DNA from: a virus
IMG/VR virus record: IMGVR_UViG_3300044960_000528
Location: 1 to 36,995 of that record
Reading direction: 5' to 3' (one strand)
DNA length: 36,995 bases
Position 1 is the first letter of the stretch, and each line of letters opens with the position of its first letter. The notes under the pieces were generated by a model. The model was not told where the DNA came from and searched no databases. It saw only the letters and a program-made list of their open reading frames with translations. Positions 1-36,995 of this stretch are shown one piece after another. A program made the translations under genes and the position numbers.

Positions 1-201
1 CACAACCTGGCGTTTGATTGGCATGTTGTGGACGCGGCTCTGGCTCAGGCCGGCGATGAGTTGGCCCAGAAAGTCTGGCTCGGCCTGCTCGCCAGTAATC
101 GCCTGTTCGACAGCATGCTGGCCGACATGCTGGTCCGCCTGGCTGCCGATGGGCGATCACAGTTGTACCCACGGAATTTGGCCCAACTCTCCAAAGAGTT
201 T
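1..201. repeat. Left copy of the 201-bp terminal overlap (contig circularity)
   Basis: Bases 1-201 match 36795-36995 with one difference: T at 74 against C at 36868, which makes a polymerase codon Val or Ala. The repeat falls inside the DNA polymerase reading frame, and joining the two ends restores one uninterrupted gene. This is what a circular assembly leaves behind. A true terminal redundancy of the virion is less likely because the ends interrupt a gene and fall at no recognisable signal. Confidence 0.93.
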
Positions 202-1950
202 GCGGCCATGCGAGTGGACAAGGAAGATAAGGTCCGCAAAGAGTTCGCGTCGATTGTGGGTCAGGATTGGAATACGGTAGACCCAGCCTTTTTCCGATAT
301 GCGGTTCTGGACACAGTTTCGCTGTATCAGGTGGCCCGCGCTCTGAAACACGAACTGTTAGTTCAGGCTCGGGGCGTTGAGAAGGGCTGGGGGCCTCTCA
401 CTTTGGCCCTGCAAACCAGGGCGGCAGTGGTGTTGGCCGAGATCGGCCGTAATGGCATGGCTGTGGATCAGGCCCTGGTGGCTCAGACCCGCAAGCGGTT
501 GGAGGGTGAGTTGCTGGAGTCAGTGAACTGGCTTCATAACAGCTACCCCAACCTGTTTCACAGCTATCGTGTAAGTCGGGCCGGACAGTTTGCGGCCGGC
601 GATTTGAAGCTGAATGCCGGCACTGGCGTTCCGAAAATGGACCTGAAGGTTCTGCGGGAAGTCTTGTCCGCCCAGGCAATAGCTGAGGACGCAGACACCA
701 GCCGACTGCCGCGAACCGCAAAGACTGGTGAGATTCAGACGGGCCTGGATGTGTGGCGAGAGCTGTTGCCACACAACGAATTTGTGCTGCGCTGGGCCAA
801 ACTAGCTGAGACGGCCAAACTGCTGCAATTTCTGGTCAAACTGACCGCGAGTGCTGTCCACCCTCGCTATTCGGTGCTGACACGAACGGGCCGGACCTCG
901 GCGACAGAGCCCAATATTCAGCAAATGCCTCGGGAGCCCTGGTTCAGAGAACTGTTTGTGGCCCGGCCGGGTCACAAACTGGTGATCGCCGACTACGCCG
1001 CCATTGAACTGCGGACCCTGGCGGCTATTTTGGTGGATCGCTTCGGCCGCTCTGTTCTGGCCGAGGTTATTAAGGACGGCCGCGATCCGCACGCCTATAC
1101 GGCGGCTCTGATGGAAGGGGTATCCTACGAGGACTTTCTGGTCTGGAAAAAAGGGACTGCGGAACAGCAGGCTCGTTTCAAGGCCAGTCGGCAAGCCGCC
1201 AAGGCTATCAATTTTGGCGTGCCGGGAGGACTGGGTGCCGCCAAGCTGGCGGTTTACGCCAAGCTGAACTACGGGGTCGTTCTGAGCCCGGAGCAGGCCG
1301 AGGTCTTCCGCCGGCGGCTGATTACCGAAATTTACCCGGAAATCGGGCAGTATTTGGACGAAGACTTCCTGTCGGTTCTGGCCGGCAATCTGCGTTGTGA
1401 CCGTGAAGACCTGGCCGAGGCCCTGTGGAATGCCACTGGCCTGAAAGCGGCCCCACATATGACCGCCAACCTCATGGCCACAATTGTGGACCGGGTTTAC
1501 TCTGGCCACCCCAAGGCCGCTGGCTACAATGAGGCTTTTCTCCGACGTGTTTGGGCTGTCTTGAAGACGTTGAACCGCAATCCCCAGGCCATCCGCGATC
1601 TCGATGAATGCCGGGCCGGCCCCAGACTCGGCACACTACTTTCGGGCCGGGAAGTCTGGACCCTGACGGGCCGGCTGCGGACTGGATGCCGGTTCACCGA
1701 AAGCCGCAATACTCCCTTCCAGGCGCTCGCCGCCGATGGAGCCAAGAATGCTCTGTGGCAGCTTTGGCTCCGTGGTTACAAAATTGTGGCGTTCATTCAC
1801 GATGAAATCGTGGTTGAGGTGCCCAGTCCGCACGCGGAGGTCGAGAAAGATAGGGTGGTCCGGGTCATGGTAGAGGCGATGGAGGAGGTACTGGGCCACG
1901 GCATTCCGGTGGAGGTGGAGGCCCATATCGCCGAGAGGTGGACCAAGTGA
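1..1950 (+). CDS. Family A DNA polymerase, C-terminal part (continues from 36528)
   Basis: Replicative phage DNA polymerase of the PolA family. Joined across the window ends it is 738 residues; this part is residues 90-738. Seen: the Exo II motif HNLAFD (residues 90-95) and Exo III YAVLD (189-193) of a 3'-5' proofreading domain; polymerase motif A DYAAIELR with Asp420; motif B RQAAKAINFG with Arg486, Lys490 and Phe494; motif C HDE with Asp690. In motif B the usual Tyr of the O-helix (Tyr766 in E. coli Pol I) is replaced, giving VPGG. There is no 5'-3' exonuclease domain, as in many phage PolA enzymes. A copy of the dispersed 17-bp motif lies in frame at 845-861. The stop overlaps the next start (GTGA at 1947). 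Confidence 0.95.
   Translation, partial: HNLAFDWHVVDAALAQAGDELAQKVWLGLLASNRLFDSMLADMLVRLAADGRSQLYPRNLAQLSKEFAAMRVDKEDKVRKEFASIVGQDWNTVDPAFFRYAVLDTVSLYQVARALKHELLVQARGVEKGWGPLTLALQTRAAVVLAEIGRNGMAVDQALVAQTRKRLEGELLESVNWLHNSYPNLFHSYRVSRAGQFAAGDLKLNAGTGVPKMDLKVLREVLSAQAIAEDADTSRLPRTAKTGEIQTGLDVWRELLPHNEFVLRWAKLAETAKLLQFLVKLTASAVHPRYSVLTRTGRTSATEPNIQQMPREPWFRELFVARPGHKLVIADYAAIELRTLAAILVDRFGRSVLAEVIKDGRDPHAYTAALMEGVSYEDFLVWKKGTAEQQARFKASRQAAKAINFGVPGGLGAAKLAVYAKLNYGVVLSPEQAEVFRRRLITEIYPEIGQYLDEDFLSVLAGNLRCDREDLAEALWNATGLKAAPHMTANLMATIVDRVYSGHPKAAGYNEAFLRRVWAVLKTLNRNPQAIRDLDECRAGPRLGTLLSGREVWTLTGRLRTGCRFTESRNTPFQALAADGAKNALWQLWLRGYKIVAFIHDEIVVEVPSPHAEVEKDRVVRVMVEAMEEVLGHGIPVEVEAHIAERWTK
845..861 (-). 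repeat. Dispersed 17-bp motif, two changes
   Basis: CCGCGAGTGCTGTCCAC, the reverse orientation of consensus GGGGACATCACTCGCGG with two mismatches. It lies inside the polymerase gene, read as ASAVH in the codon phase shared by all coding copies. Confidence 0.55.
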
Positions 1951-2432
1951 GTGACTACCCCCTGTTAAGCCCCTGTGAGTGCCACTGCATGGGCTGGGAA
2001 AAGTGTTTGCACTGTGCCCAAAGAGACTACTGGGAGGACGATTGGATGGGTGAATACGCTGCTCCGTACACAACCAAGGTGGAGGGAGAGCCCCAGGTTT
2101 TCCAGACTGGGGCCATGCGTAACAGGAAGAGGGGGAAAGGGCGTTTCGACCTGCTTCCCTTTGAGCCGCTGCTGCGGCTCGCCCAATTGTACGAGCGGGG
2201 AGCCGAAATATACGGCGCGAGGAACTGGGAAAAGGGTGTCCCAATTTCCAACTGCTTTGATTCGGCGTGCCGTCACTTGCACCAGGCCATGCATGGCCTG
2301 GAGGACGAAGATCACCTGGCGGCGGTGGTCTTCAATATTTTCTGCATCATTGCATTTCGCGAGCGAATCGCGGCCGGTGAACTGCCCCCGGAACTGGAGG
2401 ACATGCCCCGGCGGGAGAAGAAAGAGAGTTAG
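1947..2432 (+). CDS. dATP/dGTP diphosphohydrolase-like protein (PF18909/DUF5664 type)
   Basis: Predicted nucleotide pyrophosphohydrolase of the phage dATP/dGTP diphosphohydrolase N-terminal family, expected to turn a purine dNTP into dNMP plus pyrophosphate and so shape the nucleotide pool. Seen: the family stretch GRFDLLPFEPLLRLAQLYER, then YGARNWEKG and a helical RHLHQ...DEDHLAAVVFNIF segment carrying the acidic/histidine residues. An unusual N-terminal extension holds a Cys/His cluster (CECHCMGWEKCLHC) that could bind a metal. GTG 1947 is preferred because it makes the 4-base GTGA overlap typical of this operon; GTG 1938 is also possible. Relatives occur in diaminopurine (Z-DNA) phages, but no PurZ or DatZ is visible here. 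Confidence 0.75.
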   Translation: MSDYPLLSPCECHCMGWEKCLHCAQRDYWEDDWMGEYAAPYTTKVEGEPQVFQTGAMRNRKRGKGRFDLLPFEPLLRLAQLYERGAEIYGARNWEKGVPISNCFDSACRHLHQAMHGLEDEDHLAAVVFNIFCIIAFRERIAAGELPPELEDMPRREKKES

Positions 2433-2434
2433 TT

Positions 2435-3166
2435 GTGAAGTCTCTGATAGTGGTGGCGGCTGTGTTTGGAGCCGTCGCGATTGGCCTGCCGGATGCCACG
2501 GTGCCCAACACCGAAAATCCGGCCCAAAATACCGCTTCCATCGAATCCCAGGTGGTGGAAACCAGCGTACGGGTCGCTACGGACTGGGGCGTCGGGACGG
2601 GCACTGTTCTGAGGGTCGGCGATGAGATTCTGATTCTTACCGCCGGCCACGTGGTGTCTGAACTGGTGGAGGAGTGGAATGTCATTCGGATTGGGGAAAC
2701 TGGGCCGGTGGAGGTGCCTGCCCGGAGGCCCAAGGCCAGTATTACGGCCCGCGACGGCCGCAACACGGTGGCAGTAGTGGTCTGGTACGCCGAGGAGCCT
2801 GACCTGGCCCTGCTGCGGCCGGACAGCGCTCGCGGTCTTAATCCTGCGAGGTTGGCCCAGAAAAAGGCTGATCTGGGCACCACTGTATGGGTTTGTGGGC
2901 AGGGCGATGGTTTGCCCTGGAACCTGACCCGTTCTTCCGTGAATCAGTATCGCGACGATGACCAAACTCTGGTAATCGGAGCGGCGGAAATTTGGTTTGG
3001 ACACTCTGGCTCCGGTGTTTTCGCCCTGGAAAATGGCCAGTGGTCGCTTGTGGGCGTGGTGAGTCGAGCCTGGAATCACCCGGCCAAGAGCCCCCGAACA
3101 CCTACTCTGTGTGAGGCGGGCGTGCTGGATTTTCTGAGGGAATACTCTGAGAAGGGGAAGAAGTGA
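2435..3166 (+). CDS. Secreted trypsin-like (S1/HtrA-type) serine protease
   Basis: Protein of 243 residues starting at GTG 2435, two bases after the previous stop. The N-terminus (MKSLIVVAAVFGAVAIGLP) looks like a signal peptide, so the product is probably exported. The S1 catalytic triad is visible: His in TAGHVV, Asp in EPDLALLRP and Ser in the GHSGSGVF loop. No PDZ domain follows, so it is a bare protease domain. It sits among nucleotide-metabolism genes of the early operon and ends in a GTGA overlap with the next gene. A secreted protease made early is unusual for a phage; superinfection exclusion or cleavage of a host envelope protein are possibilities, not shown. Confidence 0.8.
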   Translation: MKSLIVVAAVFGAVAIGLPDATVPNTENPAQNTASIESQVVETSVRVATDWGVGTGTVLRVGDEILILTAGHVVSELVEEWNVIRIGETGPVEVPARRPKASITARDGRNTVAVVVWYAEEPDLALLRPDSARGLNPARLAQKKADLGTTVWVCGQGDGLPWNLTRSSVNQYRDDDQTLVIGAAEIWFGHSGSGVFALENGQWSLVGVVSRAWNHPAKSPRTPTLCEAGVLDFLREYSEKGKK

Positions 3167-3654
3167 GTCTGAAACTCTATATTGCTGGCCCGTATCACCT
3201 GCGGGCCATTCTTAGCCGGGTGGCCGACCTGTTTCGCCGGGCCAGTGTCGAGGTGGTGTCCTCCTGGCTGGAGGAAAAGGCCCCAGTCACCCCGGATTAC
3301 AGCTTGCTCTCCGAGGACCAGCGGCGGGTCATGGGCGAGATTGCCCAGCGGGACGCGGCCGAACTTGAACAGGCCGATATGCTGCTGATTTTCCCTGACT
3401 CTCCGGCGGGCCACGCAATCAGCGACGGTCGGCGGGTGCCGCTGTACACGGCGGGCGGTGCGAGGCACACGGAACTGGGGATTGCTCTGTATCGGAAAAT
3501 CCCAATTTTTCTGGTGGGGGAAAACGAGGCGGAACAGATCTTCCACTTTCACCCGCAGATTGTTAGGAGCAGCTTGCGGGCCGCGTTTACGGCGATCTTG
3601 CAGGTGGGCAATCTGCTGGCTGAATTGCCGGAGGAAATCGAGGTGGGTTCATGA
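3163..3654 (+). CDS. Nucleoside 2-deoxyribosyltransferase-like protein
   Basis: Protein of 163 residues with the family's Rossmann-like pattern: LYIAGPY at the N-terminus; RDAAELEQADMLLIF, where the DxxxLxxADxL pattern marks the nucleotide-binding region; and GARHTELGIAL, where the Glu of TELG matches the catalytic nucleophile position. Family members transfer deoxyribose between bases or hydrolyse nucleoside monophosphates. The gene lies between a protease and a phosphoesterase, with 4-base overlaps on both sides (GTGA and ATGA), next to a dNTP pyrophosphohydrolase, which suggests nucleotide salvage during infection. The substrate cannot be told from the sequence. Confidence 0.72.
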   Translation: MSLKLYIAGPYHLRAILSRVADLFRRASVEVVSSWLEEKAPVTPDYSLLSEDQRRVMGEIAQRDAAELEQADMLLIFPDSPAGHAISDGRRVPLYTAGGARHTELGIALYRKIPIFLVGENEAEQIFHFHPQIVRSSLRAAFTAILQVGNLLAELPEEIEVGS

Positions 3655-4571
3655 GCCGGGACTATGCCGGGCCTCTGGGCGGTATCACAATTTGCCGCCC
3701 GGAGCCCTTTCTGTTCGCTCCGCAGTTGGGCCGGGATAGTCAGGGCTTGCGGCTATTGAGCGACCTTCATCTTGGGGCCAGTAACACAGACGAAGCCCTG
3801 ATTACTCGGGAGTTGGAAGACGCCAGGTGTAAAAACGACCGAGTGATCCTGGGTGGAGACGTGTTTGATGCGATTTTTCCCGGGGACCGGCGATATCAGC
3901 CGCATCGCGTGGTGGAGGCCATTCGGCACCGAACCGACGCGGCTGATGCGGCGGTGGAATACGCCGCCCGGTTTCTTGGCCCGTATGCCGACTTAATTGA
4001 TGTGGTCGGTTGCGGAAACCACGAATCGGCGGTCGAAGAGCGTCGTTCGGTCGATTTAATTCGGCAGTTGATTCGCCTCCTGAAAAGCTGGCGAAAGACC
4101 GATCGACCCTTACTTTACGGCGGCTACACGGCTTTTATTGAATACGCTTGGAAGCCGGTCGGCCGGCGTGGATCGGTCCCGCTGGAGCCCTGGAAAATCT
4201 GGTATCACCACGGTGCCGGCCGGGGCGGCTCGGCGGCTCTGAGCCTGGGAAAACTGGCTAAACAGTCGGTGGCCTTTGAAGCTGATCTGTACTGGTCGGG
4301 CCACACCCACGCGCGAGCGGCGGCGTCGGAGGTGAGGGTCACACTGCCGCGAAATGGCAACAGAATTCGGCTCAGGGACGTGCGGCTGCTGGTCACAGGC
4401 AGTTATTTGCTGGCCTATCCGGGTATTGATTCCTTGGAGGTGGAGGAGGCGGGCCGGCAGGGCAATTACGCCGCAGACTCAGGGCTGGTTCCGCACGGCC
4501 TCGGTGGTGCCAGGGTTGTCCTGAGTTGGGGTGATTGCCCCGAGAGTTTCGCGGTGAAAATCGAGCAGTGA
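3651..4571 (+). CDS. Calcineurin-like metallophosphoesterase
   Basis: Protein of 306 residues with the full metallophosphoesterase signature in order: DLHLG, GGDVFD, GCGNHES, a conserved His pair in WYHHGAG, and SGHTHAR. These residues coordinate the two metal ions in this superfamily. It may act on nucleotides, cyclic nucleotides or nucleic acid ends; the sequence does not decide this. The start ATG overlaps the previous stop (ATGA). About 30 bases separate it from the next gene, which has its own strong ribosome site. Confidence 0.85.
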   Translation: MSRDYAGPLGGITICRPEPFLFAPQLGRDSQGLRLLSDLHLGASNTDEALITRELEDARCKNDRVILGGDVFDAIFPGDRRYQPHRVVEAIRHRTDAADAAVEYAARFLGPYADLIDVVGCGNHESAVEERRSVDLIRQLIRLLKSWRKTDRPLLYGGYTAFIEYAWKPVGRRGSVPLEPWKIWYHHGAGRGGSAALSLGKLAKQSVAFEADLYWSGHTHARAAASEVRVTLPRNGNRIRLRDVRLLVTGSYLLAYPGIDSLEVEEAGRQGNYAADSGLVPHGLGGARVVLSWGDCPESFAVKIEQ

Positions 4572-4600
4572 CTCTTGATTGGGGAGGGGGTTAAATCAGC

Positions 4601-4927
4601 ATGACAGCGGAGGAGTTCTGGCAGGCTCTGGAGGAGACGGCCACAATTCCCGGTCGCCGGTTTAGGCTGCGGGGACGGTACTGGCGGCGGGAGGGCGACG
4701 GGCTCTGCCCGATCTGTGCCCTGTGTTTGGATTGTACCGGTGATCTGTACGACAACGCGTCCTATCCAGAGGCGGCGAGGCGGCTCGGGCTCTCTACCAT
4801 GTTTGCCCATGAGGTCGCTCAGGCGGCAGATGGTCGTCCTTACGAGCGAGACTCCCTGAAAGATCTGACTGCGGTGCGTGAACGGTTGGAAAACATTTTC
4901 GCCCGGGAGGACCAAGAGCGTGACTGA
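4601..4927 (+). CDS. EEFW/CPIC small protein, paralogue 1
   Basis: Protein of 108 residues, not assigned to a named family. It begins MTAEEFWQALEE, has a central CPICALC segment, a YDN sequence, AARRLGL and an AAD motif before a C-terminal helix ending in Arg-Leu. The same layout recurs in the next gene and at 5848, so these are three diverged copies. The two closely spaced Cys residues in this copy could bind a metal or form a disulphide, but a single CxxC-like cluster is not a complete zinc site. A clear GGAGGGGG lies about 10 bases before ATG. It overlaps the next gene by 8 bases. Confidence 0.82.
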   Translation: MTAEEFWQALEETATIPGRRFRLRGRYWRREGDGLCPICALCLDCTGDLYDNASYPEAARRLGLSTMFAHEVAQAADGRPYERDSLKDLTAVRERLENIFAREDQERD

Positions 4928-5246
4928 GGAAGAGTTCTGGGCGGCACTGTCGGAAATCGCCGAGATCCCTGGAGGAGAGTTCGCCGAGGACGGCGAAGGC
5001 CTGATCCGCCGCTACTCTGATGGGATGTGTCCGATCTGCGCGGTCTGTTTCGCCCGGACGGGCCGTCGCTACGACAACCAGGCCTACGACCTGGCAGCCA
5101 TTGATCTTGGCTTGCCACAAAACGTGACCTGTCGGGTGGCCAACGCGGCGGACAACTATTTGTTTCTGGATTCTATTCGGGAGACGCGGCAGCGGCTCCA
5201 AACTCTCGTCAAGAGGAGGTGTGAAGGTGGCTGGTTCACAGAATGA
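4920..5246 (+). CDS. EEFW/CPIC small protein, paralogue 2
   Basis: Protein of 108 residues from GTG 4920 (a longer frame exists upstream, but it would begin deep inside the previous gene). It aligns end to end with its upstream neighbour: TEEEFWAAL, IPGG.F, CPICAVC, a YDN sequence, AAIDLGL, ANAADNY and a closing helix. Function unknown. Its last codons overlap the start of the next gene by 26 bases. The first unit of a 15-bp tandem repeat lies across its stop codon, so the repeat units downstream each carry a copy of this gene's stop-codon sequence. Confidence 0.82.
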   Translation: MTEEEFWAALSEIAEIPGGEFAEDGEGLIRRYSDGMCPICAVCFARTGRRYDNQAYDLAAIDLGLPQNVTCRVANAADNYLFLDSIRETRQRLQTLVKRRCEGGWFTE

Positions 5247-5745
5247 GGGCTCACAGAATGAGGGCTCACAGAATGAGGGCTCACAGAATGAGGTCAAATT
5301 GAATGTGGCCTCACAGGCTGATATTGCAGTCCTGGCCATGCCCGGGACGGTCCTGCTCCTGCATACACAGCCAAATACCGTGCTGGTGTTTGGCCCGGAG
5401 ATGGCCGCTCGGCTGATTCTCCGGCTGTTCAAAGCGGTGTATCAGGCTCGCTATCCGGGGGACATCACTCGCGGTGGTGATAAATGCTGCGAGATGTATC
5501 TCGTCCTCTACGACATCGCCAAGGCACTGGAAATTCCCGAGGAAGAGGTTCGAGCTATGGATGGCGGTGAAGACCTGACCGAGGAGCAGCGGAGGGAAAT
5601 CGAGGAGGCGGAGAGCGGGAGCGACGAGAACGACGAGAACGACGAGAACGACGAGGACGAGGACGACGAGGAGGACGAGGAATTTTTCTTGGAGGACGAC
5701 GACGAGGAGGAACTGGGGGAGGACGAGGAGGAGGAAGAGGTCTGA
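5221..5745 (+). CDS. Acidic protein with N-terminal SQNEG repeats
   Basis: Protein of 174 residues starting at GTG 5221. Three parts are visible: an N-terminal SQNEG repeat encoded by four 15-bp units; a central folded-looking domain (residues about 33-115, with hydrophobic stretches such as VLLLHTQPNTVLVF); and an extremely acidic, Asp/Glu/Asn tail with almost no other residues. Acidic tails occur in phage ssDNA-binding and DNA-mimic proteins, so either role is possible, but no family is recognised. A 17-bp motif copy lies in frame at 5458 (GDITRG). The gene closes this block and is followed by a long hairpin. Confidence 0.75.
   Translation: MKVAGSQNEGSQNEGSQNEGSQNEVKLNVASQADIAVLAMPGTVLLLHTQPNTVLVFGPEMAARLILRLFKAVYQARYPGDITRGGDKCCEMYLVLYDIAKALEIPEEEVRAMDGGEDLTEEQRREIEEAESGSDENDENDENDEDEDDEEDEEFFLEDDDEEELGEDEEEEEV
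5233..5292 (+). repeat. Four 15-bp tandem repeats (GGCTCACAGAATGAG)
   Basis: Four head-to-tail units at 5233, 5248, 5263 and 5278; the first has TT in place of CT. In one frame they encode SQNEG; in the upstream gene's frame the first unit supplies the stop. The repeat therefore grew out of the gene overlap, probably by slippage. Confidence 0.9.
5458..5474 (+). repeat. Dispersed 17-bp motif, exact copy
   Basis: GGGGACATCACTCGCGG on the plus strand, inside the acidic-protein gene where it reads GDITRG. Confidence 0.85.
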
Positions 5746-5763
5746 AAGCCTCGGAAATCGGCT

Positions 5764-5804
5764 GAGAAACAGGGTTTCCGGCGCTTGCCGGAGCCCTGTT
5801 TCTC
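5764..5804 (+). terminator. Long two-tier hairpin after the acidic-protein gene
   Basis: The outer arms GAGAAACAGGG and CCCTGTTTCTC pair perfectly (5764-5774 with 5794-5804). An inner stem TCCGGC/GCCGGA closes on a GCTT loop. No T-run follows, so it may be a weak terminator, an RNA-processing site or an mRNA stabiliser between two parts of the early operon. Confidence 0.6.
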
Positions 5805-5847
5805 GGGGGGTTGACAGGACATTAGTGGAGATGCCGAGGGGGAGACT

Positions 5848-6201
5848 GTGACTGTCGAGGAGTTTTGGGCGACACTGGCCCGAATCAGGCATCTGTTCGT
5901 CAGCGGCGACCGGTTCGTCCGGGTAATTCGCACGGCGGATGCGTGTTATTGCCCGGTGATCGCTGTGTATCGGGAGTCCGGCGGTTCTCGGTGGCTCACG
6001 AACTGGGAAGCTATCGAGGCGGGCCTGGAACTCGGGCTGGAGCGACGCTTTGTCGAGGCGGTTGTGGAGGCCGCAGACGACTACCAGCTTAGGCCAGAGG
6101 CTCAGGCCGCTCGGGTGAAGCTGGAGGAGGTTCTGGGCCTGGGCCTGGCGAAGCGGCGAGAGCCGGCTGTGGCCAGGGAGTCTGAGGGGGTGAGCGCGTG
6201 A
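5848..6201 (+). CDS. EEFW small protein, diverged paralogue 3
   Basis: Protein of 117 residues from GTG 5848, preceded by GAGGGGGAG. It keeps the frame of the two copies at 4601 and 4920: TVEEFWATL, a Phe-rich stretch, CPVIAVY where the others have CPICAVC, then AGLELGLE, VEAADDY and a C-terminal helix. It has lost the paired cysteines, which argues against an essential metal site in the family. It carries a longer C-terminal tail (residues about 95-117). Function unknown. Its stop overlaps the next start (GTGA). Confidence 0.8.
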   Translation: MTVEEFWATLARIRHLFVSGDRFVRVIRTADACYCPVIAVYRESGGSRWLTNWEAIEAGLELGLERRFVEAVVEAADDYQLRPEAQAARVKLEEVLGLGLAKRREPAVARESEGVSA

Positions 6202-6560
6202 GCGAGGCGGTGCTGTGGGTTCTGCTGCTGCTGCCGGCCTTTGTGGCTGGGGCAGTGACCTACGCTGTGTTTCGCTGGGCTTTCGGTGCGGCCCAGCAAT
6301 CTGCGAGCTCGCCCGAGGAGCCGGCGGACCCGGAGGAGCCCTGGGGAATACCGAATATTACCTGGGTGTTGCAGTGCCGGCCCGGTGAGGTGGTGCGAAT
6401 CGGTCCTGGCCTGCGGATCTACCTCTGGGTGGATTCGGTTGATCGAGGGATCGCCCGGCTGGTGATCCGAGTTCCTTCGCGCTTCCCGGTGGAGAGGATG
6501 CCCCAGCCTCCGGCCGCTTGCCTGAGCCAACCGGCGGCTATCGAGGTTCCAAACAACTAA
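6198..6560 (+). CDS. Membrane-anchored CsrA-like protein
   Basis: Protein of 120 residues starting at GTG 6198. Residues about 4-28 form one strongly hydrophobic membrane segment, followed by a short acidic/proline linker. Residues about 55-103 resemble CsrA/RsmA: VLQCRPGEVVRIG aligns with the LTRRxGExxxIG start of CsrA, and ARLVIRVPSRFPVER with the VRIGVxAPxxVxVHR end, keeping the GE, IG, Pro and final Arg. CsrA binds GGA in RNA leaders. If the likeness is real, this would tether RNA binding to the membrane. It is the last gene before a terminator-like hairpin. The match was made by eye and could be coincidence in a short beta-rich domain. Confidence 0.55.
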   Translation: MSEAVLWVLLLLPAFVAGAVTYAVFRWAFGAAQQSASSPEEPADPEEPWGIPNITWVLQCRPGEVVRIGPGLRIYLWVDSVDRGIARLVIRVPSRFPVERMPQPPAACLSQPAAIEVPNN

Positions 6561-6567
6561 CAAGGGT

Positions 6568-6591
6568 GTAACAGGCCACCAGGCCTGTTAC
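6568..6591 (+). terminator. Hairpin at the end of the early operon
   Basis: GTAACAGGCC and GGCCTGTTAC form a perfect 10-bp stem on an ACCA loop, seven bases after the CsrA-like gene. It is followed by GCTTCCCT, without a clean T-run. Confidence 0.65.
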
Positions 6592-6610
6592 GCTTCCCTA
6601 CTCACAGCAC

Positions 6611-6628
6611 TGTCACAGCTTTGTGACA
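6611..6628. promoter_or_regulatory. Small dyad upstream of the small-terminase gene
   Basis: TGTCACA and TGTGACA are perfect 7-bp arms around GCTT, in the gap before GTG 6667 and between repeated CTCACAGC words. It could be an operator or a second small hairpin. No clear -35/-10 pair is seen here. Confidence 0.35.
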
Positions 6629-6666
6629 CTCTTCTCACAGCCTGTAACAATTTGGAGGGCCTGATT

Positions 6667-7170
6667 GTGGGCCACTCAATCGCTTCAGCGACCAAGCTTA
6701 AGGCCCAGGAGCGCCGCACTGCGATGCTGGAAGCTCGGCGCGAGGGCCTGACCTACGAGCAGATCGGCAAGCGTTTCGGTTGTAGCAAAACCCGAGCGCA
6801 CGCGATAATCACCGAGGAATTTGCCCGCCTTCAGCGGCACCGCCTGGGAGCCGCTGAAGCCGCGTTGGCTCAGGAATTGAAGCGGCTTGACAAGCTGCTG
6901 GCAGTCCACTGGAAAAAGGCCGTGGACCGGCAGAATCCGAGCCTGGCGTCGGCCGAATTGGTGCTGAAAATCCACGATCGCAAGGCCAAGTTGCTGGGCC
7001 TCAACGCGCCACAGCAGCAGGAGTTGAAGGCCAAGATTGGGCCTCTCTCTGACTCCGAGGCCCTGGAACAGGCCCGGCGGCTGGGCCTGGAAATACCAGA
7101 CGCGTCAATCCCCTTGCTGCCAGAGCCGGGAGCCGCGAGTGATGTCCCCAGTGACCCCAGTGGCCAGTAA
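6667..7170 (+). CDS. Probable terminase small subunit
   Basis: Protein of 167 residues. The start GTG 6667 is chosen because GGAGGG lies 9 bases before it; the frame opens slightly earlier at TTG. An N-terminal helix-turn-helix is visible (LTYEQIGKRFGCSKTRAHAI, residues about 29-48), followed by a long helical region and the RKAKLLGLNAPQ sequence common in phage small terminases. Such proteins bind the packaging site and feed DNA to the large subunit. The large terminase lies 2.7 kb downstream, separated by minus-strand genes and a bacterial insert. The C-terminus carries the 17-bp motif (AASDVP). A bidirectional terminator follows directly. Confidence 0.68.
   Translation: MGHSIASATKLKAQERRTAMLEARREGLTYEQIGKRFGCSKTRAHAIITEEFARLQRHRLGAAEAALAQELKRLDKLLAVHWKKAVDRQNPSLASAELVLKIHDRKAKLLGLNAPQQQELKAKIGPLSDSEALEQARRLGLEIPDASIPLLPEPGAASDVPSDPSGQ
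7133..7149 (-). repeat. Dispersed 17-bp motif, exact copy
   Basis: CCGCGAGTGATGTCCCC (reverse orientation) near the 3' end of the small-terminase gene, read as AASDVP. Confidence 0.85.
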
Positions 7171-7174
7171 AACG

Positions 7175-7204
7175 AAAAGAGCCGGGCTTTCACCCGGCTC
7201 TTTT
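7175..7204. terminator. Bidirectional rho-independent terminator
   Basis: AAAAGAGCCGGG, loop CTTTCA, CCCGGCTCTTTT: a perfect 12-bp stem with A/T tails on both sides. It sits between the stop of the plus-strand small terminase and the stop of the convergent minus-strand gene, so it can serve both. Confidence 0.92.
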
Positions 7205-7228
7205 CCTTCAGCGCTCGCTCGCTTCCTC

Positions 7229-7735
7229 TCACCGGAAGCGAATCACCACCAGTTCCCGTTTCCGTTCCGATCGGTCACGGTCGCTGTACTCCCGCTCACA
7301 CAGGAGTACAGCGACCTCCGCGTCGCGGTACACCAGCTTCGCCCGGTGCAGGTCGCTAAAGAGCGACCCCCCGCCGTACACGGCCCATTCCTTACCGATC
7401 TCCGCACCGCGGAGATCGGTGAAAGAAATGTCCAGCTCGACTTCCTGCCGACAGGGCCGGCGGGCCCACAGCTGGAGAGCCACGGGCTCCTCGACCAGGC
7501 GGGTTTCCAGCTTGTCGGCCCGGGCCCCGGCCCTGTCCCGGATGTAGTCCAGCACCTCGGCCTCGGCCCTCTCCAGGTCGTCCCCGGTCTCCTCGCAGAA
7601 CCGGCGGAGCGATTCCTCGTCAGGCTCGGCCAGACGCCCGGCCTCGGCCGTGGCGCGGTATGGCTCCGCCGAATCCCATGCGACTTCCAGCCCGTCGATG
7701 AAGCGGCTGGCCGCTTCACACACTTTTCCGCTCAC
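7229..7735 (-). CDS. Hypothetical protein, minus-strand cluster
   Basis: Protein of 168 residues read on the minus strand. The start GTG at 7735 is chosen because AGGAGGT lies 6 bases upstream; the frame is open further but has no better signal. The composition is acidic and helical in the first half (EPDEESLRRFCEETGDDLER) and beta-rich, with an Arg-rich YSDRDRSERKRELVVIRF end. No family is recognised. The gene ends at the bidirectional terminator shared with the small terminase. Its 5' side abuts a perfect hairpin and then foreign bacterial DNA, so its original promoter may have been lost. Confidence 0.7.
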   Translation of the reverse strand: MSGKVCEAASRFIDGLEVAWDSAEPYRATAEAGRLAEPDEESLRRFCEETGDDLERAEAEVLDYIRDRAGARADKLETRLVEEPVALQLWARRPCRQEVELDISFTDLRGAEIGKEWAVYGGGSLFSDLHRAKLVYRDAEVAVLLCEREYSDRDRSERKRELVVIRFR

Positions 7736-7750
7736 TGTCGTACCTCCTAT

Positions 7751-7782
7751 GTCCCGCCGGCCTCTGTGGAGGCCGGCGGGAC
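7751..7782. repeat. Perfect 14-bp hairpin next to the bacterial insert
   Basis: GTCCCGCCGGCCTC, loop TGTG, GAGGCCGGCGGGAC. It lies 8 bases before the AGGAGGT of the minus-strand gene at 7735 and about 40 bases before the first recognisable bacterial codons. There is no T-run on either side. It may be a leader hairpin of the minus gene, or the terminator of the bacterial DNA that came in. Confidence 0.7.
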
Positions 7783-7821
7783 AAGCCCAGAAACTCACAC
7801 TCCGGCCGGAACCTGCTCCTC

Positions 7822-7980
7822 GGGCACGGCTTCAAGCTGTCGCCCATCGTGGGCGAGTTGATGGCCGAATTGATCGTTGATGGCCAGGCCAAAACGCTCG
7901 ACATCACGCCGCTGCGCTTCGCTCGCTTTGACGAGAACGACCCGGTGAAAACTCCTTACGCCTACGGTGTGATGGGCTAA
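7822..7980 (+). pseudogene. C-terminal fragment of a bacterial FAD-dependent amine oxidase
   Basis: The frame GHGFKLSPIVGELMAELI... through LDITPLRFARF to the stop at 7980 reads as the last 52 residues of a DadA/sarcosine-oxidase-like FAD oxidoreductase. The GHGFK pattern is the conserved FAD-contact segment near the C-terminus of that family. There is no start codon or N-terminal domain, so it is a remnant. It is followed by a normal-looking bacterial intergenic gap and then carA in the same direction, as in a chromosome. Confidence 0.72.
7828..7845 (+). repeat. Left member of an imperfect direct repeat around the bacterial insert
   Basis: GGCTTCAAGCTGTCGCCC here and GGCTCAAGCTCGTCGCCC at 8674-8691 differ by two single-base indels. 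The right copy starts where carA similarity ends. This could be the microhomology used in the recombination, or chance. Confidence 0.45.
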
Positions 7981-8092
7981 CACTCCACGAGTCACAATGG
8001 TTGGCGAGCGCTGCTCGCTGACCTGGCCACTTGTTCTTCCCCTCCTAGGATGAATGGAATTTGTCCCTGGTTGCCGCGAACGGAGGGGAGAC

Positions 8093-8673
8093 GTGACGGA
8101 AAAACCGGCCAAGCTGGCCCTGGAAGATGGCACGGTGTACACTGGCTGGAGCTTTGGGGCCGAGGGGGAAACCTGCGGCGAGGTTGTTTTCAATACCAGC
8201 ATGACGGGTTATCAGGAGGTGCTCACCGATCCGTCCTACAAGGGACAGATCGTCACCATGACCTACCCCCTGATTGGCAATTACGGGGTCACGGTCGAGG
8301 ATGGCGAGTCGGGCCGGCCCCAGGTCGAGGGCTTCGTCGTCCGCGAGGCCGCCCGGGTGCCCAGCAACTATCGCTCGCAGATGACCTGGCCCGAGTATCT
8401 TCAGTCCAATGTCGATGCCCGGGATCGAGGGCATCGACACCCGCGCCCTGGTTCGCAAGCTGCGGGTCCGGGGCAGCATGAATGGCGTGCTGTCCACGGT
8501 GGACCTCGACGACCTGTCGCTGGTCCGCAAGGCGCGCAGTTTCCCTTCCATCGTGGGTCGGGATCTGGTTCGCGAGGTCATCCCGGCCAGGAGCTTCACC
8601 TGGAATGTGGGTTTTTCCAGTCCCCTGGTGTCCTATCTGCCCGCGCATCCGCCGACGCACCACGTAGCGGTGC
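8093..8673 (+). pseudogene. carA: carA fragment: carbamoyl-phosphate synthase small subunit, truncated and frameshifted
   Basis: From GTG 8093 (preceded by GGAGGGGAG) the frame reads as the CarA N-terminal domain: [41 protein letters not shown] and [13 protein letters not shown]. Near 8405-8420 the reading moves to another frame, where [31 protein letters not shown] and [12 protein letters not shown] continue the same protein. Similarity stops at PPTHHVAV (about 8670), before the amidotransferase domain with its catalytic Cys. The gene is therefore broken twice and cannot make an active subunit. It belongs to pyrimidine/arginine synthesis in bacteria, not to phages. A sequencing error could explain the frameshift but not the truncation. 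Confidence 0.88.
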
Positions 8674-8828
8674 GGCTCAAGCTCGTCGCCCCGCATCAGG
8701 GAGCGGACCTTGACCCGGGTGTCGGCCTTCCAGACCTCGGCGTTCATGAAGCTCTTGGAGCGGCGGTCGGGGCTGGGGTTGGGGGTGTCCTTCGTCACGA
8801 CGTAGCGGCCTGCCAGCAATGCCTTCAT
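8674..8828 (-). pseudogene. Phage minus-strand gene cut off by the bacterial insert
   Basis: On the minus strand ATG 8828 has GCGAGGT about 5 bases upstream and begins MKALLAGRYVVTKDTPNPS, continuing through [20 protein letters not shown]. After about 50 residues the frame runs into the antisense of carA and stays open by chance to 8289, so the tail of the ORF is not native. I read this as the N-terminal remnant of a small phage gene of unknown function. The imperfect direct repeat at 8674-8691 marks the probable junction. Confidence 0.55.
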
Positions 8829-8868
8829 GGTAACCTCGCAGTAGTGGGATTGGTGGTCAACGAGAGAA

Positions 8869-8892
8869 CCCCCGGCCTGGGCGGGCCGGGGG
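8869..8892 (-). terminator. GC-rich hairpin between minus-strand genes
   Basis: CCCCCGGCC, loop TGGGCG, GGCCGGGGG, just downstream of the zinc-ribbon gene on the minus strand. There is no T-run, so termination may be partial. Confidence 0.6.
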
Positions 8893-8901
8893 TAGGACGG
8901 G

Positions 8902-9105
8902 CTAGAAGCAGCCCTCTTCGGCGTTGGCGCAGATGTCGCACTGGTAGCCCTTCGCCTTGTCGGCCGGCGTGAGCATGTTCGGCCGCTTGCAGGTTGGGCA
9001 GGGCAGGTTGCGGGGGTTCCGCCGGGTGGCCCGCCGCAGGGCCGAGTTGCCGCCCGGGTTCTGGAACATCCGCCGCCGCTCCATCATCTCGTTGTGGTCG
9101 TCCAT
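8902..9105 (-). CDS. Small zinc-ribbon protein
   Basis: Protein of 67 residues on the minus strand. ATG 9105 is chosen because GAGGG lies 5 bases before it and a strong promoter with start site near 9138 lies upstream; the longer ORF start at 9165 overlaps the promoter itself. The first half is basic and rich in Met/Arg (EMMERRRMFQNPG, RRATRRNPRN). The second half holds CPTC and CDIC, a typical four-cysteine zinc ribbon, with one further Cys at the end. A nucleic-acid-binding or transcription-related role is plausible but not shown. Confidence 0.75.
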   Translation of the reverse strand: MDDHNEMMERRRMFQNPGGNSALRRATRRNPRNLPCPTCKRPNMLTPADKAKGYQCDICANAEEGCF

Positions 9106-9144
9106 CTTGCCCTCGCAGGTTGGGGATTGGTTACACCTGCCTAT

Positions 9145-9172
9145 ATTATAGGTGTTAACTACCACCAGTCAA
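9145..9172 (-). promoter_or_regulatory. Sigma-70-type promoter with operator-like dyad, driving the zinc-ribbon gene
   Basis: Minus strand: TTGACT (9167-9172), 16-base spacer, TATAAT (9145-9150). An A/T tract at 9183-9202 could act as an UP element. ACACCT and AGGTGT (about 9133-9138 and 9150-9155) are perfect arms around the -10 box, as expected for a repressor site. Confidence 0.8.
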
Positions 9173-9210
9173 TAGTAGCTAGAAAAAAATTTCAAAAAAA
9201 TTGTTGCTGC

Positions 9211-9240
9211 CTGTCGGCCCCAGTTGGCAGGAGCCGACAG
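9211..9240 (-). terminator. Terminator of the 9249-9443 gene
   Basis: CTGTCGGC and GCCGACAG form an 8-bp stem 8 bases after the minus-strand stop. In that direction the stem is followed by GCAGCAACAA and then a T-run, which is also the A/T tract of the next promoter. Confidence 0.6.
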
Positions 9241-9248
9241 AGTGGAAC

Positions 9249-9443
9249 TTAAGCAATCTGCCGCCCGCAGACCCACGCCTCGCTCGGCAAACCTGGGGCC
9301 GACAGTTCTAGACCGATTATCCGGCCGCGATCATACTCCCGGCGGACCTCCACCTCCGCCGGGTCGATGGCCAGTTCCTCAGCGTATTCCCGAATCAGGC
9401 CCAGTATCCGCTGCTCGGTCAGCAGTTTGGTCCTCGGTGGCAT
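9249..9443 (-). CDS. Hypothetical small protein
   Basis: Protein of 64 residues read from ATG 9443 with GAGGG about 9 bases upstream. It begins MPPRTKLLTEQRILGLIREY, a likely helix pair, continues with AIDPAEVEVRREYDRGRIIG and ends with a beta-like tail. No family is recognised. It lies in the minus-strand accessory cluster between two hairpins, so it can be expressed as a separate unit or by read-through from the gene at 9773. Confidence 0.65.
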   Translation of the reverse strand: MPPRTKLLTEQRILGLIREYAEELAIDPAEVEVRREYDRGRIIGLELSAPGLPSEAWVCGRQIA

Positions 9444-9483
9444 AACTAAATCCCTCTAGGAACCCGTCTAGCTCGATTTTGAT

Positions 9484-9540
9484 CTCGGGCGACCCGAGAC
9501 TCGGCTACGGGGCCTATCCCTCGCAGATCGGCCCCGTAGC
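9484..9540 (-). terminator. Two hairpins after the 9552-9773 gene
   Basis: GCTACGGGGCC (9504-9514) pairs with GGCCCCGTAGC (9530-9540) across a 15-base loop, and CTCGGG/CCCGAG forms a second small stem at 9484-9498. A T-rich stretch lies on the gene side, but no T-run follows the stem on the minus strand. Confidence 0.55.
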
Positions 9541-9551
9541 GAAAAAGAAAG

Positions 9552-9773
9552 CTATTCCGGGAGACCCACGGCCGGTCCAGAAGTCGAATCGATGCCAGCC
9601 TTTTTCAGGGCCTCTTCCCAGGTAGTGCCAATGCCCGCGATCAGGCAGTGGGGGAAGGACCGAAACCGCTTCACTCCCACCCAGCACCGCTGGGTGGCAT
9701 CCTTCCGGGTGAACACTACCGCAGTCGGCCCGAGGCTGGCTCGGGCCAATTTCAGGGCCTGTCGCTTCGTCAC
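9552..9773 (-). CDS. Hypothetical small protein, almost leaderless transcript
   Basis: Protein of 73 residues if GTG 9773 is the start. The frame opens at 9893, but a good promoter (9787-9814) lies inside that extension and would start RNA near 9780, only about 7 bases before GTG 9773. The N-terminus VTKRQALKLARASLG is a likely helix, followed by TAVVFTRKDATQRCWVGVKRF and GTTWEEALKKAG. No family is recognised. If the longer start is used, the protein would include the 17-bp motif read as GDITRG. Confidence 0.6.
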   Translation of the reverse strand: MTKRQALKLARASLGPTAVVFTRKDATQRCWVGVKRFRSFPHCLIAGIGTTWEEALKKAGIDSTSGPAVGLPE

Positions 9774-9786
9774 GACTCTGGCAGCA

Positions 9787-9814
9787 ATTATAGACCCTAA
9801 ATACCTACGGTCAA
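9787..9814 (-). promoter_or_regulatory. Sigma-70-type promoter for the 9552-9773 gene
   Basis: Minus strand: TTGACC (9809-9814), 16-base spacer, TATAAT (9787-9792), with an A/T tract just upstream at 9828-9836. It has the same spacing and layout as the promoter at 9145-9172. Confidence 0.78.
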
Positions 9815-9861
9815 GTATAGCAGTGGAATTTTTTTCTGGAAAGTAACTCCCACCACCAACC

Positions 9862-9878
9862 CCGCGAGTGATGTCCCC
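9862..9878 (-). repeat. Dispersed 17-bp motif, exact copy, in the terminase leader
   Basis: CCGCGAGTGATGTCCCC ends two bases before the ATG of the large terminase, where a ribosome-binding site would normally lie, and about 50 bases upstream of a minus-strand promoter. Confidence 0.85.
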
Positions 9879-9880
9879 CC

Positions 9881-11428
9881 ATGACTGCCCCACTGACTGC
9901 CCCCTCCCCCGCCGATCTGGTCCAGAGTTTCCAGGCCGTGGCAGCCGCCGCCTCGAAAACTGGCCTTATTCCCTACCTCAAGTGTCTGCTCCTCGATTCC
10001 CGCCCCGAGCCTCGGCGTTTCGCCGAGGTGGCAAAGCCCTGGCAGTGGGAAGATGCCGCCAGGATTGCCCCGGCAATCGAGGCGGTGGCCGGGCTCTCCT
10101 CTGGCTACACCGGGCCTCGGTCCTTCTGGTTCACGAGAGCGCGGGGACACGACAAAACCAGCAGTTTGGCTCGGACCATCCTCTGGCTCCTGGCTTTCGG
10201 CCCCCGGCCAGCAGACTGCTACCACGCAGCGGCAGACGGCGACCAGGCGGCATTGCTCCATGAGGCCATGCTGGCCCTGGCGCGGCTAAACCCGTGGCTT
10301 GCAGAAAGACTGGATTTCCAGCGGAATCTGGTCACTGGTCCCGGGGGCCGGCTGCGGATTCTCACGGCCGACGCCCCAACGTCATACGGGCTTTCGGCCG
10401 ACCTGATCACAATTGACGAGCTAACTTGGTGGAAAAAGCGCGATCTCTTCGACGCCCTGTTTTCGGGCAGGCAAAAGAGGCCCGGCAGCGTGGCCTGGAT
10501 CATCACTAACGCCGGAATCCTAGGCTCCTGGCAAGACGAACTGCGCCAGGCCGTGAGAGGTGATCCAGACTGGTATCTGTGGGACGAGCCGCGTCGGCTA
10601 CCAACTTGGATGAGTGAGGCGGACATCACTCGCGAACGCCGGCTTCTGGCGCGCGGGATTGCCAGGAGGGTCATCGATAACCACTGGATTTCGCCGGGCG
10701 AAGAGAGCAACTACCTCGCCGAGGCAGAAATTCTGGCCTGTGAATCGCTTGGTCGTGAACTGGGCCTCACGCGAGCCCTGAAAGCCCAGCCCGGAGTCGA
10801 GTATTTCGCCGGCGTGGACTACGGGCCTCGCCGCGATCGCACAGCACTGTCACTGCTGCACCTCGATTCACAGGAGAGGGTGATAATTGATATCCTGGAC
10901 GTAATTCAGGGAAGCCCGGAAAATCCAGTGCCAATTGTGGTGGTGGAGCAGTGGATGGACCAAATTGCCCGAGAATTTAGGCCGCAATTTGTGGTTGACC
11001 CATTCCAGCTGGAAGGCACAATACAAAAGTATGCCGGCTACCACAAAATTGAGCGCTTTGAGGCACGCGGCGGTAAGAAGAATTACGAAATGGCTGAAAA
11101 TTTGAGAAATCTCGTCGCTAACCGCAGAATTGCCTGGTATCCCGGGGCCGGGAGCCTGCCAGTGGGTGGCAAACTGGAAACTCTGCGCGAGGAATTGCTG
11201 GGCCTGGTTCTTCGGCCTACCTCCTACGGTTATCGCATCGATCATGAGGCCTCGGGTCACGACGACCGCGCCGTTGCAGTCGGCATGCCGGCCTTGCAAG
11301 CCGTAAAACAGGGCCGAACGCCGTGGGTGCCGCCACAGCAGCCAGAAGAAGCTGAAAAGCCCGTAATTTTCGGGGTGCCAATACCCCGGCCGGGCAGGCA
11401 GAAATACCGAATTTTCGGCATGGAATGA
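9881..11428 (+). CDS. Terminase large subunit
   Basis: ATP-driven DNA packaging motor and nuclease, 515 residues. The ATPase P-loop region is TRARGHDKTSS, which lacks the second Gly of a classical GKT Walker A (GHDKT), and Walker B is LITIDEL. The RNase H-like nuclease part shows FAGVDYGPRRDRTAL with the first Asp, FVVDPFQLE with the second acidic site and HEASGHDDRAVAVGM with the last Asp pair. There is no Shine-Dalgarno; the leader is CACCACCAAC followed by a 17-bp motif copy. A diverged motif copy lies in frame at 10619. The gene ends in a bidirectional terminator facing the minus-strand operon. Confidence 0.9.
   Translation: MTAPLTAPSPADLVQSFQAVAAAASKTGLIPYLKCLLLDSRPEPRRFAEVAKPWQWEDAARIAPAIEAVAGLSSGYTGPRSFWFTRARGHDKTSSLARTILWLLAFGPRPADCYHAAADGDQAALLHEAMLALARLNPWLAERLDFQRNLVTGPGGRLRILTADAPTSYGLSADLITIDELTWWKKRDLFDALFSGRQKRPGSVAWIITNAGILGSWQDELRQAVRGDPDWYLWDEPRRLPTWMSEADITRERRLLARGIARRVIDNHWISPGEESNYLAEAEILACESLGRELGLTRALKAQPGVEYFAGVDYGPRRDRTALSLLHLDSQERVIIDILDVIQGSPENPVPIVVVEQWMDQIAREFRPQFVVDPFQLEGTIQKYAGYHKIERFEARGGKKNYEMAENLRNLVANRRIAWYPGAGSLPVGGKLETLREELLGLVLRPTSYGYRIDHEASGHDDRAVAVGMPALQAVKQGRTPWVPPQQPEEAEKPVIFGVPIPRPGRQKYRIFGME
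10619..10635 (+). repeat. Dispersed 17-bp motif, two changes
   Basis: GCGGACATCACTCGCGA inside the large terminase gene, read as ADITRE. Confidence 0.5.
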
Positions 11429-11456
11429 GAAAGGGCCGGGAAATCCCGGCCCTTTC
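11429..11456. terminator. Bidirectional terminator between large terminase and the minus-strand operon
   Basis: GAAAGGGCCGGG, loop AAAT, CCCGGCCCTTTC: a perfect 12-bp stem directly after the terminase stop and 3 bases before the convergent gene's stop. Confidence 0.9.
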
Positions 11457-11459
11457 GTA

Positions 11460-11912
11460 TCAGTTAGCGAGGATGTCATCGGGCGGGAAGAACCGCCCAC
11501 CGGGGGGCGGGGCCTTGTCCTCGGGCTCCTCGTCCTCGGGCTCCACCGGGAACTCGCAGGCGGCGTCGAACCACCCCCGGAGCAGGCTATTCATCTCGTT
11601 CAGCACGACAGCATGGTCCTGCCGGCCCGGAATTGCGGCCAGCCTGTCCCGCAGAATTTCGAGCAGCAGCCCCAGAGCGACACAACACGCCCGGATCGAG
11701 TTCGTGGGCAGGCCGTCTGTGACCAGCAAAACGCGACGGCCCGTGGGATTGATGAAAATCCTGTCCCAAAACCACACATGGAAGGGGCACAGCCCCTCCT
11801 CATCACAGGAGAAGAACTCGTCCAGTTCTGGAATTTCCTCCACTGGAAACTCCAGAAGCAGATTCGGTGGACGCCGGCGTTGGGGGTTGTGGTTGTGGTT
11901 GTGGTCGGTCAT
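11460..11912 (-). CDS. Hypothetical acidic protein co-transcribed with the sigma-like regulator
   Basis: Protein of 150 residues from ATG 11912, with GGAGG 7 bases upstream; it overlaps the previous gene by 4 bases. The N-terminus has a His/Asn repeat (DHNHNHNP). The middle part contains CDEEGLCPFHVWFWDR, INPTGRRVLLVTDGLPTN and a hydrophobic helix ACCVALGLLLEILRDRL. The end is acidic and proline-rich. No family is recognised. The tight coupling suggests it works with, or is controlled together with, the regulator upstream. Confidence 0.7.
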   Translation of the reverse strand: MTDHNHNHNPQRRRPPNLLLEFPVEEIPELDEFFSCDEEGLCPFHVWFWDRIFINPTGRRVLLVTDGLPTNSIRACCVALGLLLEILRDRLAAIPGRQDHAVVLNEMNSLLRGWFDAACEFPVEPEDEEPEDKAPPPGGRFFPPDDILAN

Positions 11913-12436
11913 CGCTTTTCCTCCAAGGCTCTGAGGCGGGCCAGAGCCCAATCACGTTTCGCCCGCACCAACTTCTGGGTCCACCCCAGTCTGCGGGCTA
12001 CCTCCAGGGTGGTCAGGCCGTCTCGATACAGCCAAAGCAGCAGGTTACGGTGGGTTTCGGGCAGCGGAGCCACGATTTCCTCGAAATCGTGGCGCTCGGG
12101 GGACGGTCGGTCGAAATCCTTGGGCAGCTCGTCTTCCGGCCCTGGAGCAAATTCCGCCTGCATTTTTGCGGAAAGCTCCCGATAGAAAATCCCCCAGCAG
12201 CCGGGTAGCTGCCTCCACCCCCGGCGTGTCAGATCCCAGCAGACGCGCTCCGCGAGGGCCAGCAGATTGTCCAGAGGGACACTGGCCAGGCGGAGCTTCC
12301 GCCGCAGATTGAGGGCAATGGTCTTGATTTTTTCTTGCTGCGGCCTGAGATCGCCACAGGCCGCACAGGCCCCGTCAGTGAGGCCCTGGCCGCAGCCGGG
12401 GCAGGTAGTGGGGCCGTGAGAGTAGTTACCACCCAT
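11909..12436 (-). CDS. Zinc-ribbon protein with sigma-70 region 4-like helix-turn-helix
   Basis: Protein of 175 residues from ATG 12436 with GAGGAGGGG upstream. The N-terminus carries CPGC and CAAC, a four-cysteine zinc ribbon (residues about 12-30). The C-terminus reads LPETHRNLLLWLYRDGLTTL then EVARRLGWTQKLVRAKRDWA, the pattern of sigma factor region 4.2 that reads -35 DNA. There is no region 2, so it is not a complete sigma factor; an anti-host or late-transcription adaptor that recruits RNA polymerase is possible. It lies divergent to the head-gene operon and next to the 19-bp promoter-like element at 12770, a natural target. Target and mode are inference. Confidence 0.72.
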   Translation of the reverse strand: MGGNYSHGPTTCPGCGQGLTDGACAACGDLRPQQEKIKTIALNLRRKLRLASVPLDNLLALAERVCWDLTRRGWRQLPGCWGIFYRELSAKMQAEFAPGPEDELPKDFDRPSPERHDFEEIVAPLPETHRNLLLWLYRDGLTTLEVARRLGWTQKLVRAKRDWALARLRALEEKR

Positions 12437-12447
12437 GACCCCTCCTC

Positions 12448-12591
12448 TTACACACTCTGAGCCAACGCCTGGCTCAGGAAAGCGTGGTGCGGAATAGGAT
12501 ACCACGTTTCAGTCGGTGCCGGTGTCGGCACCGACTCCAGGGCCTCGCGAGGGACACTCGCGGCCCCGGTGTGAAGGACCAGTCCTTGCAC
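12448..12591 (-). CDS. Small leader protein of the regulator operon
   Basis: A 47-codon frame from GTG 12591 to the stop at 12448, with GGAGGT 7 bases before the start and the next gene starting 11 bases after its stop. It reads VQGLVLHTGAASVPREALES and onward and is proline-rich. A degenerate 17-bp motif with one codon deleted lies inside (AASVP). A longer frame in another phase (12474-12695) has no ribosome site and begins within the promoter. The product is too short to classify and could be a translation-coupling leader. Confidence 0.5.
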   Translation of the reverse strand: MQGLVLHTGAASVPREALESVPTPAPTETWYPIPHHAFLSQALAQSV

Positions 12592-12675
12592 TGTAAGCAC
12601 CTCCAGTAGTTTCCCTGGAAAATACCTTCAACCCGACCATTGGGCTGAGGTAGGTAGTTTCCAGCAGGTATCGGA

Positions 12676-12705
12676 AGCATATCGCGGGGCGACAACGGGT
12701 GTCAA
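12676..12705 (-). promoter_or_regulatory. Probable promoter of the minus-strand regulator operon
   Basis: Minus strand: TTGACA (12700-12705), then TATGCT at 12676-12681 with an 18-base spacer (GATATG with 16 is an alternative). A long A/T tract lies just upstream at 12716-12747. RNA would carry a leader of about 80 bases before GTG 12591. Confidence 0.6.
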
Positions 12706-12719
12706 TAGGGGGCTGAAAA

Positions 12720-12747
12720 AAAAATCTGGAAATTTTTCCAGATTTTT
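12720..12747. repeat. Perfect A/T-rich inverted repeat in the divergent control region
   Basis: AAAAATCTGGAAA and TTTCCAGATTTTT are 13-bp perfect arms around TT. It sits in the UP-element position of the minus promoter and upstream of the plus promoter-like element, so it could be an operator for both. Confidence 0.75.
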
Positions 12748-12769
12748 GTCCCGGTTAGCTAAAGACCAG

Positions 12770-12788
12770 CTGTATCTATATTATAGAG
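12770..12788 (+). promoter_or_regulatory. 19-bp promoter-like element, copy 1 (late operon)
   Basis: CTGTATCTATATTATAGAG, identical to 33506-33524. TATATT/TATTAT resembles a -10 box. A consensus -35 is missing (TTAGCT at 12755 is the best), so a phage or alternative factor may be needed. Downstream come a GA-rich run, a 17-bp motif copy and the portal gene. Confidence 0.7.
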
Positions 12789-12808
12789 AGAGAGAGAAGA
12801 AGAAGGGA

Positions 12809-12828
12809 GCGAGGGACATCCCTCGCGG
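12809..12828 (+). repeat. 17-bp motif variant made palindromic
   Basis: AGGGACATCCCTCGCGG (12812-12828) has two changes from consensus. One of them creates a perfect dyad, GCGAGGG-ACAT-CCCTCGC (12809-12826). It lies 23 bases after the 19-bp promoter-like element. Confidence 0.6.
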
Positions 12829-12844
12829 TAAATAAGAAAGTAAA

Positions 12845-12893
12845 GAATAAAGTAAAGAATACTTTATTCATGTCCCGCAGCCCCCCCCCCCCC
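12845..12893 (+). promoter_or_regulatory. Inverted repeat and 13-C homopolymer before the portal gene
   Basis: GAATAAAGTA (12845-12854) and TACTTTATTC (12860-12869) are perfect 10-bp arms around AAGAA. They are followed by ATG at 12870 and then an uninterrupted run of 13 C (12881-12893). A short frame from that ATG crosses the C-run; the portal frame has a stop at 12910, so slippage cannot extend the portal protein but could couple translation to it. Confidence 0.65.
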
Positions 12894-12924
12894 TTCCCCG
12901 TCCAAGCCGTAACTAAATCCCATC

Positions 12925-14466
12925 GTGGACCTCACTTTCCAGGCCACCACTGCTTTTCCCGCGTCTAGCGAGATTCTTCAGGAGGCGGGCTATCCGCACC
13001 CTGAAGCGTCGCCGCAGCCCGGTCGTGTGCCGGGTGATGGAGCGTTCGCGGTCCCGCACTACCTGAGCTTTTCGAGCCTGGTAAACTCGGTATCTCGGAC
13101 TTATCGCTGGGCGCATGATGAGGCGCTTCGGCACAGCCGGAAAAACGCGCTGGCGATGCGGCGTGACCCGGTGATAATGTCCGCCCTGCGGGCGCGGCAA
13201 TTGCCGGTGGCCCAGTTGGCTTGGCACTTGGAAGGGACGAAAGACGAAGATTCGCGGCAGACCGAGGCTATTGACGGGCTGACCCGGATAATCGAAGAAA
13301 TCCCCGACTGGCAAACCCTGCTCCTGAATTTGTTGGAAGCCCAATGGTACGGCCGCTATGCGGCGGTCCTATTTTACGCTTGGGATTGGAGTCTGGGCCG
13401 CAAGCGCATGGTGATCCGTGATCACCGGCCGCTAAACGGGGATAAACTGGTCTTCAAGTACAGTGGCCAGGCCGGTGTACTGGTTAACGGGCAATTTCGT
13501 GGCTCCTGGGAGCCCACAGAGCGAGGCCGGGCTCATTTTTTTACCCCTGCCGAGCGCGAACAACTCATTATCCACCACTTTGAGCCGGAAGACGCCGACT
13601 TTGATGAGGGCGATATGGCCGGCTCAATTTTCGGCACTGGGATTCGCGACCGTATTTATTGGTTCTGGTTTCTGCGAGCCCAGGTTTTCGCGTTCTTAAT
13701 GAACTATTTGGAGCGCGTTGGGGCCGGTGGCCTCACAATCTACTATTACGAGGCCGGCAATCCGCAGAGCCTGGCGGACGTTAAGAAGGCGGCTGAGGAA
13801 CAGCATCTTAACAACACAATTCTGTTTCCTCGCTATCGTGATGGCACTCCCGGCGGGCCGGGCGTGCAGCGGGTCGAGACAGGAACAGCCGGAGCCAACC
13901 TGCTTCAGGCCCTGGTTACCAGCTATTTTGATGACCAGATGCGTCTGTATATTCTGGGGCAGTCACTGACCTCGGAAGTTGCTGCGACTGGTTTGGGCTC
14001 TGGGGTGGCGAGGTTGCACGGCGAAACTCGGGATCTCCTAATCAAATACGACGCGGTTTCCCTGCAAGAAGCGCTAACTAGGGATTTGTTGCGGGTGTTA
14101 CAAAAGTACAACTATCCCGACGCCCCGCCGCTTCGTTTTCGCTTCGACGTTGACCGCCCGGACGCGCTGGCTATCGCTCAGGCGGCTCAGACCTTCTATC
14201 AGTTGGGCGGGGCGCTTTCTGAGTCGCAATTGCGTGACGCTTTGGGCCTCGAAACACCGCAGCCAGGCGAGCCGATTCTGGCCCAAATGGGGTCGCTGTC
14301 CCCGGCTCCAGCGATGGCTACTCCCGAAGGGGTGCCGATGGAGGGGCAGCCTGGCCCTGAGCCGCCGGGTACTGATCCCTCGACTGGGATGCCGGTGGAC
14401 CCACAAGCCCTGCTGGCAGGTCTTCAGATGTCGCGCCGGCGGCGTCGGCCGAAACTTAGGGTTTAG
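12925..14466 (+). CDS. Portal protein, Mu gp29-like (DUF935)
   Basis: Dodecameric head-tail portal through which DNA is packaged; 513 residues. Family features visible: RHSRKNALAMRRDPVIMSAL near the N-terminus, AQWYGRYAAVLFYAWDW, and the DUF935 end DDQMRLYILGQSLTSE followed by LHGETRDLLIKYDAVSLQEA and FDVDRPDALAIAQ. The C-terminus is a proline-rich tail ending in RRRRRPKLRV. The start is GTG 12925, with no Shine-Dalgarno (leader GTAACTAAATCCCATC), after a stop in the same frame at 12910. It is the first gene of the head operon. Confidence 0.88.
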   Translation: MDLTFQATTAFPASSEILQEAGYPHPEASPQPGRVPGDGAFAVPHYLSFSSLVNSVSRTYRWAHDEALRHSRKNALAMRRDPVIMSALRARQLPVAQLAWHLEGTKDEDSRQTEAIDGLTRIIEEIPDWQTLLLNLLEAQWYGRYAAVLFYAWDWSLGRKRMVIRDHRPLNGDKLVFKYSGQAGVLVNGQFRGSWEPTERGRAHFFTPAEREQLIIHHFEPEDADFDEGDMAGSIFGTGIRDRIYWFWFLRAQVFAFLMNYLERVGAGGLTIYYYEAGNPQSLADVKKAAEEQHLNNTILFPRYRDGTPGGPGVQRVETGTAGANLLQALVTSYFDDQMRLYILGQSLTSEVAATGLGSGVARLHGETRDLLIKYDAVSLQEALTRDLLRVLQKYNYPDAPPLRFRFDVDRPDALAIAQAAQTFYQLGGALSESQLRDALGLETPQPGEPILAQMGSLSPAPAMATPEGVPMEGQPGPEPPGTDPSTGMPVDPQALLAGLQMSRRRRRPKLRV

Positions 14467-14536
14467 CCTGTGCCACAGCACCCCAAAGACCTTACGCCGA
14501 ATAGAAAAATATGCTGTTGCCAGCGGAGTTTCGCCA

Positions 14537-17146
14537 GTGATTTTCCCGGATTTTCAGTTCGCTTTGTGGCGATACGCTCGACCCAGCAAGGCCAAAAAGA
14601 CCGTAGTGGCCCCGGTCCCAACTCCGGCCGCTCCGGCCGCTGCGGCTTCGGCGGCTCCCGCTGTTCCGGTTCCTGCTCCTGCCCCAGCACCTTCTCCCGC
14701 TCCTGCACCGGCCCCGCCGGCTCCACCCAAAAAAGTTAAGATTGGCAAGCCTCACCAGCCTCGGGGGCTGATAGACCAGCCGTTCACTACTCCTTCTCCA
14801 CAGCCGCAGCCGCAGGAAGAAAATCCGCTGTCTCCCGAGTTGTTTCAGCCGCCGGCCTATGTGGCTCACCGGGGCGACCCCAAACCGCTCGGCTTCTCCG
14901 GGATTTTGCGAGACTTGGAAACGGCCGGCAGTGACGCCGAGCGAAATAAAATCATTGAGGAACTGAAAAAAGAGGTGAAATTCAAGCCAGTTGAGGGCGA
15001 TCTTAACAAAAGCGGGCAAATTACCGTGGTGGGGGTGGCCCATCTGCTGGAAGACCTCGCCCGGGTTCGCGGCAATTTGGATGCTGCTCTCGAAGGAAAA
15101 TCCCCAGAATATCAGGATCAACTGCGTGCCGTTCACGTTCTGGTCAACATGATGGACGAAGTTGAGTACCAGCAAACCAAGGGCGATGCTGGCGGTACGG
15201 CCTGGTATGATCGCGACCTCGGGGAAGCAGAGCGCGGCCTGATTCACTTTATCCGCTCTGATCCAATTTTGCAGGAGATTGCCAGGCCTTTGGGAGCACC
15301 CTGGGAGTTTGATCCAAAAAGTGACCCGCTGAACAACCCTCGGATGGTTTTGGTAAAGGCGGTGATTACACCGCATTCCTACAGCCAGCAGCCGGACAAA
15401 AATATCTCCACGGCTTTGCGACAACTCAAAGTCACAATCGAGAGACGCGGCGGCAAAGACCCATTCACCAAGTTGTTCCCCCGAAATCCCGACACGCAAG
15501 CAGTTTTGGAGGCGGAAAAAGCCGGGAAACTTCAGCGTGGGGAATTCAAGAAGCCTCCGAAGTATTACGGGCCGGGCGGACGCCTTCTGACCCCCAAAGA
15601 GTGGATTGCCGGCACTCCCTTGTATACACGCACTGGAGAGCCGCTGTTGCAAGGTTGGACGGTGCGGGCGGATGCTGTGGAACACGCTACTCTTCGCATC
15701 AACGCCCTGGTGGCAGAGATGGGCGAGGCGGACGCCGCCCGCTGGTTACTGGAGGATCACCCCTACGAGGAAGTTCGGGCTCGCTATCCAGACCTGGAGG
15801 TTCCCGACTATCTGAAGGACAAGCCGATTCCAGGGGCCTTTATTTTTGGTCCAAAGGGCGGTCCCTTCTTTCTTAATCTAAACCGCCGGGATGATCACAT
15901 TACTAAAGATCTGTGGTTTTCCCGCACGTTTAACCGCATTCTCACCAGTCTGATTGCGGATTTACCCAAGCCGAATCGGGCAACGATGGACGCTCCATTC
16001 GACAATTTGGAGCGCGGCTGGATGGACCGGATTGTGGAGGAAGGCGCTCGGCGGCTTGGCGTCAAACCTGCGGAATTTCAGGCCGCGCTGTGGTATTTCG
16101 AGCAAACTTTGTACCGGCTCCTGGGAGCCCGAGTTGATAGTCTGAGTTACGCCGATGGAATCCGAAAAGAACTCGAAAGAGCGGGAAAAGATCAACCTTC
16201 GTGGCTTACGCCGCCTAGCTCGCCGGATGATTTCCGAAGGGCGAATGCCTACATTCGCGCGCTGGCTCGGCGCGGTGAAAAAGGCTCTGCACCGGGAAAT
16301 CTCCGATCGCTCCCGGAGTTGACACGCTACACCCAGCGGCCGTCCGGTCTGTATGTGGCTGAAAATGTCCCGGTGGCCTACCCGGCCTGGGCGTTGAAAC
16401 GTGCCCGCCGGGCCTCCAAGATGTTGCGTCTGATGCGGCGAGCTTGGCTTCGCCGGTTTGCCGCAATGTCTGCCTATCCAGGCAGTCAGGCGGTGGAGGA
16501 GCCGCCTGCACCGGCTCAGGAAGCGGCGTCCACACAACCCAGCGGGCTGTTGTTTCACACACAGAATGTCGAGGATTTGTCCTTTGACGATGCTTTGCAA
16601 CGCAGCCGCTCTGCGGACGCGAAGGCCTGGCGACAGTTGGCTCAACAGACCCTGGAACAACTTGGAGTTAAGAAGGTCAGCACCCACCAGGCAATAGGCG
16701 ACTGGAGCGACGGGGCTGAACACTCCGCTCTAACCGAAATTGAGGAGCCCATTGATTCCGGCCTCCTCCGTTATGCCGCCGCCTGGCTCGGCCTGATGGG
16801 TAACCAAAAGGCGGTACTGCTTTTTCAGCACTCCGAGAAGGGTCCAGACAGCACCTACGACCTGAAGGTGCCGTTGACCGACCTGGCCCAGGTGCGAAAA
16901 GCCCTGGATTCGGCCGGAATTGCCTTCCGTACACTGGTTGCCGGCAAAAATCATACTCGCGTGGTGATCTACGACGAGGGCCGGCAGTTGCGAGAAAAAG
17001 TGGCTAAATTCGCGGAGGAAGTTCGTGCCCCAGTTCGTGAAACCCAAGGTGTCGGAGCCTTTATCGGTGGTTCTACCCGGAGTGCCGCTCGCCGGGCCTA
17101 CCGGGAAATCATCCGCAGTGTCGAATCCGCCGCCCCGCCCCAGTAA
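14537..17146 (+). CDS. Large head-region protein with Pro/Ala linker
   Basis: An 869-residue product if GTG 14537 (GGAG about 9 bases before) is the start; the frame is open upstream inside the portal gene. It has a Lys-rich start, then a Pro/Ala linker (residues about 25-65) and a long mixed domain. Residues about 470-535 include FNRILTSLIADLPKPNRATM and RLGVKPAEFQAALWYFEQTL, a helical LGVxPxxxQAxxWY pattern also seen in some phage and plasmid proteins of unknown role. It occupies the slot of the Mu-like gp30/MuF minor head protein, but no MuF core motif is evident. It could be an ejected internal head protein. Confidence 0.65.
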   Translation: MIFPDFQFALWRYARPSKAKKTVVAPVPTPAAPAAAASAAPAVPVPAPAPAPSPAPAPAPPAPPKKVKIGKPHQPRGLIDQPFTTPSPQPQPQEENPLSPELFQPPAYVAHRGDPKPLGFSGILRDLETAGSDAERNKIIEELKKEVKFKPVEGDLNKSGQITVVGVAHLLEDLARVRGNLDAALEGKSPEYQDQLRAVHVLVNMMDEVEYQQTKGDAGGTAWYDRDLGEAERGLIHFIRSDPILQEIARPLGAPWEFDPKSDPLNNPRMVLVKAVITPHSYSQQPDKNISTALRQLKVTIERRGGKDPFTKLFPRNPDTQAVLEAEKAGKLQRGEFKKPPKYYGPGGRLLTPKEWIAGTPLYTRTGEPLLQGWTVRADAVEHATLRINALVAEMGEADAARWLLEDHPYEEVRARYPDLEVPDYLKDKPIPGAFIFGPKGGPFFLNLNRRDDHITKDLWFSRTFNRILTSLIADLPKPNRATMDAPFDNLERGWMDRIVEEGARRLGVKPAEFQAALWYFEQTLYRLLGARVDSLSYADGIRKELERAGKDQPSWLTPPSSPDDFRRANAYIRALARRGEKGSAPGNLRSLPELTRYTQRPSGLYVAENVPVAYPAWALKRARRASKMLRLMRRAWLRRFAAMSAYPGSQAVEEPPAPAQEAASTQPSGLLFHTQNVEDLSFDDALQRSRSADAKAWRQLAQQTLEQLGVKKVSTHQAIGDWSDGAEHSALTEIEEPIDSGLLRYAAAWLGLMGNQKAVLLFQHSEKGPDSTYDLKVPLTDLAQVRKALDSAGIAFRTLVAGKNHTRVVIYDEGRQLREKVAKFAEEVRAPVRETQGVGAFIGGSTRSAARRAYREIIRSVESAAPPQ

Positions 17147-17255
17147 TCCCGGGTCGCTTCCCCAGCCTCGACGGCCCCGGGTGAGATTTAACCTGTCGAA
17201 CCGGCCGCTGGCCTGGATTTCGGCGGCTCCGTCGATGCCTCGCCGGAGGGCCTAG
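17118..17255 (+). CDS. Possible small basic protein
   Basis: A 45-residue frame from GTG 17118, overlapping the end of the large protein by 29 bases and stopping two bases before the next gene. It is Pro/Arg/Ser-rich (RPSNPGSLPQPRRPRVRFNL) and like its neighbour in composition. The ribosome site is weak (GGGAAATC). It may be real, because otherwise about 110 bases of this dense operon would be empty. Confidence 0.4.
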   Translation: MSNPPPRPSNPGSLPQPRRPRVRFNLSNRPLAWISAAPSMPRRRA

Positions 17256-17257
17256 AA

Positions 17258-17479
17258 GTGCCCCGTAAAGCCCCGTCTGGTGGCCTGGTGTCCCGGGGCC
17301 TCTACTACCCCGGCGGACGCTGGATCCCCGATCCCCTGCGTGCTGGAGGCCCAGAATTGCCCCGGCCGATGGGCTACTGGGGAGCCCGGCGCGATCACTA
17401 CGGCTATCGCCAGCGGCACCAGCCTGTCACTCCCTACACCCCGGTTAAACTTGGAAAAAGACGTTCACAGCGGGTCTGA
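17258..17479 (+). CDS. Small basic Gly/Pro/Tyr-rich protein
   Basis: Protein of 73 residues from GTG 17258. It begins VPRKAPSGGLVSRGLYYPGG and is rich in Arg, Gly, Pro and aromatic residues throughout, ending GKRRSQRV. No family is recognised. The composition suggests a disordered nucleic-acid- or capsid-associated peptide. It is three bases upstream of the protease-scaffold gene, so it is probably made with the head proteins. Confidence 0.62.
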   Translation: MPRKAPSGGLVSRGLYYPGGRWIPDPLRAGGPELPRPMGYWGARRDHYGYRQRHQPVTPYTPVKLGKRRSQRV

Positions 17480-17482
17480 GTC

Positions 17483-19171
17483 ATGTCTTTTGTGATTCGC
17501 GATGACGTGCCGATCCTTGACGAACACGTTGTCACGGATGAGGACGGCAAAACGCTGGCGGAAATAGACGGCGGTAAACTGGCCCTGATCGCCCACAGGG
17601 CCAACCGCCGCATTGCCGAAACCGGCGACGAGGTGCCGATTGTGATTGGCCACACTCGGGATGACGCCCCCGAATCAGAACAGCCGGAAATTGTGGGCTA
17701 TGCCAGCAATTTCCGGGTCGGCAATCTGTTTCGCACAGGCCGCAAGGCCATCAAAGCCACATTCAAATTTTTCCGCGACAAAATCGGTCTGGTCCGCAAG
17801 TATCCCCGCCGCAGTGTTGAGTTGTGGCTCTCGGACTGGACAATTGACCCAATCTCCCTCCTGGGAGCTACCACCCCTGAACGTGATCTTGGGCTCCTCA
17901 AAATGTCCAAAAGAAACGGCAAGAATCAGAAGTCAGTTCGCCTCCGTTCCCCCGAGAAGCCCCGAAAATACCAGGCCGCGAGTGCTGTCCCCGATCCCAG
18001 TCAGCCTAACGAGTTGGTGGCCCAAATTCTGGCCGCGCTGGAACAGAGCGACGTGTTTCAGTGGATTCGCCAGCGAATGAAGGAAGAATCCGCCAAAGCC
18101 CAGGCCGGCCAGGGCGAGCAGGAGCCGGAAATCGCCGAGGAATCCGAGGAATCCGAGGAATCCGGGCTGGAGGTGCAGACCCCGGAAATTGCCGGCCAGG
18201 AAATGCCGGGCGCAACCCCTGACGAAATGCCCGAGGAAGTGCCCGAGGAAATGCCCGGTGAGGCCGATATGGGCCTGGATTTCCTGGGCTCCGACGAGGA
18301 CGAGGAAGACCTGAGTGAAGACTTGTGGGCCGGCGAGGACCAAGACCCCTTCCTGAATGATGACGGCCTGGAAGAGGAGCCAGAATACCGGTCCCAGGAC
18401 AACTTTTGCCCGCATTGCGGGCAGGCCATGCAGGATTCAGACGACGACCTCGAAGAGGCCGAAATCTCTGACTTGCCCGACGAGGCCGAGGAAGACACGG
18501 AGGTTGAAGACTTCGATTTTGAGGATGAGGACGCCGACGAGGAAGACTTTGAGGACGACGACGAGGACGACGAGGACGACGAGGACGACGACGGCGAGGA
18601 TGCCGACGACGAGGACGAGGACGAGGACGACGAGGACGAGGACGAGCCCATTCGCTACGAGTGTGGCTATCCTGGCGCTTCCAACACTTACACCCCAAAA
18701 ATGAACAAGACCAAACACCCCAAGAAAGCCCAGAAAAAGCCGGCTCGTCAGCAGTTCCAGCGTGCCGGGGCCTCTCCTTCCGAGCGAATCCGTTTCGCTC
18801 GTTTGGAGCAGGAACTCAACAAAATGCGGCAGGTCAATGCGGCCCTGGTCCGCAAGTACGCCCGCTCGGAGCGGGAAAAAGACCTGATCCAGCTTGAGGC
18901 CGAGGGCTACGAGTTGGATCGCAACGAGGAACTGGATTTTGTCGAAAACCTCGACGATTCCAGTTACCAGGCCCATCTTAACCGCATTCGCCGGCGGTAT
19001 TCCCGCAGTCCGGTCCACGGCGGTGTCTTTCAGATGGCCTCTGTTACCAGGGCGCCGGCCCAGGACGGCCGGCGAGACAAGAACCGAATGCGTGAAATCG
19101 CCGAATTTGCTGCGGCCAACGGTATCTCCTACCAGCAGGCCGTAGAGCAGTTGGACGGCGAGTCGATCTGA
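17483..19171 (+). CDS. Head maturation protease fused to acidic scaffold
   Basis: Protein of 562 residues. The N-terminal 150 resemble a Mu gpI-like prohead protease: VPIVIGHTRDDAPESEQPEI with the catalytic-type His, then YASNFRVG, the YPRRSVELWLSDWTIDPISL segment and LLGATTPERDL. The remainder looks like scaffold: Glu/Pro-rich repeats, a very long Asp/Glu run (about residues 335-390), an isolated CPHCG pair and a basic coiled-coil C-terminus (RIRFARLEQELNKMRQVNAA). Proteases of this type cut the scaffold out of the prohead and then themselves. A 17-bp motif copy lies in the linker at 17976 (AASAVP), exactly between the two modules. Confidence 0.8.
   Translation: MSFVIRDDVPILDEHVVTDEDGKTLAEIDGGKLALIAHRANRRIAETGDEVPIVIGHTRDDAPESEQPEIVGYASNFRVGNLFRTGRKAIKATFKFFRDKIGLVRKYPRRSVELWLSDWTIDPISLLGATTPERDLGLLKMSKRNGKNQKSVRLRSPEKPRKYQAASAVPDPSQPNELVAQILAALEQSDVFQWIRQRMKEESAKAQAGQGEQEPEIAEESEESEESGLEVQTPEIAGQEMPGATPDEMPEEVPEEMPGEADMGLDFLGSDEDEEDLSEDLWAGEDQDPFLNDDGLEEEPEYRSQDNFCPHCGQAMQDSDDDLEEAEISDLPDEAEEDTEVEDFDFEDEDADEEDFEDDDEDDEDDEDDDGEDADDEDEDEDDEDEDEPIRYECGYPGASNTYTPKMNKTKHPKKAQKKPARQQFQRAGASPSERIRFARLEQELNKMRQVNAALVRKYARSEREKDLIQLEAEGYELDRNEELDFVENLDDSSYQAHLNRIRRRYSRSPVHGGVFQMASVTRAPAQDGRRDKNRMREIAEFAAANGISYQQAVEQLDGESI
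17976..17992 (-). repeat. Dispersed 17-bp motif, one change
   Basis: CCGCGAGTGCTGTCCCC within the protease-scaffold linker, read as AASAVP. Confidence 0.75.
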
Positions 19172-19189
19172 GCCCCCGCCACCCAGTCT

Positions 19190-19203
19190 CCAAACTCACT
19201 TCC
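19190..19203 (+). promoter_or_regulatory. CCAAACTCACTTCC leader element, copy 1
   Basis: This 14-base sequence lies 20 bases before the decoration-protein ATG, followed by a near repeat (CCAAACTCAC). The leader has no Shine-Dalgarno. The same 14 bases precede the capsid gene (19716). Confidence 0.6.
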
Positions 19204-19223
19204 AAACTCACAGCTAAACTAAC

Positions 19224-19640
19224 ATGCCTGGAAACTTCGTTGCCGGCGGGAATATCGCTCCCGCCACCATCGTCAAGCGGTCCACGTCCGCTGATTTCAC
19301 GGTCGTGGCCGCCACTGCCGCCACCGATATTCCGGTCGGCGTGGCTCAGGACGCCACTCATGATCCTCCCGGTGTTACTGGCTCTGCGGCCTGGGCCGCA
19401 GAGGCGGGCGATCCGCTTCGGGTGTATCAGGAAGGCGAGGAATGCCTCGTCAAGGTCGGCACCGGCGGGGTTACCCGTGGTGATCGCCTGGTCGCTGAAG
19501 CTGACAGCGAGGCCGTCACCGCTCCCACCACTGGCACCAACGTGGTCTATGTGGTCGGCCACGCTCTGGAATCTGGCGTTGCCGGCTCTCTGGTGCGCAT
19601 GATTGTCCAAATTTACGCCTACCGGCCCGCTCTGACGTAA
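19224..19640 (+). CDS. Capsid decoration/cement protein (DUF2190-like)
   Basis: Protein of 138 residues, beta-rich and small: MPGNFVAGGNIAPATIVKRS, then a VGVAQDATHDPPGVTGSA segment, GDPLRVYQEGEECLVKVGTG and GDRLVAEADSEAVT. This GxIxPGxxVK...GVA...G..V.V...G pattern is that of the capsid cement family found just upstream of major capsid genes, and it lies in that position here. It should bind the outside of the capsid and stabilise it. Confidence 0.8.
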   Translation: MPGNFVAGGNIAPATIVKRSTSADFTVVAATAATDIPVGVAQDATHDPPGVTGSAAWAAEAGDPLRVYQEGEECLVKVGTGGVTRGDRLVAEADSEAVTAPTTGTNVVYVVGHALESGVAGSLVRMIVQIYAYRPALT

Positions 19641-19715
19641 TCCAGATCCCCCAAGCGGCCCCTGTGTTTTCAGGGATAAGGACGAAGAGCCACAGCCCGC
19701 CGCGTCCCACCCTTT

Positions 19716-19729
19716 CCAAACTCACTTCC
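19716..19729 (+). promoter_or_regulatory. CCAAACTCACTTCC leader element, copy 2
   Basis: Identical to 19190-19203 and followed by CCAACTCACTTCCCAG, just before the major capsid ATG (19755). The 114-bp gap before this gene contains no other feature I can identify. Confidence 0.6.
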
Positions 19730-19754
19730 CAACTCACTTCCCAGCCCCACAGCA

Positions 19755-20807
19755 ATGGCAATCTCCTACCCCGGCCCGTACAACGTGTTTGTCCCGAGCT
19801 TCGACGCTTCGGGACACCTCGTTGTAGCTTTTTCGCGAAATCCGCGAGATTTCCCGCTCAATCGCTACCTGTCGATTATGCCGGTTTCCAAGTCTAGCGG
19901 CTACTATCTCCGAATTACCCCGGAGGTAGCGGCCCGCGTCCTGAATACCGACCTGAAGGAATTCGTCTGGCCAGCGGGCTCGGCGGCACCAACCGGCGAA
20001 TGGTCGCGCGAGGCCTTCGAGTTCTTCCAGTTTGAAACAAAGCGCTACGCGTATCCCTTCGCTCTGGACCAGAAAACCGAGGAGCAGGCCGACTGGCGCA
20101 TTCTGGCCTCGCACGCGGCAATTGTGGCCCAGCAGGCCATGACGGCTCGAACTCTCCTGGCGTTGACGGCGCTCACTACCACCTCTAACTACCCGGCCAA
20201 CCATGTTGATACCGCGACAAACTGGGGTGGCGGCTTCCTCAATGCCGGCACCGCCGATGGCGCGAACCCTGGTTTTGTGCTGAAAAAGGCGCTCAACGCG
20301 ATGGCCCGCCGCATCCAACTGGATACGCTTGGAGCGGTGAAGCCGTACAAGGATTGTGTGGTCCTGATTGATCCAATTCTGGCCGACGCGCTGGGCCGTA
20401 GCAAGGAAGTTCACGCTTACCTGAAGGAGTCTCCCTACGCTCTGGCCCAGGTGCGGGGCGATGTTGAGTCGCAGAACGGCATTTACGGCCTTCCGAATCA
20501 ACTCTACGGCTTCAGCATCGTGGTAGACGACGCTGTGAGGGTGACCACGCGGAAGGGAGTCACCACCACTACCGATTTCATGCTGGGCGGCAACACGCTG
20601 GTGATGCTGGCCCGGCCGGGCGCTCTGACCTGCCCGGAGGGTGCGCGGTCCTTCAGCACTCTCCAAGCGTTCGTCTACGAAGACATGACAGTTGAAAGCC
20701 GTACCGACCCGGACAACCGCCGAATTGTGGGCCGTGTCGTCGACGATTTTGACGTGCGGGTCACGGCTCCGGCAACAGGGTGCATCTGCACCAACGCGCT
20801 GTCGTGA
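19755..20807 (+). CDS. Major capsid protein (HK97-fold expected)
   Basis: Protein of 350 residues, placed directly after protease-scaffold and decoration genes. Seen: an N-terminal arm, FAFELTKRYAYPFALDQ-like core (EFFQFETKRYAYPFALDQKT), the long helix RILASHAAIVAQQAMTARTL, and a C-terminal domain with GLPNQLYGFSIVVDDAVRVT followed by FMLGGNTLVMLARPGA. The last residues (ATGCICTNALS) are unusual in carrying two cysteines, which could crosslink subunits. There is no long scaffold region at the N-terminus, consistent with a separate scaffold. The identification rests on position and fold-like layout. Confidence 0.82.
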   Translation: MAISYPGPYNVFVPSFDASGHLVVAFSRNPRDFPLNRYLSIMPVSKSSGYYLRITPEVAARVLNTDLKEFVWPAGSAAPTGEWSREAFEFFQFETKRYAYPFALDQKTEEQADWRILASHAAIVAQQAMTARTLLALTALTTTSNYPANHVDTATNWGGGFLNAGTADGANPGFVLKKALNAMARRIQLDTLGAVKPYKDCVVLIDPILADALGRSKEVHAYLKESPYALAQVRGDVESQNGIYGLPNQLYGFSIVVDDAVRVTTRKGVTTTTDFMLGGNTLVMLARPGALTCPEGARSFSTLQAFVYEDMTVESRTDPDNRRIVGRVVDDFDVRVTAPATGCICTNALS

Positions 20808-20869
20808 TTTTTCTGGCCCTGGAAAGCCGCGAGGTACGTCCAGGGCTGTCCAAACTCCTCCCCCCGGCC

Positions 20870-20886
20870 TGGGACATCACTCGCGG
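20870..20886 (+). repeat. Dispersed 17-bp motif, one change, between capsid and connector genes
   Basis: TGGGACATCACTCGCGG lies in the 108-bp gap after the capsid gene, 29 bases before GTG 20916. Confidence 0.8.
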
Positions 20887-20915
20887 TGTCCTGGGCCTCC
20901 ATTTTCAGGGTTTCT

Positions 20916-21413
20916 GTGGCCTACGCAACGCCGGCCCAGTTTCTGGCTCGCTACGATGCCAACCGCGTTGGTGATCTGGTCACTGACGACGGGCTGCGGG
21001 TGCTTCCGAATGCTTTGCTGACTAACAGCGTGCTTCAGGCCATGCTGGACGACGCCTCAGCCTGGTTGGAAGCTGCTGTGCGAGCCGGCAACAAATACAC
21101 GGTTGCTGACCTTAGCGGCCTGGCTGCGGCTGGTAATACCCTGGTTGTTCGTTTGGTTTGTGACCTGGCCTACGGAATGCTGCTCCAGAGGCGTGGCCTG
21201 CCGCCTGGCGAGGCCCATGACCGTGCCCTGGTGATGCTGGAAAAAATTGCCTCGGGCCAGCAAGTCTTTCCAACGCAGGCCGCTGTGGAGGCGGGCACCG
21301 TCGAAACTCCGGTGGTGCTGTCCAAACGCATGCGGCTTCTTAGTTCTGTGGATCGCTATTTTGGTGATGCTACCATCACCCCCGAATCAATCTACCAGCC
21401 CAGGCGAGATTGA
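20916..21413 (+). CDS. Head-tail connector, Mu gp36-like (DUF1320)
   Basis: Protein of 165 residues from GTG 20916; the frame opens at 20886, but that start lies in a 17-bp motif copy, and 20916 has CAGGG upstream. The pattern fits DUF1320 proteins that join below the portal: YATPAQFLARYDANRVGDLV at the N-terminus, a central DDASAWLEAAVRAGNKY helix, a hydrophobic LVVRLVCDLAYGMLLQRRG helix, and ALVMLEKIASGQQVFP. The position after the capsid gene agrees. Confidence 0.8.
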   Translation: MAYATPAQFLARYDANRVGDLVTDDGLRVLPNALLTNSVLQAMLDDASAWLEAAVRAGNKYTVADLSGLAAAGNTLVVRLVCDLAYGMLLQRRGLPPGEAHDRALVMLEKIASGQQVFPTQAAVEAGTVETPVVLSKRMRLLSSVDRYFGDATITPESIYQPRRD

Positions 21414-21415
21414 GA

Positions 21416-22078
21416 ATGGCCCAACTTTACACCACCGGCCCGGCTCTGCTCTACGCCGGGCCAATGATTTTGGCGGCAGATGGTGGCGGCGGTGCTGCGC
21501 TCGGCAGCAGTCGCCTGGTAAACATGTCCGCCCGGCTGGGAGCAAATCAGGCCCGCTTCCTGGGCACCTGTGAGGCACCGCCTAAAATCAAACTGCACCC
21601 GCATTACAAGCCGGTGTTCAACGACCTGCGGGGCGATCAAGTGGCCTGGGATAAGCTGTACCTGGCCGAAGACGCCTGGTTTTCTGGGGTGGTGAACCGT
21701 TTCAATTGGCCGGTTTGGAATCTGCTTAACAGCCCGCCAAACGTCTCCGGGGCTCTGGCGGCAGGAAACCCGGTCGGCGGCGATGTGATGGGCAGTGACA
21801 TAGCCGGCAGTGTTGGGTCTTTGGTTGTGACTGAAGGGATGGCGATGACCTTCTATGTGGTCTTCCCTTACTTTCAAAAGCCGGCCTACGGACCCAATCG
21901 CGGCATGCCGCCGGGATATCGCTTCCTGGCCTGCACTCTGGAGCCACAGGAACTCGACATTGGTTTGCGAGATTCGGCTGTTCATCTGGTGGTTCACGCG
22001 ATACCCGTGTTTTCTCCAGGCATTGGCGGTTCTCTCCTGTACGACTTTGCGGTCGGTGGTTTGCCGCCTCCAGATTGA
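21416..22078 (+). CDS. Probable major tail (tube) protein
   Basis: Protein of 220 residues from ATG 21416. A beta-rich layout: GALLYAGPMIL-like start, then LGTCEAPPKIKLHPHYKPVF, DKLYLAEDAWFSGVVNRFNW and a C-terminal HLVVHAIPVFSPG. The GTCE..P.I...P.Y..V pattern followed by an alternating beta segment is typical of tail tube proteins. It lies between the connector and the frameshifted chaperone pair, where tube genes are normally found. The family was not confirmed. Confidence 0.62.
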   Translation: MAQLYTTGPALLYAGPMILAADGGGGAALGSSRLVNMSARLGANQARFLGTCEAPPKIKLHPHYKPVFNDLRGDQVAWDKLYLAEDAWFSGVVNRFNWPVWNLLNSPPNVSGALAAGNPVGGDVMGSDIAGSVGSLVVTEGMAMTFYVVFPYFQKPAYGPNRGMPPGYRFLACTLEPQELDIGLRDSAVHLVVHAIPVFSPGIGGSLLYDFAVGGLPPPD

Positions 22079-22086
22079 GGAACTGT

Positions 22087-22404
22087 GTGTACACTCCTGA
22101 AGAAAGACAGATTTTCAGGTTTTTCGACGGCTCCCATGAGGTTGCCGCAGATCCGCTGCAACTCTGGTGCGATTTTGTTCTGGCCTGTCAGGGCGAGCAT
22201 CAGGTAATCCTCGAAAAAACCCAGTCCAAGAGTGATATAGAGCGAGCCGAGGCCCTGCCGCGAGCCGCTTTTGCCGCCAGGGCGGCATTTCGTCTTGATC
22301 CCTATGACCGGGATACTGGCACCGGGCTCACGGATACACAGGTATTGGGCCTGTTGTTTAAGTTTCTGGAGTGGTGCCAGGAAAAAAAATGGCTGCCCGG
22401 ATAG
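22087..22404 (+). CDS. Tail assembly chaperone (G-like), zero-frame product
   Basis: Protein of 105 residues from GTG 22087 (GAGG six bases upstream). It is helical and ends ...LEWCQEKKWLPG. The identification rests on position after the tail tube gene and on the frameshift signal at its end: an A-run followed by a stem-loop, which would extend a fraction of molecules into the overlapping -1 frame to give a 193-residue fusion. In lambda and relatives the short and fused products (G and GT) help the tube form around the tape measure. Confidence 0.72.
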   Translation: MYTPEERQIFRFFDGSHEVAADPLQLWCDFVLACQGEHQVILEKTQSKSDIERAEALPRAAFAARAAFRLDPYDRDTGTGLTDTQVLGLLFKFLEWCQEKKWLPG

Positions 22405-22433
22405 ACTCGGACATGGCCGCAGTCTATCCGGGC
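22383..22433 (+). promoter_or_regulatory. Programmed -1 ribosomal frameshift signal
   Basis: Slippery heptamer A-AAA-AAA at 22383-22389 in the zero frame (codons GAA AAA AAA), a 5-base spacer, then a perfect 13-bp stem: GCCCGGATAGACT (22395-22407) with AGTCTATCCGGGC (22421-22433) on a 13-base loop. The -1 frame stays open to 22667. The zero-frame stop lies inside the 5' arm of the stem. Confidence 0.88.
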
Positions 22434-22667
22434 ATTCTCGGGCCAAAAGTGCCTTACGACCTCTACTTTGGGCTGTGGCTCAATCTGCGGCGGCAGTTGG
22501 GCCGACTGGCCTGGGCCGTGAAGGACGGCTTGGCCATGTCCAGGGGGGCAATCACAGTGGAAGACGCTGACGCTGTGTGTCTGTCGCGGCAGGAAGCGGT
22601 AAAACTGGCTCTCTCTGAGGCTCTGGCATTTCGCGAGGCGGCGCTTCTGCCGGCGGATACGTCGTGA
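22389..22667 (+). CDS. Tail assembly chaperone extension (T-like), -1 frame
   Basis: A frame of 92 residues after ATG 22389, but it is probably made as a -1 frameshift fusion to the previous protein; the ATG itself lies at the end of the slippery A-run. It reads MAARIDSDMAAVYPGILGPK, then YDLYFGLWLNLRRQLGRLAW and is helical. A low level of independent initiation is possible. Its stop overlaps the next start by 4 bases (GTGA). Confidence 0.7.
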   Translation: MAARIDSDMAAVYPGILGPKVPYDLYFGLWLNLRRQLGRLAWAVKDGLAMSRGAITVEDADAVCLSRQEAVKLALSEALAFREAALLPADTS

Positions 22668-23311
22668 ATTTCCCGTCTCCTCAAACTCCTAGCTTTCCGA
22701 CTATCCCCTCACCCCCGGTTTCTGGCCCGCCTTCGGGGGCGGTGGGCATTAGCCACCGGCCCGCAATAAAGCCTGTTTTAGCCACAGGTGGGGCGGGGTC
22801 GGGCAGCAGGCCGGCTGGCTTTCCGATCCCCTCGCAGACGCCGTCTGAGACGCAAAGAAGGGCATATTTGCCTCCGTTCCCGGTGCCGTCTGCCAGGCTG
22901 CCCAGCGGCCTACCCGGCTTCCCACAGGCACCGTCTCTCCCGAGCAGAGTGCCCGGCTTCCCACAGGCACCGTCTCTCCCGAGCAGAGTGCCCGGCTTCC
23001 CGCTACCAGAGCCGTCTCGGCTACGGCTGCCGCCGGTGTTGCCGGTTGGAGCCGAGCCGCCAGTTCTTTCCCCCCTTCCCCGACCTGGGCTTTCTGGCCC
23101 GCCGAATGTACGGCGCGACCCGCTGGAGGGCTGGATTCAGCGACTGGAGCGCGCTCTGGATAACCTGGCCCAACGCCTCACCCCCACAACCCCCCAGAGC
23201 GGCCCGTTGTCCCAGCCGAAATCACTGGCTACTTTCCAGTTTCCTCCTTTGCCACCCGGATTCGGGTTTGTTGGCCCGGCACCGGCCGTAGAACACCGCA
23301 ACTACCTGTAG
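22664..23311 (+). CDS. Proline-rich tail protein with 39-bp repeats (in the tape-measure position)
   Basis: Protein of 215 residues from GTG 22664. More than a quarter is Pro; a 13-residue unit PGFPQAPSLPSRV is repeated twice with a third partial copy. Only residues about 145-175 (RRDPLEGWIQRLERALDNLA) look helical. It occupies the slot after the tail chaperones where a tape measure protein of many hundred residues is usual, but it is short and lacks long helices. It may be a linker or an unusual spacer. If it measures the tail, the tail would be very short. Confidence 0.6.
   Translation: MNFPSPQTPSFPTIPSPPVSGPPSGAVGISHRPAIKPVLATGGAGSGSRPAGFPIPSQTPSETQRRAYLPPFPVPSARLPSGLPGFPQAPSLPSRVPGFPQAPSLPSRVPGFPLPEPSRLRLPPVLPVGAEPPVLSPLPRPGLSGPPNVRRDPLEGWIQRLERALDNLAQRLTPTTPQSGPLSQPKSLATFQFPPLPPGFGFVGPAPAVEHRNYL
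22913..22990 (+). repeat. 39-bp direct tandem repeat
   Basis: Two units at 22913-22951 and 22952-22990, identical, followed by the first 11 bases of a third. Each encodes 13 residues, PGFPQAPSLPSRV. Exact identity at the DNA level suggests recent duplication. Confidence 0.9.
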
Positions 23312-23321
23312 GTAACCGCCC

Positions 23322-24752
23322 ATGCGACTGCGATACGGCACCGTGGATCTGGACGTCTGGAAGCTAAAGGAATACCGCCGCGAGGTGGTCGAAAAAGACG
23401 GCCAGTATCTGCACACAAAAGTCACCCTGTCGGTTCTGGCCTGGTATAATCCCGGTCTAAATCGGGTGGCCAACGTGGCTATCGGCCGTGAAATCAGCCC
23501 GGTGGCCGTGGGTCCGCTGGTCGCACCGCCGGTCGTAGCTCCGGCGCTCTTTACGGATAGATCTCTGGAGCAATACCTTAACACGCCGCGCCGGCCGCTC
23601 GACTTCTACACGGGTGCGGTGCCAGTCCCCGGCATTGCGGCTACTCCAGTACCCGCTGCACCCACAGCCATTATCTTTCGCTCGCCGATTTTCGCACCAA
23701 ACGGCATACGCTACGCCGTGGACGCGCTTAATGGGCCTATGCCGGTTCACTGCAATGTCATGGAGTTGGTCGGCGAAAAGACCATGCTGGTAGATTTTAC
23801 GGTGGTATCACACATATGTGACACTGATCGCCACGTTCCGGCCGGACTGTTTCGCGTCACCAGGCAAGACTCCACTCCTTCGCCCCTGACCTCACTCACC
23901 TTCTGGATGGAAGAAGACTTGGATGATTGCTTCTACTCCACCCTCACGGTTTCCGGTTCCGCCACTTTTCGCCAGGATTTAATGGCCGCTCGGGGCCTGG
24001 TTCCCGACGATTTTCGGGACTACATTGGTCGGCAATTTCCTGTTCCTCCCTTTATGAAGCGGGAAAAGGTCGAAATTAAGGCCATGCCGGGAAACACGGA
24101 AATTACCTTCCGAATCATCGACAAGACAATCGGCATGGCACTAACCGACGAGTACAGAATTGCCAAAGCGGCGGTGCTGTTCACCGAAACAGACGGACGC
24201 GACGATCCTGCTGGAAATATAATTGCGGCCCTGAAAGATCTGGTCAAAGGGGGCGGAATTTTCAACGCCAAGAACATACTTAACGCGGCGTTTAGAGTGG
24301 GTAAGGCCCTTTTGCCCAAAATTGGTTGGAAATTGGATATTCAGCTTTGGGGCAAGCCTGACGCCTCGCGCGACAAACTCCACGACGCGGCAAACCTGAT
24401 ACAAGACACCCTTATGCCGCCCTTCCTGTTCCATTTTGTGGAGTACACCTCGGAAGCCACCTACGACTACACCGGAACCTATGTCCGGCTCACCACCACC
24501 ATGAATGCCAACGCCACCAATCGCATTCTGAAGCTGGCTGGCGTAAACATGCCAGCCCTGGTGGAACCTGGCAATATCGGTGGTATCCTTTATGCCCGCA
24601 GCCAGGCGTCCTCCTGGCCCAAGCCTTCGCGGCAAAACGCCACTCGCGAGGATCGCTCGCAAATTCTCCTTGGTTCCGTGCCTTTTGCCCCGGGCACCGC
24701 CCCCGGCTCAGTTCCTGCGATCATTCGCCCGTCCTTTACCCCTAACCCCTAA
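23322..24752 (+). CDS. Tail/baseplate structural protein, unknown family
   Basis: Protein of 476 residues, MRLRYGTVDLDVWKLKEYRR at the start. The first half is beta-rich (TLSVLAWYNPGLNRVANVAI, MLVDFTVVSHICDTDRHVP). Residues about 300-345 form an amphipathic stretch (IIAALKDLVKGGGIFNAKNI, LNAAFRVGKALLPKIGW) that could be membrane-active or lumen-facing. The C-terminus is proline-rich. No family is recognised. Position suggests a distal tail or baseplate component. There is no Shine-Dalgarno (leader GTAGGTAACCGCCC). Confidence 0.62.
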   Translation: MRLRYGTVDLDVWKLKEYRREVVEKDGQYLHTKVTLSVLAWYNPGLNRVANVAIGREISPVAVGPLVAPPVVAPALFTDRSLEQYLNTPRRPLDFYTGAVPVPGIAATPVPAAPTAIIFRSPIFAPNGIRYAVDALNGPMPVHCNVMELVGEKTMLVDFTVVSHICDTDRHVPAGLFRVTRQDSTPSPLTSLTFWMEEDLDDCFYSTLTVSGSATFRQDLMAARGLVPDDFRDYIGRQFPVPPFMKREKVEIKAMPGNTEITFRIIDKTIGMALTDEYRIAKAAVLFTETDGRDDPAGNIIAALKDLVKGGGIFNAKNILNAAFRVGKALLPKIGWKLDIQLWGKPDASRDKLHDAANLIQDTLMPPFLFHFVEYTSEATYDYTGTYVRLTTTMNANATNRILKLAGVNMPALVEPGNIGGILYARSQASSWPKPSRQNATREDRSQILLGSVPFAPGTAPGSVPAIIRPSFTPNP

Positions 24753-24753
24753 A

Positions 24754-25221
24754 ATGCCGCTCGACGTTTTTCATGAAAACATTCGGCCGGAGGAGTTGCT
24801 GTACTCGTACCAAACTTACGAGGTGCAGACTCTGTATGCCCACAAGAGCGGCAAAATCTATCTTCCCGCCGGCAAAGCCGGAGCCCTGCCCGAAGTGTGT
24901 GATCTCTCGGCTCCAGTCACACTGAAAATAGTGCGTTTCTACATCGAGCGAAGGGGCAAACAGCCGGTGCCGCCGCCTGTCGAACCAGACACGGAAGATC
25001 AGGTACTGCTGCACTACAACCCGCTGATTCAGACGCCCACGCCGATTGGCCGCGAAATGCGTTTCGCCCTGTACACACTGGCCGGCGAGTACGTCTATTT
25101 GGTCCGGCAAGCTATTTCCCCCGGGCAGCCGATCAACGGCACCAAATTGCCAATTTTCGGCGCAAACGGCCCTTACACTGTGCAGTCCCATCGGGCCGTG
25201 AGCCCGCAAAAAGCGACCTGA
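24754..25221 (+). CDS. Tail-region structural protein, unknown
   Basis: Protein of 155 residues from ATG 24754, one base after the previous stop. It begins MPLDVFHENIRPEELLYSYQ and is beta-rich with no cysteine-rich or helical region (MRFALYTLAGEYVYLVRQAI). No family is recognised. Position and tight spacing suggest a tail or baseplate part working with its neighbours. The leader CCCCTAAA has no Shine-Dalgarno. Confidence 0.6.
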   Translation: MPLDVFHENIRPEELLYSYQTYEVQTLYAHKSGKIYLPAGKAGALPEVCDLSAPVTLKIVRFYIERRGKQPVPPPVEPDTEDQVLLHYNPLIQTPTPIGREMRFALYTLAGEYVYLVRQAISPGQPINGTKLPIFGANGPYTVQSHRAVSPQKAT

Positions 25222-25239
25222 TTCCTCGGAACACCCAAA

Positions 25240-26604
25240 ATGGCCATTGATTTTCGCAGCGGCACCGGGCTCTTTGACCGACTGGGGCAGATTTTCTCGG
25301 CCCAGCGGTCTTATGTAGACTACCTCGGGACCACGCTGTCCACCAAAACCAACGGTATTCGCGACAAGTACCTGGCTTCCCGCACCGACTTAATTGACGG
25401 CCTGTATCAGCAGTACAATTCTGCCAAGGTGTCGGGCGGCAGCTTTCTGAGTTTTCTGCGGCAACTTGCCAGTAATACTGTTATTGGCATGGCCGATGAC
25501 GATGCCAAGCTGGTGAGTTTGGACCTGAGCACGGCGCTCGCCGAAGTGATCCGACAGATGGAAGCCGCCTCGGAAACAATCCTGCGGCCCACGGTCAGCG
25601 CCTCGGCGACTGCCGGCTCGGCTAACCTCGGCAATGGCCAACTGGTCCTTTCCACGCTGGACGCTCGCGGTCGCACGCTGGACTATGTTCTGGCAGAAAC
25701 CATTGATTTCACCGTCACCAACGACAGCGGCAGTGGAGCCACGGCCGGGCAGGAACAGTTCCAGTATGCTGGTGATGCGGCCCAATCCGACGTGTTTCAC
25801 CCCAACTGGCCGGACGGCTCGGGTTGTGCCGGCTCAATTTCGGCGGTCAATGCGGCCATCTCGGCCGGCAGCAACCTGTTGACCAATTCCTCTTTCGAGA
25901 ATTTCTCGGTAGCCAATACGCCGGATAACTGGACTATTGTTCTGGGTACTCCCGGCACCCAGATTCAAGCAGCCGGAGCCGGCAACGGCTATGCCGGAGC
26001 CACTTCTCCGAACGGCCTGGTTATCCAGGGCGATGGCTCCCAACTAACCGAACTGACTCAGCAGTTTGGGCAGTCCGTCGGCACCACAGCAACACTGCAA
26101 CCCAACACCCAGTATGCCGTCTCCTGCTGGATGAAGCGATCCTCGGGCCTGGCCGCTGGAGTGCTGGAAATTCGGCTGATCGACGGCTCTGGCACCGTGA
26201 TAAACGACGATTCTGGCACCGCCAACACTCTGAGCCAAACGCTGAGCGCCCTGACCACCAGCTATGTCGCCAAAAGTGCCAGTTTCCGCACGCCCCGGTC
26301 GCTGCCAAGCACTGTCAAAATCCAGATCAAGTTGACCACAGCGGCAACAGCCAACGAGAAGGTTTTCCTCGACCACTTGGCTCTGGCCGAAATGACTGAA
26401 CTTTACAGCGGTGGGCCTTTTGCGGCCCTGTTTTCCGGCTCTGTCAACTGGGTTCGCCGCGACACCTTTGCCGCCACCATCAGTAACAACTACGGCGGCA
26501 AGTTTGCCCGCGATCTCGACCGCAATTTCGACCTCAAGGGCCTGCGGCTGCGAATCCCCTCGGTTACCTCTGGTAACACCATCTCTGAGAGCCTGTTGCC
26601 GTAA
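25240..26604 (+). CDS. Tail adhesin-like protein with carbohydrate-binding module-like domain
   Basis: Protein of 454 residues. The N-terminal 150 are helical (YVDYLGTTLSTKTNGIRDKY, LSTALAEVIRQMEAASETIL). Residues about 210-385 look like a CBM4/9-type or related jelly-roll: LLTNSSFENFSVANTPDNWT, then YAVSCWMKRSSGLAAGVLEI and VKIQIKLTTAATANEKVFLD. That NxSFE..........W.......G....Y..S.W pattern is common in carbohydrate-binding modules. This suggests contact with a surface glycan. Its stop overlaps the next start (TAATG). Confidence 0.65.
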   Translation: MAIDFRSGTGLFDRLGQIFSAQRSYVDYLGTTLSTKTNGIRDKYLASRTDLIDGLYQQYNSAKVSGGSFLSFLRQLASNTVIGMADDDAKLVSLDLSTALAEVIRQMEAASETILRPTVSASATAGSANLGNGQLVLSTLDARGRTLDYVLAETIDFTVTNDSGSGATAGQEQFQYAGDAAQSDVFHPNWPDGSGCAGSISAVNAAISAGSNLLTNSSFENFSVANTPDNWTIVLGTPGTQIQAAGAGNGYAGATSPNGLVIQGDGSQLTELTQQFGQSVGTTATLQPNTQYAVSCWMKRSSGLAAGVLEIRLIDGSGTVINDDSGTANTLSQTLSALTTSYVAKSASFRTPRSLPSTVKIQIKLTTAATANEKVFLDHLALAEMTELYSGGPFAALFSGSVNWVRRDTFAATISNNYGGKFARDLDRNFDLKGLRLRIPSVTSGNTISESLLP

Positions 26605-27131
26605 TGCCCACACAGATTAGCTCCAATTTTGCCCCAATTCTCCTGCAAGTCCGGGAAAGACTAAGCGACGTCACCGGGCTTGCCAGGGAGAGAATCTTGC
26701 TGCGGCACCGCAGTCGGCTCACCACTCGCGATGCCCCGGCTCAGGCTTCCAGCAATTACCTGATCGTGCAGCCGCAGCCGCCGGTTCCCCGGCCCGAAGT
26801 CTGGGACGCCGCCGGCCGTTACTGTCAGATTCTGAGCCGAGCTTTGCGAGTCTTTGTTCGCACCCGAATCGCCCTGGATTCAGTGGATCGTGACGATTTC
26901 TGGCTGTTGAACGAGAGTTTCGGCCATCTCCAAATAGAGGAAAAAGTATTAGAGGCCCTGTCGGGCTTCTCGCCGGGCGATGGCGAGAACAACGTGCTGG
27001 TGGCCCACCCCATCAAGTTTGCCGCCATTGGCGAGCCATCCAAGGACGAGGAGCCGCCCGCCGACTGGGGCCAGTCAATCCTTGTTTTTGACTGCCAGTA
27101 TGTCAATAGCCGGGTAGTGGACTACCTGTAA
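26604..27131 (+). CDS. Tail protein, possible terminator/completion protein
   Basis: Protein of 175 residues from ATG 26604, overlapping the previous stop by one base. It begins MPTQISSNFAPILLQVRERL; residues about 65-130 read WDAAGRYCQILSRALRVFVR then LDSVDRDDFWLLNESFGHLQ and EEKVLEALSGF. The layout (helix, beta pair around RVFVRTR, then a repeated helix) resembles small tail-completion proteins, but this is a weak likeness. No family is assigned. Confidence 0.6.
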   Translation: MPTQISSNFAPILLQVRERLSDVTGLARERILLRHRSRLTTRDAPAQASSNYLIVQPQPPVPRPEVWDAAGRYCQILSRALRVFVRTRIALDSVDRDDFWLLNESFGHLQIEEKVLEALSGFSPGDGENNVLVAHPIKFAAIGEPSKDEEPPADWGQSILVFDCQYVNSRVVDYL

Positions 27132-27145
27132 AACAGGGCCAAACC

Positions 27146-27859
27146 ATGATTTCTTTTGCCGGGGTCCAGCTAAGTCAGCCTACAGAGGAGTTGCGGGACT
27201 GGGCTCGCGGTGTTCACGCCCCGTCGCTCTGTCCCGAACTAACCATTGACAACTGGCTGCCCGACTTACGGAGTCCGGGAGTAATCCTCAACCGCCTCGC
27301 CTGGCCTGTCGGAGCCGGGCGTTTCGGTTGGGGATTTTTTGTAACGAGCGAAAAGCAGTTAGAGGCCATTCGGCTGAAAGTTTACGGCAATCCCGCAGAC
27401 TACGCCACCCAGCCGCTGGTTTTTTCGAGCGGAAACCGCTCTCTGTCCTTCCAAATGCGAGCTCTGGTGCCTATTCCTCTGAGCCAGTTCGCCGGTTCCA
27501 ACCCTGTTTCTCTGCTCCCCCTGGTTGATGACCGATTTTTCTGGGGGCAACGCTGGTTCACACCTAACTATGCGGCCGGCGACACCTGGGAAAAAGGCAT
27601 CGCCGCAGTAAACAACGCTTTTGGCCTGAAAATCCGCCCGCGCGGCACGCTCTCCCTGTCGGCCTGGAAGATTTCTGCCGCCAGGCCCGAAAAAACCAGT
27701 CTCCGTGAGGCGCTGGTGGCCTGTGAGGCCCAAACGCTCTCTGTTCTCCTCCCCCAGCCAGACGGTAGCCTGGAACTGGCTGCCCGAGCCGATGCTGCGG
27801 CTGTTCAGCCCCAGTCCTGGGTGCGAAACTACTCGGTAATCTCCGGGGGAATCGCGTGA
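27146..27859 (+). CDS. Baseplate/tail-fibre-associated protein, unknown
   Basis: Protein of 237 residues, beginning MISFAGVQLSQPTEELRDWA. It is beta-rich with a central aromatic stretch (RFFWGQRWFTPNYAAGDTWE) and ends in YSVISGGIA, overlapping the next start by 4 bases (GTGA). The tight coupling to the long fibre gene suggests that it links the fibre to the tail. No family is recognised. Confidence 0.6.
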   Translation: MISFAGVQLSQPTEELRDWARGVHAPSLCPELTIDNWLPDLRSPGVILNRLAWPVGAGRFGWGFFVTSEKQLEAIRLKVYGNPADYATQPLVFSSGNRSLSFQMRALVPIPLSQFAGSNPVSLLPLVDDRFFWGQRWFTPNYAAGDTWEKGIAAVNNAFGLKIRPRGTLSLSAWKISAARPEKTSLREALVACEAQTLSVLLPQPDGSLELAARADAAAVQPQSWVRNYSVISGGIA

Positions 27860-30117
27860 TTACCCGCGATCTTAACGCCGCTGTCCCCGCCTCCCTGGTG
27901 ATCCGCTTCCCCGTCCTCTCCAGCCAGGGCGATCCTACCGGAGCGTGGTACGACGTCACCGTTACCCTGTTTTCGCTGGGACTGGCCGGGCAGTATCGCG
28001 GAAATAGCCAGACCCAGGGCCTGATCCGCGCCACGGCCTGGTACGACGGCTCCAACGCCGCAGAACTTAACAGCCAGGCCGAGAAAATCGCCAGGGCCTG
28101 GTATGCCCAGGCCCTGCAACGCTACGATCTGGTCTTCGGCTGTCTGATGGCCGAAGACCTCACGCCGGCCGACGATTTTGTGGAAATCATCCACGACGAG
28201 CGCGGCCTGTTAACCAGGCGGCGATCCACAGAGCCCGTTTTTGCCACCTATGCGGCCGTTCTGCACGGGTCTAAAGGCCAGGACGGCGTTCCAGTCGGCC
28301 TCAGCACAGACCCCACCCAAAACGCGTTTAATGCCGCGAGTGATGTCCCCGGTTCGTGCTGCCTGAACACCAGCTATGGATTTCACCTCGCCGACGTGCC
28401 GGGCACGCTGGACACGGTGCAGTTCACCTATCGAGACTCTACACTGAAACTGGTGGAGACGGAGACTATCCTGCGGGATGGCTCCAATTTCACGGTCCCC
28501 ACCGGGCAGATAACTACCTGGCAGGGCGGCGGCACCCTGGTTTTTGATACCACCACCCTGCGCTTTGATACGCCGGCCATTTTCAACGCCTATTTTCGCT
28601 GGCCAATCGCGGAAATGACGGCCGGCGTCGATCAACCCGGCCTGGCAATCACCGAGGCAGCCGCTGTCCTCCAGTTCAACGCCACTGCCGACCTTAATTT
28701 GTTTGGAATAGCGGCCGGAGCCGCCGGCCGCATGTTGTGGTTTCAGAATGTTGGCTATGGCACAGTCACAATCAAGCACGAATCCGCCTCGGCGGAATCG
28801 CTGACCTACCGGATTCAGACCCCCGGCGGTCTGGATTTTCAGGTCCGGCCCGGTGAGGGCACCGCATTGTGGTGGGACGGCGCGGCCCAGCGCTGGCGGG
28901 TGCCAGGAGCCGCCAATGCGGTGGACGGCTCTGGGACCACGCCCCGGTATGCCTACTGGGCCACCCCGGAAGCCCTGGCGGCAGCGGCGATCGAGGAACA
29001 GTCCTCGCGGCTGCTGGCTCTGAAAAAACTGTCGTTTCACACCACCACTACCGCCGAAGAACTGGCGTTTATTTGGCGTGATGATACTTACCGCCTGGTG
29101 ATTGGCTTAGGAAACACCAATTGCTTTGTTTTCGACAATAACGCCAAATTTTTAGACATCCTCGACCAAGTCAACGGCCATTACCGCTGCCGGGGCAATG
29201 CCGGCCAAACCACAACGGTTTTCGGCATGACTTTCACCGGAGGCATCCTCACCGGGGCCGGCTCAGGATCGCTGTCCTCCAGCGATATTTCGGATTTTGC
29301 CGAGGCAGCCCAGGATTCGGTCGGTAACAGCCTCACAGACTCGGCCACAATCGACTTTACCTACGACGACGCCGGCAACTCTATCACGGCAGTAGTCAAG
29401 GACAATAGCATCACGCCCGCCAAGCTGGACGACGGCTCGGCTTACTCTGTCCTGGGCCGGGCCGGCAGCACCAGCGGCGACAGGGCCGATATTACCGCCA
29501 CTTTTCCGGGCCAGGTACTGCGGCGGGACGGCGGCGGCCTGGCATTTGGGGCCGTTAACCTCAGCAGCGGCACCGCTGTTTCCGGCACGCTGGGAATCAG
29601 CAATGGCGGCACCGGAGCCACCAGCTTTAACAGTCGTGGCGTGGTTTTTTCCGGCTCCAGTGGGCTCAGTTCCACTTCGGCCGGCACCGACAATCAGGTG
29701 CTAAGATCGCAGGGCGGCGGCAGTAATGATCCAGTCTTTGAATGGCTAAGAGGCGAAATTCTCGGCAGCAACTTTGTGGCCACCGAGGAAACTACTACCA
29801 GCGGCACGCCCACAGACTTGACCACGACACAAAGTATTACTTTCACACTGGAGAGCGCTCAGGATGTCCTGATTTTCGCCGCTTGCACCAGTTACAATAC
29901 CACAGCCAGTGGGGTTAATACCCTAACTTTCGACATTGACGGCACAGATTACACGGCTGTCAGCGGCACAATGGACGCTGCTAGCTCACAATATCCGCTA
30001 TGTGCCGTGCAAAAGCGGTCTTTAACTTCCGGCTCACACACAATCAAGCTGCAATTCCACCGCAACTCCGGCACCGCCGGTTTCAAGGACCGGGGAATTT
30101 TTGTGGCCAGGGGCTGA
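27856..30117 (+). CDS. Tail fibre protein
   Basis: The longest tail gene, 753 residues from GTG 27856. The N-terminal 150 residues look like an attachment domain (VIRFPVLSSQGDPTGAWYDV, QRYDLVFGCLMAEDLTPADD). The middle and end are Gly/Ser/Thr-rich beta repeats with fibre signatures: ISNGGTGATSFNSRG, SAGTDNQVLRSQGGG, then a C-terminal jelly-roll-like head (LTFDIDGTDYTAVSGTMDA...HTIKLQFHRNSG). The NGGTGATS sequence is characteristic of phage tail fibres. It probably decides host range. A 17-bp motif copy (AASDVP) lies in frame at 28334. Confidence 0.82.
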   Translation: MITRDLNAAVPASLVIRFPVLSSQGDPTGAWYDVTVTLFSLGLAGQYRGNSQTQGLIRATAWYDGSNAAELNSQAEKIARAWYAQALQRYDLVFGCLMAEDLTPADDFVEIIHDERGLLTRRRSTEPVFATYAAVLHGSKGQDGVPVGLSTDPTQNAFNAASDVPGSCCLNTSYGFHLADVPGTLDTVQFTYRDSTLKLVETETILRDGSNFTVPTGQITTWQGGGTLVFDTTTLRFDTPAIFNAYFRWPIAEMTAGVDQPGLAITEAAAVLQFNATADLNLFGIAAGAAGRMLWFQNVGYGTVTIKHESASAESLTYRIQTPGGLDFQVRPGEGTALWWDGAAQRWRVPGAANAVDGSGTTPRYAYWATPEALAAAAIEEQSSRLLALKKLSFHTTTTAEELAFIWRDDTYRLVIGLGNTNCFVFDNNAKFLDILDQVNGHYRCRGNAGQTTTVFGMTFTGGILTGAGSGSLSSSDISDFAEAAQDSVGNSLTDSATIDFTYDDAGNSITAVVKDNSITPAKLDDGSAYSVLGRAGSTSGDRADITATFPGQVLRRDGGGLAFGAVNLSSGTAVSGTLGISNGGTGATSFNSRGVVFSGSSGLSSTSAGTDNQVLRSQGGGSNDPVFEWLRGEILGSNFVATEETTTSGTPTDLTTTQSITFTLESAQDVLIFAACTSYNTTASGVNTLTFDIDGTDYTAVSGTMDAASSQYPLCAVQKRSLTSGSHTIKLQFHRNSGTAGFKDRGIFVARG
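28334..28350 (-). repeat. Dispersed 17-bp motif, exact copy
   Basis: CCGCGAGTGATGTCCCC within the tail fibre gene, read as AASDVP. Confidence 0.85.
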
Positions 30118-30119
30118 AA

Positions 30120-30530
30120 ATGGCTGAGTTTCGCTTTGCCTACACCTTGCCGGCCCGGGATGAAGAGCAACTGCATCAGGAGTTGTTTTCGCTATTTCCG
30201 GGGAAATTCCAGGGCGTCTGCGGTAGCGGCCCAGTGGTACAGGCGGTTTTCTCCGGCGATCTTACCTCTTCGGAAAAGACTTCCCTGGATTCAGCCGTTC
30301 TGGGCCATGTGCCCAACACCCAGCTTCAGGGCCAGAGACTGCAAACCGCCGCCAAGGCCCTGTTTGACAGGCCCGATCTGGTGGCCCGGCTTGTACGGGC
30401 TCTGGCTCTGGTAGTTCTGGACGAAATTAACCGCCTGAGAGGCAGTCCAACCACCACTTTTCCCCCGATTTCGCCGACTGCTATGCGGTCGGCCATTCTG
30501 GCCAAACTCGACCTGGACAATACGGTGTAA
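30120..30530 (+). CDS. Hypothetical protein after the tail fibre
   Basis: Protein of 136 residues from ATG 30120, two bases after the fibre stop. It begins MAEFRFAYTLPARDEEQLHQ, then PGKFQGVCGSGPVVQAVFSG and a helical end RPDLVARLVRALALVVLDEI. No family is recognised. It could be a fibre chaperone or a cap. Two bases separate it from the membrane peptidase gene. Confidence 0.6.
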   Translation: MAEFRFAYTLPARDEEQLHQELFSLFPGKFQGVCGSGPVVQAVFSGDLTSSEKTSLDSAVLGHVPNTQLQGQRLQTAAKALFDRPDLVARLVRALALVVLDEINRLRGSPTTTFPPISPTAMRSAILAKLDLDNTV

Positions 30531-30532
30531 AC

Positions 30533-32263
30533 ATGAGAAAACCCCTGATTTTGCTGGCTCAACTGGCCCTTATCGCGCTTTGTTTTGCGGGGGCGGCCTG
30601 TCTCGGCTGGACTATCGGCACTTTCTACCAAAATCACGGCCCCAGTGCCTGTAACTGCTGTCTCAACTGCGATTGCGGCCAGGACTGCCAGTGCGGTTCG
30701 CGGGACTGCTGCCGCTGCTCGGAAAATTGCCGCTGCTCGGAAAACTGCCGCTGTACTGGCTGTACTGGCTGTACTGGCTGTAACAGCCACAAACCGCGAG
30801 GACAGTGCCCGCCTAACAGCCCGTGTCCCCAGCCCACCAAGTCGGAGGCTCAGGTTGATCTGCTGGAAATGCCCCAGGAAAACCGCAAGGAGAACATCAG
30901 CAGCCGGGGCCTCGGCTGCTGCACCTTTCGCAGTGCGGAATACGCTGCCCACTGGCAGAATGTGCCCTCTCTCTGGGGTTTGCCCGAGTGGATGAAGGCC
31001 CGAGGTATCGCCGGCGGCGGATACCCGCAAAAACAGGCCCAAATTATCGAGCAAATCGCCCTGGAACGCCGGCAGCCGGTCCCAGATTTTGTACAGTACG
31101 AGGGGCCTTTTCCCGAGGTGTTGATCGAGGCCGCGCTGGCGTCCGGGCGGGTTCCCTGCATCACCTGGAACGCAACACATATGCTGTGTTGCGTTTATTT
31201 GGACCGCGAAAAAGCGGCCATCCTCGATAACAACGAGCCTGGCCGCTACCGCTGGTACGACCGCTGGGATTTTCTCAAGCGCGTTAATGCCGGCGGGGCC
31301 TGGGTTTTTGTCCTGACCGCCCCCGCGCCGGCTCCCAAGGCCAGAATTTCCGTGGAAAATCAGGCCCAGGATACCTACGAGTGGTTACACCATGACGGAC
31401 CCAAATACAGTCTCTGGCTCAACCAAAAACAGATAGGTTTCTGGGACGGCCAGACCTACTACCCCTATTTGGGCAACGGTCGCTGGGGCGACCCGTGCGA
31501 TCCTCCGGTGACGCCTCCAAATGCCTCGACAAAACGGCTGGAGGGCGTGATCTCCTGGCAAAAGCCCCGAGGAGAGCGCTGGACCCGTGGGGTCAGACTG
31601 ACTGAAATCGACCAGACTACCGCCCTGAGTCTGCTGGCGGACAGCGAAAAACCCCATCTAACTCTGGTGGCCCAGCCAGAATCGAGTCTGCGGGCAGTAC
31701 AGGATCTGGCGGGCAAAACTCACCGGATTCAGGCCTATACGGGCTCCGAGTGGGCCGTACAGCCAGCACGCGGCCATCAGGCCGGCCTGGTAATACAGGG
31801 CCGCGACGGCAGAGTGCAATTTCGCCAGACAGCCCTGGATCTGGAGGCCCTGAAACAGTTCCTCACCCAGCCCTCGCCGTCTCCTTCCCCCTCACCCTCC
31901 CCCTCTCCAGCCCCGGTGAACCCTGTGACACCAGCCCCGGCCCCGGTTTCCCCGACTCCCAAAGCCCCTGACGAAAGGCCTCTGCCTGTGGACCCTGTAA
32001 CCCTTCTTTTGGTGGGTGGTGCATTGCTTGGATCGCAACTTCTTTCGCGGATTCTTGGCCGAATTAGGCCGCAGCAACCTGTTACTCCACAGCCTGTGCC
32101 GGCTCCCGTGCCACCGGCCGCGAGTACTGTCCCCTTGCCGCAAAACCCTTTGATCGCCGCCGTGCTGTCGCTTATCCTGGCGGAAGTCGCCCGGCGAGGC
32201 CCTGACATCCTCCAGGCGCTGGCCCGCGCCCTTCTGGAAAAGCGGGATTCTTCGGCTCAGTAA
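30533..32263 (+). CDS. Membrane-anchored, cysteine-rich C39/papain-like peptidase (candidate lysis protein)
   Basis: A 576-residue protein with five parts: (1) an N-terminal membrane segment (residues about 4-30); (2) a metallothionein-like stretch with 17 cysteines in residues 40-83, including CSENCR twice and CTG three times; (3) a peptidase-like domain (about 125-262) resembling family C39: Cys129/130 in RGLGCCTFRSAEY, His216 in NATHMLCCVYLD and Asp232-Asn233 in ILDNNEPGRYRW; (4) a middle region with WDGQTYYPYLGNG, then Ser-Pro repeats; (5) a second hydrophobic segment (about 483-505) and a final amphipathic helix. It is the only membrane or hydrolase candidate where a lysis cassette should be. 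Substrate unknown. A diverged 17-bp motif lies in frame at 32118. Confidence 0.72.
   Translation: MRKPLILLAQLALIALCFAGAACLGWTIGTFYQNHGPSACNCCLNCDCGQDCQCGSRDCCRCSENCRCSENCRCTGCTGCTGCNSHKPRGQCPPNSPCPQPTKSEAQVDLLEMPQENRKENISSRGLGCCTFRSAEYAAHWQNVPSLWGLPEWMKARGIAGGGYPQKQAQIIEQIALERRQPVPDFVQYEGPFPEVLIEAALASGRVPCITWNATHMLCCVYLDREKAAILDNNEPGRYRWYDRWDFLKRVNAGGAWVFVLTAPAPAPKARISVENQAQDTYEWLHHDGPKYSLWLNQKQIGFWDGQTYYPYLGNGRWGDPCDPPVTPPNASTKRLEGVISWQKPRGERWTRGVRLTEIDQTTALSLLADSEKPHLTLVAQPESSLRAVQDLAGKTHRIQAYTGSEWAVQPARGHQAGLVIQGRDGRVQFRQTALDLEALKQFLTQPSPSPSPSPSPSPAPVNPVTPAPAPVSPTPKAPDERPLPVDPVTLLLVGGALLGSQLLSRILGRIRPQQPVTPQPVPAPVPPAASTVPLPQNPLIAAVLSLILAEVARRGPDILQALARALLEKRDSSAQ
30715..30785 (+). repeat. 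Short tandem repeats encoding the Cys-rich region
   Basis: An 18-base unit encoding CSENCR occurs twice (one base different) and a 9-base unit (TGTACTGGC) three times in a row. These units lengthen the cysteine-rich part and are prone to slippage. Confidence 0.8.
32118..32134 (-). repeat. Dispersed 17-bp motif, two changes
   Basis: CCGCGAGTACTGTCCCC near the 3' end of the peptidase gene, read as AASTVP. Confidence 0.6.
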
Positions 32264-32299
32264 TTACTGGTCTTTACCTTCCTCTAAAAAGGAGCTACA

Positions 32300-32950
32300 A
32301 TGCGGATTTTGTGGCGCGGTAAAGCACCCAGGAAACCGAGGAAGTCGAGGAAAAAACCCGTGAAAATCGTGACACTACCCCAGGAAGGCCCGGAGTGGCA
32401 CCGCTGGCGATCCGGAGGCCTCGGCGGCTCCGATGCCCCGATTATCGCCGGGGACGTCGGCTGGACCACGCCCGAGGAACTGCTCCGGGCCAAGCTGGCC
32501 GGCGAAACCGCCGAGGAAACCGAGGCCATGCGGCGGGGCAAACGGCTGGAGCCGCTGGCCCGACAGCTTTACGAACTGCTTGCGGGCCGAAAAATGACCC
32601 CCTGCTGTGTGGTCCACGACGATTACCCCTGGCTCCGGGCCTCTTTGGACGGCCTGAGCGACGACTGGCAGTTGGTTCTGGAAATCAAGTGCCCGCGCTC
32701 TGATGGACCGCACCGCACGGCTCTGGCCGGGGCTGTTCCGGCCTATTATCGGGCTCAACTCCAGCACCAGTTGCTTGTCACGGGAGCCCCACTACTCCAC
32801 TACTGGAGCTACACGGATTCTGTGACTTTCGCCCCCGACGACCGGGTGGCCCTGGTAGAGGTGCTGCCCGATCGGGAATACCAGGAGTGGCTGTTCAAAA
32901 AAGAGCAGGAGTTTATGCAGAGCTTGATAGCTGATCTGCCCCCGGACTAG
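32300..32950 (+). CDS. YqaJ-type (lambda-exonuclease-like) recombination nuclease
   Basis: Protein of 216 residues from ATG 32300 with AAAAAGGAG seven bases upstream, the strongest ribosome site of the region. After a basic N-terminus (KAPRKPRKSRKKPVK), the nuclease core shows GGLGGSDAPIIAG, RGKRLEPLARQLYE, LRASLDGL with the catalytic Asp, LEIKCP with the Glu-x-Lys pair, and the helix YYRAQLQHQLLVTG. Such exonucleases chew 5' ends and hand 3' ssDNA to an annealing protein, here the RecT-like product at 33800. They are separated by a terminator and a minus-strand regulator, so they belong to different transcripts. Confidence 0.88.
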   Translation: MRILWRGKAPRKPRKSRKKPVKIVTLPQEGPEWHRWRSGGLGGSDAPIIAGDVGWTTPEELLRAKLAGETAEETEAMRRGKRLEPLARQLYELLAGRKMTPCCVVHDDYPWLRASLDGLSDDWQLVLEIKCPRSDGPHRTALAGAVPAYYRAQLQHQLLVTGAPLLHYWSYTDSVTFAPDDRVALVEVLPDREYQEWLFKKEQEFMQSLIADLPPD

Positions 32951-32956
32951 CCTCGG

Positions 32957-32973
32957 GGGGACATCACTCGCGG
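32957..32973 (+). repeat. Dispersed 17-bp motif, exact copy, left of the terminator
   Basis: GGGGACATCACTCGCGG starts seven bases after the exonuclease stop, 10 bases before the terminator stem. A reverse copy lies on the other side of the terminator. Confidence 0.85.
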
Positions 32974-32982
32974 TGAAAGCAG

Positions 32983-33013
32983 GGGACCGGCCCGGCCGGT
33001 CCCTTTTTTTTTT
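32983..33013 (+). terminator. Strong rho-independent terminator
   Basis: GGGACCGG, loop CCCGG, CCGGTCCC, followed by 10 T. It closes the late/peptidase/exonuclease transcription unit and is flanked by oppositely oriented copies of the 17-bp motif. Confidence 0.93.
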
Positions 33014-33027
33014 CCTTCACCGACGAA

Positions 33028-33044
33028 CCGCGAGTGCTGTCCCT
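33028..33044 (-). repeat. Dispersed 17-bp motif, two changes, right of the terminator
   Basis: CCGCGAGTGCTGTCCCT lies about 15 bases after the T-run, in the opposite orientation to the copy at 32957. CTTCACCG here and CGGTGAAAG beside the left copy extend the symmetry. Confidence 0.65.
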
Positions 33045-33109
33045 CGGAGGCCCCGCAAGCACCTTGTATGCCTTTTATTTTGTATTATTTGCCCCTTCCG
33101 TGAGCGATC

Positions 33110-33388
33110 TCACTCCTCCTCGACCTGGGGGTCGAGTAAGGCCCTGGCCGCTGCTCCTCGCGGTTTACGGCGGGTTGTTTCGCGAGCCTGCTCCTCCGCG
33201 AACTGGGCCAGTTCCTGAGTAGCTTCGAGGAAGGCTTCGGCGACACAGTGGGCCAGCCATTCGGTGGCGGACGGGTAATTACGGATTGCCGCCACCACGC
33301 GGGCCTGTTTCCAGGTTCCTCGCCGGATTTTCACGGGCACCAGGGTGCTGTCGTCGCCCTGCTCCACGGGCACGCGATCCTCGGTCAT
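33110..33388 (-). CDS. Ribbon-helix-helix-like regulator, candidate repressor
   Basis: Protein of 92 residues on the minus strand from ATG 33388, with GGAGAGG about 2-5 bases before the start. STLVPVKIRRGTWKQARVVA can form the beta strand and first helix of a ribbon-helix-helix fold, and SATEWLAHCVAEAFLEA the second; an acidic and basic tail follows. It is divergent to the early operon and between two motif clusters, the place where an immunity or early repressor normally sits. Its target could be the 17-bp motif or the promoter-like element at 33506. The fold assignment is by eye. Confidence 0.55.
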   Translation of the reverse strand: MTEDRVPVEQGDDSTLVPVKIRRGTWKQARVVAAIRNYPSATEWLAHCVAEAFLEATQELAQFAEEQARETTRRKPRGAAARALLDPQVEEE

Positions 33389-33426
33389 AACCTCTCCTGC
33401 TGGGCGAAATGCGGGCCTAGCTGGGT

Positions 33427-33455
33427 ATTATTTCAGTACTCGACAGTGCCGTCTA
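33427..33455 (-). promoter_or_regulatory. Probable promoter of the RHH-like gene
   Basis: Minus strand: TAGACG (33450-33455), 17-base spacer, AATAAT (33427-33432), with an A/T tract at 33467-33484 in the UP-element position. It is weaker than the promoters at 9145 and 9787. Confidence 0.5.
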
Positions 33456-33505
33456 CCCCTCTTGCGAATTTTTTCAATTTTTTTGCCGCGGCAGGATAAA
33501 ACCGC

Positions 33506-33524
33506 CTGTATCTATATTATAGAG
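33506..33524 (+). promoter_or_regulatory. 19-bp promoter-like element, copy 2 (early operon)
   Basis: CTGTATCTATATTATAGAG, identical to 12770-12788. Like copy 1 it has an A/T tract upstream, a divergent regulator gene behind it and a 17-bp motif downstream (43 bases after its end). There is no consensus -35. Confidence 0.7.
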
Positions 33525-33566
33525 GGATTAAATGAGAGGGTTAGTTAATACTCTCTTATTCAATCT

Positions 33567-33583
33567 GGGGACATCACTCGCGG
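33567..33583 (+). repeat. Dispersed 17-bp motif, exact copy, in the early leader
   Basis: GGGGACATCACTCGCGG between the promoter-like element and the first early gene, 20 bases before ATG 33604. Confidence 0.85.
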
Positions 33584-33603
33584 TAATAAGTGGAGGGTCT
33601 AAA

Positions 33604-33807
33604 ATGTCGGCGTTTGAGGCGGTGCAGCCGGTGGCGGTGCAGCTTGGCGACAAGGTGCGATTCCGGCAGGGCCGGGGGTATGCGATTGGGCAAGTGGTCT
33701 CGATAGACGGCCAAATTGCGGTGCTGGAATACAGGGGGAAGCCCGTGCGGCGGCAGGTGGCCTTGCTCGATCGAGTGGCGGAAAAGGAGGGCTCGGAGGG
33801 TGAGTGA
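33604..33807 (+). CDS. Small beta-barrel-like protein, first gene of the early operon
   Basis: Protein of 67 residues. ATG 33604 is chosen over the upstream 33532 because GGAGGG lies 8 bases before it and the extension overlaps leader elements. Residues about 15-55 (GDKVRFRQGRGYAIGQVVSI, then QIAVLEYRGKPVRRQVALLD) alternate like a small SH3/KOW barrel, a fold often used to bind RNA, DNA or RNA polymerase. No family is assigned. Its stop overlaps the next gene by 8 bases. Confidence 0.68.
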   Translation: MSAFEAVQPVAVQLGDKVRFRQGRGYAIGQVVSIDGQIAVLEYRGKPVRRQVALLDRVAEKEGSEGE

Positions 33808-34600
33808 ACCTCAGTCGGCTCTGGTTCCGGCCCGACCTGCTCCGCTGCCACTGGAGCGGGAGGTAGGCGTGGTTTTTCGCTCGGGCCTGTTCAAGGCCGA
33901 AAAGTTGGAACAGGCCCTGGTTAAGGCCTGGTTCGGCAAGGCCCTGGGCTTTAACGCCGCAGAATCACAGGTGGCGTTCCATTGTGTGCCGGGGAAGCCG
34001 CCGTCGCTCTCAGCCCAGGCATTGGCTGCCCGGGTGAAAGCCAGTGGAAGGTATAACTACCGGATTCGCCGGGCAGACGACGAGGCCTGCACCATCGAGT
34101 TTTTTGAGCGTTTGCCTGATGGTTCCTGGGAATCGCAGGGGATGGCGAGTTTCACCATCACCGAGGCGAAAAGGGCCAAACTCACAAGCAAGGATGTTTG
34201 GAGTAGTTATCCCTCGGATATGCTGTTCAACCGGGCCATGACGAGGGGAGTGCGGCGCTTTTGTCCCGATCTGACGTTTGGTTTGCCGGCCTACTCCCAT
34301 GAAGAGATCGGCAATTTAGAACAGGCCCGGAGCGAAATGCAGCAATCAAAGTCGGAGGTGAAGGACGCGGAGTTTACCGAGGCGCGGTACGGCGGGCCGT
34401 TTACGGCCGAAGAGTTGTCGGAAAACCCGGAAGACACTACCAAGCAGGCCGATACTGAGTTTGTGGATCGGATTAGGAACTACGCTGCTTCCAAGGGGAT
34501 TTCGCTTACCCGTTTGGTCGCTTTGGCTGGCGGTGACTTGTACAACTTGAGTCGGGCGGAAGCCAAGACTCTAATTCAAAAACTAGGAGGAATCGAGTGA
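33800..34600 (+). CDS. RecT-like single-strand annealing protein
   Basis: Protein of 266 residues from GTG 33800 (the frame is open further but inside the previous gene). Family features: VPGKPPSLSAQALAARVKAS, the SFTITEAKRAKLTSKDVWSS segment and YPSDMLFNRAMTRGVRRFCP with DLTFGLPAYSHEEIG, the pattern of RecT-type annealing proteins (K-D-x-W...YP.DML..RA..R..R...PD). It should coat ssDNA made by the YqaJ exonuclease and promote annealing. The C-terminal part (residues about 175-266) carries an acidic linker and a small helical domain. GTGA overlap with the next gene. Confidence 0.82.
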   Translation: MSEPQSALVPARPAPLPLEREVGVVFRSGLFKAEKLEQALVKAWFGKALGFNAAESQVAFHCVPGKPPSLSAQALAARVKASGRYNYRIRRADDEACTIEFFERLPDGSWESQGMASFTITEAKRAKLTSKDVWSSYPSDMLFNRAMTRGVRRFCPDLTFGLPAYSHEEIGNLEQARSEMQQSKSEVKDAEFTEARYGGPFTAEELSENPEDTTKQADTEFVDRIRNYAASKGISLTRLVALAGGDLYNLSRAEAKTLIQKLGGIE

Positions 34601-35166
34601 AAACTGGGGTGAAGGCCGAAGGTTCTTACTTCGGGCGGATCACGGGCTGGGGCTTGGAGTATTCCAGCCAGAACAATCTGTATCTGGCTATGGACATGAT
34701 TTTTGAGAAATTCCAGGCCCCGGAGGACGCCGAGCCGGTTCCGCTGACAGAGCCGGTCGCCGACAAAGTGAAAATTTGGCTCAACAGCGAGGAAAATCTC
34801 AAGCGAGCCAGGACCACGCTGGCCCGGCTGGGTCTGCGGGCGAACGATCTGGAAGACCTGATCGAGCAGATTGACCCGACCAGTAACAGGCCGTTCGATT
34901 TCCAGGCCTTGGAGGACGTGCAGGTCAACGCTCGGGCGTCCAAGGATGACCGCCAGGATGGCAAGTCTTTCACAGGCTTCAACCTTTGGCTCCAGGGGGT
35001 TTGCCGCCGTCTCTACGGCGACAAGCGCGACGAGGCCATCAACGATCTCAAGGCCAGGATTCGCGAGATCGAGGCCAAAGAGAAGGCCAAGAAAGCCGAG
35101 GAAGCCAGGGCCGAACGGATCGCTCGGGGTGAAGAGTCGCTGGAAGAAGTGTGTTACGAGGCTTAA
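34597..35166 (+). CDS. ssDNA-binding-like protein
   Basis: Protein of 189 residues from GTG 34597 (AGGAGG 6 bases upstream). It begins VKTGVKAEGSYFGRITGWGL and contains YLAMDMIFEKF, a beta pair common to phage SSB-like proteins, then a helical middle, GFNLWLQGVCRRLYG and a long charged helix (KARIREIEAKEKAKKAEEAR). Its place between the annealing protein and the primase fits an SSB. Family not confirmed. Confidence 0.58.
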   Translation: MKTGVKAEGSYFGRITGWGLEYSSQNNLYLAMDMIFEKFQAPEDAEPVPLTEPVADKVKIWLNSEENLKRARTTLARLGLRANDLEDLIEQIDPTSNRPFDFQALEDVQVNARASKDDRQDGKSFTGFNLWLQGVCRRLYGDKRDEAINDLKARIREIEAKEKAKKAEEARAERIARGEESLEEVCYEA

Positions 35167-35183
35167 TTTGGAGGGGGAGAACT

Positions 35184-36218
35184 GTGTCAGAGTTGCTGCC
35201 TCGACCGCTGGCCCGAGTGCTGTCGCGTTTGGAGCGATACATTCAGCTGCCGTGCGGCGACTACATGGGTCGTTGTCCGGCCCATGATGATGCGGTTCTC
35301 TCCCTTTCTATCCGCTGGGCCAACGGGCGTGTTCTGCTGAAGTGTCACGCCGGTTGTCCTACGCATGCTGTGGTCAAGGTTCTGGGACTGACATGGTTCG
35401 ACCTGTGGGATTCGGACCACAAGCATCAGTCTCCGGTAGCCTCCGTCCCTTCACCCGCAAGGGTGTTGGAGGAGCGGGACATTCTGCTGCGGGATCGGGT
35501 GTACCGCATGCTTCTTGACAGTTTGGGCCTGTCGAGAAAACACTACACTGATTTACAGAATCGCGGCCTGGATCCTGTTTGGATTGACAGAGCCGGGTAT
35601 CGCACGCTTCGTTTTCTGGGTTGTGTGAAGGCGGCTCGTTTGGCTCTCTCTACCTTTGGTGAGCGGGCCTATGACGTGCCAGGGTTGGTCTACAGCATGG
35701 GTCGGCCGGCGTTTACGGCCTCGGACGGGCTCTTGATCCCAGTGCGAAATCCTGCTGGCCAGATTGTTGGGGTTCTGGTGCGGGCCGATGCCGGCATTCA
35801 CAAATATCGCTGGCTCTCTACCGCCAGGGCGTCGGTGGGGATGCCCGTGCATGTGCCTCTGGGAACCGTCGAGGCTCTGGCTCAGGAGGGGAAATTGCGG
35901 CTCACTGAAGGGCCGCTAAAGGCCGACGTGGCCTTTCGTCTCTCCGGCATTCCTACCCTGGGTGTGGGCGGTATAGCTGCCTGGAAGCGGTCCTTGCCGC
36001 TTTTGGAGCTGCTAAAGCCCGAATGTGTGTTGTTGGCTGTGGACGCAGATTGGCAGACCAAGGAAAATGTGGCCCAGTCTCTGCGGGACTGGGCGGACAC
36101 GCTGCATTCCTTGGGGTATCCAATCTCTTTAGAACACTGGCCGCTGGCCCTGGGAAAGGGCATTGACGACGCCCTTCTCGCTGGGGTGGAGCCTAAACTG
36201 TTGCCCTACGAGGACTGA
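35184..36218 (+). CDS. DNA primase (CHC2 zinc finger plus TOPRIM-like domain)
   Basis: Protein of 344 residues from GTG 35184 with GGAGGGGGAG upstream. Zinc-finger part: YMGRCPAHDDAVLSLSIRWA followed by LLKCHAGC, giving the C-x2-H...C-x4-C ligands. Catalytic TOPRIM-like part: RLTEGPLKADVAFRLSGIPT with the Glu, then VLLAVDADWQT with the Asp-x-Asp pair, and LALGKGIDDALLAG. It synthesises RNA primers for the PolA enzyme. No helicase domain is attached and no helicase gene is seen in the window, so a host helicase is presumably used. Confidence 0.87.
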   Translation: MSELLPRPLARVLSRLERYIQLPCGDYMGRCPAHDDAVLSLSIRWANGRVLLKCHAGCPTHAVVKVLGLTWFDLWDSDHKHQSPVASVPSPARVLEERDILLRDRVYRMLLDSLGLSRKHYTDLQNRGLDPVWIDRAGYRTLRFLGCVKAARLALSTFGERAYDVPGLVYSMGRPAFTASDGLLIPVRNPAGQIVGVLVRADAGIHKYRWLSTARASVGMPVHVPLGTVEALAQEGKLRLTEGPLKADVAFRLSGIPTLGVGGIAAWKRSLPLLELLKPECVLLAVDADWQTKENVAQSLRDWADTLHSLGYPISLEHWPLALGKGIDDALLAGVEPKLLPYED

Positions 36219-36220
36219 AA

Positions 36221-36589
36221 ATGCCGGGTAAATCGGCCCGCGATAAGGGCTCGCGTCGAGAGCGGGAAATACGAAAAAGACTGGAAAAAGCCGGCATCCC
36301 GGCGGTTAAAGTGCCGCTCTCTGGTGGGGCCGGCGGTGAGTTTGGAGGTGATCTGTGGGCTGATATCGCCGGGCGTCGTCGGCGAGTCGAGGTGAAGGCC
36401 CGAGCCGGGGCCGAAGGGTGGAGGACGCTGAAGACCTGGCTGACTGGCTCTGATTTGCTGGTGTTGGTCGAAGACCGCGCCGAGCCGTTGGTAGTGATGC
36501 CCTTCGCCCTGCTGGAGGAACTTGTTAGTGGCCGAAGATTCTCTGCTGCCGAGCATCCCGTGGCACACTCGCCGGGGCCGAGCCGGTGA
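36221..36589 (+). CDS. PDDEXK nuclease, Holliday-junction-resolvase-like
   Basis: Protein of 122 residues, two bases after the primase stop. It begins MPGKSARDKGSRREREIRKR with the conserved Glu of helix one, then KVPLSGGAGGEFGGDLWADI with the Asp, and RRVEVKARAG with the Glu-x-Lys, together the PDDEXK catalytic set. Small single-domain enzymes of this kind (Hjc or RUS-like) resolve branched DNA in replication and before packaging. It overlaps the polymerase start by 62 bases. Confidence 0.8.
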   Translation: MPGKSARDKGSRREREIRKRLEKAGIPAVKVPLSGGAGGEFGGDLWADIAGRRRRVEVKARAGAEGWRTLKTWLTGSDLLVLVEDRAEPLVVMPFALLEELVSGRRFSAAEHPVAHSPGPSR

Positions 36590-36995
36590 GTATGAATTGC
36601 CCTGGAGTGGTGAGCCGCTGGAGTGCCCCGAAGGCTACCTGGCCTTCGACACCGAAACCAATGTGGTGGACCTGGCTAGAGAGGTGCCTACCCTGGTGCT
36701 GGCCACCGCTCACGATGGCAAGCGCTCGGTGGTGATTCGCCCGGAACAGATTGGCGATTTTGTGGCCCGGCACGCCGGTGTGGACTGGGCCATTCACAAC
36801 CTGGCGTTTGATTGGCATGTTGTGGACGCGGCTCTGGCTCAGGCCGGCGATGAGTTGGCCCAGAAAGCCTGGCTCGGCCTGCTCGCCAGTAATCGCCTGT
36901 TCGACAGCATGCTGGCCGACATGCTGGTCCGCCTGGCTGCCGATGGGCGATCACAGTTGTACCCACGGAATTTGGCCCAACTCTCCAAAGAGTTT
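36528..36995 (+). CDS. Family A DNA polymerase, N-terminal part (continues at position 1)
   Basis: Residues 1-156 of the polymerase, running off the window end and overlapping the left end by 201 bases. GTG 36528 has GGAGG nine bases upstream, inside the nuclease gene. The Exo I motif is AFDTETN with Asp41 and Glu43, and Exo II HNLAFD starts at residue 90. Residues 90-156 are the same as those at positions 1-201 except for one Val/Ala difference. Confidence 0.93.
   Translation, partial: MAEDSLLPSIPWHTRRGRAGEYELPWSGEPLECPEGYLAFDTETNVVDLAREVPTLVLATAHDGKRSVVIRPEQIGDFVARHAGVDWAIHNLAFDWHVVDAALAQAGDELAQKAWLGLLASNRLFDSMLADMLVRLAADGRSQLYPRNLAQLSKEF
36795..36995. repeat. Right copy of the 201-bp terminal overlap
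   Basis: Equals 1-201 except C at 36868 (T at 74). See the left copy for interpretation. Confidence 0.93.

Follow-up and report, generated by a model that had tools for sequence, protein, structure and literature searches.

A conserved gene cassette of planctomycete phages, encoding a papain-fold protein and thioredoxin-fold partners, is a candidate lysis system

Does the 576-aa protein encoded behind the tail genes of a planctomycete phage take part in opening the host cell? Planctomycetes are bacteria whose envelope is unusual, and our literature search returned no account of their lysis by phages. The window analysed here is a whole virus record of 36,995 bp (IMGVR_UViG_3300044960_000528). 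Its two ends overlap by about 201 bp and are near-identical there, the first 20 bases recurring at 36795 and the last 20 ending at 201, and a DNA polymerase A frame continues across the end junction; the genome of about 36.8 kb is therefore essentially complete. Among its proteins, portal, TerL, capsid-like and head-tail proteins were recognised; Rfam yielded no RNA family in the window.

The peptidase-like ORF at 30533-32263 (+) is real, and its ATG lies 2 nt past the stop of the preceding gene. The simple home-made gene caller trimmed its N-terminus to 30869; the longer start is backed by the signal peptides of relatives and by an alignment with relative L013 that begins at residue 1. We called transmembrane (TM) segments and signals from hydropathy and sequence patterns. 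The features of the locus, and one gene from the replication side of the genome, are as follows.

27856..30117, + strand: large protein, putative tail fibre, upstream (phage depolymerase C-terminal domain PF25692, E=2.5e-4, a weak match below Pfam's cut-off)
30120..30530, + strand: gene for a 136-aa protein, flanked by the putative tail fibre and peptidase genes (gene call)
30533..32263, + strand: predicted exported fusion protein, 576 aa (homology to about 100 nonredundant relatives; AF2; Foldseek)
30539..30619, + strand: N-terminal hydrophobic segment, residues 3-29, signal anchor or signal peptide (AF2 helix 3-23)
30650..30781, + strand: Cys-rich segment, residues 40-83, 17 Cys (disordered in the AF2 model, pLDDT <50)
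30713..30748, + strand: 18-bp in-frame tandem repeat, two copies (RCSENC), one synonymous difference (read from the sequence)
30752..30778, + strand: 9-bp in-frame tandem repeat, three copies (Cys-Thr-Gly) (read from the sequence)
30845..31342, + strand: C39/papain-fold domain, residues 105-270 (AF2 pLDDT 96; Foldseek to C39 peptidases and staphopain)
30920..30922, + strand: Cys130, predicted nucleophile (invariant in 38/38 and 50/50 aligned relatives)
31178..31180, + strand: His216, predicted catalytic base (invariant in the same 38 and 50)
31226..31228, + strand: Asp232 of a D-N-N motif, predicted third triad member (invariant in the same 38 and 50)
31592..31870, + strand: thioredoxin-fold domain without CxxC, residues about 354-446 (Foldseek to thioredoxins; TRXLb HMM E=1.8e-10)
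31871..31969, + strand: Ser-Pro/Pro-rich linker, residues 447-479 (sequence)
31988..32056, + strand: C-terminal TM segment, residues 486-508 (AF2 helix 488-508; C-terminal TM in 43/45 TRXL relatives)
32144..32242, + strand: C-terminal helix, residues 538-570 (AF2 helix 539-575)
32300..32950, + strand: lambda-exonuclease family nuclease, next gene downstream of the peptidase (TIGR03033, E=3e-36)
32981..33005, + strand: terminator-like hairpin, 11-bp stem and T8, after the nuclease gene (consensus scan)
2435..3166, + strand: replication-side gene for a trypsin-like protease whose N-terminus is hydrophobic (PF13365, 2.8e-16)

The fusion protein thus lists, from its N-terminus, a hydrophobic segment, a Cys-rich linker, the C39/papain-fold domain, a thioredoxin-like domain, a Pro-rich linker and a C-terminal TM segment. 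A preliminary description of this DNA had noted a membrane anchor, Ser-Pro repeats and a second membrane segment, and had placed the gene after a tail fibre; all three elements are present (the repeats from residue 447 onward, the second hydrophobic helix at 486-508), and a putative tail gene does precede the ORF. In a pattern test, Cys23 satisfied a loosely defined lipoprotein motif and failed the strict lipobox. The whole ORF has no Pfam, PHROG or NCBIfam family match, and the same three collections reveal no murein-hydrolase domain of known type in the protein. Among the genes that adjoin the ORF in this window, none was recognised as a separate holin-like gene. The trypsin-like protease is a possible functional partner of the C39-like protein, and in 4 relatives trypsin genes are found close to the C39 gene. 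Elsewhere in the window, a 120-aa protein with an N-terminal membrane segment (6198-6560), just before the putative small terminase subunit, gave a very weak CsrA-like match (E=0.066), and three proteins of 108-122 aa (4601-4927, 4878-5246 and 5848-6201) share an EEFW-type start by eye and are possible paralogues.

The count of 17 cysteines in 44 residues, as first described, is exact for residues 40-83. Against the genome background of 1.0% Cys, the binomial chance of such a segment is about 6e-23, and every other called protein of the genome has at most 5 Cys per 44 residues. The short in-frame DNA repeats make up part of the segment, in which CxC/CxxC spacing is seen. Its original label, metallothionein-like, did not hold: neither Pfam nor NCBIfam yielded a metallothionein profile match, and we dropped that reading because the segment is rare and movable among relatives. 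A Cys-rich stretch (at least 5 Cys in 30 aa) stands beside the C39-like domain in 4 of 102 complete relatives, in differing places. Since so few relatives have one, at varying positions, the segment looks like a variable accessory, more plausibly structural or redox in nature.

Foldseek with the full-length model mixed two domains, and the C39-like domain was therefore modelled separately. Residues 105-275 alone gave an AF2 pLDDT of 96 and a pTM of 0.90, in support of the earlier guess of a C39-like domain. The leading Foldseek matches were CtaG, AziU2/U3 and C39 peptidases (PCAT1, ComA), followed by staphopain and papain; probabilities were about 1.0 for the top matches, which are concordant, with modest E-values of about 1e-3. 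With the peptidase C39 domains (PDB 6mpz, 7n87, 5xe9, 3b79; probability 0.9-1.0) the window protein shares the papain-like fold and Cys, His and Asp in matching order, although identity in the structural alignments is only about 10-15%. Staphopain and papain (PDB 1pxv, 4qrx) have the secreted cysteine protease fold in common with it, whereas the window protein is phage-borne, membrane-tethered and equipped with other accessory domains. The top-ranked CtaG and AziU2/U3 (PDB 9quz, 8gs1) are papain-fold proteins from a biosynthetic context, at 8-20% identity. CHAP-type phage lysins (Ly7917, PDB 5d74/5d76) belong to the papain-like fold class too and gave a partial structural match (probability 0.84-0.89).

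Ten residues are invariant in 38 aligned relatives: G128, C130, H216, M217, D224, D232, N233, N234, W241 and W257. The preliminary description had pointed to Cys129/130 and His216; of these, C130 and H216 stand, while C129 is variable, so that C130 is the conserved Cys. The order C130, H216, D232 agrees with a C39-type triad. These data support a protein that is, in its predicted fold, a membrane-anchored peptidase with a conserved candidate triad, and peptidase activity is predicted for the C39-like domain. None of 38 members matches Pfam C39, and a search of the PDB by sequence gave no match. Because Pfam, NCBIfam and PHROG matches are lacking, the protein has a C39-like fold and is not a member of peptidase family C39 in the Pfam/MEROPS sense.

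Two elements go beyond the preliminary description, namely the thioredoxin-fold domain at about 354-446 and a wider family. The domain was recognised by Foldseek with a probability of about 0.99, at moderate model confidence. CxxC is absent from it and is not conserved in the homologous neighbour proteins TRXL and TRXLb; it is conserved only in a separate thioredoxin neighbour (TRX).

Single-sequence searches with the window protein found no relatives, which alone would suggest an orphan. Relatives came to light with a degenerate DNA pattern encoding H-M-x3-[VIL]-x-[L]-D-x7-D-N-N, its residues suggested by a resemblance to planctomycete viral proteins; matches were then confirmed by BLAST and alignment. 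In IMG/VR the pattern retrieved 96 viral stretches, of which about 95 were judged on inspection to be relatives, and the best BLAST relative, L026, is 40% identical over 391 aa (E 8e-70). Two sequence types are distinguished. Type A has a strict lipobox in 36 of 55 members; type B has mostly a plain signal peptide, with a hydrophobic N-terminus in most members and long C-terminal parts in 17/47.

Run against 84,980 species genomes of bacteria and archaea, the same pattern gave 16 matches, 14 of which are family members by inspection. Thirteen of these lie in planctomycete-titled records; the remaining record, titled only 'Bacterium', is listed in the same taxonomic family as the Gemmataceae genome. 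The C39-like gene is carried by 25 of 95 genomes of the family of the Gemmataceae genome and by 8 of 45 of the family of Singulisphaera GP187, and in a phylum-wide sample by 1 of 294, this one being the seed genome (up to 6 candidates were scored per genome). On these frequencies we rejected an ordinary host gene. Two cultured strains, Singulisphaera sp. GP187 and Paludisphaera soli JC670, carry the gene, and members in host genomes probably belong to prophages. By tblastn, the family was found in 0 of 50,697 phage records and 0 of 72,556 plasmid records; in the Pfam, PHROG and NCBIfam searches made, its members had no match either. The host phylum of these phages is Planctomycetota, and host-like fragments inside the window point to Gemmataceae. 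Window positions 7821-7986 and 8081-8674 reach identities of 74% and 81% with Gemmataceae chromosomes, which they match in separate regions; one of the two is a frameshifted 5' carA fragment (PF00988, 2.4e-41) and the other resembles, by eye, a citrate-synthase N-terminus. They are either captured host fragments or a chimeric assembly.

Gene calls at 74 nonredundant loci define a cassette across planctomycete phages that was previously undescribed. The usual order is the C39-like gene, a thioredoxin-like protein (TRXL), a small protein with one TM segment (smTM) and often the CxxC thioredoxin, which matches PF00085 at 6e-11 in the member tested. TRXL has an N-terminal hydrophobic segment in 43/45 cases and a C-terminal TM segment in 43/45. 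The small TM protein has no holin family match. Most relatives encode the C39-like enzyme on its own, as an exported protein or lipoprotein, with TRXL as a distinct, membrane-anchored neighbour. TRXL has a homologue in the C-terminal half of the window protein (HMM E 1.8e-10 to TRXLb; TRXLb versus TRXL, hhalign probability 97.9); two genes that normally lie side by side are therefore fused in the window. A C39-TRXL fusion is seen in L026 too, followed by two small TM proteins, one Cys-rich, and then by a gene that is TerL-like by eye; the 64-aa protein at L026:1424-1618, which has a single membrane segment and ends in a Cys-rich tail, adjoins the fusion. In another locus (Gemmataceae CJuql4, L173:1426-3408, - strand), a trypsin-like stretch lies, by eye, between the C39 and TRXL domains of one ORF.

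In a TerL-anchored sample, every locus with sufficient upstream sequence (47/47) showed the order C39-TRXL-smTM-TRX; these are not 47 independent lineages, because the TerL-fetched contigs partly overlap the earlier ones and some are near-identical. The C39-like gene is single-copy in nearly all of 34 viral records. The cassette lies upstream of TerL or, in temperate phages, between tail genes and an integrase-like gene, where it forms the end of the tail operon. At type-A loci the gene at -1 (e.g. L144:2008-2616) encodes a cytosolic protein with a weak likeness to permuted papain enzymes (NF008552, E=0.029); it also matches phrog_1128 (3e-11), filed under moron/host takeover.

The preliminary description had seen no endolysin elsewhere in the genome and had staked its lysis reading on that absence, which we confirmed for five families. 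At the sequence level, Amidase_2, Phage_lysozyme, SLT, CHAP and Peptidase_M15_3 were found in 0 of 28 phage records, the whole window record and 27 related ones, whereas control genomes were positive. Thirty window proteins scanned with Pfam included no recognised endolysin, and neither did 95 proteins of five related phages among the best 25 of 40 Pfam families matched. A muralytic domain could be concealed within a large virion protein. The type-A -1 protein could itself be an endolysin, which would leave the C39 protein as an accessory.

Taken together, we propose, with a probability of roughly 0.55, that the cassette is a lysis cassette whose exported cysteine peptidase would be the wall-attacking enzyme. 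The lysis role suggested earlier gains circumstantial support here: a lysis cassette fits because of the late, lysis-typical position, the export signals, the small membrane proteins, the near-fixed presence and the lack of canonical endolysins. In the proposed mechanism, the hydrophobic N-terminus would export the fusion protein and the C-terminal segment would hold it in the inner membrane. The cysteine hydrolase (Cys130/His216/Asp232) and the thioredoxin-fold domain without redox cysteines would then be tethered by the Pro-rich linker in the periplasm, where the hydrolase may cut the wall, either peptidoglycan peptides or wall and envelope proteins. The thioredoxin-like part may position the hydrolase or bind substrate, and the small membrane protein may control timing or disrupt the membrane in a holin-like manner.

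As to the substrate, the first description favoured a protease suited to a protein-rich wall. The Planctomycetota host lends this more weight, but murein is a likely target, at least as likely as protein, because planctomycetes have lysozyme-sensitive peptidoglycan (PMC4432640). Older literature, as cited by PMC2754498, describes a disulfide-bonded protein sacculus, and on that account a proteolytic or redox variant is conceivable. Lysis would then proceed without a muramidase, the exported cysteine peptidase, the thioredoxin-fold proteins, often the CxxC thioredoxin and sometimes a trypsin-like protease dismantling a disulfide-rich envelope protein layer; we regard this version as doubtful, though, if true, such a mechanism of lysis would differ from the holin-endolysin-spanin systems known so far. 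ZRK32, a phage whose host is a cultured planctomycete, is uninformative on lysis because its release was reported to occur without lysis (PMC10945688).

Papain-like folds act also in acyl transfer and biosynthesis, and the top-ranked CtaG and AziU matches count to that extent against lysis. Instead of lysing the cell, the C39-like protein and its partner might alter or cleave surface proteins and so block adsorption or injection, as an envelope-modifying or superinfection-exclusion module. Such systems typically consist of membrane-anchored exported proteins and lipoproteins, and the moron/host takeover match of the type-A upstream neighbour and the presence of members in host genomes, probably as prophages, point the same way. 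However, accessory genes usually vary between close relatives, whereas the fixed order at all 47 loci and the single copy look like a core late function, and the classical endolysin families are absent; we hold such a module to be unlikely. The domain might instead serve as a maturation or secretion peptidase that trims leader peptides of other exported proteins, given that C39 domains trim double-glycine leader peptides and those of PCAT and ComA are among the closest folds. In C39 transporters, though, the peptidase domain is cytosolic, while the window domain is predicted to be periplasmic; the window family has no ABC transporter fusion, its members bear a lipobox or signal peptide and are paired with a thioredoxin-like protein, and the neighbourhood table holds neither an ABC transporter nor an obvious precursor gene, which makes this role improbable.

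An enzyme-armed spanin is also to be weighed, in which the lipoprotein C39 and TRXL, or the window fusion, would bridge the envelope and act on the outer layers while another protein cuts murein. The T7 Rz/Rz1 genes also lie between terminase genes, and the type-A topology, a lipoprotein and an inner-membrane protein with a Pro-rich linker, is that of two-component spanins such as Rz/Rz1. The window protein has the inner-membrane segment (486-508, hydropathy-based) and periplasmic domain of a spanin, but it also contains two folded parts, one enzyme-like and one of thioredoxin fold, and fails the strict lipobox, and type-B members mostly have a plain signal peptide without lipobox. Moreover, the TRXL TM segment is C-terminal, whereas that of i-spanins is N-terminal. 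Hydrophobic segments at both ends of the fusion recall unimolecular spanins such as T1 gp11; however, 58 u-spanins surveyed had no periplasmic Cys (PMC6139136), against the many of the window protein. A spanin thus described seems to us quite unlikely, if less so than a maturation peptidase. Most improbable is that the papain fold lacks catalytic activity and serves as a tethered binding module, and that metal is bound by the Cys-rich segment. The case for catalysis comes from modelling and the CxC/CxxC spacing would suit metal binding, but C, H and D are invariant in 50/50 aligned relatives, as expected of an active enzyme, and the Cys-rich part is not conserved.

The cassette, with its fixed place in one phage clade, is a testable candidate for planctomycete phage lysis. 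If it is a lysis system, an exported papain-fold hydrolase with thioredoxin-fold partners would join the known ways in which phages open cells, and the cassette would serve as a marker for planctomycete phages in metagenomes.
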